DNA from: Prosopocoilus inquinatus
Taxonomy: Eukaryota; Arthropoda; Insecta; Coleoptera; Lucanidae
Length of the DNA: 64,000 nucleotides
Direction: 5' to 3'
NCBI GenBank assembly: GCA_036172665.1
Contig: CM069873.1
Span: forward strand, 33,036,001-33,100,000
The position numbers and the translations under genes are program-made. Position 1 is the stretch's first letter, and the number at the start of each line of letters is the position of its first letter. The notes below the pieces were generated by a model. The model saw only the letters and a program-made list of their open reading frames with translations. It made no database searches and was not told where the DNA came from. Positions 1-64,000 of this stretch are shown piece by piece.

Positions 1-470
1 ATAAATTTACACGCATAACTCACCGTAAATGTCCATCTCGAAGTCTGTTTCTTTTCTTTTAAAATTTTGAACATGCACTCGCTTTACAAGTGACTGATTT
101 ATTGTTTCCTTTGCGAAAGTTAACATTCGTTCTAAAGTTATCGCCTTCCAAAAACAACTCGACCCCCCAGTGATTTTGAAAATCATCTCATCTTACATAA
201 CCGGCCCTTATCCTATTAAAGCATGACTGACACTCCTTCACAAAATGAAACAAAACGAATACATTCTAATATCTTGGCAATACCCTGCTGTTACTGAAGT
301 GTTTTGTACTTAAAATTTATTGCCTCTTGTAAACCTGCAACGACCCGTCTCAACCGTTTCCGGCGTTACTAGAACTTCTACGAAAAACAATATTTGTCTG
401 TTATTTGTAATTTGTTCCACAATCGAAAATCAATCACGATTTGTTTATAAGCAAATCCGCGACCGTTTCA
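1..470 (-). repeat. Gypsy-1 3' LTR, partial (470 bp seen)
   Basis: Positions 1-470 repeat 9240-9709 base for base by eye. On the minus strand the LTR begins TGAAACGGTCGCGG, giving the expected TG terminus (plus-strand CA at 469-470). The remaining LTR, about 2.1 kb if the other copy is delimited correctly, lies left of the window. Confidence 0.9.
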
Positions 471-1845
471 TTCGCCCCTACTAGAAATGCGCAGTTTGCT
501 CCGACGAACGAGCAATTTCTAGTTTTCCCCCAAAACGGAAGCATCTGGTTCGCCACCCCCTGGATGGATTCGCTGGTAGCTGCTGCTGTTGCTCTCCCTT
601 CCTAGATTAGCTCCTAAATCCCCCCCCCCTGACAGAAACATACATGCAAGCCTAGACACGATAACCGCCCGCGAACTCGCCATGGCCAATATACGCAATA
701 CCAACTAACTCAAACCTCCACTGAACAGACAAAAATCCCCCTACATGAGGTACGAAAAACAATAAAAATACAATTAGCATACCCTTCAACTTATGAACAC
801 CCCCCCGCACAACTACGCCGCTGGTACTGCCTTCTGTGCGCCCCTATTCGTCAGACTCGCTAGCTACGACACAATTCTCACCCACATCTATAAACAGTTT
901 AACAACTCACTAAATTAATGCTGTCCTCCAATAACCCCTACGTGCACCTGAAACATTCCCACTGCACTAATTCGCTGGTCATTCACTAATAATATCATTT
1001 AAACCGTAGTACTCATTAATCACCCAACCACTGATAATTAACTGAACTATACACCTCTTTAATCACCAACCGGTTGATCTCACTTCACCTTGTTTTAATC
1101 CCACCATAATCTTAAACCACTTCTCCCGATCAAATAACCACTAGTCACCACAATTACCACCCCTAATCCTAAACTATCGCCACTATTTAACTGGACTGCT
1201 TTATCACTAGGTTCTGATTAATTTCGCTCCTCCATACACTAACAACACATGGATTGATTACACCCTCGTTAAGCCCCCCTCGTAACAATCATTGCACTTC
1301 TAACTTCCGATCACCTCCTTAATTCCACCTCGCACTTCTTCAATCGATATAACACCTTGAATAATCTCGGTTTATTTAAGCGCAATAATCCGGCAACTCG
1401 ATCACTACCTGTACATTAATAAGCTTTAATACCACCCTCTTACTTGTCACCTTAATTTAACTCCACTCACTTGCTAATCACTCGCCACTCTCATCTGGTA
1501 TAACCACTATACTATTAATTGACACTAAAATATTCCACACCGTAATCCAACGAACGATTTACTCTTGCGGTCACCTCACTTCCGAGCCCGTCTAATTACC
1601 TCTATATCATAATAAACAAACAACAAGCCATGTCCATTCTTCGAGGTTTTATTGTTAGCTACTGAGACACCCCGCCGCGCTACCTGTAAACCCAGACGTC
1701 TAGGGTCCCTTCGTTCACTGACCGTCTGTACTGCCCTACCGACACACTTCCACTCTCGTTGTTGCGGAATTCCCTTTTGACCTGGATACTAAGTTTTATA
1801 GACGTCCGTCTAGACGTTACCTGCTTTTGGACCGACACTGACCCC
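471..1845 (-). other. 3' non-coding region of Gypsy-1 with polypurine tract
   Basis: This is 1.37 kb between the integrase stop and the 3' LTR. No long ORF is present on the element's strand, so there is no envelope gene. Just inside the LTR, positions 471-482 read on the minus strand as a purine-rich AGTAGGGGCGAA, the likely polypurine tract for plus-strand priming. The rest is AT-rich and unremarkable. Confidence 0.6.
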
Positions 1846-3276
1846 TTATTCAACCTCCTGTATCCTGTAATATGGCCTCAAATTCCTGGCGTTAAACACA
1901 CCTCGCGTATTGCCGTTTTCGGATTCCAACAGGTAGGCATTTACGTGTACTCTTCGTCGAACGACATATGGTCCCTCGTATAGATGACAGAATTTTTGAT
2001 TTACACGCTCCGCTAGAATCGAAATCGGATTTGTCCTAATTAATACCCAATCTCCCTCGTTGAATGGTGGTTGATATCTCGTTTGCTGTCGCCCCCGCCG
2101 TTGAGCCATGTTTCTCGTGTGACGCCTCACCTGATCCCGCATGTGTTCCACTTCTTGGTTCAAAACAAATGGGTTAATCCGACGAATTATTTCTCTGTAA
2201 GGCACTTCCGGTTCTTCTCCGAATGCAATCGTAACTGGCGCGAATCCTGTAGAGTCGTGTGGCAACGTCTGTAGCTTCTCGATGTGGTCAATCCAACCTG
2301 TATGTCGCCTTGAACAAAACGTCCTGAAAAACCGCCCAATTTCCCTCATAACTCGTTCTACTGGATTCGATGCTGGATGTCGTATGGAAGTATATTGCAC
2401 CTGAATCCCCGCTTCCGCCATCCTTTGTCTCCACCGTCTTGATGTAAACTGCGTCCCGTTGTCGCTGAGAATTCGTTCCGGCTTGATCCTAGATTCCTCT
2501 AAAATTTTTCGCGCGGCGATGTTCGCGTTTGCCCTTCTCATTGCATATAATTGGACAAATTTTGAGAACACGTCGATCGTCACAAACAAATAAACCGCCC
2601 CGAAGCGCGCGCGTGGCAATGGCCCGTAGAAATCCACTGACATCAATTCACCCACTCGATCAGCGATTATCGGCTGAAATTGCCCGGCAAAATTCCTGTT
2701 TAAATGCTTGGTCCGCTGACAGCTGTCGCAACTTCGAAGAATTTTCCTGATTGACTGTCGCATTTTCTTCCAAAAGAACAATGAGCGCATCGCGTGGAAT
2801 ACTTTTCCAGCTCCAAAGTGCCCATATGCCTCGTGGAAATGTCGGACTAAATCAACGATCAGACTCCTTGGCACCGCCACTAACTTCGACTGTGTAAATC
2901 GGCAATTGTACAGCAGAACCCCGTCATGCAACTCGTATCCGGTTTGCCTTTCCTCGTCGTCTTGTGTGTAGATTGTCCCGAGATAAGGGTCCTCGCTCTG
3001 TAGCTCCCCGATATGTATTAACCTTCTCCGTAAACCTGGGCTGTCGGTGATCGTCAAAGTTGCAATTATCGGTGCCGGATGTCCTTGCACCCCTGCAGTT
3101 GATGAACCCGCTGGGAATCGAGACAGCGTATCCGCGACGATGTTCTCTCTTCCCTTGATGTGATGTACTTCGAAATCAAACGCTTGTAACATCAGCACCC
3201 ACCTGGTTAACCGTTCACTTAACAACCTGCACTGTTTCAGAAACTGTAAAGCATGATGATCACTATAAATAATCAC
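1846..3276 (-). CDS. pol: Gypsy-1 pol, 3' part: end of RNase H and integrase
   Basis: About 475 residues. The first residues (IIYSDHHALQFL) finish the RNase H domain, with its last catalytic Asp. Integrase follows. The zinc-binding HHCC module lies around residues 165-215 (HEAYGHFGAGK, then CDSCQ). The DDE triad is visible as MSVDFYGPL, LSDNGTQF and NPVERVMRE. The C-terminal domain contains FNEGDWVLIRTN and ends with RPYYRIQEVE. It was one polyprotein with the ORF at 3837-5783; the break is the ribozyme-repeat insertion, and the flanking duplicated bases show where reading was continuous. The ORF start given here is not a natural start. Confidence 0.93.
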   Translation of the reverse strand: MIIYSDHHALQFLKQCRLLSERLTRWVLMLQAFDFEVHHIKGRENIVADTLSRFPAGSSTAGVQGHPAPIIATLTITDSPGLRRRLIHIGELQSEDPYLGTIYTQDDEERQTGYELHDGVLLYNCRFTQSKLVAVPRSLIVDLVRHFHEAYGHFGAGKVFHAMRSLFFWKKMRQSIRKILRSCDSCQRTKHLNRNFAGQFQPIIADRVGELMSVDFYGPLPRARFGAVYLFVTIDVFSKFVQLYAMRRANANIAARKILEESRIKPERILSDNGTQFTSRRWRQRMAEAGIQVQYTSIRHPASNPVERVMREIGRFFRTFCSRRHTGWIDHIEKLQTLPHDSTGFAPVTIAFGEEPEVPYREIIRRINPFVLNQEVEHMRDQVRRHTRNMAQRRGRQQTRYQPPFNEGDWVLIRTNPISILAERVNQKFCHLYEGPYVVRRRVHVNAYLLESENGNTRGVFNARNLRPYYRIQEVE

Positions 3277-3321
3277 TTTAGCAAAATTTTGTGCAAATCG
3301 TTTTTGATTGCAGTGAGAACC

Positions 3322-3386
3322 TCGAGCAGCCTCTGGACAGCTGTTTCAGCCCTGCTTGGGGCTTCTTCAGCAGAAACGTAGCTCGA
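3322..3386 (-). ncRNA. Type I hammerhead ribozyme, copy 1
   Basis: The minus strand carries CTGAAGA (C3-A9), a 5-bp stem II AGCCC/GGGCT with loop CAAGCA, then GAA, then the short palindromic stem III ACAGCTGT ending in the GTC cleavage triplet. Stem I starts right after the cleavage site (CAGAGGC pairing GTTTCTG) and extends past an internal loop into TCGAG/CTCGA. All core bases are consensus. Confidence 0.9.
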
Positions 3387-3633
3387 CATTCCCACTGCAG
3401 ACCAAAAACGACTTGCCCAATTTATTCGCAAATGCGATGTAAGAATGATGAACATATAAAATAGCGACATCTTACTATCGCTTTTTGACCTAACATTGCA
3501 GTAGGATAGACAAATTGAAGCGGGATTTGCTCCTAATGAGTCCCCCATGCAAGGCGGCCATGCTTGCTGTCAAAGCATAATGAAAGATTTTAGAAAAATT
3601 TTGTGCAAATCGTTTTTGATTGCAGTGAGAACC

Positions 3634-3698
3634 TCGAGCAGCCTCTGGACAGCTGTTTCAGCCCTGCTTGGGGCTTCTTCAGCAGAAACGTAGCTCGA
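3634..3698 (-). ncRNA. Type I hammerhead ribozyme, copy 2
   Basis: It is identical to the copy 312 bp to its left. The two are tandem in the same arm, so a transcript through both could release one full 312-nt unit by two self-cleavages. Confidence 0.9.
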
Positions 3699-3836
3699 CA
3701 TTCCCACTGCAGACCAAAAACGACTTGCCCAATTTATTCGCAAATGCATGGGGGACTCATTAGGAGCAAATCCCGCTTCAATTTGTCTATCCTACTGCAA
3801 TGTTAGGTCAAAAAGCGATAGTAAGATGTCGCTATT

Positions 3837-5783
3837 TTATATGTTAATCACTTTAGCGTTCACCAAATATGTGCGAAATTTCTGTAAGGAGAAAATGATT
3901 GCGAGTAATTCCTTTTCGGTCGTGGTGTAATTCATCTCAGCAGTATTCAACGATCGGCTGGCGAAGGCGATTACTCCTACTTCTCCCCCCTCCTTCTCTT
4001 GACATAGTGCACTACCTATACCGAACCCTGAACTATCCGTTTGTAGTATAAAAGGTTGATCGAACTTCGGGTGACACAACATTACACTTTGCAAGAATAA
4101 CTCCTTGAGGTACTGAAAACTAGCCTCTTCTTCGCTTCCCCACTTCCATTTGACTCCTGTCTTCAACAGCTGTCGTATTGGCAGTGTGTGTTCGCTGTAA
4201 TTCCGTTGGAACTGCCGATAATAGTTGCATAAGCCTAGGAAAGCTCGCAATTGTTTCACGCGTGTAGGCGTAGGGAACTTCTGAATCGCTTCTACCTTTT
4301 CTGGGTCCGGCCGTATCCCTTCTGTTGATAAGATGTGTCCTAGAAACTTAATCTCCTCCTGTATGAAACACGACTTCTCTAAATTCACAGTTAAATTGGC
4401 ATCTTGTAACTTCGTTAAAACTGCTCGCAAGTGTTCTAAATGCGTTATAAAATCCGGAGAGGCGATCAACAGATCATCCACGTAGTTCACGGCAAATTCC
4501 CTTACTTCCGGCCCTAAAACTAAGTCCATGCAACGGCTAAAACTAGCCACTGCTGTCTTCAATCCGAATGGCAGCACCTTAAACGTGTAACTTCGTCCAT
4601 TGTAGAGAAAAGCAGTGTATTTACGGCTGTTTTCATGTAGCGGAATCTGCCAGTAGGAAGAGCGTAAATCTAACGACGAAAAATACCTCACGTTATGGAA
4701 ACGGTGTATCAGTTCCTCGCTTGGTGCAGGGCTCTCTCTGTCTGCCACCATCCTCTCATTTAATTGTCTCGCATCCAAACAGAGTCGCACGGTCCCATCC
4801 TTTTTCTTAACTACAACAATCGGACTCGAATATGGAGACGCTTCACGCTGTATAATTTGTAAGTGTAACATTTTCTGAATTTCATCGTCTACCGCAGGTC
4901 TTAATGCAAAGGGTACCGGATATGATCTCTTCATAAATGGCGTCTCATTCTGCATTAAAATTTCATGCGTATACATGTGCGTTAGTCCGGGTATTTTAGC
5001 GAATACTTGATAGAATTCAACGAGCAATTCTTTCATGTGTTGCTTCTCAATCGCATGTATGTTGCACCCCTCGATTTTACCCTGTATAGACTCGACGCTT
5101 TCATAGTTTTCTTCGTCTCGTCGCAAAGCGAACTCTTCGACTACCTCTTCGTCCGACTCACCTGTGTCGCCGCATGTTTGACGCTTGTCCGCTGCTTCGA
5201 CTCGGGTTATTAGCTGCACTTGATATCGGTGTTTTTCCGCGGTAAATTCTAGGATGCCTTCCTCGAAATCAATCTTCGCCTGGTGTCGAGTCAGCCAATC
5301 CTCTCCGATGATAATCGGTTTAATTAATTTCTTAACAACTAAGCACGCCGTCTGTATTTCCGCTCCGCCAATATACATGGTGATAAAAGCTTGCAGTGTG
5401 ATCCTTATGCTTCGTTGACCTACGGCGCCTTTTAATTGCGTTGCTTTAACGGGTAACACCGGAATGTGTATTCCCTCTGAAAGGATCTGATAATAAACCT
5501 CCTCTGAAACACACGAAACTTCACTCCCCGAATCAACCAACGCTGAGGTCTCGATGCCTCCGTCGATCCGAATTGCAATTGCTGGGATCACTCGACGAGT
5601 CTCCTTCTCTCCGCCAAGAATAAATTGTTGTCCCCTCTGTAACGATAAAATTTGGAAACAACCTACGCCCCTAGTTTCTGTTGATTCTCCTGGACTAGAT
5701 AATTCCCTGTAGCGCAAACACTTCCGACTCGACTCGCCTGAAAAACCCAATCCCCGCAGATCTGTCTGTCCGACTGCCGCCAC
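3837..5783 (-). CDS. pol: Gypsy-1 pol, 5' part: protease, reverse transcriptase, RNase H
   Basis: 648 residues in the ORF; the last few come from the inserted repeat. An aspartic protease lies near residue 100 (ALVDSGSEVSCVSEEVYY, the D-S-G active site). Reverse transcriptase covers roughly residues 290-480, with VKKKDGTVRLCLDARQLN, FSSLDLRSSYWQIPL and the catalytic NYVDDLLIASP. Connection and RNase H follow (QTDSSGFGIGSALCQ, TTTEKELLAIIFSLQKF). The order protease-RT-RNase H-integrase is that of Ty3/Gypsy. The start is 185 bp beyond the gag stop and in another frame, so expression probably needs frameshifting or another bypass. The true translation start is uncertain. Confidence 0.94.
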   Translation of the reverse strand: MAAVGQTDLRGLGFSGESSRKCLRYRELSSPGESTETRGVGCFQILSLQRGQQFILGGEKETRRVIPAIAIRIDGGIETSALVDSGSEVSCVSEEVYYQILSEGIHIPVLPVKATQLKGAVGQRSIRITLQAFITMYIGGAEIQTACLVVKKLIKPIIIGEDWLTRHQAKIDFEEGILEFTAEKHRYQVQLITRVEAADKRQTCGDTGESDEEVVEEFALRRDEENYESVESIQGKIEGCNIHAIEKQHMKELLVEFYQVFAKIPGLTHMYTHEILMQNETPFMKRSYPVPFALRPAVDDEIQKMLHLQIIQREASPYSSPIVVVKKKDGTVRLCLDARQLNERMVADRESPAPSEELIHRFHNVRYFSSLDLRSSYWQIPLHENSRKYTAFLYNGRSYTFKVLPFGLKTAVASFSRCMDLVLGPEVREFAVNYVDDLLIASPDFITHLEHLRAVLTKLQDANLTVNLEKSCFIQEEIKFLGHILSTEGIRPDPEKVEAIQKFPTPTRVKQLRAFLGLCNYYRQFQRNYSEHTLPIRQLLKTGVKWKWGSEEEASFQYLKELFLQSVMLCHPKFDQPFILQTDSSGFGIGSALCQEKEGGEVGVIAFASRSLNTAEMNYTTTEKELLAIIFSLQKFRTYLVNAKVINI

Positions 5784-5968
5784 TGGAGATACTCTTCCTT
5801 GGTGATATTTTCCTAATCCCTGGAATGGTTTCCATCCTAGCTTGGTGAGTAATTCGAATCCCTTATTGACTCTTATTGACTCATTTTCCTCTGAGCGCCC
5901 TAAATGGTTAACTTCTACATATGTGGACCTTCTCGCGTCGTCCTCGGCACAGCTATCGGTCCTTAGCC

Positions 5969-7087
5969 CTACCGATTCCAGTTTTCCTGGTCGATTTCCT
6001 CCTCTTCATAGCGTGAATATGACAGATTGGCCTGGTTTCCCCTGCCTCGATACCTTCTCTCATGCTTCGCTGGTCCACCTGACGAGCCTAGCTGTTCGAG
6101 CAAGTTATCCTGGCCCCTCAAGAACTCGGCTGCTTCTTGGATTGTACTCCTGCCTCCCATCTGCCACAGAGATTGCAACGTATGCGGAAAATGACGCATT
6201 AAATCCTTGACCAAAACCGTCTCCGCACGTTGTGTTGTCAGCAGTCTTGCCTGATTCACGTAATAGGAGAAATGTTCGAGCATGGTGTATATCCCTCGTG
6301 GTTCCCAACGTGCACTGATTATTTCTCTGAGGACCTCCAGTTGTTTTTGCTCGGACCAGTATGTCTTCAGAAAATCGGTTCTGAAGTCGGCGTAACTCTG
6401 CCATTTTCCCTTGTAGATTTGGCTCCAGTAGTAAGCCGACCCCATCATGCTCTCCTCGGCGGTGATTAATTTTTCTTCTTCAGGGATACCTAGCCTCCTA
6501 AACCACGATTCTAAATGGTGCAAAAACTTATAGGGATCAGAAGACGACTCCCCTCTAAAAACCGGCCTTTTCATCGTTAATTGTAGTAGCAACCTGGAAT
6601 TTTCACCCGAAATCGCGCTTGGCCCTGGCTTGTCCGAAACGGTTTCGCTTATATCCGCCCTACAGCTTGCATATATATCTCCTACCTGGTTCGACGTGCT
6701 GCTCCCCGAGACGGCCGATACATCTGCCCTGGAGATGCTATCCGACGACGATGGCGTTCTCTCTGGCTGTCGCTCCCTGACGATGCCCTGCAGTGCTGAT
6801 AGGATCCCGGTCATCATCTCTTGCTGTTGTCCCGACCAAACAGCAAACCATCGAGGAACCTCCTCCTGCTTATCCGCGATACCCTCGGTAGGCTGCGTAG
6901 TTACCGACGTCGCGACGCTCGCTTCAGACGCTTCGGTTACGGCGACACTACGCGACTCCGCGGCGCTCTCGCTCTCTATCCCGACCGTTCCCGCGACGGC
7001 ACGCGAGCTGTCCGTCATCCTGTATTTCTGTTTTCCGCGACCCGACATTCCTTCCTCTCTCAAAATATTAAAACGACCGCTTTTCAA
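5969..7087 (-). CDS. gag: Gypsy-1 Gag
   Basis: 372 residues, intact. The first half is low complexity and Ser/Glu-rich. The capsid-like core is around residues 180-300 (SDPYKFLHHLESWFRRLGIP, then SAYYWSQIYKGKWQSYADF). The basic end contains RRYRGRGNQ. I see no CCHC zinc knuckle, so RNA binding probably relies on the basic Arg/Gly tail. The start lies 11 bases beyond the primer-binding site, an unusually short leader between them. The reading frame differs from that of pol. Confidence 0.88.
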   Translation of the reverse strand: MKSGRFNILREEGMSGRGKQKYRMTDSSRAVAGTVGIESESAAESRSVAVTEASEASVATSVTTQPTEGIADKQEEVPRWFAVWSGQQQEMMTGILSALQGIVRERQPERTPSSSDSISRADVSAVSGSSTSNQVGDIYASCRADISETVSDKPGPSAISGENSRLLLQLTMKRPVFRGESSSDPYKFLHHLESWFRRLGIPEEEKLITAEESMMGSAYYWSQIYKGKWQSYADFRTDFLKTYWSEQKQLEVLREIISARWEPRGIYTMLEHFSYYVNQARLLTTQRAETVLVKDLMRHFPHTLQSLWQMGGRSTIQEAAEFLRGQDNLLEQLGSSGGPAKHERRYRGRGNQANLSYSRYEEEEIDQENWNR

Positions 7088-7097
7088 TTAACCAACA

Positions 7098-7115
7098 ATC
7101 CTGGTCACGGCACCA
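7098..7115 (-). other. Primer-binding site, complementary to tRNA-His
   Basis: The minus strand reads TGGTGCCGTGACCAGGAT. Its complement ends in ...TCACGGCACCA: CCA plus a discriminator base plus TCACGGC, which pairs with the GCCGTGA acceptor of eukaryotic tRNA-His, preceded by a T-stem half. It lies 17 bp inside the proposed LTR edge, a longer spacer than usual. Confidence 0.75.
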
Positions 7116-7132
7116 AAAATTTTATATATATA

Positions 7133-9709
7133 TGTAACGCGCCGACACGTCACTGATTTTGTTGTTAAACGGAACAACCAATTACAATAACAAACTGTCT
7201 CAAACCAAAGCAAAATAAATTACTCTACTTGACACGTAATTCAGAAACCATCAAAAATTAACTTCTGACTCGTAAATGGCCATATGTTTTATCTATTTCA
7301 ATAAAAATCGTGATCGTCTAATTAAACTTGTAGGACCTTACCTGTGATGTAACTCAAGACTCGTTGGTGCGGTCGCGCAATAAATTTGAGAGATTTAAGG
7401 AACTAAGTACGTTAAAATAAAAATGCGAGATATTAACTCTAATTTACTTCGTTTATTGAGAAAAACGAGGGGAAAAACTCCGTTACCAGCCCCCCTAGGA
7501 ATCTGGTAAATGAGCGTAAAAACCCTCGTGAATTTATACGTCAATACAGCGATTACCAAATATAGCAGTTGCGAGCAATACAGTAAGACTCAGCTAACAG
7601 ATTTCACTCTCGAATATAATAGCGATATAACTTAACCAACATTTCTGGTGGAATCGAGTTCGATCAGCACAATAATTTCCCACGGGACTTTGTCCTCGAT
7701 TGGATTGTCAATCAAAATAATTTCTCTATTGAGCTCTGTTTAGGTACAGTGATTGTCACTTAAGATCGTACTCTAAAACAACACTCTGACCAAATCAACC
7801 AATGTACAGCGTGACACGTGAGTCTACAGTGTACCTTAATTAGGTGAATTAATTTCCTAATTAGTTAGATGTTTGGGGAAAGTGGGTGATACGAGATGCG
7901 GTTCTTAGTGATCTATTTGCAGAGGTATACACAGTGATCGCTTTTAGTTTTTCACGGATGTCCCCTTGGGACCCCCCCTAAAGCTAGATTAATTAATTCT
8001 TCTGGCCAGGAACTTTGTCTACTCGAAACCAGGTATAGGGGTTGAGGTACAGTGACTCTCGGTTATTTTCCCCCTGTATATTTTCGTCGCCTAAAGCTGT
8101 TACCCACTTGGTGGACCCGATTGACCGCTGATAATGACCGTACACTATGGGTGCTTAAGTCCAGAGGTCGCAAAGTCAATCCTCTATATTCTCCCGCAAT
8201 ATATCTCAGCTAATAAACCCCAACTGGTAAAACCCACGGGTTTGGAGAAATGCTCGTTTCGTGAGTTGAGCGCTTAATTTCGTTTCAGTATCTTTGGCCT
8301 CGGAATTTGTAAGAAATTCGTACTGGAAATTAACTTGGCCTTGATTTCTGGTGATAAATTAGTGCTGGCCACACTTAATTAGTCGGCAGATATAACTTGC
8401 CTTTCGACCAGGAATTCAAACTGGGAGAACTCTCGTAATCACTCAGATCCCAGTTGTGAGCGAGGTCACTAAATGATACGAGGGTTTCCAAAGGTGACAG
8501 AAACACTTCTATAATTAGTACACTGGACTGGAGATTTCAGTAGATTCGTGGTAAAGTTAACTACTTTGGTTGATCAAGTCGCAGAACGCGTACTCCGACG
8601 AACCTAGTGACATACTCTGATTTAAACTTAAATATGACAATTCTACAATTAAAATACTAGTAATTTATAAGGCAAAGTTGGGAACGTCAACCAACTGTGT
8701 GTTTAATTATGTAAATTCAAACTGACTCGAATGCGAACTCGATTATTGAATTTCAAAGCTCTCTGTCTACAATTATGACTCGATTAAAAGGGTTTGGAAT
8801 CAATTAAAACCACCAAAAATGCGGCGAAGCAATAATGATTAAATGACCTTTTACCTAACTGTCCAAGTCCGAGTAATTTGCGCACCACTCACTCTGTTTT
8901 AAAACCACTCGCGTCGAGCCCGTGTGCGAAAGCAAAAATTTATTAAAATGCCTTTCAAACACTTGAAGTTACACCCGTAATGGTGATTGAAAACACGATT
9001 ATGGAACACACCTTACTTAAGACAGACTACTAAATTCAAAATTGCAACTCGGCGTTTGGTATTCGACCGGTCTTTTCAGATGACAAAATCTGACTCCCTT
9101 AATTAAAATAACTTTTCCCTTTTCCACCCTCGTTAGTGAGCCCCACCCGATTTTCGAAAAGAGCTTGACAACACCCCCGACCAATCGATACCGTTTTCGA
9201 AAAGTTACTCTCCTCCTCCTTTTAGAAAACACCCCAGTAATAAATTTACACGCATAACTCACCGTAAATGTCCATCTCGAAGTCTGTTTCTTTTCTTTTA
9301 AAATTTTGAACATGCACTCGCTTTACAAGTGACTGATTTATTGTTTCCTTTGCGAAAGTTAACATTCGTTCTAAAGTTATCGCCTTCCAAAAACAACTCG
9401 ACCCCCCAGTGATTTTGAAAATCATCTCATCTTACATAACCGGCCCTTATCCTATTAAAGCATGACTGACACTCCTTCACAAAATGAAACAAAACGAATA
9501 CATTCTAATATCTTGGCAATACCCTGCTGTTACTGAAGTGTTTTGTACTTAAAATTTATTGCCTCTTGTAAACCTGCAACGACCCGTCTCAACCGTTTCC
9601 GGCGTTACTAGAACTTCTACGAAAAACAATATTTGTCTGTTATTTGTAATTTGTTCCACAATCGAAAATCAATCACGATTTGTTTATAAGCAAATCCGCG
9701 ACCGTTTCA
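7133..9709 (-). repeat. Gypsy-1 5' LTR, about 2.6 kb
   Basis: The right edge (CA at 9708-9709) is fixed by the repeat with 1-470. The left edge is inferred from TGTAACGCGCCG next to the primer-binding site and could be off by some bases. If correct, the LTR is 2577 bp, long for a Gypsy element and about as long as its pol. No sizeable ORF occurs in it apart from short chance frames. Confidence 0.65.
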
Positions 9710-9988
9710 GTATATTACACTTAGGCCCGGTTTTTCAATTGATTGGTAAAGTGATTGTTACTTGCCAGTGGGATAAATTTAATCTATTTTTTAACGTGCT
9801 TGTTAAACAAAATCTGTCTTTCAATCTATAAATTTCTGTATTACTTAACAACCAAATTTTTATGATAACCGTATGTTGATCACACTGAAGAATACAGATA
9901 ACTATCTTCATATCTACGTTTTAACCCGCAGGGAAGGTGAAGTGCGTAAGGTTATTTAGTTTCAAGTTGAGTTTGAATTATTATAGAC

Positions 9989-12228
9989 ATGAGTGAAAAT
10001 TTGAGGCAAAAAAAGAAAGCAAGAGCAACAAATTTTACGCCAACAGAAATCGATCTGCTGAGCGAGTTGGCGAGTAAAATACGCAGGAGTTATACAATCA
10101 AAAAAATCAGATGTAATAACATGGAAGGAAAAAGAAGAGAAATGGGCCATTATTAAAAACGAATTTAATAGTGTAAATATTGGAGTACCAAGAACGATGT
10201 AAAGCCTAAAAACAAAGTATGATACCTTTTTTTTTTTTTTATCTGGTGTTTGCCCAACGGGGTCCTAAGTCATAGACTTGTCAGGACCTCAGGAGCAGGG
10301 GAATGTATTTTTGTGTGTGTAAAGTGTTCCATGGCTTTGTTACTTCCAAACCTCCTCGCCGTTGAAGGGGAAGTAATGTCGAATTTTCTCCCCAACACTA
10401 AATGGTACCTGAAGTGAGTAACAACCCTCGAGAATTATCTCGAGCGGATGCGAACCCACGACCTTACGATTGCGAGGCTGGTCCCTTACGACTAGACCGT
10501 TCAGGCATTAAAAAAGGAATTGCAAAAAAAGGCGGCAAATAATAAATTAGAAATGTATAAGGCAGGTGGAGGTGTTAATAAAGGCATACCATTTACGCCT
10601 CCTGAAGAAAAAATATACAATATAATCTGGCTCAGTGTTGAAGGTTTGCCAAGCAGACATGATGATGACAGTAAGTATATTAACGTATGTAAATTTGGTA
10701 ATGTATAATTATGTAACATTAGACAGCGAAGTAAATATATTTGTCTTTTGTAGATAGTAATTTTGAGAGTAGTTGCAATGGAAATCAAGACATACTGGAA
10801 CAAAACATAGAAGTTGAGACTGAGCATGAAATTGTGGAAATAGATAACACAGAAGCATCGTATATATGTACAAGTAAGTCATACTTTTCTGTAGGATGTG
10901 TTTTTTAATACTTGAGCAGTTGACATTAATATGCAAATTAGATAGTCATTTCTATATTTGAACACCAGTTTGAAGAAAGAATAATAGTTATTCATACTTT
11001 CTTCCGTATGACATAGTAAAATTTTTGTATAAAATTTGTCAAAACCACATTCAAGCAATAAACATTCACGATGGTAACCTGTCTCTCGCTTTGTAATAGA
11101 TTTCACACAAAAATTTACTTTAAATTTGAAGGTATATACTTTAAAATGAAGAATATATCTGTTTTCTTATTTTTTAAGTGACTAGTGAATTGTAATCTTT
11201 AGCTCTGTTATGAAAACAGCCTTAAAGCTTTTTTCTTCAATTTTTAGACAGGCAACCTACAATCTGTCAATATTTCTTTAGAAGGTGGGATTCAAACATT
11301 CAATAGTTCTATTGAAAGCTGTACTGCTTCCACAAGTCAAGAAATACCTTCAACTTCAACTCAAAATTCACGGTCAAAATGGAATCCTAATTAAAAAAAA
11401 AATCTGTTTCCAAGTCTCTGCAAGGTAAAGAGTGTAAATATTTTTTTATTATGACTAAGCATAGGATTTCAGTAAGTACACGCCATCGTTTCAGTAGCGC
11501 CGTAAAAATGTATCGAACATGCACATTGTGTAATGGGACGGTGAAAATAATTTACGGCGTTCTTACTAGGTGACGCAATGTCGTAATAAAGTTCGCCGGT
11601 CGATGTACAACTGGTCAACTAATTACTCTGAATATCTTTACACATTTAAACAAGAAGAATTGATTACACAACTGTAATTTTTTATTGCGGCAATAGTGCT
11701 CTGTTTTTTGTTATACTGAGTAACACCATTGCTGTAGCGGCGTTAATTGTTTGTTTACACGTTACGGTCTAATATCTTATATTGCCCGCTTCATTAGAAT
11801 TTGAACCGCGCAAAATATATTTATCCTATATACATATAATTATGACAAGTACTATAAAAGCAATAAAAGCTCAATTACAACATTATATTTAATTTAAATT
11901 TTAATTGCTCTCACTGTATATTATTTGTAGTAATCTTTTGAAATATTTTAGTGAAGAAAAATAATAAATTGTCAAGACCTCATGTTACTGAAAAAATTTG
12001 GCAGGAGCCAAGAAAAAACTGTTGGATTTACAGTATGAGTACTTACAGTTAGAAATGAATTTCAAAAGGAAGGAGGAAGAATTAAAAGTTAAAAAAGCTG
12101 AAGAGGAACTTCGTAGTACACAGTTAGATGTAGAAATCAAAACTGTTGAAAAACAAATAAAGGAAGAAACCTTAAAAAAAATAATGAATTCGGACCATTC
12201 TTTACGATTTGCGATAATTGAGTTGTGA
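9989..12228 (+). pseudogene. Harbinger Myb/SANT-like DNA-binding partner protein, broken
   Basis: The ATG at 9989 opens a basic segment and a Myb/SANT-like helix region (ARATNFTPTEIDLLSELASK). A stop or frameshift follows near 10045-10155. After the SINE the frame resumes at 10508 with a conserved tail (MYKAGGGVNKGIPFTPPEEK, 10552 on). Further pieces, separated by introns or decay, lie at 10753-10877. At 11955-12228 is a charged coiled coil (LDLQYEYLQLEMNFKRKEEE). In this family the protein assists transposase import and DNA binding. No intact ORF remains. Confidence 0.75.
10227..10507 (-). mobile_element. tRNA-derived SINE inserted in the Harbinger Myb gene
   Basis: Read on the minus strand it starts near CCTGAACGGTCTAGTCG and ends in A14 (plus-strand T run 10227-10240). 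A pol III A-box-like stretch (TGGTCTAGTCGTAAGGG type) and a B box (GTGGGTTCGCATCC, close to GGTTCGANTCC) lie about 30 bases apart near the 5' end, as in tRNA-derived SINEs. The Harbinger frame reads straight across when the insert is ignored. I cannot delimit a target-site duplication. Confidence 0.8.
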
Positions 12229-12689
12229 TAGTGGATGCATAAGGATGTTTTATTTCAACAATGCAGAGTATATTTATGTTGATAATACAGATATTTTTGA
12301 TAACCGTTTTTTTGTTGTTCATCTAAAGACATTATTCGATGATTGTGCATTCGATTTTCAGTTTCGAATAGCTCAAAAGTGATATGTTTGCCTTTACACT
12401 ATTCGATTTTCTATTCCAGGAGCTAGTTTCAGTTGAGATAAACTCTAATATAAAATCGAACAGAAAAATTAAATACAAATTCGAATAATGTAAACTAGCC
12501 TTAATATAAAATTCTGCTTTTAAACTTCCTTTTAATTTTTAAGATCATAATACTCATGTTATTTATGTATATTAAAAGTTTGTTTATTATTGGTACAATA
12601 AATACATTTTCAATTACATAAACATAATCGAAAAAAAGCAATTTAGCTTTTAAGAAATAAAAATTAAACTAGGTGAGCAAAATATTGAT

Positions 12690-14220
12690 TTATAAGTGCT
12701 GTTCTGGACCTTGGTTATTACGGATGATTTCTCCAGGCACCACCTCATCAATTAACTGCTGAATCTCTTGATCCACTCCCAATTCAGGCTCATTCTCCAG
12801 TATGGCGATATTATGTAAAATTGCTGTCGCAATAATAATATCTTGAGTTATTTCTAATTTTAAACGTGACCCCAAAGCTAAAATGGGAAACCTCCGTTTC
12901 CAAACACCGTTTCAATTGGATTCCTTGTTCTGATTTGTGATTCGTTGTACCTAACTTCAGGTTCTGTAGCAGGGTTTAGTAAAGGTGTCATGAGATACTG
13001 TGATACTGGATATCTACTATCCCCTAATATGAATGTATTCTCCATGCTCAAAATGTGCTTTAAGCGATAAATTATCAAATACATTTATATCGTTAGATGG
13101 TCCTGGCCATCTTGCTACTATATTACGAATTTTTAATTGATTATCAAATGCTAACATCACATTTAACGAAAAATATCCCTTTCTGTTGCGATTCCTTTCA
13201 GCTTGCTCTCCGCCTGGGCTCTGAATTTTAATGCGAGTGTCATCAACAGCCAACAGCACCCTAGGGAATGATGCTATCCTGTAAAAACCTTGTTGGATGA
13301 TAGGTTTTTCTTGGGTATCCGGCGTTTTTAAAAAATTGTTTTTTATCTCGCATATTGCTGTAGTTACCCTTTTTATTACGATTGATGCAGTTGACTTATC
13401 TACTCCAGCAAAATCGCCAACAGAAATCAGCATATTGCCAGAAGCATAAAATCGTAAACAAAGAAGCAGCTGCTGGAGCGGTGTTAAAGCATGGTTTCTA
13501 AAAATCATAAATTGTACCGGATAAAAAAGTCAACAAAAAATTATTATTACGTTTCTATCTTCAAATTGAAAATTATGAGCATTTAAATATTGGTTAGTTA
13601 ACTTAGTTTTTATAAAAATAGTTTGGTGATACTGCGTTTGATGGAGATGCGCGCTGTCTTGAGGTTTTGGAAATTGGAGGTACATCGAGACAAACATCAA
13701 CAGTTAACAAACGTCCACCTACTTATGAATGCACCACTAATTTTCAAAACATATTTAAACGCAGTATAAATGCGAGCGCTTTCTCTTTGCGCGTACCTTC
13801 AGCAAAATGTATCTTTATAAATTGGCTGAATTCTAGTTATCCGCTCTTTTAACTGATTGGTTGATTTAAAATATCTGACTGTTTCAACATTCAGAAATTT
13901 GAAATCAACCAATCACGCTTTTAATGTATAAAATTGTAAACATTACAAAAGTTTCATGAACGTATAATAACCTATAATAAATATCTGTCAGTTGGAAATC
14001 GAATTCTATTTTCAATTAGTGGTAACAAGTTCTAAATAGCATTCTTGGAAAGTCGAAATCTGTTAATAAATTCCATGTCGTTCGAGTAATTCATGTGATC
14101 TGGCCGTTGACAAATTACATGCACTCTTCTATTTAGGCCTATAGCGTTTGCTAAATCATATATATTATCATCCGAATCAGATTCGTCGGAAAATATATTT
14201 ACATTTTCCACATTATCCAT
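12690..14220 (-). pseudogene. Harbinger DDE transposase (HARBI1-like), broken
   Basis: The N-terminal piece starts at 14220 with an acidic leader and ends in FRLSKNAI followed by a TAG where the frame continues. After a non-coding stretch (intron or decay, about 13510-13970), the nuclease core is open at 13508-13017: LTPLQQLLLCLRFYASGN, then VLLAVDDTRIKIQSP with the first catalytic Asp, then WPGPSNDINVFDN. After a frameshift, 13084-12878 has FILGDSRYPVSQYLMTPLLN and RTRNPIETVFG (last acidic residue). The C-terminus is at 12875-12690. At least one stop and two frameshifts make it non-functional. Confidence 0.88.
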
Positions 14221-14459
14221 TTTTAATTTTAATTCAAATACAAAGAAGTTGAATCGTACAATTCCTCATGCACATTTATGTCTCCCCTCTACTTGTTTAG
14301 CGCTAACAAGCAAATTTACTGGCTGTTAGTTTACCTCCTTGTTAACACGAATTTATGTCATTGTTAAGACTACCAATACTTTGATAAACTCATTTTCTGA
14401 GGTAACAATCGGATAACACTAACAGTCACTTTAACAATCGATTGAAAAACCGGGCCTAA

Positions 14460-15859
14460 GGCCCGATTTTTCAAGTGATTGGTAAAGTGATAGTTACTTA
14501 CCACTGGGATAATTGAACCTCCTTGATAAAGTGCTTGTTAAACAAAATCTCCATTTTCAATTATAAATCAAATACCAAAGAAGTAGAGTCGTACAGTTAC
14601 TCGTACACATTTATGTATCCCCTCTACATGTTTATCGCTACCAAGCAAATTTACTGGCTGTTAGTTTACCTCCTTGTTAAAAGGAATTTATGTCATTGTT
14701 AAGACTACCAATACTTTGATAAACTCATTTTCTGAGCTAACAATCGAATAACACTAACAGTCACTTTACCAATCGATTGGTAAAGTGATGGTGACTTACC
14801 ACTGGGATAAGTCTTTGGTAACATGCTTGTTAAACAAAATCTCCATTTTTAATTATAAATCAAATACCACAGAAGTAGAGTCGTTGCACGTATCCATTTA
14901 TGTATCCCCTCTATATGTTTACCGCTACCAAGCAAATTTACTGGCTGTTAGTTTATCTCCTTGTTAAAAGGAATTTATGTCATTGTTAAGACTACCAATA
15001 CTTTGATAAACTCATTTTCTGAGCTAACAATCGAATAACACTAACAGTCACTTTACCAATCGATTGGTAAAGTGATGGTGACTTACCACTGGGATAAGTC
15101 TTTGGTAACATGCTTGTTAAACAAAATCTCCATTTTCAATTAAAAATCAAATACCACAGAAGTAGAGTCGTTGCATGTATCCATTTATGTATCCCCTCTA
15201 CCTACATGTTTACTGCTACCAAGCAAATTTACTGGCTGTTAGTTTACCTCCTTGTTAAAAGGAATTTATGTCATTGTTAAGACTACCAATACTTTGATAA
15301 ACTCATTTTCTGAGCTAACAATCGAATAACACTAACAGTCACTTTACCAATCGATTGGTAAAGTGATGGTGACTTACCACTGGGATAAGTCTTTGGTAAC
15401 ATGCTTGTTAAACAAAATCTCCATTTTCAATTATAAATCAAATACTACAGAAGTAGAGTCGTTGCTCGTACCCATTTATGTATCCCCTCTACATGTTTAC
15501 CGCTACCAAGCAAATTTACTGGCTGTTACCTCCTTGTTAAAAGGAATTTATGTCATTGTTAAGACTACCAATACTTTGATAAACTCATTTTCTGAGGTAG
15601 CAATCGGATAACACTAACAGTCACTTTACCAATCGATTGAAAAACCGGGCCTTTGATAAACTCATTTTCTGTGCCAACAATCGGGTAACACTTAGGTCCA
15701 ATTTTACAAATGGGGCTCAACTTTGAGCTGAGGTTTAAACCCTTAGCAACGATTATTTCAACAATTGTTGTGAAGGATTTAAGCTTCGGCTCAAAGTTAA
15801 ACCGTCATTGTAAAACTGGGCGTAATAGTCACTTTACCAATCGATTGAAAAACCGGGCC
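14460..15859. repeat. Tandem array of Harbinger-derived MITE units (four full plus a fifth partial)
   Basis: Units begin at gattggtaaagtgat near 14477, 14775, 15062 and 15353, spacings of about 298, 287 and 291 bp. Each unit joins the left end of the neighbouring Harbinger (TTACTTACCACTGGGATAA, TGCTTGTTAAACAAAATC) to its right end (TTTGATAAACTCATTTTCTG), so the unit is an internal-deletion derivative. Units share a merged inverted repeat at their junctions. The array abuts the parent element across a shared TAA. A fifth right-end fragment (15651-15859) is split by another MITE. Confidence 0.85.
15695..15822. mobile_element. Small foldback MITE nested in the Harbinger array
   Basis: 128 bp with inverted ends GGTCCAATTTTACAA and TTGTAAAACTGGGCG (imperfect) and a middle palindrome around TTAGCAACGATTATTT. 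It is flanked by TTA/TAA, a Harbinger-type 3-bp target. It interrupts the fifth MITE unit, so it is younger than the array. A related copy lies at 61129-61262. Confidence 0.7.
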
Positions 15860-16352
15860 TTAAAGGGGCGCGGTACCAAATCTTTCACAGAGAGTTTCTC
15901 CGTTACGCCTCAATCAAATGTCACCAAACTAGGAGGTCTACTTCACATCTACCTAGAGAAGCAATTTTCCTATTTGAGATAAATTTGATGCGAGAGTTTT
16001 TGAGAAACTCTCAAAAAATGAAAATCCAACACATTTATATGAGAAAATGTCCTTATGGTAAAATCCGTTAATGTAACATAGATGGCGATGAAATCGGCAA
16101 ACTCATGACAAGCTTTGTTAGCCCCGCCTTCGGTAATAAAAACAAGCGAGTACAGTTTAGAATAGTTTTTTCTGATGTCTGATTTTGATACCTGGGATCA
16201 AATCGCTTATAAAAACTAGTAACTGAATCTTTTTTTGTCTATTTTCTTCAAAGATGTGAAATAGTGCGAGGAAAAAATTTTGGGCAAGCGTTCTTTTCTG
16301 ATATTAGAATTATTTTTCCTTTAAAAGTTTCTGCTTTTATAAACCCCATCAA
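15860..16352. other. Non-coding stretch between MITE array and non-LTR fragment
   Basis: AT-rich. I see no coding frame, RNA gene or clear repeat. The only structure noted is a short inverted pair around 15990-16015 (GAGAGTTTTTGAGAAACTCTC). Confidence 0.4.
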
Positions 16353-17340
16353 AAGACTGGTGTTCCCCAGGAGTCCGTGCTGGGACCATTAATCTTTTTA
16401 TTGTATATTAATGACTTGGTTGACTTTGTTAAAGCATCACATCACCATCTTTGCTGACTATACGTCAATGGCTGTCTCAGCGAGGACCCCAGAGGAACTT
16501 AATCTTAAAGTCGCTAGTGTCTCCTCTCAGTTCGGTGACTGGTGCCTTAGAAACGGACTGATCTTAAATGTTAACAAAACTGTCGTGATACGATTATTCA
16601 ACAGGAAATTTCCAAACAGTAACGTTTATAACATTAACAACAAACGAATTGAATCGTGACCGACCACAAGGTTTCTTGGCATACATATTAACCAGCAGCT
16701 GAGCTGGGAGGAGAAAATTGACCACGTTTGCAGACGACTAAATAAAGTGTACTTCGCAATCTCTCAACTGAAATCTACATTGAGCTCTTACAATTTACTC
16801 GAAATCTATTTTGCAATGGCTTATAGTTGCCTGACTTAGAATCTAATTATCTGGGGTAATGCTCCAAACAGTGGCAGAGTGTTTTTATCACAGAAAAGAC
16901 TGCTGAGACTCATCTTCAACCTGAAACCCAGAGACTCATGCAAAAATGTTATCAAAACTTTTGGTCTGTTAACGCTTCCCGCCATTTACATTTTTAAATG
17001 TTTAGTCTTTGTCAAAAGTAACATCGCGGAATTTCAGAAAAATGGCTATTTTCATGATTACAACACCCGAACCAAAAACTTTCTTTCTGTGCAAAAACAC
17101 CATACCACCAAATTTTAACATTCGCCTGTATATGTGGCTTGATACCCTTTACAATAAATTGCCCGAAGAAGTACGAGACTTGGACATGCATAGGTTTAAG
17201 AATATTATTAAACAATTTCTATGTAATAATGTATACTACTCCGTTGCTGATTAAGGATAAAATTCTGCTTAGGTAGAATTCCCTAACGTAGTTACTGAGA
17301 TGAACATCCTTTCTTGTATTGGCCAAGTACGAATAAATAT
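16353..17340 (+). pseudogene. Non-LTR retrotransposon reverse transcriptase, 3' fragment
   Basis: The fragment starts inside the RT domain at KTGVPQESVLGPL and LLYINDLVDF. After a small deletion the catalytic region is seen as TIFADYTSMAV (F-A-D-Y-T where F-A-D-D-T is expected, so the second Asp is lost). It continues through WCLRNGLILNVNKTVVIRL and a C-terminal thumb region (FLGIHINQQLSWEEKIDHVC). At least three stops or frameshifts occur. The GVPQxSVLGP motif fits the Jockey/CR1/I group; I cannot choose between clades. It is a 5'-truncated, dead copy. Confidence 0.85.
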
Positions 17341-17363
17341 TAATATTATTATTATTATTATTA
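17331..17363 (+). repeat. (ATT)n tail of the non-LTR element
   Basis: GAATAAATATTAATATTATT and further ATT units follow the ORF remnant. A 3' trinucleotide tail in place of poly(A) is typical of some non-LTR clades, for example I-like elements. Confidence 0.6.
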
Positions 17364-19204
17364 AGAGCACCTCAAAATTTTGAATTTAGCCATACTTCAG
17401 AGTAATTATAGCAAAGGTTAATTAGGTAGTAATGTAGTTGTAATAATAACAATACATTAGTAAATATAGGCAGAGGCGGCCTTAATAGTTGCGAGGCTCC
17501 GGGCGAGAAATTTCTGAGGGGCCCTTGTTGTAGGGGAAAAAGTTTGTCCTCTTCCCCATTATAAAGAGCAGAAATAAGTTTTAAAAAGTAGGTAAAATAA
17601 CTTCAAGTGATTGTTATTTATTTATTTATTATTAAAGATTAAAATGTAAAATGAAATATTCTCAAACTGAACAAATGAAAAAAAGTCAATCTAATTGATA
17701 ATTAAAAAATAAAAAAATAAAAAATCGTATTAAATAAAATCAAACGAAAGAAAAAACAAGAAACAAAAAAATTGATAAATGAAAATTAAATAAAATAAAA
17801 ATAAAATAAAAATAAAATAAACAAAAATTATAAAAAAATTAATCATTAAATGTTAAAAAAAAATATAATTAAAAAGTAAAAACAAATCGTATAAAAGAGA
17901 AAACATCAATTGGGGATCGATCGAAGGGATAAAAATTTAAAATAAATTCAAATCGAGTAAACAAAAAAAATACCGAAGAAGGGGAATAAATGGCGATCGA
18001 TCGAAGGGATTAAAATGTAAAATAAACTCAAATTAAGTAAATAAAAAAAAACAAAAACAAAATACGATCAACTGATAATTAAAAAATAAAATCGCATCGA
18101 ATGAAAGATAAATTGATAAAATAAAAATAATTTAAATGAAATCGAATAAAAGAAAATATACGTCGATCAATTAATTATACAGTGTGGAACAGATAAATTC
18201 GATATCTTCAAGATTAATTAAAAAAAAAAAAAAAAACGCTCAGACTCGTCAGTTTTGTCTAATTAAAGCATTAAAAAAATTAAATAAACACTCGCCCAGC
18301 TACTTGTAAACACCTGGTAGTATAAAAAATAGTGTTTGGAAGGGGCAAAAAATTAGGCGAAATCGACGTGTCCACATGACTTTTTAAAAAATTTATCGCC
18401 TTAAAAATATCGACGAATTTATCCGCTGCTTAGTTTTCCGCAACACATATCTTACTATAATTTTTTTGAGGTTAGGAAAATAATTTTACCATTTAGGCAC
18501 AAAATATCAAAATCTAAATGGCTGCAAAGTTACTTATTGAAAACGGGTAGTGCCTTCTAGGTGTATAACTAATTTATTTTCAGAAAGACTTTTTCATTAG
18601 TAACCTTTTATGTATCTTTGCCAACTTTGCTATCGGTTAGGGTTTAGTCAGAAAATAGAAAAATCTAAATGCCTGTAGTCTTTTTTTGCAAAACTGTTTA
18701 ATTTAGAATTTTAAGTCGGCAGATTCTACATACACAGATAAACAAATGCTTTAGGTTACAAATGAATAACTCTTTTTGAAAATAAATTAAATAAGCACGG
18801 AAAAGGCAATAAAGTACACCTGTTTTCAATAAGAATTTCTGGAGACAATTAGATTTTAAAAATCAAAAGTAACAAACACAAAAAAGAAATTCCTATGGAA
18901 TGCTTCTTTCTAAAAATTTATTGACTAAAGCTGACTTTCTAACCTCGAAAAAGTTATAGTAAAATATGTGTTGTGGCAACCCTGTTTTTCACGTTTCAGT
19001 TTACGGTAATTAACTAAAACCACCTATAATTGTGACTTATTTTTATTGTAGGACCTCATACCAACTATCATCCAAATCGGTTCAGGCGTTCCTTTGTTAT
19101 AAGAAAAATTAACTTTCTCTTCAAGAACTTTTTGAAGAAGACCACCGGCTTAACGAAGCGGTTTTAGATATAGATAAGTTCGGTTAAATCGTCGTATTTT
19201 GAGG
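17364..19204. other. Non-coding, with A-rich low-complexity tract 17590-18240
   Basis: 17590-18240 is built from AAAATAAAATAAA-like runs with two copies of GATCGATCGAAGGGAT (about 17915 and 17995) and an A run at 18221-18235. A CAGAGGCGGCC motif at 17471 resembles a hAT terminus, but I found no partner end. 18250-19204 is AT-rich with no coding frame. Confidence 0.5.
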
Positions 19205-19970
19205 TCATGAATCTTTAATAAAATTATTTAAAGTGATTATTTCATAGTTGTAGCTCCTACCTTCTTTCACTTTCATTTCTATCAAAATGATAAATTGTCT
19301 CGGTAGGTAATACGATGTGGGATCTCCGTATTAATTTAATCGTCCCGGATACAATTATCTGTAACAATTTATATTTTACCGCCATTGTTAATTTGGTAAA
19401 ATAAAAACCTTATTATGGAGTATTATCATGCTAACGGTAATGCTTAACCTTTCATCAGTGTGACACATACACATCTTCTTGCATCGAAATTGTCACAGGG
19501 CTTCGTTACCTAAATTAGCGGCCCCAATTCCAAATTGAAGGAAATTGTCACAGGGCTTCGTTACCTAAATTAGCGGCCCCAATTCCAAATTGAAGGAAAT
19601 TTGGTCTGATTGGAACATGAATTGCATCCAATAACTACACATTTAAATCTTTTGCAGATCTTGCGAGGTCCATTTTTCTCAAACTCTGTTTATATTGGAG
19701 ATTATTCTTTGGTCACACAAAAATAATTTAATCATCAACAATGTTTATTTAACGGACAATTTGATTTAACCCATTATACTTGTGCCAGTTCTTTAATTTA
19801 CTTAAACGATCACCATCACCGCCATCACTAAAGCAATTAACATTGACATGCGACATTTTATTCGCGCCAAATTTACAATTACTCCTAGCGCCATCTTTGC
19901 GGATAAATACGTTACTAAAACAGCCTGGACAAAAATTTTTAATTGCCAAAAAACCTCTCTCCTGGCCTTA
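19205..19970 (-). repeat. Dispersed repeat, copy A (inverted relative to copy B at 44568-51375)
   Basis: Read on the minus strand, this block matches 44568-45092 and then 51181-51375. Shared marks are the stretch from AGGAGAGAGG through ATTGCCAAT-like sequence, GCAATTCATGTTCCAATCAG and GTTACAGATA. Both copies keep a 66-72 codon ORF containing FCPGCFSNVFIRKDGARSNC (19749-19949 here) with one visible residue change. I do not recognise the ORF. The block is a transposable element or a duplicated segment of unknown class. Confidence 0.75.
19486..19595. repeat. 55-bp direct duplication within copy A
   Basis: Two adjacent 55-bp copies start GAAATTGTCACAGGGCTTCG (19486 and 19541). Copy B has this segment once, so the duplication arose after the two copies diverged. 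Confidence 0.9.
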
Positions 19971-21414
19971 AGGCTGGGTAATTTCCATTTTTAGTAAAAT
20001 TGTCACGACAGATGGTGCAAACATACACAAAGCCGCCGTATAGGTAAACAAAGCGATGCAATCCCAAAAACGCCGATGGGAATCCGATACAGCACGAGCG
20101 GCCGTATTTACTCACGCCCTTCCCTTCCAGGAGCGAGGATGAGGAGCTTAATTCTCGAATCATCAATCGAGAGAACAAACTCGTAAGAGAATGTGTTACG
20201 TTCTTTTTGAGAATCTGTTCTCTCGATTCGAGAATAAAGCCCCAAAGAGATGGAAAAGACTTTGCTACCTATATGACTCTTTCAAATTGAAATTTAAATG
20301 TAGGGAGCGCACGCAGCGGAAGATGCAAAGCAAAACTGTAATAAACAGACGAAGGTGGCTGCACATTAGCTTGTTTTAAGAAAGCGATTCGTGTATTGTT
20401 TTGACTTCAGCACATGTTGGTATTCAATTGAGAATAGACAGGGCCCCCGTAACCATGTGTGCAAAGCGTGCAATGCACGCGGGCGCCGTGTTCAAGGGGT
20501 GGCAATTAGCCTCTTGACCACTCTACATGTTTTGTCAATTTTTTCGACAAAAAAATTTATCGGAAACAGTTTCTTGTTTGGTAAAAATGATTCGAAAAAA
20601 CTATCCAAAAGACTGAACTCTCTTGATAAAGCCGTCAGCGTCACAGCAAAACGTCGACTAAAATAAAACTGTTAATTGCGGCAATTAAAAGTAGAAAAGT
20701 TCAATTTTTGTGATTTTCATGTGCTAAATTTTTCATAAAAATAATTTTATAAGGTTAAAACATAAATGATGTAAGCTGTTAAGGTTTGGTTAGAAAATAA
20801 ACAAATTAAATTTTAAAATTAAATTTTACTTTTTTTTACTTTTAAATTACAAATTTAAATTTGTTTTTGCTTTTGTGATTTTGTTTCTTCGTTTCTAATA
20901 TTTAATAACAAGCGGGTTTCGCAGGGGGGGAGGGCTCTGAACAGTGACAGAGGCCACTTCAACAGGTTTCGGGCCCGAACCTCTCTATACTCTTGTTGCA
21001 CACTCTGTGGCCCCCGCAGATATGTTAAATGTTTTTTTGTTGCTTTTAATTTTTTTCATAATTTTGATAATTGAATTTGCATGCCCCAACTCATTCGGGG
21101 GCTCGCGGCAGCTAGAAACTTGAAAAAAATAGAAGGAAAATGTTTAAAAAAGCGAAGGAGAATGTTTACCAAAAGTTGAAAAACTTTTTAAAAAAATTCC
21201 CTAATGTTTAAAGAATTTTTAATTTTGTTTTTGTTTTTTTTTGTCATATTGAATTTTTTTTTATAATTGACTGTTTTTGCATGCCACAACTTATCTGTCA
21301 GAGGGCGCCAAAATATGGAGTGGCACGTGGGCGGCTTTTAGCCTCGCGGGGGTCCTGAGAATTGATATACACTGTGTCCCGGGACGTAATATCACCACTT
21401 CACCCACGTGATAA
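19971..21414. other. Non-coding, mixed repeat remnants
   Basis: An imperfect inverted pair built on TTCTCGAATC and GATTCGAGAA lies at 20150-20240. GC-richer patches (20440-20520, 20920-21020, 21290-21390) look like ends of older elements. ORFs here are short and show no family I know. Confidence 0.35.
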
Positions 21415-21860
21415 TCAGTTCAAACTGCTGTTTCAGCCCTATTTGAGGTTTCATCAAAAGCGATTTACAACAAAATTTTTTAAAACTTTCATTATGCTTT
21501 GACAGCAAGGCTGGCTTCAATTGTCAATCCTAATGCAATGTTAGTATGTAAATTATTCATTATTATTACATCGCAATTGCGATTATCATTGGTCGAATCG
21601 TTTAGGTTTGCAGTGGAATTCTCGGTTTACAGAAGCGTAGCGAAGCGTGAAGATCCAAATAGGATTGAAACAGCTGAACAGAAGTTGGTCGAATGATTCA
21701 CTGCAATCAACAACGATTTACAACAATTTTTTTTTAAATCTTTATGCTTTGACAGCAAGCATGACCATTTTGTATAGGGTGTCTTATTATATAGCAAATT
21801 GACTTCAATTTGTCACTCCTGATGCAATGTTAGGTCTCAAAAAACAATCGATGTCGCTGT
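21415..21860. mobile_element. Old, decayed retrozyme insertion
   Basis: Diverged matches to the 312-bp repeat occur as an inverted pair: antisense about 21418-21470 and sense about 21580-21720, with the shared TTCATTATGCTTTGACAGCA block. Both hammerheads are broken. On the minus strand C3 is T (TTGATGA) and stem III is lost. On the plus strand C3 is G (GTGAAGA) and the cleavage triplet is gone. It keeps the inverted layout of the young insertions. Confidence 0.75.
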
Positions 21861-21880
21861 TTAAACTATTTATAATTTTA

Positions 21881-22147
21881 AAGTTTACCTAATCGTTTCT
21901 TTTTTCACCTAATACTCAATTCAAATAAAAGAAGCTGATAAAGTAAACCGTTTTTCAAGAATACGACGTATTTTTTGTGATAATCCAAAAAATTTAGATA
22001 TCTATCAGCAGTGTTAATGTCTTTTAAAATAACGAAAATTACAAAACATGTCGCATTCTTGAAAAACGGTTTGCCTTATTCGTTTTTTTTTTTTTTTTAA
22101 TTTGAATTGATTATTAGGAGAACGAAGAAATGATTAGGTGAACTTAA
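21881..22147. mobile_element. Foldback MITE, 267 bp
   Basis: The left arm AAGTTTACCTAATCGTTTC, CTCAATTCAAAT and AAACCGTTTTTCAAGAAT is mirrored by ATTCTTGAAAAACGGTTT, AATTTGAATTGA and GAAATGATTAGGTGAACTT. Arms are about 85 bp and imperfect, with a T16 run inserted in the right arm. Confidence 0.75.
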
Positions 22148-23853
22148 AAAAAATGAACATTAAACACTGTTTTTTGAAACGATTTACTTCAGAACAAAAC
22201 TTATTAGAGTTTTTTTTACTCACTTTGAATTGAATTACGGCGCGGGACACCCGGTATAAATATTTTCCTGCCTCTGCTTTAGTCACCACTTTAGCATCTG
22301 TGCTCGTAGTACATCATAAAGCGATTATTGTTTGAATTAGATACAATTTAATTATTGAATTATTACTAATACAGTCCCTAATCACAATCAAAATAATTTA
22401 TTTTATATGTATAGAGGGTGTGACAAAAATATAGGTCACTATTTCAAAAACGAATCCTACAGATCAAAATAAAGAAAAGGTCCTCAAACTTTCATAATGT
22501 TACCTAGTGAAATTTGAAAAAAAAAATGTTTTCCTTGAATTTATTAACCAAATAATTAAAAAAATAGTAAGTTTTGTAAGATTAAAAAAACACTTGTTTT
22601 TTTACAAAAAATTAAAAACAATTGAAAATGTCAAAAGCCTGATATTCATTTGTGATATTGCCATAAAATTGGGTAGGAAAGGTCATTACAATTTTCTAAT
22701 ATAAATGACTGTAAAATTTCAATAGAAAATAGCCACTGCATGGCAACAATCTGTATTTACTTATGTTTATATGAACTTTTTCCATTTTTTTTTCTGTAGA
22801 ATACGACCCTGTAGTAGCAGACCATATTATTGTTATACCCTGTATACTTGCTCTTAATTTCTCTTAAAATATGTGTATTGTGCATCTTGCAGTTTAACAG
22901 GCCATATATGAAAAAGCTCTTAGTAAACAGAAGAGTCCAATGGTACTAGTAAATTGTTCCAGTGATTGTGATTACATACTTCAATAGTTGTTCGTGCGAT
23001 CAAAAAACTCCACTTCATCGAGGTAAATGTGTTCGAACAAGCGTTCAGATAGTTCGAGACCTTGCTCGATTATACACTGTGTCCACATTTCGATGCTCAC
23101 CATTGGCATCTCGGTTATTAGAAGACAGAGCAACGGTTAAATGGGGAATGTTTCGCAGAATTCAATGCTCGCAACAAATCTCATTTCAAATTCACCATAA
23201 CTTTTTAAAATTTTAAGATAATTTACGAAAACCAAAATTTTACGATTTCAAAATTCCTATTCAAATTAGCACAAGCTAAGTTTTGTTTCCAGCCGCGATA
23301 TTCTCTAAGGGGGTGCGCAACTTTCTTTAAAGTTTCTCCTGCGGGGCGACGGTAAGGGGTGAGGAACACTGAAGGGCGTGGTCTTGACCGACCAAAATGT
23401 GACGAGAAGCGAGATAGAAATATTCCATAAATAGAATTTTGTGATGTCACGCTAGGAGTGGGGTTGCGCCGATCCATACACATATTTTTAATTCCAGGAT
23501 AAATACCTAATGTATGGCAAACTACTTTGGAATTAGACGTATGGACGTATAAGAACACATACGTAACCCATACCTGTATTAATTTAAACAATAAATAACA
23601 AGTAATTTAAATATAATGTTGACAATCTTATACCACAGAATACACTAAAGGCAAACTCTCAAATGGCGGTAAAGACTGCGCACCCAGATGGGCAGATGAA
23701 TCGGCTATGTCTACGGTTAGATTTGATTGGCCCGACATTTGTTTGCAATAGTTTGAGATTGTCAAATTTTGATTGCCTTCTACTGAGCCTAGAAGCTCTT
23801 ATCTTTTGATTCGGTTTTTACTAAAAGCCGTAGGTATAAAGGTTGTCGCACAT
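22148..23853. other. Non-coding, AT-rich, with a probable degenerate foldback 22418-22846
   Basis: 22235-22257 carries one end of the GGGACACCCGGTAT family seen complete at 39770-40861. 22418 (AGAGGGTGTGACAAAAAT) to 22846 (GTTATACCCTGTATAC) looks like a decayed member of the AGGGTGT foldbacks. 23290-23480 is GC-richer with no family match. No gene is supported. Confidence 0.4.
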
Positions 23854-24708
23854 CATAGGCGCCGCTTCGTCGGGTGCAAGGGCTTCGTGCACCCGACAAA
23901 TGATTTTGTTGGGTGCAAAAGTATTAGAGAGCACCCGACAAAGTAGTGTCATGGTAGTATCTTTTTATTTAATAAATTCAAAGAACACAGAGTTTTTTAA
24001 AGAAAATCCATAATTAATAGGATCACCAGAAATTAACAAATTGTTTAAAATATTGCTAGCTCTTCCTAGTTCATCGTCCAAAGCAGGAATACAGCATACA
24101 TACAGTGTTTTCTATTGACGTGCACTGTGTGCGTGCGTACTCACTGTATCTCCATCTTCTTCTAACCTCATGTAATAAAATGAGTTGGAGATACTCTTAG
24201 TGCACTCAGTGCATACAGTGTACGTCAGTAGAAAACGCTGTTAGTGTATTATTTGTTCACAAATCAAAAAACCACCACCTGATGCATAATTTTGGTATAA
24301 AACACAGTCCCCTTTAAATACTAAGCAGGGATGAGGAAAACCTTCTTTCCTCCTCCCTGATACTAAGTTGGTAAGACAATTTTAATACTTATCTTATTAT
24401 CTTATTAACTGTTCGTTTTAAGAATCCTTTTCAATGCCACGCAAATGGAAAAAATCTTTTCACTATTAAAATGAAAGATGCCCTTAATTAAATTATCGTA
24501 ATTATTAAAAATTCAGAACTCATAACCTTGTCATTTATTTCATATAATTGTTACTTTGTTATCGAGTTCTTAACTATAGTTATAGTTGTATTTTTCATAA
24601 GGCAGTGGTCTTTTATTTTATGAATAAGTTATATTATACACCTTATAAACTGAACTAGGTACCGACAAAAATTGCACCCGACAATATTTGCAAAATCCGG
24701 CGCCTATG
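23854..24708. mobile_element. Non-autonomous hAT element, 855 bp
   Basis: It is flanked by the exact 8-bp duplication TCGCACAT (23846-23853 and 24709-24716). It ends in the inverted repeat CATAGGCGCCG / CGGCGCCTATG. The 8-bp TSD and short C-A-rich termini are those of hAT elements. Close to each end is a GCACCCGACAA motif, possibly a subterminal transposase site. There is no coding capacity. A second MITE lies inside at 24103-24240. Confidence 0.88.
24103..24240. mobile_element. Short foldback MITE (CAGTGTTTTCTAC family), copy 1
   Basis: CAGTGTTTTCTATTGACGTGC at the left is mirrored by TACGTCAGTAGAAAACGCTG at the right. The core ATCTCCATCTTCTTCTAACC lies near the hinge. The same family recurs at 43067-43191 and 53963-54097. 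Confidence 0.75.
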
Positions 24709-25006
24709 TCGCACATACAGCGCGGCGAAGAATATTTCTTTTGCTGTATTGTTATGAGAGTACGCACACTGTTGCGACCCGTGGCGAACCGCGGCGCCGC
24801 TATACCCAGCTAACGAATTCTTGTTTGTATTTGGTTGATTTAAAATTTCTGATCGTTGAAGTTTTAGATCGACTAATCACGAACAGAGCAAATTTGTGTC
24901 AGTCGTAGATGACAGTTACTCAGCAAAAGTTTTAGTATCGTTAAATTTACGCCAAGAAAAGTGTTTTAGCGGCGACAGTAAATGAATTAGATAACCCTAT
25001 GTAAAA

Positions 25007-26010
25007 GTGAGTTTAGACTTAAGCACGCACGCACTGATCCTCCGCGAACGCTCAAGTGTAAACGGCTATGCGCGCACGCTCACGTTGTGTTTTCCTGTGC
25101 GCGAACAGCTGCGAGCTCGAATAGCCGTAAACATGATCCCCTTTGGTGCATTTAGACGAGCACGCACGCACGGATCCACCGCGAATATTCAAGTGTATAC
25201 ATCTATACGCGCACGCACATCATGCGCGAATAGCTGGCAGCGCGATCCGCTTGGTGTCGGTCTCGGGTACGTGCTCAAAGGAATTAATTGCTTCACGCAT
25301 GAATGCGTAGTTTGAACGAGAAAAAAGTCGCATATTGAAAGCCACGCGACACAGCCCTCGTAGAAAAGGTGTCTGAATTTTCAGTTAGCCATGGAATGGA
25401 CCAATGAAACAGCTTTGTTGCTTTGCTAGATTATAAAAAACTGCCTACTTTATGGAATGTGAAGCACGCAAAATATTATTTTTAAAAAATGACCTACCAG
25501 GAGCTAGTGAACAAATTAAATATTGAAAATTTAGACAGTGCGGAAGCACAAAAAAAGATAAAATGTTTCTTGGGGTGGTTTTAGTTATTGTAGTAAAATT
25601 TTTGAATTACTTGTGACAACTCTTTGACACTAAATAATAAGTAGAGTAATTTATTTTGTCTCTTATAAAAAGTAGGCGTTTGCCACGAAAGTCGACGTCT
25701 CGTTCGAATTTTTTTTTTTTATTAAAATATGAAACAATCACACAGGCGCTGCTATTTTGTCGTCCATTGTGTGCGCGAACAATTGGATCAGCCTATGCGC
25801 TAGAAAATAAATGCTCGTGAGCGCGAACGAATGCCGTGCGCGTATACTCAGCTCGTTGTGCTCAAGTCTAAACGCACCTTATTTTTCGGGCGCATGGGCT
25901 GATCCAGTTGTTCGCGCAAAAGGAAAACAGAACGTGAGCTTGCACGCATAGCCGTTTACACTTGAGCGTTCGCAGAGGATCAGTGCGTGCGTGCTCAAGT
26001 CTAAATGCAC
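25007..26010. mobile_element. GC-rich foldback element with about 105-bp inverted ends
   Basis: The left end GTGAGTTTAGACTTAAGCAC and following GCGTGCGCGAACG-type sequence is mirrored at the right by GTGCTCAAGTCTAAATGCAC. A second related pair, 25145 (GGTGCATTTAGACGAGCAC) and 25878, is nested inside, so one family member has inserted into another. The arms are CpG- and GCGC-rich in an otherwise AT-rich window. There is no coding capacity. Confidence 0.72.
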
Positions 26011-26789
26011 CTTTAGAAAATCAAAAATCTTTTTTCGAAATATTGCGCCACAGAAAATTTTGTTTGAATATCAGGCGAAACATTTTATGAAAACTTATCG
26101 GAACCTATTAAAATTTTGTCTAATTTCTCCAACAATTCCAAATTATGACAATTTTTTAAGTGTCACATTTTAGAAACATACTATTTTTAGCCACACGTTC
26201 GTCAAATTGGGTGAAAAGGTTGGGTAAAGTAAACACACGGTAAACAATTCGTTTCCTTTTCTAAAATTTTAACGAACTCATAAAGGGAAACAAATAGGAA
26301 ACTAACCTCTACTTCTTAGTTTGTTGCTGTCACCGAATACTCCGATTACACATTTTAATACAAATAGTTGTACCTTGTTCAAAATAATGAACAATATTTT
26401 CATAAGAAGAAATACGACAAAAAATAATACTAAAAAAGTTATAGTGACGGCAAAATGTTAATCCGTTCTTCTAGATTTTATAATAATGCAGTTATATTCC
26501 GTTGCTAACATTTTTTCACATTTTCAAACATATTTACTTCTTTACACCTACACTATACAAATAGGTTACGACGATTCTGACAGCTTTCGCCAGTCTTCCC
26601 CATGTTCCCACACTGCTGACTGCGGGAACAAAACTAACTGATAGGTAATTCTCCGGCACGTTCGTAAAGTCGCCAATATTTCCCTCGATTTTACGAACGA
26701 ACAGGGGAGTAGTGGTGTCACCCAAGGAGACTTTACGAACACAGCCTAAAGGTTGCTCACTGGATTTATTCTGCTTATATTTGGTTATC
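26011..26789. other. Non-coding stretch
   Basis: AT-rich sequence. The ORF at 26534-26725 is short and unlike any family I know. I see no repeat structure. Confidence 0.35.
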
Positions 26790-27185
26790 GAAGCTGCTCG
26801 AGGGATTCACTGCAATCAAAAACGATTTGCAACAAATTTTTTTAAAACTTTCATTATGCTCTGACAGTAAGCGTGGCCGTCTTGCGTAGGGTGACTTATT
26901 ATGTGCTTGCTTCCTGATAAGTCCCCCATGCAAGGCGGCCATGCTTGTTGTCAAAGCAAAAGGAAACTTTTAAAAATGTTGTTGCATTTCGTTCTTAATT
27001 GCAGTGAAAACCTCGAGTAGCCTCTGTACAGCTGTTTCAGCCCTCCTTGGGGCTTCGTCAGCAGAGACGTAGCTCGACTTTCCCACTGCAAACCAAAAAC
27101 GACTTGTCCAATTTATTCGCAAATGCGATGTAATTCGCTTCAATTTGTCTATCCTACTACAATGTCATATCGATCGTAGGAAGTC
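26790..27185. mobile_element. Diverged retrozyme insertion with one intact hammerhead
   Basis: A short sense piece (26790-26910: CTGCTCGAGGGATTCACTGC, then TTCATTATGCTCTGACAG) is joined to an antisense arm (26915-27185) in the usual inverted layout. It is diverged from the young copies throughout. I could not define its TSD. Its ribozyme (27013-27077) is still complete and differs at pairing positions in a structure-preserving way. Confidence 0.8.
27013..27077 (-). ncRNA. Type I hammerhead ribozyme, diverged copy
   Basis: The core is CTGACGA (N7 is C in place of A) with stem II AGCCC/GGGCT, loop CAAGGA, then GAA, stem III ACAGCTGT and cleavage triplet GTA in place of GTC. Stem I reads GTCTCTG against CAGAGGC, turning a G-U pair of the young copies into G-C. 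Changes fall in positions that tolerate any base or keep pairing. Confidence 0.85.
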
Positions 27186-28792
27186 ACTGTTTTACCTATA
27201 CAAATAAACATTTGTTTCCATGGCCAACCATATTAACAATTTCAATGAAAAACTGCCGAATATCCGTTATTTTTTTAAATACACATATCGAATGATACAT
27301 CGCTGGAAAGGTAAAAAAATGCCATTTTTTTGCAATCATGGCCTACTAGGGTTTCCATTAAAAAAACCGAACTTTATGTCATAACTCGAAAATAGGAATT
27401 TATATGGAAAATTTAGTTGTATTGGTTAATTAAGAACATAATTCAGTACAACTTTTGCCTTTACAACTTTTCTCTAAAATCAAGAATAACCGAGCTATTT
27501 GCATTTAACGAAATTATAGAAAATCAGTTTTTTCGAAATATCTAACCAGCCATAAACTTTAAATAAGAAACAAAAACTATATTAAACTGACTACCTAAAA
27601 CTACAAATCTTTCCTCATTTAACCGTCTCTCTAAACTCTGCTAGTTTCCAAGATCCCCGTGCTAAACATTGAAAAAAACTCACCCTGTACATTAAAATAA
27701 TTAAATTAATGACGCGCCTCTTATTCTGGTAATGTTTATTTTATATTGAATTACGTAATTGATTATTAGAAATAAAAATGCCCTTAAAATTCTTAGCAGA
27801 ACATAGCATGAGGCTAGGAGTTAACAAAAAGAACAATTATATTAATAAGTGCGAATTGTAAAATTTCATTTCGGCTTTGAAATGTATTCTAAAACTGTCA
27901 AGTTTAGTCAACTGGTTAAAACCGGTTAAAACTTACCATGGAGCTAGCGCGGTTGTTAATTCATTTCAAATACTGCGCCATCTGTTCGAAAAGAATGGAA
28001 TTTAAAATTTTATTTATTAAATAACTGGTTTTCTAACAATTTTTTTTACTTTTCTGACTTTACTAACTTAAACTATAACATAAATTACATGACTGTAAAG
28101 AGAGGTTTTTTCATATTTTTCAAAGTAACATTGAATATTTAGTTTCAAATATAGTGTTCAATATAAATATTATTTATACAAAAATATAAAGTAAATTGTC
28201 GATTCTAAGTCTTTAGCGCCATAAATAAAGGGTTCAGCAATGCGTATGTCAAATTTCAAAAGAATAGGTTCATTTTTCACGGAAATATTTAATTTCTGCC
28301 CACTATTGACTTCGCAATACTCTGGTATATGTCGCGCTCCCCCTTAAGGCTCCACTGGAGTACTATCTGAGTGCAAGTAAAATAGTACATTCGTAGAATC
28401 CGTTTTACAGGCGTATTTTTACATTTGAAAAAATGCTCGCAATCTAGAAGTATTCGGCTTTGTAAACTACAGTGCGGTGACATTTTCTTTTTTTCAAAAT
28501 TCAATTAGATTTTTTTATTTTAATTAATTTGTGTAAAATTAAGATTCCGTTTTTCTCGGTAACGAAATAAAATCATTCAATCATATTTATGTCAAAATGT
28601 AGGGAAGCTCAGTATCTAATGCGGAGACATTTTCTTTTTAAGTAAAAGTTAAAAAATTAATGTTATTTTGGTAATTAAAAGGTCTGGTAACACTCCGAGA
28701 AAACGACTAAGTTAGGCAACTTTGTGTACAGCATATTGATGATTTACGACCGGTACCGCAGCAGGTAGTACAGGCTTGCTTCAGGCCTCCAA
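27186..28792. other. Non-coding stretch
   Basis: AT-rich, with no coding frame above background and no clear inverted or tandem structure. It ends at the target site of the large ribozyme array. Confidence 0.35.
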
Positions 28793-28990
28793 TGTAAATA
28801 ATTTATGAACATATAAAATAGCGACATCTTACTATCGCTTTTTGACCTAACATTGCAGTAGGATAGACAAATTGAAGCGGGATTTGCTCCTAATGAGTCC
28901 CCCATGCAAGGCGGCCATGCTTGCTGTCAAAGCATAATGAAAGATTTTAGAAAAATTTTGTGCAAATCGTTTTTGATTGCAGTGAGAACC

Positions 28991-29055
28991 TCGAGCAGCC
29001 TCTGGACAGCTGTTTCAGCCCTGCTTGGGGCTTCTTCAGCAGAAACGTAGCTCGA
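28991..29055 (-). ncRNA. Type I hammerhead ribozyme, array left arm 1
   Basis: Complete core, same sequence as the copy at 3322-3386. First of three minus-strand ribozymes in the left arm. Confidence 0.9.
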
Positions 29056-29302
29056 CATTCCCACTGCAGACCAAAAACGACTTGCTCAATTTATTCGCAA
29101 ATGCGATGTAAGAATGATGAACATATAAAATAGCGACATCTTACTATCGCTTTTTGACCTAACATTGCAGTAGGATAGACAAATTGAAGCGGGATTTGCT
29201 CCTAATGAGTCCCCCATGCAAGGCGGCCATGCTTGCTGTCAAAGCATAATGAAAGATTTTAGAAAAATTTTGTGCAAATCGTTTTTGATTGCAGTGAGAA
29301 CC

Positions 29303-29367
29303 TCGAGCAGCCTCTGGACAGCTGTTTCAGCCCTGCTTGGGGCTTCTTCAGCAGAAACGTAGCTCGA
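29303..29367 (-). ncRNA. Type I hammerhead ribozyme, array left arm 2
   Basis: Complete core, 312 bp from its neighbours on both sides. Confidence 0.9.
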
Positions 29368-29614
29368 CATTCCCACTGCAGACCAAAAACGACTTGCTCA
29401 ATTTATTCGCAAATGCGATGTAAGAATGATGAACATATAAAATAGCGACATCTTACTATCGCTTTTTGACCTAACATTGCAGTAGGATAGACAAATTGAA
29501 GCGGGATTTGCTCCTAATGAGTCCCCCATGCAAGGCGGCCATGCTTGCTGTCAAAGCATAATGAAAGATTTTAGAAAAATTTTGTGCAAATCGTTTTTGA
29601 TTGCAGTGAGAACC

Positions 29615-29679
29615 TCGAGCAGCCTCTGGACAGCTGTTTCAGCCCTGCTTGGGGCTTCTTCAGCAGAAACGTAGCTCGA
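29615..29679 (-). ncRNA. Type I hammerhead ribozyme, array left arm 3
   Basis: Complete core. The next unit of this arm ends at the inversion (about 29890) before reaching its ribozyme. Confidence 0.9.
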
Positions 29680-29942
29680 CATTCCCACTGCAGACCAAAA
29701 ACGACTTGCTCAATTTATTCGCAAATGCGATGTAAGAATGATGAACATATAAAATAGCGACATCTTACTATCGCTTTTTGACCTAACATTGCAGTAGGAT
29801 AGACAAATTGAAGCGGGATTTGCTCCTAATGAGTCCCCCATGCAAGGCGGCCATGCTTGCTGTCAAAGCATAATGAAAGATTTTAGAAAATTTGCATTTG
29901 CGAATAAATTGAGCAAGTCGTTTTTGGTCTGCAGTGGGAATG

Positions 29943-30007
29943 TCGAGCTACGTTTCTGCTGAAGAAGCCCCAAGCAGGGCTGAAACAGCTGTCCAGAGGC
30001 TGCTCGA
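29943..30007 (+). ncRNA. Type I hammerhead ribozyme, array right arm 1 (reference copy)
   Basis: Position by position: C3-A9 = 29959-29965 (CTGAAGA). Stem II is 29966-29970 pairing 29977-29981. G12-A14 = 29982-29984. A15.1 and U16.1 are 29985 and 29992; C17 is 29993. Predicted cleavage lies between 29993 and 29994. Stem I pairs 29994-30000 with 29952-29958, then 30003-30007 with 29943-29947 beyond an internal loop CTAC/TG that could dock with loop II. Stem III is only 2-4 bp and palindromic, so activity may need a dimer. Confidence 0.92.
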
Positions 30008-30254
30008 GGTTCTCACTGCAATCAAAAACGATTTGCACAAAATTTTTCTAAAATCTTTCATTATGCTTTGACAGCAAGCATGGCCGCCTTGCATGGGGGA
30101 CTCATTAGGAGCAAATCCCGCTTCAATTTGTCTATCCTACTGCAATGTTAGGTCAAAAAGCGATAGTAAGATGTCGCTATTTTATATGTTCATCATTCTT
30201 ACATCGCATTTGCGAATAAATTGAGCAAGTCGTTTTTGGTCTGCAGTGGGAATG

Positions 30255-30319
30255 TCGAGCTACGTTTCTGCTGAAGAAGCCCCAAGCAGGGCTGAAACAG
30301 CTGTCCAGAGGCTGCTCGA
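30255..30319 (+). ncRNA. Type I hammerhead ribozyme, array right arm 2
   Basis: Complete core, exact copy of the reference one unit earlier. Confidence 0.9.
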
Positions 30320-30566
30320 GGTTCTCACTGCAATCAAAAACGATTTGCACAAAATTTTTCTAAAATCTTTCATTATGCTTTGACAGCAAGCATGGCCGCC
30401 TTGCATGGGGGACTCATTAGGAGCAAATCCCGCTTCAATTTGTCTATCCTACTGCAATGTTAGGTCAAAAAGCGATAGTAAGATGTCGCTATTTTATATG
30501 TTCATCATTCTTACATCGCATTTGCGAATAAATTGAGCAAGTCGTTTTTGGTCTGCAGTGGGAATG

Positions 30567-30631
30567 TCGAGCTACGTTTCTGCTGAAGAAGCCCCAAGCA
30601 GGGCTGAAACAGCTGTCCAGAGGCTGCTCGA
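30567..30631 (+). ncRNA. Type I hammerhead ribozyme, array right arm 3
   Basis: Complete core, exact copy. Confidence 0.9.
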
Positions 30632-30878
30632 GGTTCTCACTGCAATCAAAAACGATTTGCACAAAATTTTTCTAAAATCTTTCATTATGCTTTGACAGCA
30701 AGCATGGCCGCCTTGCATGGGGGACTCATTAGGAGCAAATCCCGCTTCAATTTGTCTATCCTACTGCAATGTTAGGTCAAAAAGCGATAGTAAGATGTCG
30801 CTATTTTATATGTTCATCATTCTTACATCGCATTTGCGAATAAATTGAGCAAGTCGTTTTTGGTCTGCAGTGGGAATG

Positions 30879-30943
30879 TCGAGCTACGTTTCTGCTGAAG
30901 AAGCCCCAAGCAGGGCTGAAACAGCTGTCCAGAGGCTGCTCGA
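30879..30943 (+). ncRNA. Type I hammerhead ribozyme, array right arm 4
   Basis: Complete core, exact copy. The unit that follows differs by one base at about 31138 (TTATATCG for TTACATCG). Confidence 0.9.
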
Positions 30944-31190
30944 GGTTCTCACTGCAATCAAAAACGATTTGCACAAAATTTTTCTAAAATCTTTCATTAT
31001 GCTTTGACAGCAAGCATGGCCGCCTTGCATGGGGGACTCATTAGGAGCAAATCCCGCTTCAATTTGTCTATCCTACTGCAATGTTAGGTCAAAAAGCGAT
31101 AGTAAGATGTCGCTATTTTATATGTTCATCATTCTTATATCGCATTTGCGAATAAATTGAGCAAGTCGTTTTTGGTCTGCAGTGGGAATG

Positions 31191-31255
31191 TCGAGCTACG
31201 TTTCTGCTGAAGAAGCCCCAAGCAGGGCTGAAACAGCTGTCCAGAGGCTGCTCGA
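31191..31255 (+). ncRNA. Type I hammerhead ribozyme, array right arm 5
   Basis: Complete core, last of the array. The insertion ends 41 bases downstream. Confidence 0.9.
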
Positions 31256-31389
31256 GGTTCTCACTGCAATCAAAAACGATTTGCACAAAAAATTTTTGTA
31301 AATAATTTAGTTCAAGACACGCTTTTTGCCAGGTTCTGTGGAAGCTATTACGTATTGAGGTTCGCTAATAACTGTTGATTTAATGTTTT

Positions 31390-31960
31390 CAATATCGAAT
31401 ATCGATAACTAAAAAATATCGAAATATCGACTTTTATCCGTATATCGATATTTATTGATATGTCGATTTTTGATCGACATACCGATGTTATCGATTTAAT
31501 AATATAGTATTGATATTATCGATTATTATTTAAGAAAATATATAATCATTATCGATCGGACAAGACCATTTTCACACATTTGGTCTAGTATTAAAAACAT
31601 AATTGACTGGACTACAAATTAATTGAAATATTTTAAATTTTTTTTATATCGTGACCGTGAGTCGTAATCACGTTCCATATACGAAATTTGTAATTTAATA
31701 AAATTCATGTTTTATAGATTTAGTCCAACGAAATAATATAAAATATGATTGAGTATTAATATTCAATTAAATTATCCATAATATCGATATAATAATATCG
31801 ATATATCCGACTTATATCGATATTATCGATATAGCGATACCACCAATAATCTATAAATCCGGCATATATCGATATTGCCGATATCGATAATATCGATATC
31901 TTAAATTGAAATATCGTAATTCGATAAGTATCGATATTATCGATAATATTAGTATATCAA
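31390..31960. repeat. ATCGATAT-rich palindromic low-complexity tract
   Basis: Dense irregular repetition of ATCGATAT, TATCGATA and ATTATCGAT, with a spacer of ordinary AT-rich sequence (31550-31770). The motifs are self-complementary, so the tract can fold on itself in many ways. No fixed period. Confidence 0.7.
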
Positions 31961-31974
31961 TAAATACTCATAAG

Positions 31975-34228
31975 TAGAGAGCGGATTTATATGCGAGTAA
32001 TTTTGATGAAATATGCGCATATATATGCACTAAAAAATGATGAAATATGCACATATATATGCACTAAAAATGGCGAAATATGTGCAAGATAGGCCGAACA
32101 CTTCAAATAATGCAATAACTGGTCTACTGTGTTTTATGGGCATTCTTATTCAAATAATAAACATTATATTTTATACAATTTATTTACATTTATTTGTAAA
32201 CGCTTATATGAAGGAAGTATGTATATTATGTATGTACATTATTAAGTAAATATTATAACGACTAAAAAAATCTTCGATTATAATTTACAACAATGTGTTT
32301 TTCCAAGTTCTCTACCAGGAAATTTTGCCTTTTATCTGACAAAATATTTTTATAAATTGAAAAACTCCTTTCAACATCCACGGAGGTAATTGAGGCATAT
32401 TTAAAGTGACTCAGCTGAAAATTCTACACTTAAGTCAATTTCAAAGTTTCCATTCAAAATTTCGTAAATTTCCTCAAGGGTTTTGAAGCCGCTATTTTTA
32501 TCTAAAACGGACAAACATTTTTTATTTACTGAACTGCCGATTTTACCTGGAACTTTTGAAATATTCTCTTTAAACTCTTTAACAATTTTAACGGATTCTA
32601 TTACATTTTCGGTTTTTCTAAATTGTTTATAGTTTGTATTACAAAACTGTAATGCATTTTGATGAAGTTCAGTTGATTTGCCAATGAAGTTTTTGTTACA
32701 ATATTTTGTGCCTTTGCAATAGCAGCACTATCTTGGGCATTAAACTCTACAACCAATTCCTTAATTGCTACAAAATGTTCAGCATAAAACATTGCCGCTT
32801 CCAACCAAGTTCCCCACCTAGTCAACACTGGTTCGGGAGGTAAAGGTACATTCGGCAATTTTTCCTTGTACAGCTGAACTCGTAGGGGACTTTTGACAAA
32901 TATTTTTTTAATGGTACTAATTAGTAGATTTACATCAGAAAATTCACATCTAATATGTTCAGCTACTCTGTTACATCCATGAGCTAAACAACTCACGTGA
33001 ACTAAATTTTTATAAATTGTTTTAAATTGCTGCCCGGCTTTAACCATGTAACAGGCAGCATCTGATACCATAAGTAACATTTTTTCAGTAGGAACTACAT
33101 TAGGTGAGAAAAATTTCATAAAACATTCATTAACAGATCTTAAAATACTTAAATGATTAGTTTTGTCTAACTGTGTACAGGCTATTAAATAAGATTCACT
33201 AGGTTTATCTTCCCGCAAAGACCCTATTAACAAATTTACAATGTAACGCCCACAAGAATCAGTAGTTTCATCCACAATAAAATAAATATATTGATTTTCT
33301 ACGATTTTCTTGACTTCTTTTAGAGTATCGTTGTAGATGCGAGGCACGTAATATTTTCTTAACATACTTTCATCGGGAACATTTTTCTTGGTATATTTTT
33401 CCAAAAAACTTTTAAAAATAGAATTTTGCAGTTTTTTCAAAGGTATGTTTGCACAAATCGTCGCCTCGCATAAATCAGCATTAAATTCTTGTTGTTCATT
33501 AGATGAAGTCATCAACGACGATCCATTGTCTAAGGGTAATTGAAATGTTTTCGATTCATTCATCTTCTTGCATTTTGACTTGTGTAGTTCTGTCCCGACA
33601 TGTTGTGTGACCGAAAATTTTCGTTGGGTTGGTATCTACAACAAGAACTTGAATTTTTTTAAACTGTCTGAACTTTCAATATTCAAAAACCAAGCAAATA
33701 TTTACCTAAGGAGGAAGAAAACAAACTTAAAACTTACCATTTTACTACAGGCTTTACAGAATACGCTTCCATTGGTGTAAGCAAGCTCGGGATAGCTTCT
33801 GATCCAGGAATTAACCAGGCTCGAATTGTCTTTCGGCATATTGCACTTCTCACAAACAAAAATACTTTTACGGAAGAACTAAACGTTCCCAGCAATAACC
33901 GACTAATAATCCGTGAAGAAGTGATGAAACAATATTGCAAACATAAACGCCCCACCGCATCGTTAAGAAAGTACTTGGAAATCCTTAATTCACTACTTGG
34001 AAAATTCTGCCTGCTTAAGCCCAAGAAGGGTGCAAACTAGACCCTAATTAATGCAACAACATGTTCTGACGAATTAAGAATTCAGGAAAAAATTTACTCA
34101 CTTCGACACAAATTCTTTCAAATATGCATATATATGCACGTTTTTAAGAAATATGCGAAAATTGAACAAAATGCTCAAATATGCAAAATATGCATGCAAT
34201 ATGCATTTAGCATAGAATCCGCTCTTTA
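31975..34228 (-). mobile_element. hAT DNA transposon, 2254 bp, inserted at the end of the Mutator/YqaJ gene
   Basis: Ends TAGAGAGCGGATT and AATCCGCTCTTTA form a 13-bp inverted repeat with one mismatch. They are flanked by the exact 8-bp duplication CTCATAAG (31967-31974 and 34229-34236). Subterminal ATATGCATATATATGCAC motifs occur at both ends (32000-32075 and 34120-34200) and are likely transposase-binding sites. It carries one two-exon transposase gene. The right duplicate overlaps the last codons of the neighbouring gene. Confidence 0.92.
32262..33839 (-). pseudogene. hAT transposase with N-terminal zinc finger, two frameshifts
   Basis: The start at 33839 reads MPKDNSSLVNSWIRSYPELA. Exon 1 ends at 33738 after VFCKACSKM. 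A 102-bp intron (33636-33737, GTAAGT...TTGTAG) follows, phase 0. Exon 2 opens with TQRKFSVTQHVGTELHKSKC, completing a C-x2-C...H...H/C finger. The catalytic region has FIVDETTDSCGRYIVNLLIG and MLLMVSDAACYMVKAG. The W-containing motif is TRWGTWLEAAMFY. A one-base loss near 32612 and another shift near 32415 break the end. The C-terminal hAT dimerisation segment survives (ITSVDVERSFSIYKNILS). It was active recently but is dead in this copy. Confidence 0.87.
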
Positions 34229-34229
34229 C

Positions 34230-36692
34230 TCATAAGTCTTTTCGTAACAGAGTTCTAATCGTTCGGTTCCTTTTCAACCGCGGATCTATTATTTCTGGTA
34301 ACAAAGCTTTCATATAAAATTTTTCTAAAATACCCACCATTTCTGACTTCCAGAAATTATCGTTTTTTTCAATAATATCACATACTAAATCTTTCCCCGT
34401 GTATACAACGAAATAGCAAAAATGTCTATTAGTAATATGTAGTTGACCTTGAACTTGAAACATATGTATAGTTATGATTAGATTTTAATTTAATTTTATC
34501 CTCTAAATCAATAGTCAAAAATGTTATTATTTTTGCCTCGATTGCTTCTGAAATAGTCATATTTCGCGCTGAGTACGGGCATTTTACTTCCATTGTCACC
34601 TACTAGTCCATCCGGGGACGCCGCCAAAAATTATCCACAAACAAACCACATTTTGAGACCGATAAATTAAACTTAACTTTAAATGTCTCTATAGCCTCTG
34701 ATTCATTATTAATTCCATATTGCAACGGTTTTGGGTAATTTCCAGTTTGTCCACATGTTTGCGAATACAAAATGACTTTTACTGTATTACTTGTGTTTGT
34801 CGATGATCTCATATTACAAATTTTTCCAAAATTACTTGCTGTCAACCTAGTAGATTTCTCCTTAAACCACTCAGGATTTGTATGTTGCCCTAACGTATTT
34901 TTTTGAATAATATCTGCATCGCAATTGTAAAGAACATTTAAAAAAATATTCTTTGCTTTGTCATATTCTTCTGCTATCATGTCTGGCAAATCTTGTTCCC
35001 AATTATCAGCACCATAATCTGAGTCTCTACCACAGAAGTAATACATTTTTCTTCTAATTGCCGGTTTATTTCTGAGTTTCAATCGTTTTTCTAAGTACTT
35101 TGTAGAAAATTCCCCAATACTACCATTATTACCACTTTTTATAGTTTCTGTTATAAATGTACCCTCTTTTTGGTAATCTATTACTGCCGCATAACATCTT
35201 CCTTCATATGAACCTCTCAAACTGTAATTAATTCTTTTTCCTCCCACGTATTTATTAACAAGGGAATTAAAATTCTCTGCGGAGTTGGTATCAACATCAT
35301 TCAATAAACTGGATGACAATGCCGCAACACGATTTAAATGTTTAATAAAAATTATGTACAGCGGGCTATTACAAAATTCATTCCACACAATCGGATTGTC
35401 TTCACCAGCTTTTTTGCAAAAATATTTTTCACACTTTGAATGATCATTAAAAATGTGACGCGGTCCATTTAGAATATCATTTTTTAAATTTTGGATTCGA
35501 TTTTGTATTGGCAAATCCTGTTTTTTTCGATACTTTATGGCACTTGTTATAGCTGTTCGAAATTTCATTATATTGTTACCTATAAATTGTCTTAAAAATA
35601 TATTTTGTCCGGTCGTTTTTGAAATAACCCTTAATTTATTGCAGTAGTTTCGTAAAACATGATTACGACATTCTATTTTTTCAATAAAAATATTAGGACC
35701 GTAGGGTTTACAATCACGAATTTTTCTGTATACGCTACTATCACCATCACCTATAATTTTACCATACATTAAATTATGCATTGCAATTGATGACTGAAAT
35801 CCCTCCAACACAATTTGACTTTCCATTGAAGTTGAAGTTTTGGTCCAATTTTTAAAACATATGTGTTGCTTATTTTCTTTACTTACCTTATTTCTTTGAC
35901 AAATTGAACAAAGTTTATTCTTAACACCGATGTAAAGAATTTTCTTAGTTCTTGCGCCAATTATACAGCCAACCCCAGAAAGTGCATTATAATTGCTTTT
36001 ATATGACCTTTTACTCCAGGCTCCATCCACTATTACTGAGATTACGGGTATACCATTTATCACTTCTCCCGCTTCCACAGCTAAATCATATTCTTCTTTA
36101 CCTGTCGCAATCATTCCTTGCATTGCTAATTCTTTCGTTTTATATATAATTTGATTTTGATTATCTATATAAGTTTTCTCCGACATCATGGGGATATCTA
36201 AACCCGCACAAAAATCTTTTAATTGAGAATATCCCATTCCAGATCCGATCGTACCGCACACGGCTGCTTTATTGACTCCTACACCAAGATCGTTCTTGTC
36301 GGTGTTAAAAGATCCCGCTTTTCCACACATTTATAGTAAAACTTACTTTTAAATCCAAATCGCTTTTCATTGACAATTTCCACATTATATAAAGAACAAC
36401 CAAAACCATCATGTTGAATCGATTTTAGTTCCGAAAATAGATGGGCGATATCTACAATTCGGCGACCACTTACATGATGTTGGGATTTAGCAAATGAACA
36501 ATCCATTTCGACAGACAAATCTGAAGAAGATGAATTGTATTGGAGATTATCTGTTGTATTGTTTGCACTACAATTTGAATCATGTGTTTTACAATTTACC
36601 GAGCTTTTTCTTTTTTTCCACATTTTTTTTGCAATTTGTTTTCTGCTTTTACGTTTGTGAGTAACAGTTAAATGAGTGTTTGTACGTTTCAT
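34230..36692 (-). pseudogene. Mutator-like transposase fused to YqaJ-type nuclease, frameshifted
   Basis: The N-terminal segment (36692-36279) is basic with a Lys/Arg-rich signal-like start (RKSKQ type) and overlaps the main frame 36330-34603 (575 residues). The main frame reads as the Mutator-like transposase domain common in insect genomes: IPMMSEKTYIDNQ, VIVDGAWSKRSYKSNYNALS, CSICQRNK, IIGDGDSSVYRKIRDCKPYG, IECRNHVLRNYCNKL. From about residue 495 the YqaJ exonuclease part begins (EWFKEKSTRLTASNFGKICN). Near 34630 a frameshift falls at the SPDG motif. The conserved EVKCPY and FQVQGQLHITNR parts follow in other frames down to 34230. D and E-x-K active-site residues are present but no longer in one frame. 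I infer a transposase-nuclease of a Mutator-like element; its termini were not found. Confidence 0.78.
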
Positions 36693-37608
36693 TTTTAAAT
36701 TTATCTACTAATACGCAAAAAACAAGAAAAAAGTTAAAGATAGAAGTCAAAAAATACTCACTCAGATTTTTTAACAAAAGCACAACCACACAAGACACAA
36801 TGCTCAAGTAATAATAACACTATGGGACTAGAAAATAAAATTAGATATAATGTCCCGAATTCAATAGAAAATAAAATTAGATATAATGTCCCGAATTCAA
36901 TACAAAGTACGAAAACGTAAAAAAATATGTCAAGATCAGAAATACTCAAAATATACTTGTACGTTTAAATTGAAAACAACCTAACAAAACTAGAACTAAA
37001 ACTCCTAAATTCTAAATAACTTAACAAAACGCCTAAAATTGAGACGTGTAGTCCAAAAAGACAACCTAGCAAAACTAGAACTACACTTAAACTTAAAAAG
37101 TAAATAAAGTAAAAAATACTCACTCAGAATTTTTTACAAAAGCACAACCACACAAGACACAATGCTCAAGTAGTAATAACACTATGGCACTAGAAAAATA
37201 CCCTGCCACTGTTTGAATACAGTCACAAAAGTAAAGGAGTGTTATTTCTAGACTGCATATTTATATGGTTTGAAGTGCCCTCCCTCCTTTTTGAAACTAT
37301 CGAATCAATTATAATTAAGATATAGATTAGGAGGGGTTGTTTTGTCGATTATGGATTATGGGATTCTCAATTACGTTCTTGCTAATCTGAACCTACTTGT
37401 TTGTTGATTACTTGTTATTGTTACTTATTTTCTTGGTTTTATTTAGAAATCTTTCTGTGAAAAATAAGTATTAAGTTGTTTTGTTGATTATGAGGATTAT
37501 CAATTCCGTTCTTGCTAATCTGAATCTACTTACTTCGGTACAACGAAATCTAAACATACAGCTAGACCACATATATATATATATATACCAGAAACAATAA
37601 TTTTTACT
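36693..37608. other. Upstream region of the Mutator/YqaJ gene with internal duplications
   Basis: A 36-bp unit beginning TAGAAAATAAAATTAGATAT occurs twice in tandem (36829-36900). An 85-bp block beginning AAAAATACTCACTCAGA occurs at about 36754-36838 and again at about 37112-37197. Both copies contain ACAACCACACAAGACACAAT. Such direct repeats upstream of the gene could be transposase sites or a promoter duplication. No ORF is supported. Confidence 0.55.
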
Positions 37609-37664
37609 GTTTTATTCTTTTTAGAAAAATTTTGTGCAAATCGTTTTTGATTGCAGTGAGAACC

Positions 37665-37729
37665 TCGAGCAGCCTCTGGACAGCTGTTTCAGCCCTGCTT
37701 GGGGCTTCTTCAGCAGAAACGTAGCTCGA
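37665..37729 (-). ncRNA. Type I hammerhead ribozyme, insertion 3 left arm 1
   Basis: Complete core, exact copy of the reference sequence. Confidence 0.9.
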
Positions 37730-37976
37730 CATTCCCACTGCAGACCAAAAACGACTTGCCCAATTTATTCGCAAATGCGATGTAAGAATGATGAACATAT
37801 AAAATAGCGACATCTTACTATCGCTTATTGACCTAACATTGCAGTAGGATAGACAAATTGAAGCGGGATTTGCTCCTAATGAGTCCCCCATGCAAGGCGG
37901 CCATGCTTGCTGTCAAAGCATAATGAAAGGTTTTAGAAAAATTTTGTGCAAATCGTTTTTGATTGCAGTGAGAACC

Positions 37977-38041
37977 TCGAGCAGCCTCTGGACAGCTGTT
38001 TCAGCCCTGCTTGGGGCTTCTTCAGCAGAAACGTAGCTCGA
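37977..38041 (-). ncRNA. Type I hammerhead ribozyme, insertion 3 left arm 2
   Basis: Complete core, 312 bp from the previous one; the arm ends about 23 bases further on. Confidence 0.9.
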
Positions 38042-38064
38042 CATTCCCACTGCAGACCAAAAAC

Positions 38065-38113
38065 GTTTCTGCTGAAGAAGCCCCAAGCAGGGCTGAAACA
38101 GCTGTCCAGAGGC
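38065..38113 (+). ncRNA. Type I hammerhead ribozyme, insertion 3 right arm 1 (short stem I)
   Basis: Core, stems II and III and the first 7 bp of stem I are present. The distal TCGAG/CTCGA helix and the internal loop are lost at the junction and deletion, so docking with loop II should be lost. Confidence 0.8.
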
Positions 38114-38267
38114 TGCATTAGGAGCAAATCCCGCTTCAATTTGTCTATCCTACTGCAATGTTAGGTCAAAAAGCGATAGTAAGATGTCGCTATTTTATAT
38201 GTTCATCATTCTTACATCGCATTTGCGAATAAATTGGGCAAGTCGGTTTTGGTCTGCAGTGGGAATG

Positions 38268-38332
38268 TCGAGCTACGTTTCTGCTGAAGAAGCCCCAAGC
38301 AGGGCTGAAACAGCTGTCCAGAGGCTGCTCGA
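38268..38332 (+). ncRNA. Type I hammerhead ribozyme, insertion 3 right arm 2
   Basis: Complete core, exact copy. Confidence 0.9.
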
Positions 38333-38528
38333 GGTTCTCACTGCAATCAAAAACGATTTGCACAAAATTTTTCTAAAACCTTTCATTATGCTTTGACAGC
38401 AAGCATGGCCGCCTTGCATGGGGGACTCATTAGGAGCAAATCCCGCTTCAATTTGTCTATCCTACTGCAATGTTAGGTCAAAAAGCGATAGTAAGATGTC
38501 GCTATTTTATATGTTCGTTTTATTCTTT

Positions 38529-39769
38529 GTTAGAACTTGTAAAAAGTAGCAACAATTTTTACTTTGGTTTACATGAAGCAAAATTATTGTGAAAAAGAAG
38601 AAAAATATCCATAAGTTTTTTACATTCTAAACGCTCTGCTTCAGTTTATGAAACGGGTCTATGCATTGTAGACGACTATCTGTGATAAAGGATATGATGA
38701 ACAAGACCACTCACAATCATGAACTATGAACATATATTTTTGAACTACAAACATTTTTGTTTGCATACCTATCCTGCAATGTACTGGCACTTTATTAAAT
38801 TTAAAACACGAATTTTTGTATTGTATGTTCAGGGACAAAAAGAAACCTGTGCGTGTAAGTTAAACGCATACTATTTGGAAACATGCAGATAAGAAAATAA
38901 ATAAATCGGCTATGAAAAAGTAATTAATAATATTCAATAAACAATGCATCGATCTTGTAGTTCTTTTAAACTAAATCGAACACCTATGCTGAAATTCACA
39001 AAAAATTGCGTCATTTCTTAAAAAACGAAATTTTTTATGATAATGCAATGAATATTCGATGTGTCCATCATTTTTTTTTTTGATTTCATTAATTATAATA
39101 CTAAATAATTTTTGAGGAAGAAAAAATAAAGACGTCATTAAAAAAAGCCGGGTAAAAAGTAAAAATGTTATAAAAATATGCATTCGATAAAACCAAATTG
39201 TAACATTTTGTTTTTTTTATTTTTTAAATCAATCACACATGTGCAGTGCAGAACGTGTACTGTTATGCAATTTCAATCTCTTTTTAATAAATTGATCTCT
39301 ATATTGGAATAACAATTTCAAGGAGTAAGTATAAAATGACAATAGCAAAATTTCGTTTTGGGTTAAAATAATTTGCATTTTATGATCCTAGGACGTCCAC
39401 TCGGGACCCTAATCGGGTTTGATTGACAGCTGTCATGATTTTCGTAGACCTTTGTGTGCAGATATATACAGGCAACCAAGCATACATCCAACAAGAAATT
39501 TTATTTTACTCCAGAGGAGCCTTAAACAATTTTTTGAGGAACAAAAAGAGAATATATGTTTGCTTCCTCTTTCGTTACCTCCCCCACAATTGATAGTGGG
39601 AGAAATCCGTCCACGCCTCATGAAAATAATTCATGAAAAACATGCAAAACGCGCGAATTCATAACTACATTACATATACATATTTTTGAAAGCTGTTTTC
39701 GCGGTTTTGTCAATAAAACTTCAATCTACAAAGTGACCAACGCGTTTTCGAAAATATGAACTGAAAGTA
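38529..39769. other. Non-coding stretch
   Basis: AT-rich with no supported gene. A GC-richer patch at 39390-39660 has short frames on both strands without family features. Confidence 0.35.
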
Positions 39770-40861
39770 TACCGGGTGTCCCGCGCCATATGCTCACCTT
39801 TCTAGAATCTTTATTTATTAATCGATTAACCTGAATTTTGGAGACGATAAAATAAACAAAAAATGGAATTTTTAGACATACTGATAGTCATCATAGAACT
39901 TCCGGTTTCGCCGGAAGTGATATCAACTTTCTTATTTTAAATGGAACATCCTATATATTTTTACATATTTAAAATCTACGGACCATTACGAGTCCGAATA
40001 CGTATCAATTGTTAATTTTGGTTTCAATGACAACGAAAAAAAAAAACTTTTTTATTTTTCAATCTAGAAAGCTATGAATCGCATTTTTTCGATCTAATGC
40101 GATCAAGTGTTTCGAAAAAATCACTCCTTTGGTGGTATTTTGATTTTTAACATTTTTACAGTATTTGAAATTTTCATTAGCTCTTAACTAATTTTTTTCG
40201 ATAGAACCTCATGTTTCTTAGCTTAGTTTAACATAACATTTTTTTCTGAGTACGCTGATACCAATTACGTCATATTTTCTTTGAAAGTCATTTGAAATAA
40301 AGGGAGTGTAAAATTTCAATAAGACATGCTCTATTTTAAATTATTTTCAAAGAAAATATGACGTATTTGGTATCAGCGTATTCAGAAAAAGATGTTCAGT
40401 TGAACTAAGCTAAGAAACATATGAGGGTCTATCGAAAAAAATGAATTAAGAGCTAATGAAAATTTCAAATACTGTAAAAATGTTAAAAACCAAAATACCA
40501 TCAAAGGAGTGATTTTTTCGAAACACTTGATCGCATTAGATCGAAAAAATGCGATTCATAGCTTTCTAGATTGAAAAATAAAAAAGTTTTTTTTTCGTTG
40601 TCATGGAAACCAAAATTAACAATTGATACGTACTCGGACTCGTAATTATCCGTAGATTTTAAATATGTAAAAATATATAGGGTGTTCCATTTAAAATAAG
40701 AAAGTTGATATCATTTCCGGCGAAACCGGAAGTCCTATGACGACTATCAGTATGTCGGATAATTCCATTTTTTGTTTAGTTTATTGTCTCCAAAATTCAG
40801 GTTAATCGATTAATAAATAAAGATTCTAGAAGGGTGAGCACATGGCGGGGGACACCCGGTA
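39770..40861. mobile_element. Large foldback element with about 500-bp inverted arms
   Basis: It begins TACCGGGTGTCCCGCGCCAT and ends CATGGCGGGGGACACCCGGTA. The arms match along their whole length with few changes, for example AATCGATTAACCTGAATTTT, CTTCCGGTTTCGCCGGAAG and GTTTCGAAAAAATCACTCC against their complements. The unpaired centre is about 70 bp (near 40285-40355). Flanking TA suggests a Tc1/mariner-type target. There is no ORF. The near-perfect arms imply recent formation or gene conversion between arms. Confidence 0.9.
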
Positions 40862-43066
40862 TGTAATTTGACTGTAAAGTTCAACTACGATTTTTAAATG
40901 TTAATTATTTTTTTTCTAATTAACAACTAATCATAGCGAAATTTCCATTGGTCACTTTGTAGTTCTAGTTCGTAAATATGTGGTGTCAAAAAATAAAATA
41001 AATTCATTAAGAACTAAAGCCTCTAAGACTTCGCGCGTTTTAATGGTTTTCGTATATGGCGTTATTCGGTGGGATTCCTCTTAAAATTGAAAACAATGTG
41101 TTCTTTCCACTTTTATCAGTATCTGTTTATAGTTTAAAAAACAATTTTTACCGAACAAGAGTCGATTACAACTTTTAATTAATATTCATTCCCACTAAGC
41201 AAAAAAATGTTATGTAAACATTTTCTGAACGTTATTTAGTCAGACGTAATGTTTCCGGTTAAACGTTTTTAGTGTAGAAAGTAACGTTGTGCCGATAGTT
41301 CTATGTGCTAGTAAGCGATGTTGCAGAATAACGTTATAATAAAAAATGTTGACCCGACGTTTCTTTATTAACGCTGTATAAACATAAATTACAATGTTTT
41401 ATTAATATTTAAACGTAATATTATCATTATGTTTTCTATCCTTGTTTCATGAACGTTCCTTTAGGAATGTTTCATTCACGTTCCTTCAGATAATTGCACT
41501 ACTGTTACAGGATAATACACTGTATTTCACTTCTCATCTACACACATCTGTACTTTTTTTAATTTATTAACGGATCGAGTTTAAAATTTCGCCTTGTTTA
41601 ATCATGAAAAGTTATTAAAAAAAGTTGTTTAAAACTAGGAAATAACATCAATTCCCAAATTTCTTTATAACGTTTCGTGATTAAACAAAGTCTAATATGT
41701 TAATTCTTGCAATTTGTTTTTGACTGCGGCTTTATAATCAGAAAATGTTGGTTTTAAAAGGACGCATTATTGACAAAAATTTAGAATCGATCCGTAAATA
41801 AATTTAAAAAGTCAGGGGTTTGTAGCTGAGAAATGAAACACAATATATAACTTTGACGTAAAACGCACATTAGCATCGCATCATTTTACAAACTAAAAAT
41901 CTGCAGCAATCACTACCTAACATATTTTTTGTATGTTACTTCATTCTGTACTTATAGGTGCAAATTTTTAGTTTAGCAATATGAAGCAATGTAACACATG
42001 CTACCCACTAAGCATAGAATGTTACGTATCATTTCTGAAACATTTTCAATACAACAACACAGCAACATTTTGAACAAACTGTTGATAGAATATTACAAAT
42101 GGTATGTGGAATATTATGAAATACCTATGTAACGATACTACATAACAGAATAATAACATTTATTGAAAATATCGAAATAATTTTACAGCATTGAATGAAA
42201 CATTACATAACATTGTTGAAACATGATACTTTTATGATAAGTAAAGTTTTATTTAAATGTAATGATAACAACCCAAATTGAACAATATTTCTTAATTATT
42301 TAATGCGCCTGTGCGTAATAATATGGCATCGCAGCTTTTGCTGCTCACTAGTTTCGACAATTTACTAGACTTGGGTATTTTCCGATTGCTACTAATAGTG
42401 CTGATTGTCGTTGCTGTTCTTAATTTGGGGACATGAAACATCAACAGAAATGGTACTCCTGCATGCGAACCAATGCGAACCACCCTTAAGAACATTCAGT
42501 GTAAGGGCTACGAAACTGTCAAATGATATCATTTATGGTGAGCATCGTTATCTACCTCCTACCTCTTTCAAATGTTTATTGTTAAAAACGTAAAATGAAA
42601 AGGAATAGGAACGTTAAATCATAGTTTCCTAAAGAAAAATAAAATATCTGACAATCGAAAAAATACAGGGTGTTTGAAAATTGCTAATACAAAAAAAAAC
42701 TGTGACATCTGGAAATCCTAAGAAACCCAAAAAAAAACATTTAAAAAAATTTCTTTTAGTACTTTTATTTTTTATTTTTTTTCCATAAAATAATGCCATT
42801 TCCGTCACCTCATTACTTATGTAAGCGGCATTCATTTCAGTAATAACAATGTAATGTAATGTAAGCTGTGACTATTGTGACAGCTTATCATCTTAACTCA
42901 GTGGCGTAACAAATTTTTAGTAATTTTTATTTCGAAAACAAAAGGATTTTTATTGGATTTTTTTTTGCCGAACATCAACCCACCATCCCCAATAACTAAT
43001 TTATTTTGTACTGGCAATTTCCAAACATCCGGTATATCTCGACTTCTTACACGTGACAAAAACTGA
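40862..43066. other. Non-coding stretch
   Basis: AT-rich. CCACTAAGCA followed by AATGTTA-type motifs occurs at about 41195 and 42003 in the same orientation, possibly two ends or copies of an unknown repeat rich in AACATT. An ACAGGGTGTTTGAAAATT element end is at 42665. No gene is supported. Confidence 0.35.
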
Positions 43067-43191
43067 TAGTGTTTTCTACTAACGTTCACTACATGCACTG
43101 AGTGTATCTCCAACTCATTTTATTACGTGAGGTTAGAAGAAGATGGGAGATACACTGAGTGCGCACTCAGTGCATTCAGTAGAAAACGCTA
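43067..43191. mobile_element. Short foldback MITE (TAGCGTTTTCTAC family), copy 2
   Basis: TAGTGTTTTCTACTAACGTTC at the left mirrors AGTAGAAAACGCTA at the right. The inner GTATCTCCAACTCATTTTAT and TAGAAGAAGATGGGAGATAC halves pair across the hinge. Confidence 0.78.
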
Positions 43192-44567
43192 TGAGTTTAT
43201 TTTAAAATGTGGATATTAAGATTCAACTTTTTTTTTAATATCTGCAAATTAGCATATTTGTTGGTGAAAGTGGTCAATACCAGAAGAAATTTAAAGTACT
43301 TTTACTATACTACATTTATTTTTTTGAATTTTGACAGTTATTGCGAATATCACAGAACCCGTACTGTTCAATCTACGGTACGTACTTTTGTCTCCAAGGC
43401 TACTCGAGGTGGTTTTTTGTTGAACGCTCATTATAAGTACATATTTAAAAATTACTCCTAATTAAAAAGTGACATTGCTTTAGGAAAAGGGAAAAAACCG
43501 CTGCAGTTAGCTGTTATTTTCCCAATTTAAGTTCTTGATTAAAGAGCAGTTAAGGCCAGTCGAACCCAGAGAGGTTTCCCACTTCTTTGATAAAACTCTG
43601 CCTGCACTTTGAAATTTGCGTTTAATATGCACACTACCAGAATTACACCCGCGTTGCCAATTTTCAGGAATTTTTCTTTAAATCTGGGGAATTCTTACTT
43701 ATAGAAAGCAGTATAATTTATCGCTGGAAAGGGAAATTTTGCATCTGGCAATGATCTGTTCAGAACTTGCGCCTCTAGCGGCAACTAAATGGCAATTTTG
43801 AGCAATGCAAATATATAAATTAATCAAAATTAAAATGACTTTTAATATCGCTTATTAGTAAACTGTTTTAAGTACATTATGGCGTTTAAGTGGGCGTATT
43901 TTCTTGGTCTAATAACTGTTAAATTTCGAAATATACGAGTATTAACACTAACAACGATATTCAAATAATTTATATTTTATTTGCATTAGTATTACTTTGG
44001 CCCTCTTTACAATTACATCCTTTACTACGGTGATAAATTTCTTTTAATTTGCTGTTGATTTGGACATCGAAAATAGGAAAAAAGAAATTAAAAAATGGTG
44101 TTTTCAAAATTACAGCGGGGTATAAGTTTTTTCGCTAATGAAATTAGTTTAGCCCCCCTAAAGATTTAAAAGGCGCGTATTTTGATTAACAAAAAGTTCA
44201 GTTTAATACCGAAAAAAAGGAAAAACAGTTTTTTTAGGTGGGTCAGACTAGCCTTAATTTATATTTTCGCCTTAAATTTTGAAATTTACAAATTTCTAGA
44301 CATTTTATGTGACTTTTATTTAAAAAAGTTCTTAGATGGAAAAAGGTTTGTGTTCTATAGTTTTCATGTCTAGTTAACTTTTTTTCTTAACGAAAAGAAA
44401 TTTTAAAAATAAAACGTATCCCAAACTTTACGTCAAGCGCCAAATCGATCGATCGATCAATCCTCATGCCAGAAGACTTACAGAAATAGCCTAAATTGCG
44501 AAATTTCGCCTAACCTAGCAACACTGGGATGCACTAGGAGCTTCAGTTTTTTGCTTATACAATTTCT
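43192..44567. other. Non-coding stretch
   Basis: AT-rich with only short frames. A short GATC run (ATCGATCGATCGATCAATC) lies at 44445. Nothing further is supported. Confidence 0.35.
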
Positions 44568-45092
44568 GAGGACGCATGCAGGAGAGAGGTTTATTGGCAA
44601 TTAAAAATTTTTGTCCGGGCTGTTTTAGTAACGTATTTATCCGCAAAGATGGCGCTAGGAGTAATTGTAAATTTGGCGCGAATGAAATGTCACATGTCAA
44701 TGTTAATTGCTTTAGTGATGGCGGTGATGGTGATCGTTTAAGTAAATTAAAGAACTGGCACAAATATAATGGGTTAAATCAAATTGTCCGTTAAATAAAC
44801 ATTGTTGATGATTAAATTATTTTTGTGAGACCAGAGAATAGTCTCTAATATAAACAGAGTTTGAGAAAAATGGACCTCGCAAAATCTGCAAAAGAAGATT
44901 TAAATGTGTAGTTATTGGATGCAATTCATGTTCCAATCAGACCAAATTTCCTTCAGTTTGGAATTGGGGCTGCTAATTTAGGCAACGAAGCCCTGTGACA
45001 ATTTCGATGCAAGAAGTTAACATTACTGTTAGCATGATAATAATCCATAATAAGGTTTTTATTTGACCAAGTTAACAATGGCAGTAAAATAC
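44568..45092 (+). repeat. Dispersed repeat, copy B, left part
   Basis: Inverted match of 19205-19970. It contains the same small ORF (44576-44794, FCPGCFSNVFIRKDGARSNC). It is interrupted at 45092 by Gypsy-2 and resumes at 51181. The interruption falls within GCAGTAAAATAC, which copy A has as GGCGGTAAAATATA. Confidence 0.8.
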
Positions 45093-45395
45093 TGCCGTGA
45101 ACGTGCCCTAGAGGCCACCCGTTGGTGGGTATCTGAAGTAATGAAGGAGGGGTACCAGGTAAGCGGAATGTGAGAGACACAGTGAATAGTGGAAGGTGCT
45201 GCCTGGTACACCTCCTCTTTTGGGGGACAATAAACAGCTTATATAACTGGAGACTGGAGTAATTATTGGATCCCCCATAGAGAGCTGCCGGTAAGTGCCC
45301 TTTTCATTGTCACAGGTACCTCGAGCTAGCGCGACGACCCCCAAGGAGAGGGATACGACCCCCCAAATTTCGAACCCTCGGTGGGGTACGTAACA
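45093..45395 (+). repeat. Gypsy-2 5' LTR, 303 bp
   Basis: Begins TGCCGTGAACGTGCCC and ends GTGGGGTACGTAACA (TG...CA). It differs from the 3' LTR at scattered positions, for example GCCCTAGAGG against GCCCCAGAGG. Confidence 0.93.
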
Positions 45396-45396
45396 A

Positions 45397-45414
45397 TGGT
45401 GGAGGCGCCTACAA
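45397..45414 (+). other. Gypsy-2 primer-binding site
   Basis: TGGTGGAGGCGCCTACAA starts one base after the LTR. The TGG start fits the CCA end of a tRNA. I cannot assign the tRNA with confidence. Confidence 0.6.
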
Positions 45415-45913
45415 AGCTCGATGTACCAAATTATTGTTCTGTAATTAGGTACTTTTAAATTCTGTATTATTTTGGATATTTTCACTGAACAATCTCAATA
45501 TCTCAGTGGAAAGAAAAATACAGAATAGATAATACAATAATTTAAATAATTACTTTTTGTCAGTTTTGAGCGTATATTTAAATAAAAAATAAATATTTTA
45601 ATATTTTCTGTAAACTGAAAAAGTACAGGCGCGTATCGCAGTCAGCAATTTTGTCAGGTCGCTAACCGTAAAAAGAACCGAAGTAGGTGCGTAATATTTT
45701 GCCGCCGCCGCCGGTCGACCGTAATCTGCGGAATAAGTGTTTTCTGAGTAAAAACTTCCGTTGGTAGCTAGCATTGATTAATAAGCAAAATTCTTAATGC
45801 GTACTTTGTGGGACAAAACTGAATTAAAATTAAACGCATCAGATAAAATTTAAGCGTTTCAAATAAACATTTCTCAATAAATAATTATAAAAAAAAAATT
45901 AATCTTGCGTAAA

Positions 45914-47598
45914 ATGGCTTCCGGAACAAGAAGCAAAACAAAAAGTCAAGATGAAACGCCAAAAACGGGAGACAAATTTGATTTTGACATCGCACTGGAT
46001 CGGGAGGCATTCTTCCCTGCTACCAGAAGTATTTTAACACCGCGTTCACCTGTTGAGAAACAAGCGCCGGTAGATAGTCAGAATTTAAGGCTGGAAGCCT
46101 CCAAAATATCCACCACAAAAAATCTGCGAATGATAACACCACCCTCACCACCACCCCCACCTCCTCCTACGCGGACTACCCAGTTATCATTACAGAAAAA
46201 AGTTGAAGCAAGTAATTTTACAGAAGAAGCAGATGTAGAATATCAAATGCCAAAATCTATTATTAACGAAGTGTTTAGCAAAAATCTTACTAAAATAAAT
46301 AAAACCAAAAGTACCCATACTAAAATTGGACAAGTTGGGAAGAAATAATGAAGCGAATGTAGAAAAAAATATTAGAGGGAATATTCAAACTACAGTCATA
46401 TACGCCAGCGAGGAAGAATTGTCTAACGAGGAAACTCCTATAAGAAGGGGTAATATATGTAATAATAACACATCGATAATTTCAGCGCTGCAAAGTAGGA
46501 AGCCATTGTTTCCGAAATACGTACAACCTCCTACATTTAATCCAACAATTGATGACCCTATGATTTTTTTGAAAGAATATAATTTGGCGGCCCAAAAAAA
46601 TGCATGGAATGAAGAAATGAAATTAGCTTACGTTGGAAACTCACTAACAGGAAGTGCAGTTAGTTGGCTAAGAATATTTATAAATAATAACCCAGACGCA
46701 GATTGGGAAACTACAGTTCAAAAATTTAAGGATAAATTCATAGGTCCAGGACACGACATTAAATTACGAGACAAATTTGTAACAAGAAAGCAAGGAAAAA
46801 ATGAACTACTTTCCGATTACTTTTATAAATACCTAGATTTGTGCCAAGAAACCAATTTAAACATCTCAGAAAAAGAAATTTTGTACAGAATATCAACTTC
46901 CGAAATATCGTCACATGATAAATATTAGGAATCCTACAACTCTTCGTGAAATGGAACAATTTTTCGACAAAATTCAAGAGACTGAAAGGGAAGAAGAACG
47001 CGATTCTCCTAAAGGATATTATTTGTCAAGAAATCGCACATTAAATGAAGAAGAAAAGAAGAAAAGAAATGAAACTACCGAAGAAGTCACGACGAAAGTA
47101 CTCCTAGAAAAATTAATACAAAAACTTGATAGGCAAGAATTAAATTCGACTTCAAGAGGTAATAAATATTATACTCCGAAGACACGAATTGATCAATACA
47201 ATTTCGAGCCAAAGTCATCCAGTAAAGCATTTCCAAATCATCAAAACTCAAGATTTTATCAAGTGAAGCAAGAACGGAAATACGATGAATATAGGCCGCA
47301 GTATAATTACGGTCAAAAACTAAATAGAGATAAGAAGGATAATGAATATTACGCAAGTACAAAAGAGCGTAATAAAGAAGAACAATTTAGGAATTTTCAA
47401 CATCAGTGTCAATGGTGTAAACGAAGGGGTCACACAGCTGACAGGTGTATACAACTTCGATCGCGAAATCAATCACAAGAAGCAGAAAAAGGAAATAAGG
47501 TTTCTTTTGTGCGAAATTTAGAACAAATTAATCAGTCAAGTACCAGCAAAAACAAAGAAGATTTAAATGGAAAAGGACAGAGTTACAGGAGGCTCTAA
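45914..47598 (+). pseudogene. gag: Gypsy-2 Gag, two frameshifts
   Basis: The ATG at 45914 gives a first piece to 46348 with a proline run (46141-46170). A shift leads to 46326-46928, which holds the capsid-like core (TIDDPMIFLKEYNLAAQKNA, SLTGSAVSWLRIFINNNPDA). A second shift leads to 46915-47598, Lys/Glu-rich and ending in a zinc knuckle CQWCKRRGHTADRC (C-x2-C-x4-H-x4-C). Domain order and knuckle are those of Ty3/Gypsy Gag. The frameshifts are short overlaps, so the protein was once continuous. Confidence 0.86.
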
Positions 47599-48234
47599 AT
47601 TCTGTCCGTGCCTTTTTCAAAAGTGGAGTCTCAAATTCGCCGCAAAAACAAAATAATGATCTAAATGGGACGAAAAAAATAATTCCATTTCATGTAAATA
47701 AGATGAATATCTTATCAGTAAATGTTAGTGTAGGAAATGAAAAAATAAATGCAATTTTAGATACGGGCGCAGCGTATAACATTGTCATAAAACGACTTGC
47801 AAAAACATTAAAAAATTAGAAAATCCTCCAATACTCAATACGGTAAATGAAAGCACGTAAATCCGATTGGTATGTCTGAAATTGAAATTCAATTAAATAA
47901 CATGTCAACAAAAATAAAGACCTTAGTGTTAGAACAAGCGGCGGCCCCACTGATTTTAGGCTTTCCCTTTTTGCATGATAATGGTACTATAATTAATTTC
48001 GTTGATCGTACAATTTCTTTTAATAATTTAAAAATAAATGACCTACATAATAGCGCATCACTCCCGGAGAGTTCAAAACAAGACGAAGCTAAATGTAATA
48101 ATAATCTGAAGGTACGTGACAAACATAACATAGTTCAGGATTTACAGCAAGAACTAAATAAGCAAACTTGTACATATGAACATTTCTTGAAGGTTTGGGA
48201 CGGAATTATTAATTTACCGGAAAATATAACCGTT
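47599..48234 (+). pseudogene. pol: Gypsy-2 pol: aspartic protease and linker
   Basis: After the gag stop an open frame carries NILSVNVSVG and the active site AILDTGAAYNIV (47748-47785), the D-T-G of retroviral-type proteases. A stop at about 47817 breaks it. The frame from 47872 resumes with the second half (LILGFPFLHDNGTIINF, the usual late protease motif) and a charged linker leading into the macrodomain. Confidence 0.8.
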
Positions 48235-48773
48235 CAACAAGGTAGTCTTTTTGATGTATCAGAGAAATACAGTTTAGCACACGCAGTAGCGGCGGATTTA
48301 AAGATGTCAAAAGGAATAGCAAAATTGTTCAAATTAAAATTTAATAACGTAACTGAGTTAAGAAATCAGCATTGTAGAGTCGGTGACTTAGCATTTATAA
48401 ATATGAATGGTAAATTCATCTATTACCTAATAACAAAAAATCTTCGAATGGCAAATCAACGTACAAAGATATCTTTTCCGCATTAATACAACTAAAACAA
48501 CATGCATTAAAAAATAATGTTGGATTCGTGGCGATGCCAAAAATTTGTTGCAGGTTAGATAAATGTAATTGGGAATACATACAAAAGATAATTTCATATA
48601 TATTTCAAGATACGAATATAGAAATTGTGATTTGCGACATACACACTAAAAATGTACGAAGAAATGAAAATTCATGGAGAAAAATAATCAAGACAAATGG
48701 CTGGGAGGAATTACCAGGAGAAGAATTAATTAAAGAAATAGCTAATAACAAAATTATAAAAGTTTTAGCTTAA
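48235..48773 (+). pseudogene. TARG1/OARD1-like macrodomain within Gypsy-2 pol, frameshifted
   Basis: About 165 residues resemble the TARG1/OARD1 class of macrodomains, which bind ADP-ribose and remove it from acidic residues. Visible features: GSLFDVSEKYSLAHAVAADL (first strand and the His/Ala ligand loop), MSKGIAKLFKLKF with lysines where the catalytic Lys lies, IYYLITK, then after a one-base shift near 48440 PKICCRLDKCNWEYIQKII, with the Asp at the second catalytic position. The usual G-C-G-L-D is C-C-R-L-D here. The domain lies between protease and RT and ends in a stop at 48773. It was probably captured from a host gene. Alternative: another macrodomain class; the fold call is firm, the subclass likely. 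Confidence 0.85.
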
Positions 48774-49315
48774 GAAAAACATGCGCCGAATTAAACACAA
48801 ACGGAACAGTTTATTAATACAAAATTAACAACAAAGAAGCAGCTGTGATTCCCAGGCCGACGATCGTGCGAGCGAGAGTGACTGTGTGTGTGCTTCCCTC
48901 CCTCGCCGTCGATACGGACAGGCAGCAGCAACGTTGCTTCCTGAGCGCGCCACTTTCAAATTCAAATTAAGCGCTAACAAAAGGTAATTTAGCACAAGCA
49001 GTAACGATTAATGCAAAAGAAAGTGGCATTTGCGAAATACATTTTTCAGAAGAAGTTAAAAGTAAGAATTAGAAGTAATTTGGAAATAATATAATTAAAT
49101 TTCGTAATTATGACAACAAATCTGTATCTTCAAAAAAAGGCACCGCCCTAGGCTACGTGACGAAGGATAATGAAGGTAAATTAAAAAATTTGCTTTTAGA
49201 AGAAGATGTCTCTGTTTACAGAAAACCAGTAGCAACATTACATGAAAATAAAATATTTCATATAAACAAAAAGTTAGAATACAAGAAAAACAACAATTGA
49301 TTCATTTAATACTAT
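48774..49315 (+). other. Gypsy-2 inner region, disrupted
   Basis: Lys/Asn-rich coding remnants (for example AVTINAKESGICEIHFSEE near 49000) flank a GC-richer foreign-looking patch (48845-48960, CCTCGCCGTCGATACGGAC). The first part of RT is missing. The patch may be an insertion; its limits are not clear. Confidence 0.45.
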
Positions 49316-50163
49316 TTCAGCACCCTAGATCTAAATAGTGGGTATTGGCAGTGTCTAATAAAAGAAAGCGATAGGCACAAAACCGCCTTTATTACCAGCG
49401 ATGGTCTTTATGAGTTTAATAGACTTAGTTTTGGCCTATGTAATGCTCCCAGTACTTTTCAGAGACTGACGGACACTATTTTCGGAGACCTAAAGTTGAA
49501 AGAAGTAGCGATTTATCTGGACGAGGTTATAGTTGTCAGTAAATCTTTCGAAGAACACATAGAAAGGTTACGAAAGGTGTTTAATCGAGTAAGGGAAGCA
49601 GGGTTAACATTGAAGCCGTCAAAATGTCATTTTGGAGAACAAATATTAAGAATTTTGGGTTTCACAGTCTCTCCGAAAGGTATACTGCCAGATAAAACAA
49701 AATAAAACAAAAGCCGTTATGAAATTTCCGACACCTAAAAAAGTAAAAGATGTCCAAAGTTTTCTTGGACTTACAAATTACTTTAGAAAATTCGTTTCGA
49801 AATTCGCTGAGGTGGCTACTCCTTTATATAATATTATAGGAAGCAGGGCAAAATTCGAATGGGGAGAAGAACAGAAGAAAGCCTTCGAAACCCTTAAGAA
49901 TAAATTAGCGAATGCTCCAATACTTAGACACTTCGATCCAGAAGCCGAAACAGAGTTACATATCGATGCCAGTGGGATTGGAATAGGGGCAGTGCTACTA
50001 CAGAAGGAAGCCGTGTCAGGAAAACTACATCCTCTAGCCTATATTTCGCGGACTTTAACATCGTATGAAAAGAATTATCCGATAACGGAATTAGAGTGCT
50101 TGGTCGCAGTCTGGGCAGTGGAATATTATATATGGAATATGGAACCTACCTATGGGGACTAAG
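49316..50163 (+). pseudogene. pol: Gypsy-2 pol: reverse transcriptase and RNase H, defective
   Basis: It starts in mid-RT with FSTLDLNSGYWQCLIKE and SFGLCNAPSTFQRL. The catalytic motif reads AIYLDEVIVVS: the second Asp of Y-x-D-D is Glu. A stop at 49705 is followed by a shifted frame with VQSFLGLTNYFRKFV and an RNase H (TELHIDASGIGIGAVLLQKE, ISRTLTSYEKNYPITELECL). It ends abruptly at 50161, before the last RNase H Asp; integrase is absent. The element cannot move by itself. Confidence 0.87.
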
Positions 50164-50877
50164 TAAATGAACCCCCAGTAGTCATAATATCTATATATGT
50201 AAAAAAAGAAAATTCATATCTTGATACTGCGATTATTTGTTGCATATCCTCCACCGGGGATTGGTACAAGTCAAAATGCTGCAGGAAGAAACAGCTTCAC
50301 ACTGTCTCGCATCTCCAGTCTTTGGGTCACGATGGAGTACACAGCCATTCGCTGTGACCGGAGGACGTAACTGCTAATTTATGGCATGAAGAAGTCGGAA
50401 CCTGGTTAAATTATGGTGTGGACAATTCCACAATGTGCGATTATTTATGTCCAACCAATATAACCCCGCTATGGACAGGATATTCCGCAAAGACGACGAT
50501 TGGTGCTGAAGTAACTGCTGAATAGAAAATTGTTTTCCTTCCTGGGTGGAATTACTACTGGAACACACCAGGGGAGCCGTGGGATTACCCCAATGCCTGG
50601 CCCTTTTTGCAACACATGGTGATCGTAAGAGTGAACAACACCGAAAACGCCGCCGCCAAAAGAAAAAAAAAATACGCTCAAAATGGCTACCACGTGGGTG
50701 AAAATTAACTACAAAGTTTCTAATAAAACAAATTCCATGTTCAGAAAAAATGTCAAATAATGCAATATGTAACTTGTAAATTGTAATGGGGAACGTTCAA
50801 GGCAGAAACCTTAAAACCTCAAAATTGATGAATTCAAATGAAAATGCCAGGAGGCATATTTTGGAGGGAGGGGGAAT
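50164..50877 (+). other. Gypsy-2 3' region with polypurine tract
   Basis: The sequence after the deletion shows no integrase or envelope match. GGAGGGAGGGGGAA at 50862-50875 is the polypurine tract next to the 3' LTR. Confidence 0.6.
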
Positions 50878-51180
50878 TGCCGTGAACGTGCCCCAGAGGC
50901 CACCTGTTGGTGGGTATCTGGAATACTGAAGGAGGGGTACCAGGTAAGCGGGATGTGAGAGACACAGTGAATAGTGGAAGGTGCTGCCTGGTACACCTCC
51001 TCTTTTGGGGGACAATAAACTGCTTGTATAACCGGAGACTGGAGTAATCATTGGATCCCCCATAGAGAACTGCCGGTAAGTACCCTTTTCATTGTCACAG
51101 GTACCTCGAGCTAGCGCGACGACCCCTAAGGAGAGGGATACGACCCCCCAAATTTCGAACCCTCGGTGGGGTACGTAACA
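50878..51180 (+). repeat. Gypsy-2 3' LTR, 303 bp
   Basis: Same length and ends as the 5' LTR, followed by the ATAC duplicate. Confidence 0.93.
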
Positions 51181-51375
51181 ATACTTTTGTTACAGATATG
51201 TGTATCCAGGACATTAATGCATAAAGATTAAATTAATACGGAGACTTAACCTGTATCCTACATCGTAATATCTACCGAGACAATTCATCATTTTAATAGA
51301 AATGAAAGAACAGAAGGTAAGAGCTACAACTATGAAACAATCAGTTTAAATAATTTTATTAAAGTGTAACAAGTA
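51181..51375 (+). repeat. Dispersed repeat, copy B, right part
   Basis: It continues copy B after Gypsy-2 and matches 19205-19345 in inverted orientation (for example AATTCATCATTTTAATAGAA, AGAGCTACAACTATGAAACA). Confidence 0.78.
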
Positions 51376-51688
51376 TTATTATGTGTGAGTGATTAGCTGA
51401 TTTATAAAATTTAAAGGTGGTCAAAGTACAGTATTCTGAATAAAAATTATAAAAATACATTCGCACTTAAAATCAAAAATAATGTGTACGGATAAAGAAA
51501 GAATGTATTGAATTGCAATTTTGAAAGCATTTCCATAAATTATGAACTTCATGAATGACAATGTACAAATAATGTGTTATTACTTGCAATTACTTTTGCA
51601 GTTAAATAAAGTAATTTGAGAATAACATGTGGTTTGTTTTATTAGCTTAAAATCTAGTAAATTTCATAATTTAAGCATGATTTTCCGT
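51376..51688. other. Non-coding stretch
   Basis: AT-rich, nothing recognised. Confidence 0.35.
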
Positions 51689-51831
51689 TTCTTTAGGTCT
51701 TCTTCTCCACACATACATTTAGGTAATACGTTATATTCTGTAAAGACTTGTAATGTATATTACAGCAAATTAGAGTCTGCAGAATATAACGTATTACTTA
51801 AATGAATGTATGGAGAAGAAAACCTAAAGAA
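51689..51831. mobile_element. Foldback MITE, 143 bp
   Basis: Arms of about 60 bp, nearly perfect: TTCTTTAGGTCTTCTTCTCC and AATACGTTATATTCTG are mirrored by CAGAATATAACGTATT and GGAGAAGAAAACCTAAAGAA. Transcribed, it would be a hairpin of pre-miRNA size. Confidence 0.85.
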
Positions 51832-53962
51832 TTATTTAAAATAAAAAGGCGCGTAAAAAGCGCGCGTAGAATAGTGGCGCCATCGCAACAGATAAATACG
51901 TTTCTAAGTACTACTACGTCATATTACGTGGACAAAAATTTTACATGGGAATTGGCTCTCTCTCCTGGGTGAATGTCTGAAAACGAGTGGTCCTTCCTCA
52001 AATAGTAAAGGGTAACGCAACGGTCCATGGTTAATTTTTCAATGGTCGCGTTCAGGTAACCACAGGAGCTGAGTTACTAATTCAACATAGATATTGAACA
52101 TACATGCTTTTGGAATTCCAAGTTTCAGCAGCTAGTATTCTCGCATTAATCCTTTAAGAACACGAGTTGTTAACTTCCAATATGCTGAGCCTGCATTCAG
52201 GCTCGGTGATCACCTGAACATGGCCAAAAAACGGACTTTGCGCCAAAATTCCGGCACACATTCAATATGGCCGTCAATTACCGATCAGCTGTTTTGGTGG
52301 ATAAGTAACCATTAGATTATCTTATCGAATTTCATCATGTTTCGACTATTTTGAGCTCACTTGTAATTTTTCTAATAAAACCAGTATTTGTTTTTTAAAA
52401 TAAGAAGTATATCTTACGAAATAAATAACTTTTTCAAGTAGCGACATCTGGTAGCTTTAGAATGACTGCCCGCTAACATAGGTTCGGAAAATTGTAGTAT
52501 GAACTTCAAAGGTGCCGACAGAACCCGTCCCTACTGATTGATGTCTATACTGTGCTAGGAGTTCGTTTTGCGCCAACTTACATCTTATATTTAGTTACCA
52601 AGCAAAGAACGCGACAGGTTTCTATTTTCTATTTAAAATACTTTATAATGTTTCTTTTCCTGTCATAAGGTTCTGATACAACTAGAAACGTTCCTCGATT
52701 AGTAGCCGCGTTCAAGTGACAATGTGGACATGCCTCTGGGTTGCTAGTAGTGTTGTTAAATTACCAATTTATTTTTAATGCTACCTTACCGATAATGTAA
52801 TAATAACGTAATATAACCAATTACAGCTCAAATAGTGACATCTCGCGCCGGAGTTATCAATTATATTTTGAACTGATAATGTGCTTTTTACGCAATTTTC
52901 CGATTAATTTTATATCGAAAACGCATTACATCTTTGGCTTTTGTTAAAAATAAGGTTTACAATATTCAATATTATGTATTTCTACTAAATAAATTCATGT
53001 GAAAACAAAAGTTATTTTAGGTTATGAAATATTTATTTCACTTTCTTAGTGCTTTCGTTTTTCCTAAATAGTCAAAGGTATTCCTTAACCATTTTTTTCA
53101 TTGGTTTACTTGAATTTTGCAAGTGTGTAACTCGAAATTACGTTATCTTGACGACAGGCACACACGGTAACATTGGAAATTTACCGTAAGGTAACGTGGT
53201 AATTTTAGCGACTCACGCACAAATTTCAAGTTCTGAACCGTTCAAATTCGCGCTGAGCAAACGCAATGCACCAATTTAAATATAATTTCATCACTGCGCA
53301 TGATTTATTAGACAGTTCACAAAACTTGATATTCTGGTAAAAGGAACACTAAACTACTACTACACTAAATTCAGGAACCGTTGACTTCCACTGGCTGGCG
53401 TTTAAAAACTGTAACGGGAGAGCGCTTTGGGCGTTCAAAACAAAAAGCAAAATATACAAAATCACTTACAGGAGAGAGAAAGAATATTGCCCGGAGCGCG
53501 CTTTTTTCAGTTCCTGAACCAGCCCTAGGTGAGCAACTCAGGCGCTGAGGTCACCTAAACGCGGCCATTAGCCATCGTTGCACGTGGAGGTGGTTACACG
53601 AAGCGCTCCAAAGAATGCGAATCCTCACGAACGAGGAATCTGAAACCGTAACACGCAAGGCCGACGGACTGTCGATCTGCGTATGTAACAGAAACAGACC
53701 AACATTTTGTGACCGAGTAACTGAAATTAAATACAAGCGTTTCGTTTGATTAGTGAAGAGTTGTTTAAAATGAATCCTGCCTCGTTTATCAGGATATACT
53801 TTGAGTACGACGAAGCCGGAAATAAATCAAAATGCATTATTTCAGATTGCAGAGTGCTTCTATCGGTATGTATATTTTAGTTGTTTCCAGTTGCAGTTAC
53901 TTTTTTGGTAAAATTAAGGTTATATCGAGAACGAGATGAGTAATAACGTACGGTTTATCTTA
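51832..53962. other. Non-coding, with two possible related inverted-repeat elements
   Basis: Ends of the form GGTCGCGTTCAGGTAACC (52043) and GATCACCTGAACATGGCC (52209-52226) may bound one 190-bp element. CCGCGTTCAAGTGACAATG (52708) and GGTCACCTAAACGCGGCC (53551-53568) may bound another of about 860 bp. Both are imperfect. 53430-53530 resembles 60787-60875 (GCAAAATATACAAAATCA, GAGAGAGA, then AATATT), perhaps fragments of one LTR family. No gene. Confidence 0.4.
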
Positions 53963-54097
53963 TAGCGTCTTCGATTCAACTGCACTGGTTACATTCAGAG
54001 TTACTTTATTATCTTTATTATCTCGTTTTATTAGATGAGGTTAAAAGAGGATGCGAATATTCTTAGTGCAACAAGTGCAAGTGAATTGAAAACGCTA
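53963..54097. mobile_element. Short foldback MITE (TAGCGTTTTCTAC family), copy 3
   Basis: TAGCGTCTTCGATTCAACTGC at the left and GTGAATTGAAAACGCTA at the right. The inner half TTTTATTAGATGAGGTTAAA matches copy 2. Most diverged of the three. Confidence 0.65.
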
Positions 54098-54764
54098 TCA
54101 TACTTATTTGATAAATGATAAAATGCATAAAAAAATCGGCGAGTAAAACTGGGAAATGTACAATCTGTTTGTTGGACCGACTTTTTGCGTTAATGTGTTA
54201 AATAAAATAAAATCGGGGTGCAAAATGTAACCAAATTTGGTTCCTTGGAACGGAATCGTAAGGCCGTAACTATGTACAGTTTTTTTAAATATTTTGCGGC
54301 CTACCTATTTTAGGAGTTTGAGGAAAACTTGAAATACAAAAGCACATCGCAAATTGGAGAAAAAAAATATAATTTTTGTTTATTTAAATTTGGAAGAACC
54401 ATTTCTGAAATATTTGAGGTTAGAATTATCAATAAATTAATGTTTAACATATTAAAGCGGCCTGGAATTTTGTTTTTTATTATTCTTGTGTAGGGTTTCC
54501 AGTTATCGAATTTCTATTGTTTTTTGCTAACTAAAACAGCCATTTAGAACTTTTGTAAGCAATTTCCCAGCCAGTCTTGATTTTTTAAACGTAGTTATAC
54601 TGATATTTTAAACTTAATTCTATCACGAACGTCAACAAAACACATATTCTTAAAATCAGGAAAATATGATCCTTCATCTTAGCAAACAATACAGGGTGTT
54701 GAAAAATGCTTTTGCCAAATTTCTAGGGAAAGTAAAAGAGGCCAAAATAGGACTGTTTTGTTAT

Positions 54765-56036
54765 ACAGGGTGTTCATGGTGATCCGCTACAATAGCTAAC
54801 TTTCTTATTTGTATTTTTATGAAGTAACTTAAATTAGAAATGTTTTAGGACCTTTCCTCCTCGTTTTTATGGTACTTTCGGAAAAACAAATGACAATCAA
54901 GTTTTCGAGATTTTCAATTGTTTTCAAGTTTTTTTAACAGAATGTTAGGTTTTTATCATCGCATCGCGTTCAGGATGTCAAATTAATTATGTCTCTAAAA
55001 TATCATCTCCCAAAGCCTACTAACTTTTTTATTTGAAGTTTCACGAAATAGCCTAAATTAAAAAAGTTTCAGGATCTTCCGTGCTCAATTTTATGGTACC
55101 CTTGGAGAAACAAATGATTTTCGAGATTTTCAATTGTTCTCAACTTTTTTAAATGGAACATTATATTTTTTATCAGCATATCGTGTTCAGGATGTCAAAT
55201 TAAGTACTTTTCTAAAATATTCCCCTCCTAAGTCTACTATTTTATAAATTATTTGGTACATAATGGTATTAGATATTTTAACATTTCGATTTCAATATTT
55301 GACACAAGGATTTTTAGTTTGAACTAAATTTAAACAAATTTTGAATCATGACAGTTCACAAAGGTCTGACAGTTTGAACACATTACCTTTATTCTCTTGT
55401 TTCGAAGCACACCATATTGTATTTGTGAATAAAAAGACTATCATAACGATACACTTCTTCCCGCGAATATCAAGACTAAATTATTTATGAAATATTCTGT
55501 TTTGAGAGATATTATTTCACAGACATACTTAATTTGACATCCTGAATGTGATGCCATGATAAAAAACATAATGTTCCATTTAAAAAAGTTGAAAACAATT
55601 GAGAATCTCCAAAACCTGATAGTCATTTGTTCTTCCAAAGGTACCATAAAATGCAGCAGGGAAGGTCCTGAAACTTTTCTAATTGAAGCTACTTCGTGAA
55701 ACTTCAAATAAAAAAGTTAGCTATTGTAGCCATTTCCCGTGAACACCAAGATTTTGTAACTAAATCATTTATAAAAGTAGTAGGCTTTGGAAGATGATAT
55801 TTTAGAGACATAATTAATTTGATATCCTAAACGCGATACAATGATAAAAGCCCTAACATTCCATTTAAAAAAGTTCAAAACAATTGAAAATCTCGAAAAC
55901 CTGATTGTCATTTGTTTTTTTGGAAGTACCATAAAATCGAAGAGGAAAGGTCCTAAAACTTTCCTAATTTAAGTTACTTCATAATAATACAAATAAGAAA
56001 GTTAGTTATTGTAGCGGCTTCCCATGAACACCTGTA
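54765..56036. mobile_element. Inner foldback element inserted in the left arm of the outer one
   Basis: Begins ACAGGGTGTTCATGGTGATC and ends CTTCCCATGAACACCTGTA. The arms are about 600 bp. Each is made of two related units of about 300 bp, with GATTTTCAATTGTT, GGATGTCAAATTAA and GGTACC-like steps repeated. So each arm was duplicated before the present palindrome was fixed, or the element grew by repeated self-insertion. Confidence 0.82.
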
Positions 56037-56430
56037 TGTATCATAGAGATATCATGTAGACATAGAGTCGGAAGTTAATAATTACTTTTTACGACTGCAA
56101 AAATAATTTAATATGACAGAATACTGAAGAAATTATTAACGTACCAAAACGCGGTAATTAAATAAATAAAATTTTTGTTATACGAGGTGTCGTAAAAGTT
56201 TTCGGGATTTGTTTACATATAATTTTTTGATGTTTTTTTGAGAATCTTAAATTCTAAAAACTGCTAACTGTATTGAATTTCCCATCAAATATTAATCTGG
56301 AATGTGTTTGTTTAATTCTATTTTTATTTTGAGCTAAGAGAACTGTGAATCATCAAAATAAACGTGTCACAATTACATAAGGTAGGAATGGAGATGATCG
56401 ACATTGTTTGGGGGCAATTGAAGGACTTAC

Positions 56431-56659
56431 TGTCGAAAGCCAAAAATAGTAGACAAAACAGTTTCCTGCAGTTATTCTTTCTCAAAATGGTATCGATTAA
56501 GAATGACTTTACAGATAACATTTAAAAAATTGAAAGATTTCAGAAATAAAAACCTTAAGGCTTCGGTAAAATTTATTAATTAGTCTTTAATCAATACCAT
56601 TTTGAGAAAAAATAATTACAGGAAACTGTTTTTTTGTCTACTATTTTTTCCTTTCAACT
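56431..56659. repeat. Innermost inverted repeat near the hinge of the outer foldback
   Basis: CAAAAATAGTAGACAAAACA and CTCAAAATGGTATCGATTAA are mirrored by TTAATCAATACCATTTTGAG and TTTTTGTCTACTATTTTTTC. About 85-bp arms. It is either a third nested element or part of the outer hinge. Confidence 0.7.
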
Positions 56660-57702
56660 GAAGCTCATTCGACACCAGTACCAAAACGGAATTGAACTGA
56701 TCCTAATGTTGAAACCGCTGGTGAGATACGAGTGAATCTTGGAATTTTTGAACGCACAAGACAATTATTGATACATCATTGTCAGATGTGTGTGCGAGTT
56801 AAGGACAACACTTTTGAATACGTTGTAAAATAATAATAAAAAAATAATCTATATTAATAATTTTTTATTTCCATCTTCTTAGTAAATGACATTTTACAGG
56901 TTAATTTTGTTGTTTGTGGTAACCAAGTAAACGATAAATTACGGGAACAGACCTGTAATATTTTACGAACTGGTATGAAAGACCTGTAAAGTTTTACAGG
57001 CTTGTATAAAAGGAGATTGTCTGTTTATATTACCATGACTACGTGTAGCTATAAATAACGTCTTCAATAAAAAGAAAACGTTTTCATAAAAAAATTAAAG
57101 TAAATTACCTAAAATTCGCCATGTGAAGGTGAAAATAAAAGTTTGTACGCGGTTCGCTTTGAAATAAATCTTTACTGAGCTCACTGGATTATAGGGCTCA
57201 CATCGCATTGTTTATGCAATGTTAAGTAGCTTTTACAGACCGCGGTTCGCGATTCAAACAGTCTCCCTGAATAACTGTTTCACACAACAATGTCGATCAT
57301 CTTCATTACTATGATGTGTAGTTGTGACTCGTTTATTTTGGTATTTCACAGTTCTCTTAACTCAAAATAAATAAGAAAACATATTCTAGATTAAAATTTG
57401 AAGGAAAATTCAATACAATTAGCATTTCTTAGAATTTAAAATTCATAAAAAACATCAAAAAATTGTCTGTAAACAAATTACAGGAACTTTTACGACGCCC
57501 TCTACGATAAAAATGTTATTCATTTAATTACCTCGTTTTGTTATGTTAATAATTTCTTCAGCATTCTGCAACATTAAGTCATTTTTACAGTCTTAAAAAG
57601 TAATTATTAATTCCGACCCTATGTTGTACAATAAAAACTCTTATTTTGGCCTCCTTTACTTGCCCTAGAAAATTTAGCAAACGAATTTTTCAACACCCTG
57701 TA

Positions 57703-58388
57703 TACAGGTGCTCCATTTAAAAAATTAAAAATTGAATTTTTTCTCTATGCGCTTTTGTTTTACACGATAACTCTAAAAGATAGTAGGCATACAACCCTAC
57801 AACTTTTGCATTTAAAGTTTTTCTCTAGCTTCTAAAAAGAACCCTCTAGATAGAGTGCAAAATATAAAAATAACCCTGTACATTCACAGCACAAAGAAAT
57901 GAAAATAAGACAAGCTGAACGAAAAGCAACAGTTTTCCCGACGAATCAAAATGTACGATTATAAAAAAAACGAAAAAAGAAACGAATGACGAAATACAGT
58001 GCACAAAATAAAAGATCATAGCTGTGATGGACACAAGAAAAGCGCCAATATGAGAAAAATTTACTTGATAAGAAAAGGAAAAGATGAATCCATAGTACGA
58101 AAGTTCAAAGAACAGAAAAAAACAAAAGAAAATTGACGACTAAGATGAACACAAAACAAATGAATCTCCAGGCGAAAATAAAAAAGATATTTTTGGGGAT
58201 ATTAATACACTGTGGTGAAACAATATTTTTATTGGATGACTAAATAACAATAAGCGACTAATTACACGTGCCGTACATCTCGTAATGCTGGTCGTATCTT
58301 TTCGTAAGCTGCCGTACCGATGTAGTTTTGTTATTCTGAAACGTGCGCCAAATTTAAATGTTAACGTCGAATAAACTCAATACTCCCA
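57703..58388. other. Non-coding stretch left of the Copia fragment
   Basis: AT-rich. 57703-57850 shows ACAGGTGCTCCATTTAAAAA, another foldback-type end. The 3' LTR expected for the Copia element was not recognised. Confidence 0.35.
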
Positions 58389-60483
58389 CTATTCGCTTGA
58401 ATTTAAATCTAGTTTCACCATTCCAACTTTCCGCAAAAGATACTTGAATTTGTCTCGTAGTAATGCTTTTGTCAAAAAATCAGCGCATTGTTCTTCAGAC
58501 GTTAGATAATTAACTTTCAAAATTCCATCCATGTATTTCTCGCGAATAAAGTGAAAATGAATGAATGTCTATGTGCTTGCTACGTATATGAAGTTCACCA
58601 GTCTCATAGCATTCTGATTGTCGATTTGCAGAAAAGTAGCATCGTTACATGGACATCCAATGTGTGATAAGAGTTGTCTCAACCAAAGTCGGCCGTACCT
58701 TTAAGGTATCTAAAAACTCGTTTTATGGCGTTCCAATGTTTTGCAGTATAACAAATTAAAAATCTGCTCATAAAACTAATCGCGAACATTAAATCAGGTC
58801 GAGGCAATTGTGCCAAAAGCATCAATGATCCAATTGCTTCTCTATAAGGAAAATCTTTGTTTTTTTGGTCAGTACTGTTCTCAATGTCCATCAACGAAAC
58901 AACAGATTGTGGATCTAAAGATACACTCGCAGGTTTAGCATCGGTCATTTGAAAACGCGCAAGAATACGTTCGATGTAATTCTTTTGAATGGATGAAGAT
59001 TGTATTATTTTCTTTGCCATGAACAATCTGCAAATCAACAAAGGATGATAAATTATATTCTGTAATTCAAAAGAATTTTTTAAGGAATTCAGGATTTCAT
59101 CGATTGCATCTTGTGTCTCGGCCAATAACAGTCCGTCATCTACATACAGGGCTAATAGTACATAACTATCTTTAATAAAACCTCGATAAATACATGGATC
59201 TGCTGCGCTTGGAACAAGATTATAACGCCTCAGAAATGATTCGAATTTGTTATTCCATTGGCGAGACGATTGCTTCAAGCCATAGATCGATTTCAAAAGT
59301 CTACAAACATGATTTTGTTTACTCACGACACCTTCGGGCACTTCCATGAATATCGTTTCTTTTAGTTTACCCTGTAAGAAAGCTGTTTTTATGTCAAACT
59401 GTGCGAGTTTTAAATTTTTCTGCACTGCTGTGGCTAGCAATGTACGAATGGACTCGTAACTGGCAACAGGAGAAAAAATTTCTTCGTAGTCGACGTCGCT
59501 TTTCTGTGTGTAACCTTTTGCACAAAGCCGAGCTTTAAATCTAGGTTTTTGCTCCGATGATGAATTCTTTAATTTGAAAACCCACTTATATTCCACAGTT
59601 GATCTTTCATCTGGTAAAGGTTCAATTTTCTACGTTTGATTTTTCTGCTGAGCTTGTAATTCCTCCTGGATTGCTAATTTCCACTGTTTTGAATTCAGTC
59701 CCGAAATTGCCTCTTCATAACTTTGTGGTTCGGTATGTTCGACAAAATTTAATTCATATCAGGATGGTTTCTTCAGGCTGCTTCTGTCTCGAAGTCTGAT
59801 ACCATCTGTATTATTCGCTTCTTCTCGCGTTACTTCCTCTTTACTCTCTTCGTTTCTTTCACTTTCTCCTTCATCTTGGATTTCATCCGTTTCATCAACT
59901 TCTGGCAAATCATTCAATGGTAAGAGATATTAATTCTTAGGTAAGACTGCAATGTCCGAATTTCCTTCTTGAAATGTGACAACACACGACACAGTTATTT
60001 TCCCAGTGATAGGATCAAAGAGTCTATAATTTTTCGATTCTGACTGATAACCCACGAATATTATCTTCCTTGATTTTGGGTCCCATTTTCTTCGGAGCTA
60101 TTTCGGAATATGGACGAAGGCTGTGCTTCCAAATACTCTCATATGACTCATGTCGCTTTTCTTGTTTGTCCAAATCTCATATGGAATAATATTTTTCTTC
60201 TTGGCAGACGGTGTTCGGTTATATAAATAAACTGCTGCATTCATGGCTTCGGCCTATAATTTTGCGGGAAGGTTTCGCGCTTGAAGCATTGATCTTGCTT
60301 TCTGTACCAAAGTTCGATTTTGCCTCTCTCTGGTGTAAAAGGTGCTGTCGTCTCTAACTGGATACCTGTGGAAGAAAGATAATTCTTCATGTTACTGTTG
60401 ACGAATTCAGTTCCATTGTCCGAGCGAAGTGCTTTGATGGATTGAAAAAGATTTATTATATTGTTACGAATTTGGGGGTTCAC
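58389..60483 (-). pseudogene. pol: Ty1/Copia pol fragment: integrase end, RT, RNase H
   Basis: Reading right to left. The integrase catalytic end is at 60483-60241 (ALRSDNGTEFVNSNM, then FTPERGKIELW). A linker with stops covers 60240-59600 (FVGYQSESKNYRLFDP). Copia RT is open at 59596-58679: YKWVFKLKNSSSEQKPRFKA, QFDIKTAFLQGKL, YGLKQSSRQWN, and the catalytic ALYVDDGLLLAETQ, intact. RNase H follows in pieces to the stop at 58389 (FHFIREKYMDGILKVNYL, QCADFLTKALLRDKF). Gag, protease and the start of integrase are missing. The order integrase-RT is diagnostic for Copia. Confidence 0.9.
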
Positions 60484-61128
60484 AAATTGTAGTCGTTAAT
60501 TTCAGAACACTTTAATTACAAACTACTAGAATAAACGGGAACAACGAGAAATTGCGATAACATTCTGTGACGCAAGATGGGGTGACTTGTACTAAAAATA
60601 GATCTATTTGCGTGTTACTGCTGTAACAATACTGTATATGTTTGTAGGGAAAGCACACCTCAAACTTAGAGAAGCACATCATGCGAAAACATCCCATTGA
60701 AGCTGAGATTATCAAAAAGAAACGTTTACATTTAAAGCGTAAGTGTACTCAATCATGCTTATTACTACATGTTGGTTGTATAAAATGAAACGCAAAATAT
60801 ACAAAATCATTTATATGAGAGAGAGAGAGGGAGAATATTATCCATTAGAACTTAGGAACCCAACCTAGTGTACAAATTTAGACCTACATATATAGCAAAC
60901 TTCTGTACTACTTACTGGTGCCTCAATTCCATTGATTGATTGAAGTTTCAACAATTGTGTAGCATGCATCATTTTCATGTTATTCCAAGCCAGGGGATCG
61001 CTTTTTGTTGATTCAGTGTACACAAGTCTATCAAGTATAGACAGTATTGTGAGCTACATGTTGTCAAAATATTGTTTCAGTGAAATCCATCCTTTTTTAA
61101 ATCTAAAGTAATATACAAAATTGCCAAA
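60484..61128. other. Non-coding, possible LTR fragment
   Basis: TGTTACGAATTTGGGGGTTC at 60465-60484 directly bounds the Copia break and resembles an LTR start. Together with 60787-60875 it partly matches 53300-53530. Neither a second LTR nor a TSD was found. Confidence 0.35.
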
Positions 61129-61262
61129 GGTCAAATTGTACAATTTCAGTTTAATTTGAACCCAAAGCTTAAACCCTTATCGGTAATTTTTGAAATAGTT
61201 GTTAAGGGTTTAAGCTACAGCAGAGTTGATAGCTTATATTGGACAACTTAAGCCTAACGCGC
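61129..61262. mobile_element. Small foldback MITE, relative of 15695-15822
   Basis: GGTCAAATTGTACAATTTC and GCTTAAACCCTTATCGG are mirrored by TAAGGGTTTAAGCTAC and a degraded right end. Same plan as the MITE in the Harbinger array. Confidence 0.55.
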
Positions 61263-61424
61263 ATAGGATAACAAGGGGAAATTTCAAGCTTACTTCTTTG
61301 GATATTTATAAAGAATATAAGTAGTTTGCTTATACAATATTATTTTTGGATTACCTGATATGTTCCTTGGAACTCCTCTAAATTTAAGCTTTGTATATCT
61401 AATCCTGTTAGTCTATGTAAGTAC

Positions 61425-63300
61425 ATGTATTTGCTAACTTTTTTTGTAATTATGTTAGATGATGAGCTGAGCGATTCATGCCATAATACATCTCTATCTG
61501 GAGGCGAAGAACAGCCGACGAGAATATTCCGTACACGAAAACGTAAATATGAAGAAACCATTCACATTGCCATGAACAGAAAGAAATTGATACAAGCGTG
61601 TGTAGAACTAATTACAGTCAATGGACGACCATTTACATTAATAGAAGACAGTGGATTTCGGCAAATAATAGACCCAATTATTAAGAGTTTGAATGAATCA
61701 CATCCAAATTTTAATGTGGATCGCCAAAGCATAACGCAGGAAATCCATTCACAAGCCAATAATCTAAGAAGAGATATAATGCGTGATTTAGAAAATCGAT
61801 TAGTGTCCATCAAAACTGACAAGGCCACATGCATGAAATGCTCCGTTATGGAAATAAACGCTCAGTACATTATTGACGGGAAATTAATTATTCGGAATTT
61901 ATGCGTCAAAGAAATACCTGCTGAACATTCAGAAATAGATTTGGAAGACGAAATTATTTCAGAATTACAAAAATTTGACGTTGATATTAAACAATTGTAT
62001 AGTATCACTGTGGATAGTGATGTAAATTTGATGAAAACCATAAATTTACTCGAAGTTAGTTCTTCACGTGTGGAAAATAATTCGTGTTTGCAAACAAGTT
62101 GTGACGATGAGAATAGTTTGCCTTGGTTGAAAGTCGAAGAGGAATATAAGTGGACAGAATCGGCCTTTGAAAATGTTCATGCTAAGTTTAAAGAATATGG
62201 GGTATTTGGACAACGTTGTGCCGCGTATACTCTGCAGTTGGCGGTTAAAGATTTTCTCTCTAGGGATAACACTATGAATTTACTAGACTCGTTCTCTCTG
62301 CAAAGCACTAAGAATGCCACCAATTTTAAGTCTTCTAACACAAAAGAACAAGAAGAAACCAGTAATCGATTGTCCAACACGCTGGCACTCGTCGTTAGAT
62401 ATGATTGAAAGCCTTCTGTCTTTACGAGATATATGCGATAATGTTTTGGTGCACGAGGAACAAATAGATGAAATACAAAATCTAACAAATGAACAGTGGC
62501 TTGATCTTCAAGAACTCGCAAAAACGCTTACTCCCAGTGAGATTGCAATGAAAGGTTTACAAAGTGAACAACTCTTAATCGGCGATTTTTTGCAAGTTTG
62601 GCTTCGTTGTAAATTGGAGACCGATGCTATTGGCACAACATTGGCAAAAACATTAGTAGAATTTATGGAAAGTAATGAAAAGGAACTTTTTGAATGTCCA
62701 ACCATTACCTGCGCGCTATATTTGGATCCAAGATGGCACATTATGCTTTCATTTAAACAGCAAGCTGCCGCTGAAAATTATTTAGTAGATTTATGGTACC
62801 GTTTGGAAAATTTGCAAAATTACGATAATAAAACCGCGGTTAATATCCACTTTGATGAAACTAGAGCAGTAACATCTAAAGACTTTTGCAATGAAAGTTC
62901 TATGAATGACGCATCGCAGGAAGCTGTTGATCCTCTCGAACAGTTGCTGCAGCAAAGAGAAAAAGCCATTGCTTTGGCCAGTTTGTTACCAACCAAAGAA
63001 GACGTTCGAGAACTAATCCGGAATTTTAAAAAATCTCCTAGAATACCGAGATCTGAAGATATTCTCCAATATTGGCAACAGAGAAGCAATAGAAATCCTG
63101 AGCTTTACGCACTATCGTCTGTTGTCCTAGCAGTTCCCGCCACTCAAGTTAGTGCCGAACGAATGTTTTCACATTTGCGGTACATTCCACAATATTTAAG
63201 CAGTGATTTAACAAGTGACTTAATATCTGATATATTATTTTTGAGAAGCAATTACATTTTAGCAAACAAAAATAAAACTTCAGAGTCTTTATTACAGTAG
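61425..63300 (+). pseudogene. hAT transposase (ZBED4-like), one frameshift
   Basis: Two overlapping frames, 61425-62408 and 62314-63300, about 600 residues once joined by a one-base shift near 62310-62390. The first holds LIEDSGFRQIIDPIIKSLN, LYSITVDSDVNLMKTINLL (catalytic Asp region) and FGQRCAAYTLQLAVKDFL (C-x2-H-like region with C, then H replaced). The second holds VIDCPTRWHSSLDMIESLL (the TRW motif) and the hAT C-terminal dimerisation domain (AVPATQVSAERMFSHLRYIP). No BED finger is seen at the N-terminus. A GTAAGT...TTATGTTAG pair at 61417-61459 could be a very short intron from a missing exon. Terminal repeats were not found. Confidence 0.87.
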
Positions 63301-64000
63301 AAATTAATTGAATTTGTTATGGTGTTAATTTTTTTTTGTAAATTAATAAATATTGTGTTTACATTGGTCTTATGTCTTATAGTGTTTCATTTCGCATACC
63401 CTGCGATCGTAAATTTTTGTAAGAGTGTCTTATAGCTGTTCCGGATTAGGATCAAAGTTTTTCACATTTTCTGAAATTATTGACGGCATTCCTCCTCCTG
63501 TCTTTTTTCCTTTTTTCGTTTTTTTAAAATTTTTCTATTTCAGTTACATTTTTCCGTGTTGTTTTGTTCTTTTTGTTGTGTGCTAGCTTTGATTTGTTAC
63601 ATTAAATGTTCAATTTCTGCACTACTCGGTCTTTCGCGAATATTACGATCGTCATTTGTTTCTCTTACTTTCTTTGGAAACTTATTTTTTCTTATTTATG
63701 AGTCTCCCGTTCGTCAAAGTCCTTTATTTTTTTTATCTTTCGTAAATTTTGCGTGAAATTGGAATTCTGGTTTTGTTTCCTTTTTTCTCTTTTCGCCTCT
63801 TAGTGAATTTCGCATTACCATTACATTTTAAATATTTATTGTCAACTACTCTTATCTTTTTTTTTGGGTTTTAATTTAATATTAATTAATATTACGGTCG
63901 TTGTATATCTTACTTTCTTTAGGAATTCTTCCTTGTCCATTTCGAATACGGTTTCTTGAAAGTGGAAAAGGGTTTCCGTTTCCTTTTGTTTTTGATTGTT
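63301..64000. other. Non-coding, pyrimidine-rich
   Basis: T- and CT-rich. TTACTTTCTTT with nearby ATTACG and CGTC/GGTC motifs appears twice (about 63640-63690 and 63890-63925), a weak direct repeat. No gene. Confidence 0.4.

Follow-up and report, generated by a model that had tools for sequence, protein, structure and literature searches.

A non-coding hammerhead repeat in a stag beetle, inserted with paired fixed ends and probably by Penelope-like machinery

How does a short repeat that encodes no protein come to lie in the genome as two opposed arrays? In Prosopocoilus inquinatus this question is raised by positions 28793-31309 of the window (the whole 64,000-nucleotide stretch that was analysed), which form one insertion, two head-to-head arrays of a 312-bp unit flanked by 13-bp target duplications (Table 1). 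The antisense arm is 1.1 kb long and the sense arm 1.4 kb, at the outer end of which the match to the unit is exact up to position 49, with a small indel beyond. The first-pass annotation had described a 312-bp tandem repeat at 28806-31296. The period of 312 is confirmed, with matches of 99-100%, and the units are indeed tandem, but they form two arrays head to head rather than a single one. The earlier description missed this layout, as well as the duplicated target sites and a connection with a Penelope-like element that is set out below. The unit has a GC content of 0.43, and the longest ATG frame in the tandem array is 48 amino acids, in agreement with its earlier description as non-coding.

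Table 1. Positions of the retrozyme insertions, older copies and hammerheads in the window. Sites A and B are the two outer-end sites defined in the text.
Feature	Positions	Strand	Remarks
Left target duplication	28793..28805		TGTAAATAATTTA, 13 bp
Left arm	28806..29890	-	about 3.5 units, antisense; 3 hammerheads; outer end at unit position ~199-200 (site B)
Inner junction between arms	29891..29893		3-bp filler
Right arm	29894..31296	+	about 4.5 units, sense; 5 hammerheads; outer end at site A
Right target duplication	31297..31309		
Hammerhead	28991..29055	-	predicted cut between 29005 and 29004
Hammerhead	29303..29367	-	
Hammerhead	29615..29679	-	
Hammerhead	29943..30007	+	copy singled out in the first-pass annotation; predicted cut 29993/29994
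Hammerhead	30255..30319	+	
Hammerhead	30567..30631	+	
Hammerhead	30879..30943	+	
Hammerhead	31191..31255	+	
Second insertion, left target duplication	3270..3282		TAATCACTTTAGC
Second insertion	3283..3844	-/+	- arm 3283-3747, + arm 3745-3844, 3-bp overlap; site A left, site B right; host frame identified by eye as Ty3-like pol
Second insertion, right target duplication	3845..3857		
Third insertion, left target duplication	37609..37620		GTTTTATTCTTT
Third insertion	37621..38516	-/+	- arm to 38065, + arm from 38063; site A left, site B right
Third insertion, right target duplication	38517..38528		
Older copy	26790..27165		best stretch ~88% like the unit; complete hammerhead with GTA triplet on - strand, CTGA at 27061
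Oldest copy	21427..21862		~72% like the unit; hammerhead decayed

Each full unit contains one type I hammerhead. The copy at 29943-30007 has every part that had been claimed for it. Stem I consists of an outer helix TCGAG/CTCGA, an internal loop CTAC/TG and an inner helix GTTTCTG/CAGAGGC, which enclose CTGAAGA, stem II AGCCC/GGGCT, GAA, the palindrome ACAGCTGT and C17. A strict descriptor (at least 7 pairs in stem I, 5 in stem II and 2 in stem III) counts 15 complete type I motifs over the whole window, eight of them at the locus, identical to the counts given previously; one of the 15 is part of the older copy with the GTA triplet. The same descriptor gave no match in 300 shuffled windows, in 20,000 shuffled units or in the window's other tandem repeats (287, 285 and 55 bp). 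A looser descriptor adds one unrelated match at 63053 and gave 7 matches over 300 shuffles, and a simple GTC pattern is found 14 times in the window, with 0.02 expected. The exact hammerhead pattern has no match in viral contigs, a collection that may omit records of this genome.

A match to the Rfam model Hammerhead_1, named earlier as a check on the motif, was obtained from a 101-nt piece, which aligns over the full length of the model with an E-value of 4e-4, but the score of 23.8 bits is below the gathering cut-off of 34. An older copy scores 22.3 bits (E 0.0022). A scan of the whole window at the gathering level returned nothing, and for a 3.1-kb stretch the sole hammerhead match listed is HH9 (14.5 bits, E 8.7). 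The core bases are all there, as had been stated for the invariant positions, but the stem II pair adjoining the core is A-U, not the usual G10.1-C11.1. The unit resembles pDo500 of cave crickets, which is also an insect satellite repeat with a hammerhead and is variable at 10.1/11.1 of stem II; the accessible text on pDo500 calls this pair conserved, reports compensatory changes there, and nowhere uses the words inverted, Penelope, target site or retro (PMC2837043). When the isolated hammerhead is folded freely, an alternative pairing is favoured by about 10 kcal/mol under a model without core contacts. Our guess from this model is that such pairing could mask the ribozyme in a circle, or could make it dependent on dimers formed through the palindromic stem III.

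The genome that was searched comprises 650 Mb in 173 contigs. Young copies are represented by the best 40 of 276 first-look candidates, which are 99-100% like the unit over 148 nt and are spread over ten contigs. Two older pieces gave 1737 and 3692 first-look candidates, the best 40 of each being scored. The majority sequence of older copies was taken from 12 sources, two of which (L072 and L073) resemble one duplicated copy. In this majority none of the 39 hammerhead-constrained (paired or core) positions differs from the young unit, as against 23 of 245 positions outside the hammerhead; the contrast alone is weak, because Fisher's test gives p 0.053. Four of the eight free hammerhead positions have changed (position 7, two in loop II and H17), and this concentration of change at free positions is a stronger sign of constraint. 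A second majority, built from another 39 older copies that match L079 best and thus biased towards it, also has a complete hammerhead, with CTGATGA, the loop CAAATA and a GTA triplet, and a C-G pair in stem I that is U-G in the young unit. Individual old copies have diverged equally inside and outside the hammerhead (99/702 versus 499/3565 cells). Such a trace would be expected if selection acted on the active source copies and their descendants then decayed neutrally. We infer from these alignments that the unit encodes a working ribozyme, with the signal of constraint lying in the source lineage.

The insertions consist of unit arms between target duplications, and 28 independent ones were compared: 25 from all of the 40 scored places, a neighbour in L024, and the 3.3- and 37.6-kb insertions of the window. 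Several of the scored places L001-L030 and L061-L068 share one array, L012/L021 and L061/L062 were each counted once, and a tiny fragment at L068 (3506-3537) was left out of the 28. The outer end was taken as the limit of a chain of exact 11-mers, and for the short arm of L023 (some 11 nt) it was judged by eye. Two insertions, L061 and L064, are composed of multiple segments, and the arms of L001 are separated by about 360 bp of other DNA.

Two arms are present in 26 of the 28 insertions, the outermost arms being antisense on the left and sense on the right. All 26 have one outer end within unit positions 48-61, here called site A, and the opposite one within 194-203, here called site B; there are no A/A and no B/B pairs. 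Which of the two ends lies on which side varies among the insertions. If ends picked the sites freely and evenly, the chance of 26 mixed pairs would by our arithmetic be about 1.5e-8. The two single-arm insertions (L022 and L063) both have their outer end at site B. Target duplications are 12 bp or longer in 21 of the 28 insertions and 10 bp or longer in 23, while among left and right flanks taken from different insertions 11 of 756 pairings reach 10 bp. A clear duplication is absent in L026, L061 and L066, and those of L007 and L008 sit in simple repeats. For the 3.3-kb insertion, 26 paralogues of the host retrotransposon were found, and all eight of those fetched are empty, with a single 13-mer in seven and a one-base variant of it in one. 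The target duplications and the empty paralogous sites show that the repeat is mobile, as the first-pass annotation had proposed.

The inner junctions were analysed in 22 of the 26 two-arm insertions (L001, L023, L061 and L064 were left out). Their inner ends are scattered along the unit (Kolmogorov-Smirnov p 0.22, 44 arms), and two of the 44 lie within 5 nt of the predicted cut, where 1.6 are expected. The inner ends of paired arms are 12-150 positions apart, never within 6, so that no junction is symmetric. The arms overlap by 1-5 bp in 15 insertions, are separated by 1-12 nt of filler in six and are blunt in one. Arm length ranges from 34 to 1580 bp. As the pair of inner ends is distinct in all 22 insertions and arm length varies, we conclude that each insertion was made anew. 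The inner ends are scattered and 28 of the 44 arms are longer than one unit, and therefore the template had no end at the cut site; 66 exact 24-mers span that site. The template would thus be a circle or an uncut multimeric RNA. Uncleaved multimeric RNA would yield arms like those from a circle.

The retrozyme unit has no frame for a reverse transcriptase and GIY-YIG nuclease of its own, and a separate element in the same genome has one. A search of the genome for GIY-YIG domains gave 2232 candidates, of which the best 150 were scored. Of 48 pairs of neighbours less than 10 kb apart in these 150 hits, taken unfiltered, 47 lie head-to-head and one in tandem, and no pair is tail-to-tail. Thirty loci were fetched, and 25 of these belong to one Penelope-like family, that of L058 (the others are L032, L033, L035, L036 and L041). 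At L069 an intact frame of 785 amino acids with RVT_1 and GIY-YIG domains lies within tandem units of 2604 bp. This element has a minimal hammerhead, whose stems we parsed by hand, with CTGAAGA, a 6-bp stem II, the palindromic ATACGTAT and a predicted cut before CGCT; Rfam gives no hammerhead match for it up to an E-value of 10. No solved structure is related by sequence to the Penelope-like protein at E 0.01, and the species named among its 120 listed relatives are five, all arthropods.

Copies of the Penelope-like element end at two points 38 nt apart, immediately upstream of the start codon and 48 and 86 nt beyond the predicted cut. All nine pairs with both ends resolved (L040, L043, L051, L052, L053, L055, L058, L060 and L069) have one short and one long end. 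At L031 one end is unresolved, and the two visible ends of L042, a locus covered by L069, are internal tandem joints. Target duplications of 11-14 bp are present in nine of ten cases, and one locus, L058, has a symmetric centre. The 38 nt between the ends have the size and place of the known Penelope tail; a hairpin is predicted in them, with a stability no better than that of shuffled sequences (z -0.5).

Within this one genome the insertion geometry of the retrozyme and of the Penelope-like element can therefore be compared. Both have head-to-head arms, a different fixed end on each side and duplications of matching length, and the shape of the retrozyme insertions suggests that the repeat borrows Penelope-type copying machinery. 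We infer that the protein of the resident element acts in trans on the retrozyme RNA. Two results stand against this. There is no significant sequence likeness between the elements: in local alignments of the retrozyme with the region between the Penelope-like reading frames, 69 of 1000 shuffles score as high, and with the part after the cut 103 of 1000 do. The target duplications also differ in A+T content, 0.88 for the retrozyme (from 20 of its 21 duplications that reach 12 bp, all except L068) and 0.72 for the Penelope-like element. A start-site or binding sequence shared by the two was rejected, local alignment not being clearly above shuffles, and what they have in common here is a parallel in predicted structure alone.

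In the predicted fold of the retrozyme circle, few stretches are as open as sites A and B, which rank 16 and 14 among 312 windows. Both belong to a single multiloop, one on either side of a domain at 70-184; stretch 58-202 folds more stably than shuffled sequences (z -2.6). The predicted Penelope-like RNA has its two start sites on either side of the tail hairpin. An exceptional closeness of A and B in the fold graph was also considered and rejected, since 66 of 312 equally spaced pairs are as close or closer. In the fold of one older retrozyme copy, site A is open but site B is not.

We consider it likely that Penelope-like machinery inserts the 312-bp repeat from both target strands, and that the repeat is an animal retrozyme which encodes no protein and does not move autonomously. 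Transcribed arrays would be cut by the hammerhead into 312-nt RNAs, which would then be closed, probably into circles. A Penelope-like protein with reverse transcriptase and GIY-YIG domains, probably a dimer if modelled after its lizard relative, would cleave both strands of A+T-rich DNA at points 12-13 bp apart. Each cut strand may prime reverse transcription at its own start site, about 48-61 (A) for one and about 194-203 (B) for the other. The two cDNAs would extend for 0.1 to 5 units along the template, stop anywhere and be joined, mostly via microhomology of 1-5 bp, and the expected product is a pair of head-to-head arrays between target duplications of 12-14 bp. The purified lizard protein cleaves and extends both strands and prefers A+T-rich DNA, and it starts reverse transcription internally at two sites (PMC11167929, accessible text). 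In the same in vitro work hammerhead mutants were without effect on insertion, and start sites were alike on both strands, with no strand preference.

Inverted structures with target duplications are also the products of LINE retrotransposition by twin priming. If a LINE mobilised the retrozyme in this ordinary way, its resemblance to the Penelope-like element would be a coincidence, and the lack of a sequence motif linking the two elements is in favour of this. Twin priming is known to fix one end only, whereas both outer ends are fixed in all 26 two-arm insertions and the Penelope-like element also has paired fixed ends; we regard mobilisation by a LINE as unlikely. Rather less probable is the origin of the head-to-head arms by self-priming, through a hairpin fold-back, in place of synthesis primed by the two target strands. 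For inverted Penelope copies of bdelloids, with palindromes at the junction, such priming on an antisense template has been proposed (PMC3846280, accessible text), and the symmetric centre at L058 would suit it. The retrozyme arms speak against it, as their inner ends are never within 6 positions of each other, and self-priming would not be expected to start the second arm from a different fixed site that has a further copy of the target duplication next to it.

Foldback elements, too, can have long inverted arms with target duplications, and the repeat could on these two features be a foldback-type DNA transposon, or a MITE with long inverted repeats, in which the hammerhead is a passenger. 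This is very improbable: the outer ends are two different sequences, so there are no terminal inverted repeats, and the distinct inner-end pairs and variable arm lengths point to fresh synthesis. The tandem units, 99-100% alike, might suggest a common satellite DNA that recombination has amplified and inverted. That origin is hardly credible, the least so of those considered here, given the dispersal of the best young copies on ten contigs and the fixed ends, and the exact target duplications and the empty sites already contradict it. Copying of the retrozyme by Penelope-like machinery remains our preferred reading.

The retrozyme family itself is already known, and its members have been described in animals, insects being named among the hosts of non-LTR retrozymes (Cervera and de la Pena 2020, PMC7229834), which bears out the first-pass identification. 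The present repeat is like these metazoan retrozymes in having a type I hammerhead in a low-GC tandem repeat of about 300 bp, and in target duplications that, when present, are longer than 4 bp; the make-up of its insertions, unit arms between duplications, would fit the lack of LTRs in that group. Its 312-bp unit is within the 170-400 nt of known retrozyme circular RNAs, and it is a non-coding repeat of between 150 and 450 bp with a GC content below 50%, duplications of more than 4 bp and all core bases. It differs from them in its head-to-head arrays and in its two different fixed ends, which match those of a resident Penelope-like element. In the accessible text of PMC7229834 the words inverted and head-to-head do not occur, and Penelope-like elements are a strong candidate only as the mobiliser of retrozymes. 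Literature listings, limited to open-licence papers, gave no description of paired fixed ends or head-to-head arrays for retrozymes, and the new part is this mode of insertion. A 2020 review states, in its accessible text, that animal retrozyme repeats have no conserved motif that reveals an autonomous partner (PMC7761336). Here the signature of the partner is carried by the insertions themselves and not by a shared motif. Since a candidate enzyme from the resident element and two precise regions of the RNA are thereby indicated, trans-mobilisation of an RNA with a ribozyme becomes open to a test in the tube.

Several features are shared with Penelope-like elements in the accessible texts on Penelope (PMC3846280) and on PAc of Anolis (PMC11167929): copies arranged head-to-head, a short tail at one inverted end, target duplications, an internal start of reverse transcription at two sites and a minimal hammerhead. 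The retrozyme is unlike them in being non-coding and in having start sites about 140 nt apart, as against 38. Its duplications of 12-14 bp are longer than those of the rotifer Penelope examples, which are 8, 9 and 10 bp, some copies having none (PMC3846280), and for PAc in vitro the start sites do not differ between strands (PMC11167929). A broader possibility, which we put forward tentatively, is that Penelope-type retrotransposition is in general two-sided, a dimer copying RNA from both cut strands with each subunit starting on its own flank of an RNA stem-loop domain. If true, this model would explain the head-to-head Penelope copies with a tail at one end only, long known (PMC3846280), and the spread of animal retrozymes would depend on a circular RNA that presents an equivalent pair of start sites.

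The W-elements of Schistosoma mansoni are also satellite-like repeats, some of them with type I hammerheads (PMC8490949). Unlike the retrozyme, they are described, in the accessible text, without mention of head-to-head copies, retrozymes, start sites or a partner element. In one case their duplicated flanks were read as a possible target duplication.

An alternative pairing of the hammerhead is possible in both subfamilies of the retrozyme, the 312-bp non-coding tandem repeat. Core bases C3-G5 are able to pair with the stem III palindrome (unit positions 277–308), and in a folding model without core contacts this pairing is favoured over the hammerhead fold by about 10 kcal/mol. Such pairing might protect the predicted retrozyme circle.

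The older retrozyme copies include a large subfamily (L079:1700–1840 and loci L082–L120), in which the majority hammerhead has CTGATGA, the loop CAAATA and a GTA triplet. In the search for this subfamily, adjacent match pairs on opposite strands were head-to-head in all six cases (6/6).

Locations of features (window positions unless a locus is named)
Feature	Location	Remark
Tandem repeat, 287 and 285 bp periods	14477–15639 and 55513–56032	
Minimal hammerhead of Penelope-like element	L069 3091–3336	lies within these 246 bp, which run from stop to next start codon
C3-G5/stem III pairing	29958–29989	
Sense arm of third insertion	38063–38516	
Ty3-like retrotransposon	1846–7087	

The Penelope-like element with an intact RT and GIY-YIG frame has a hammerhead of its own, the predicted cut of which precedes the two ends found in its copies by 48 and 86 nt. 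A descriptor scan found no strict hammerhead (stems I, II and III of at least 7, 5 and 2 pairs) within the 287/285-bp tandem repeats.

An identical retrozyme insertion is found twice on a single contig, at loci L012 and L021, which are separated by about 9 Mb. Because its near flanks are the same at both places too, another repeat probably carried it. In the third insertion, the sense arm skips internally from unit position 10 to 110, which may record a template jump.

One retrozyme insertion splits a retrotransposon, identified by eye as Ty3-like from its reading frames. A genome search with a single 140-bp piece of this element gave 27 matches, the majority at 98–99%.
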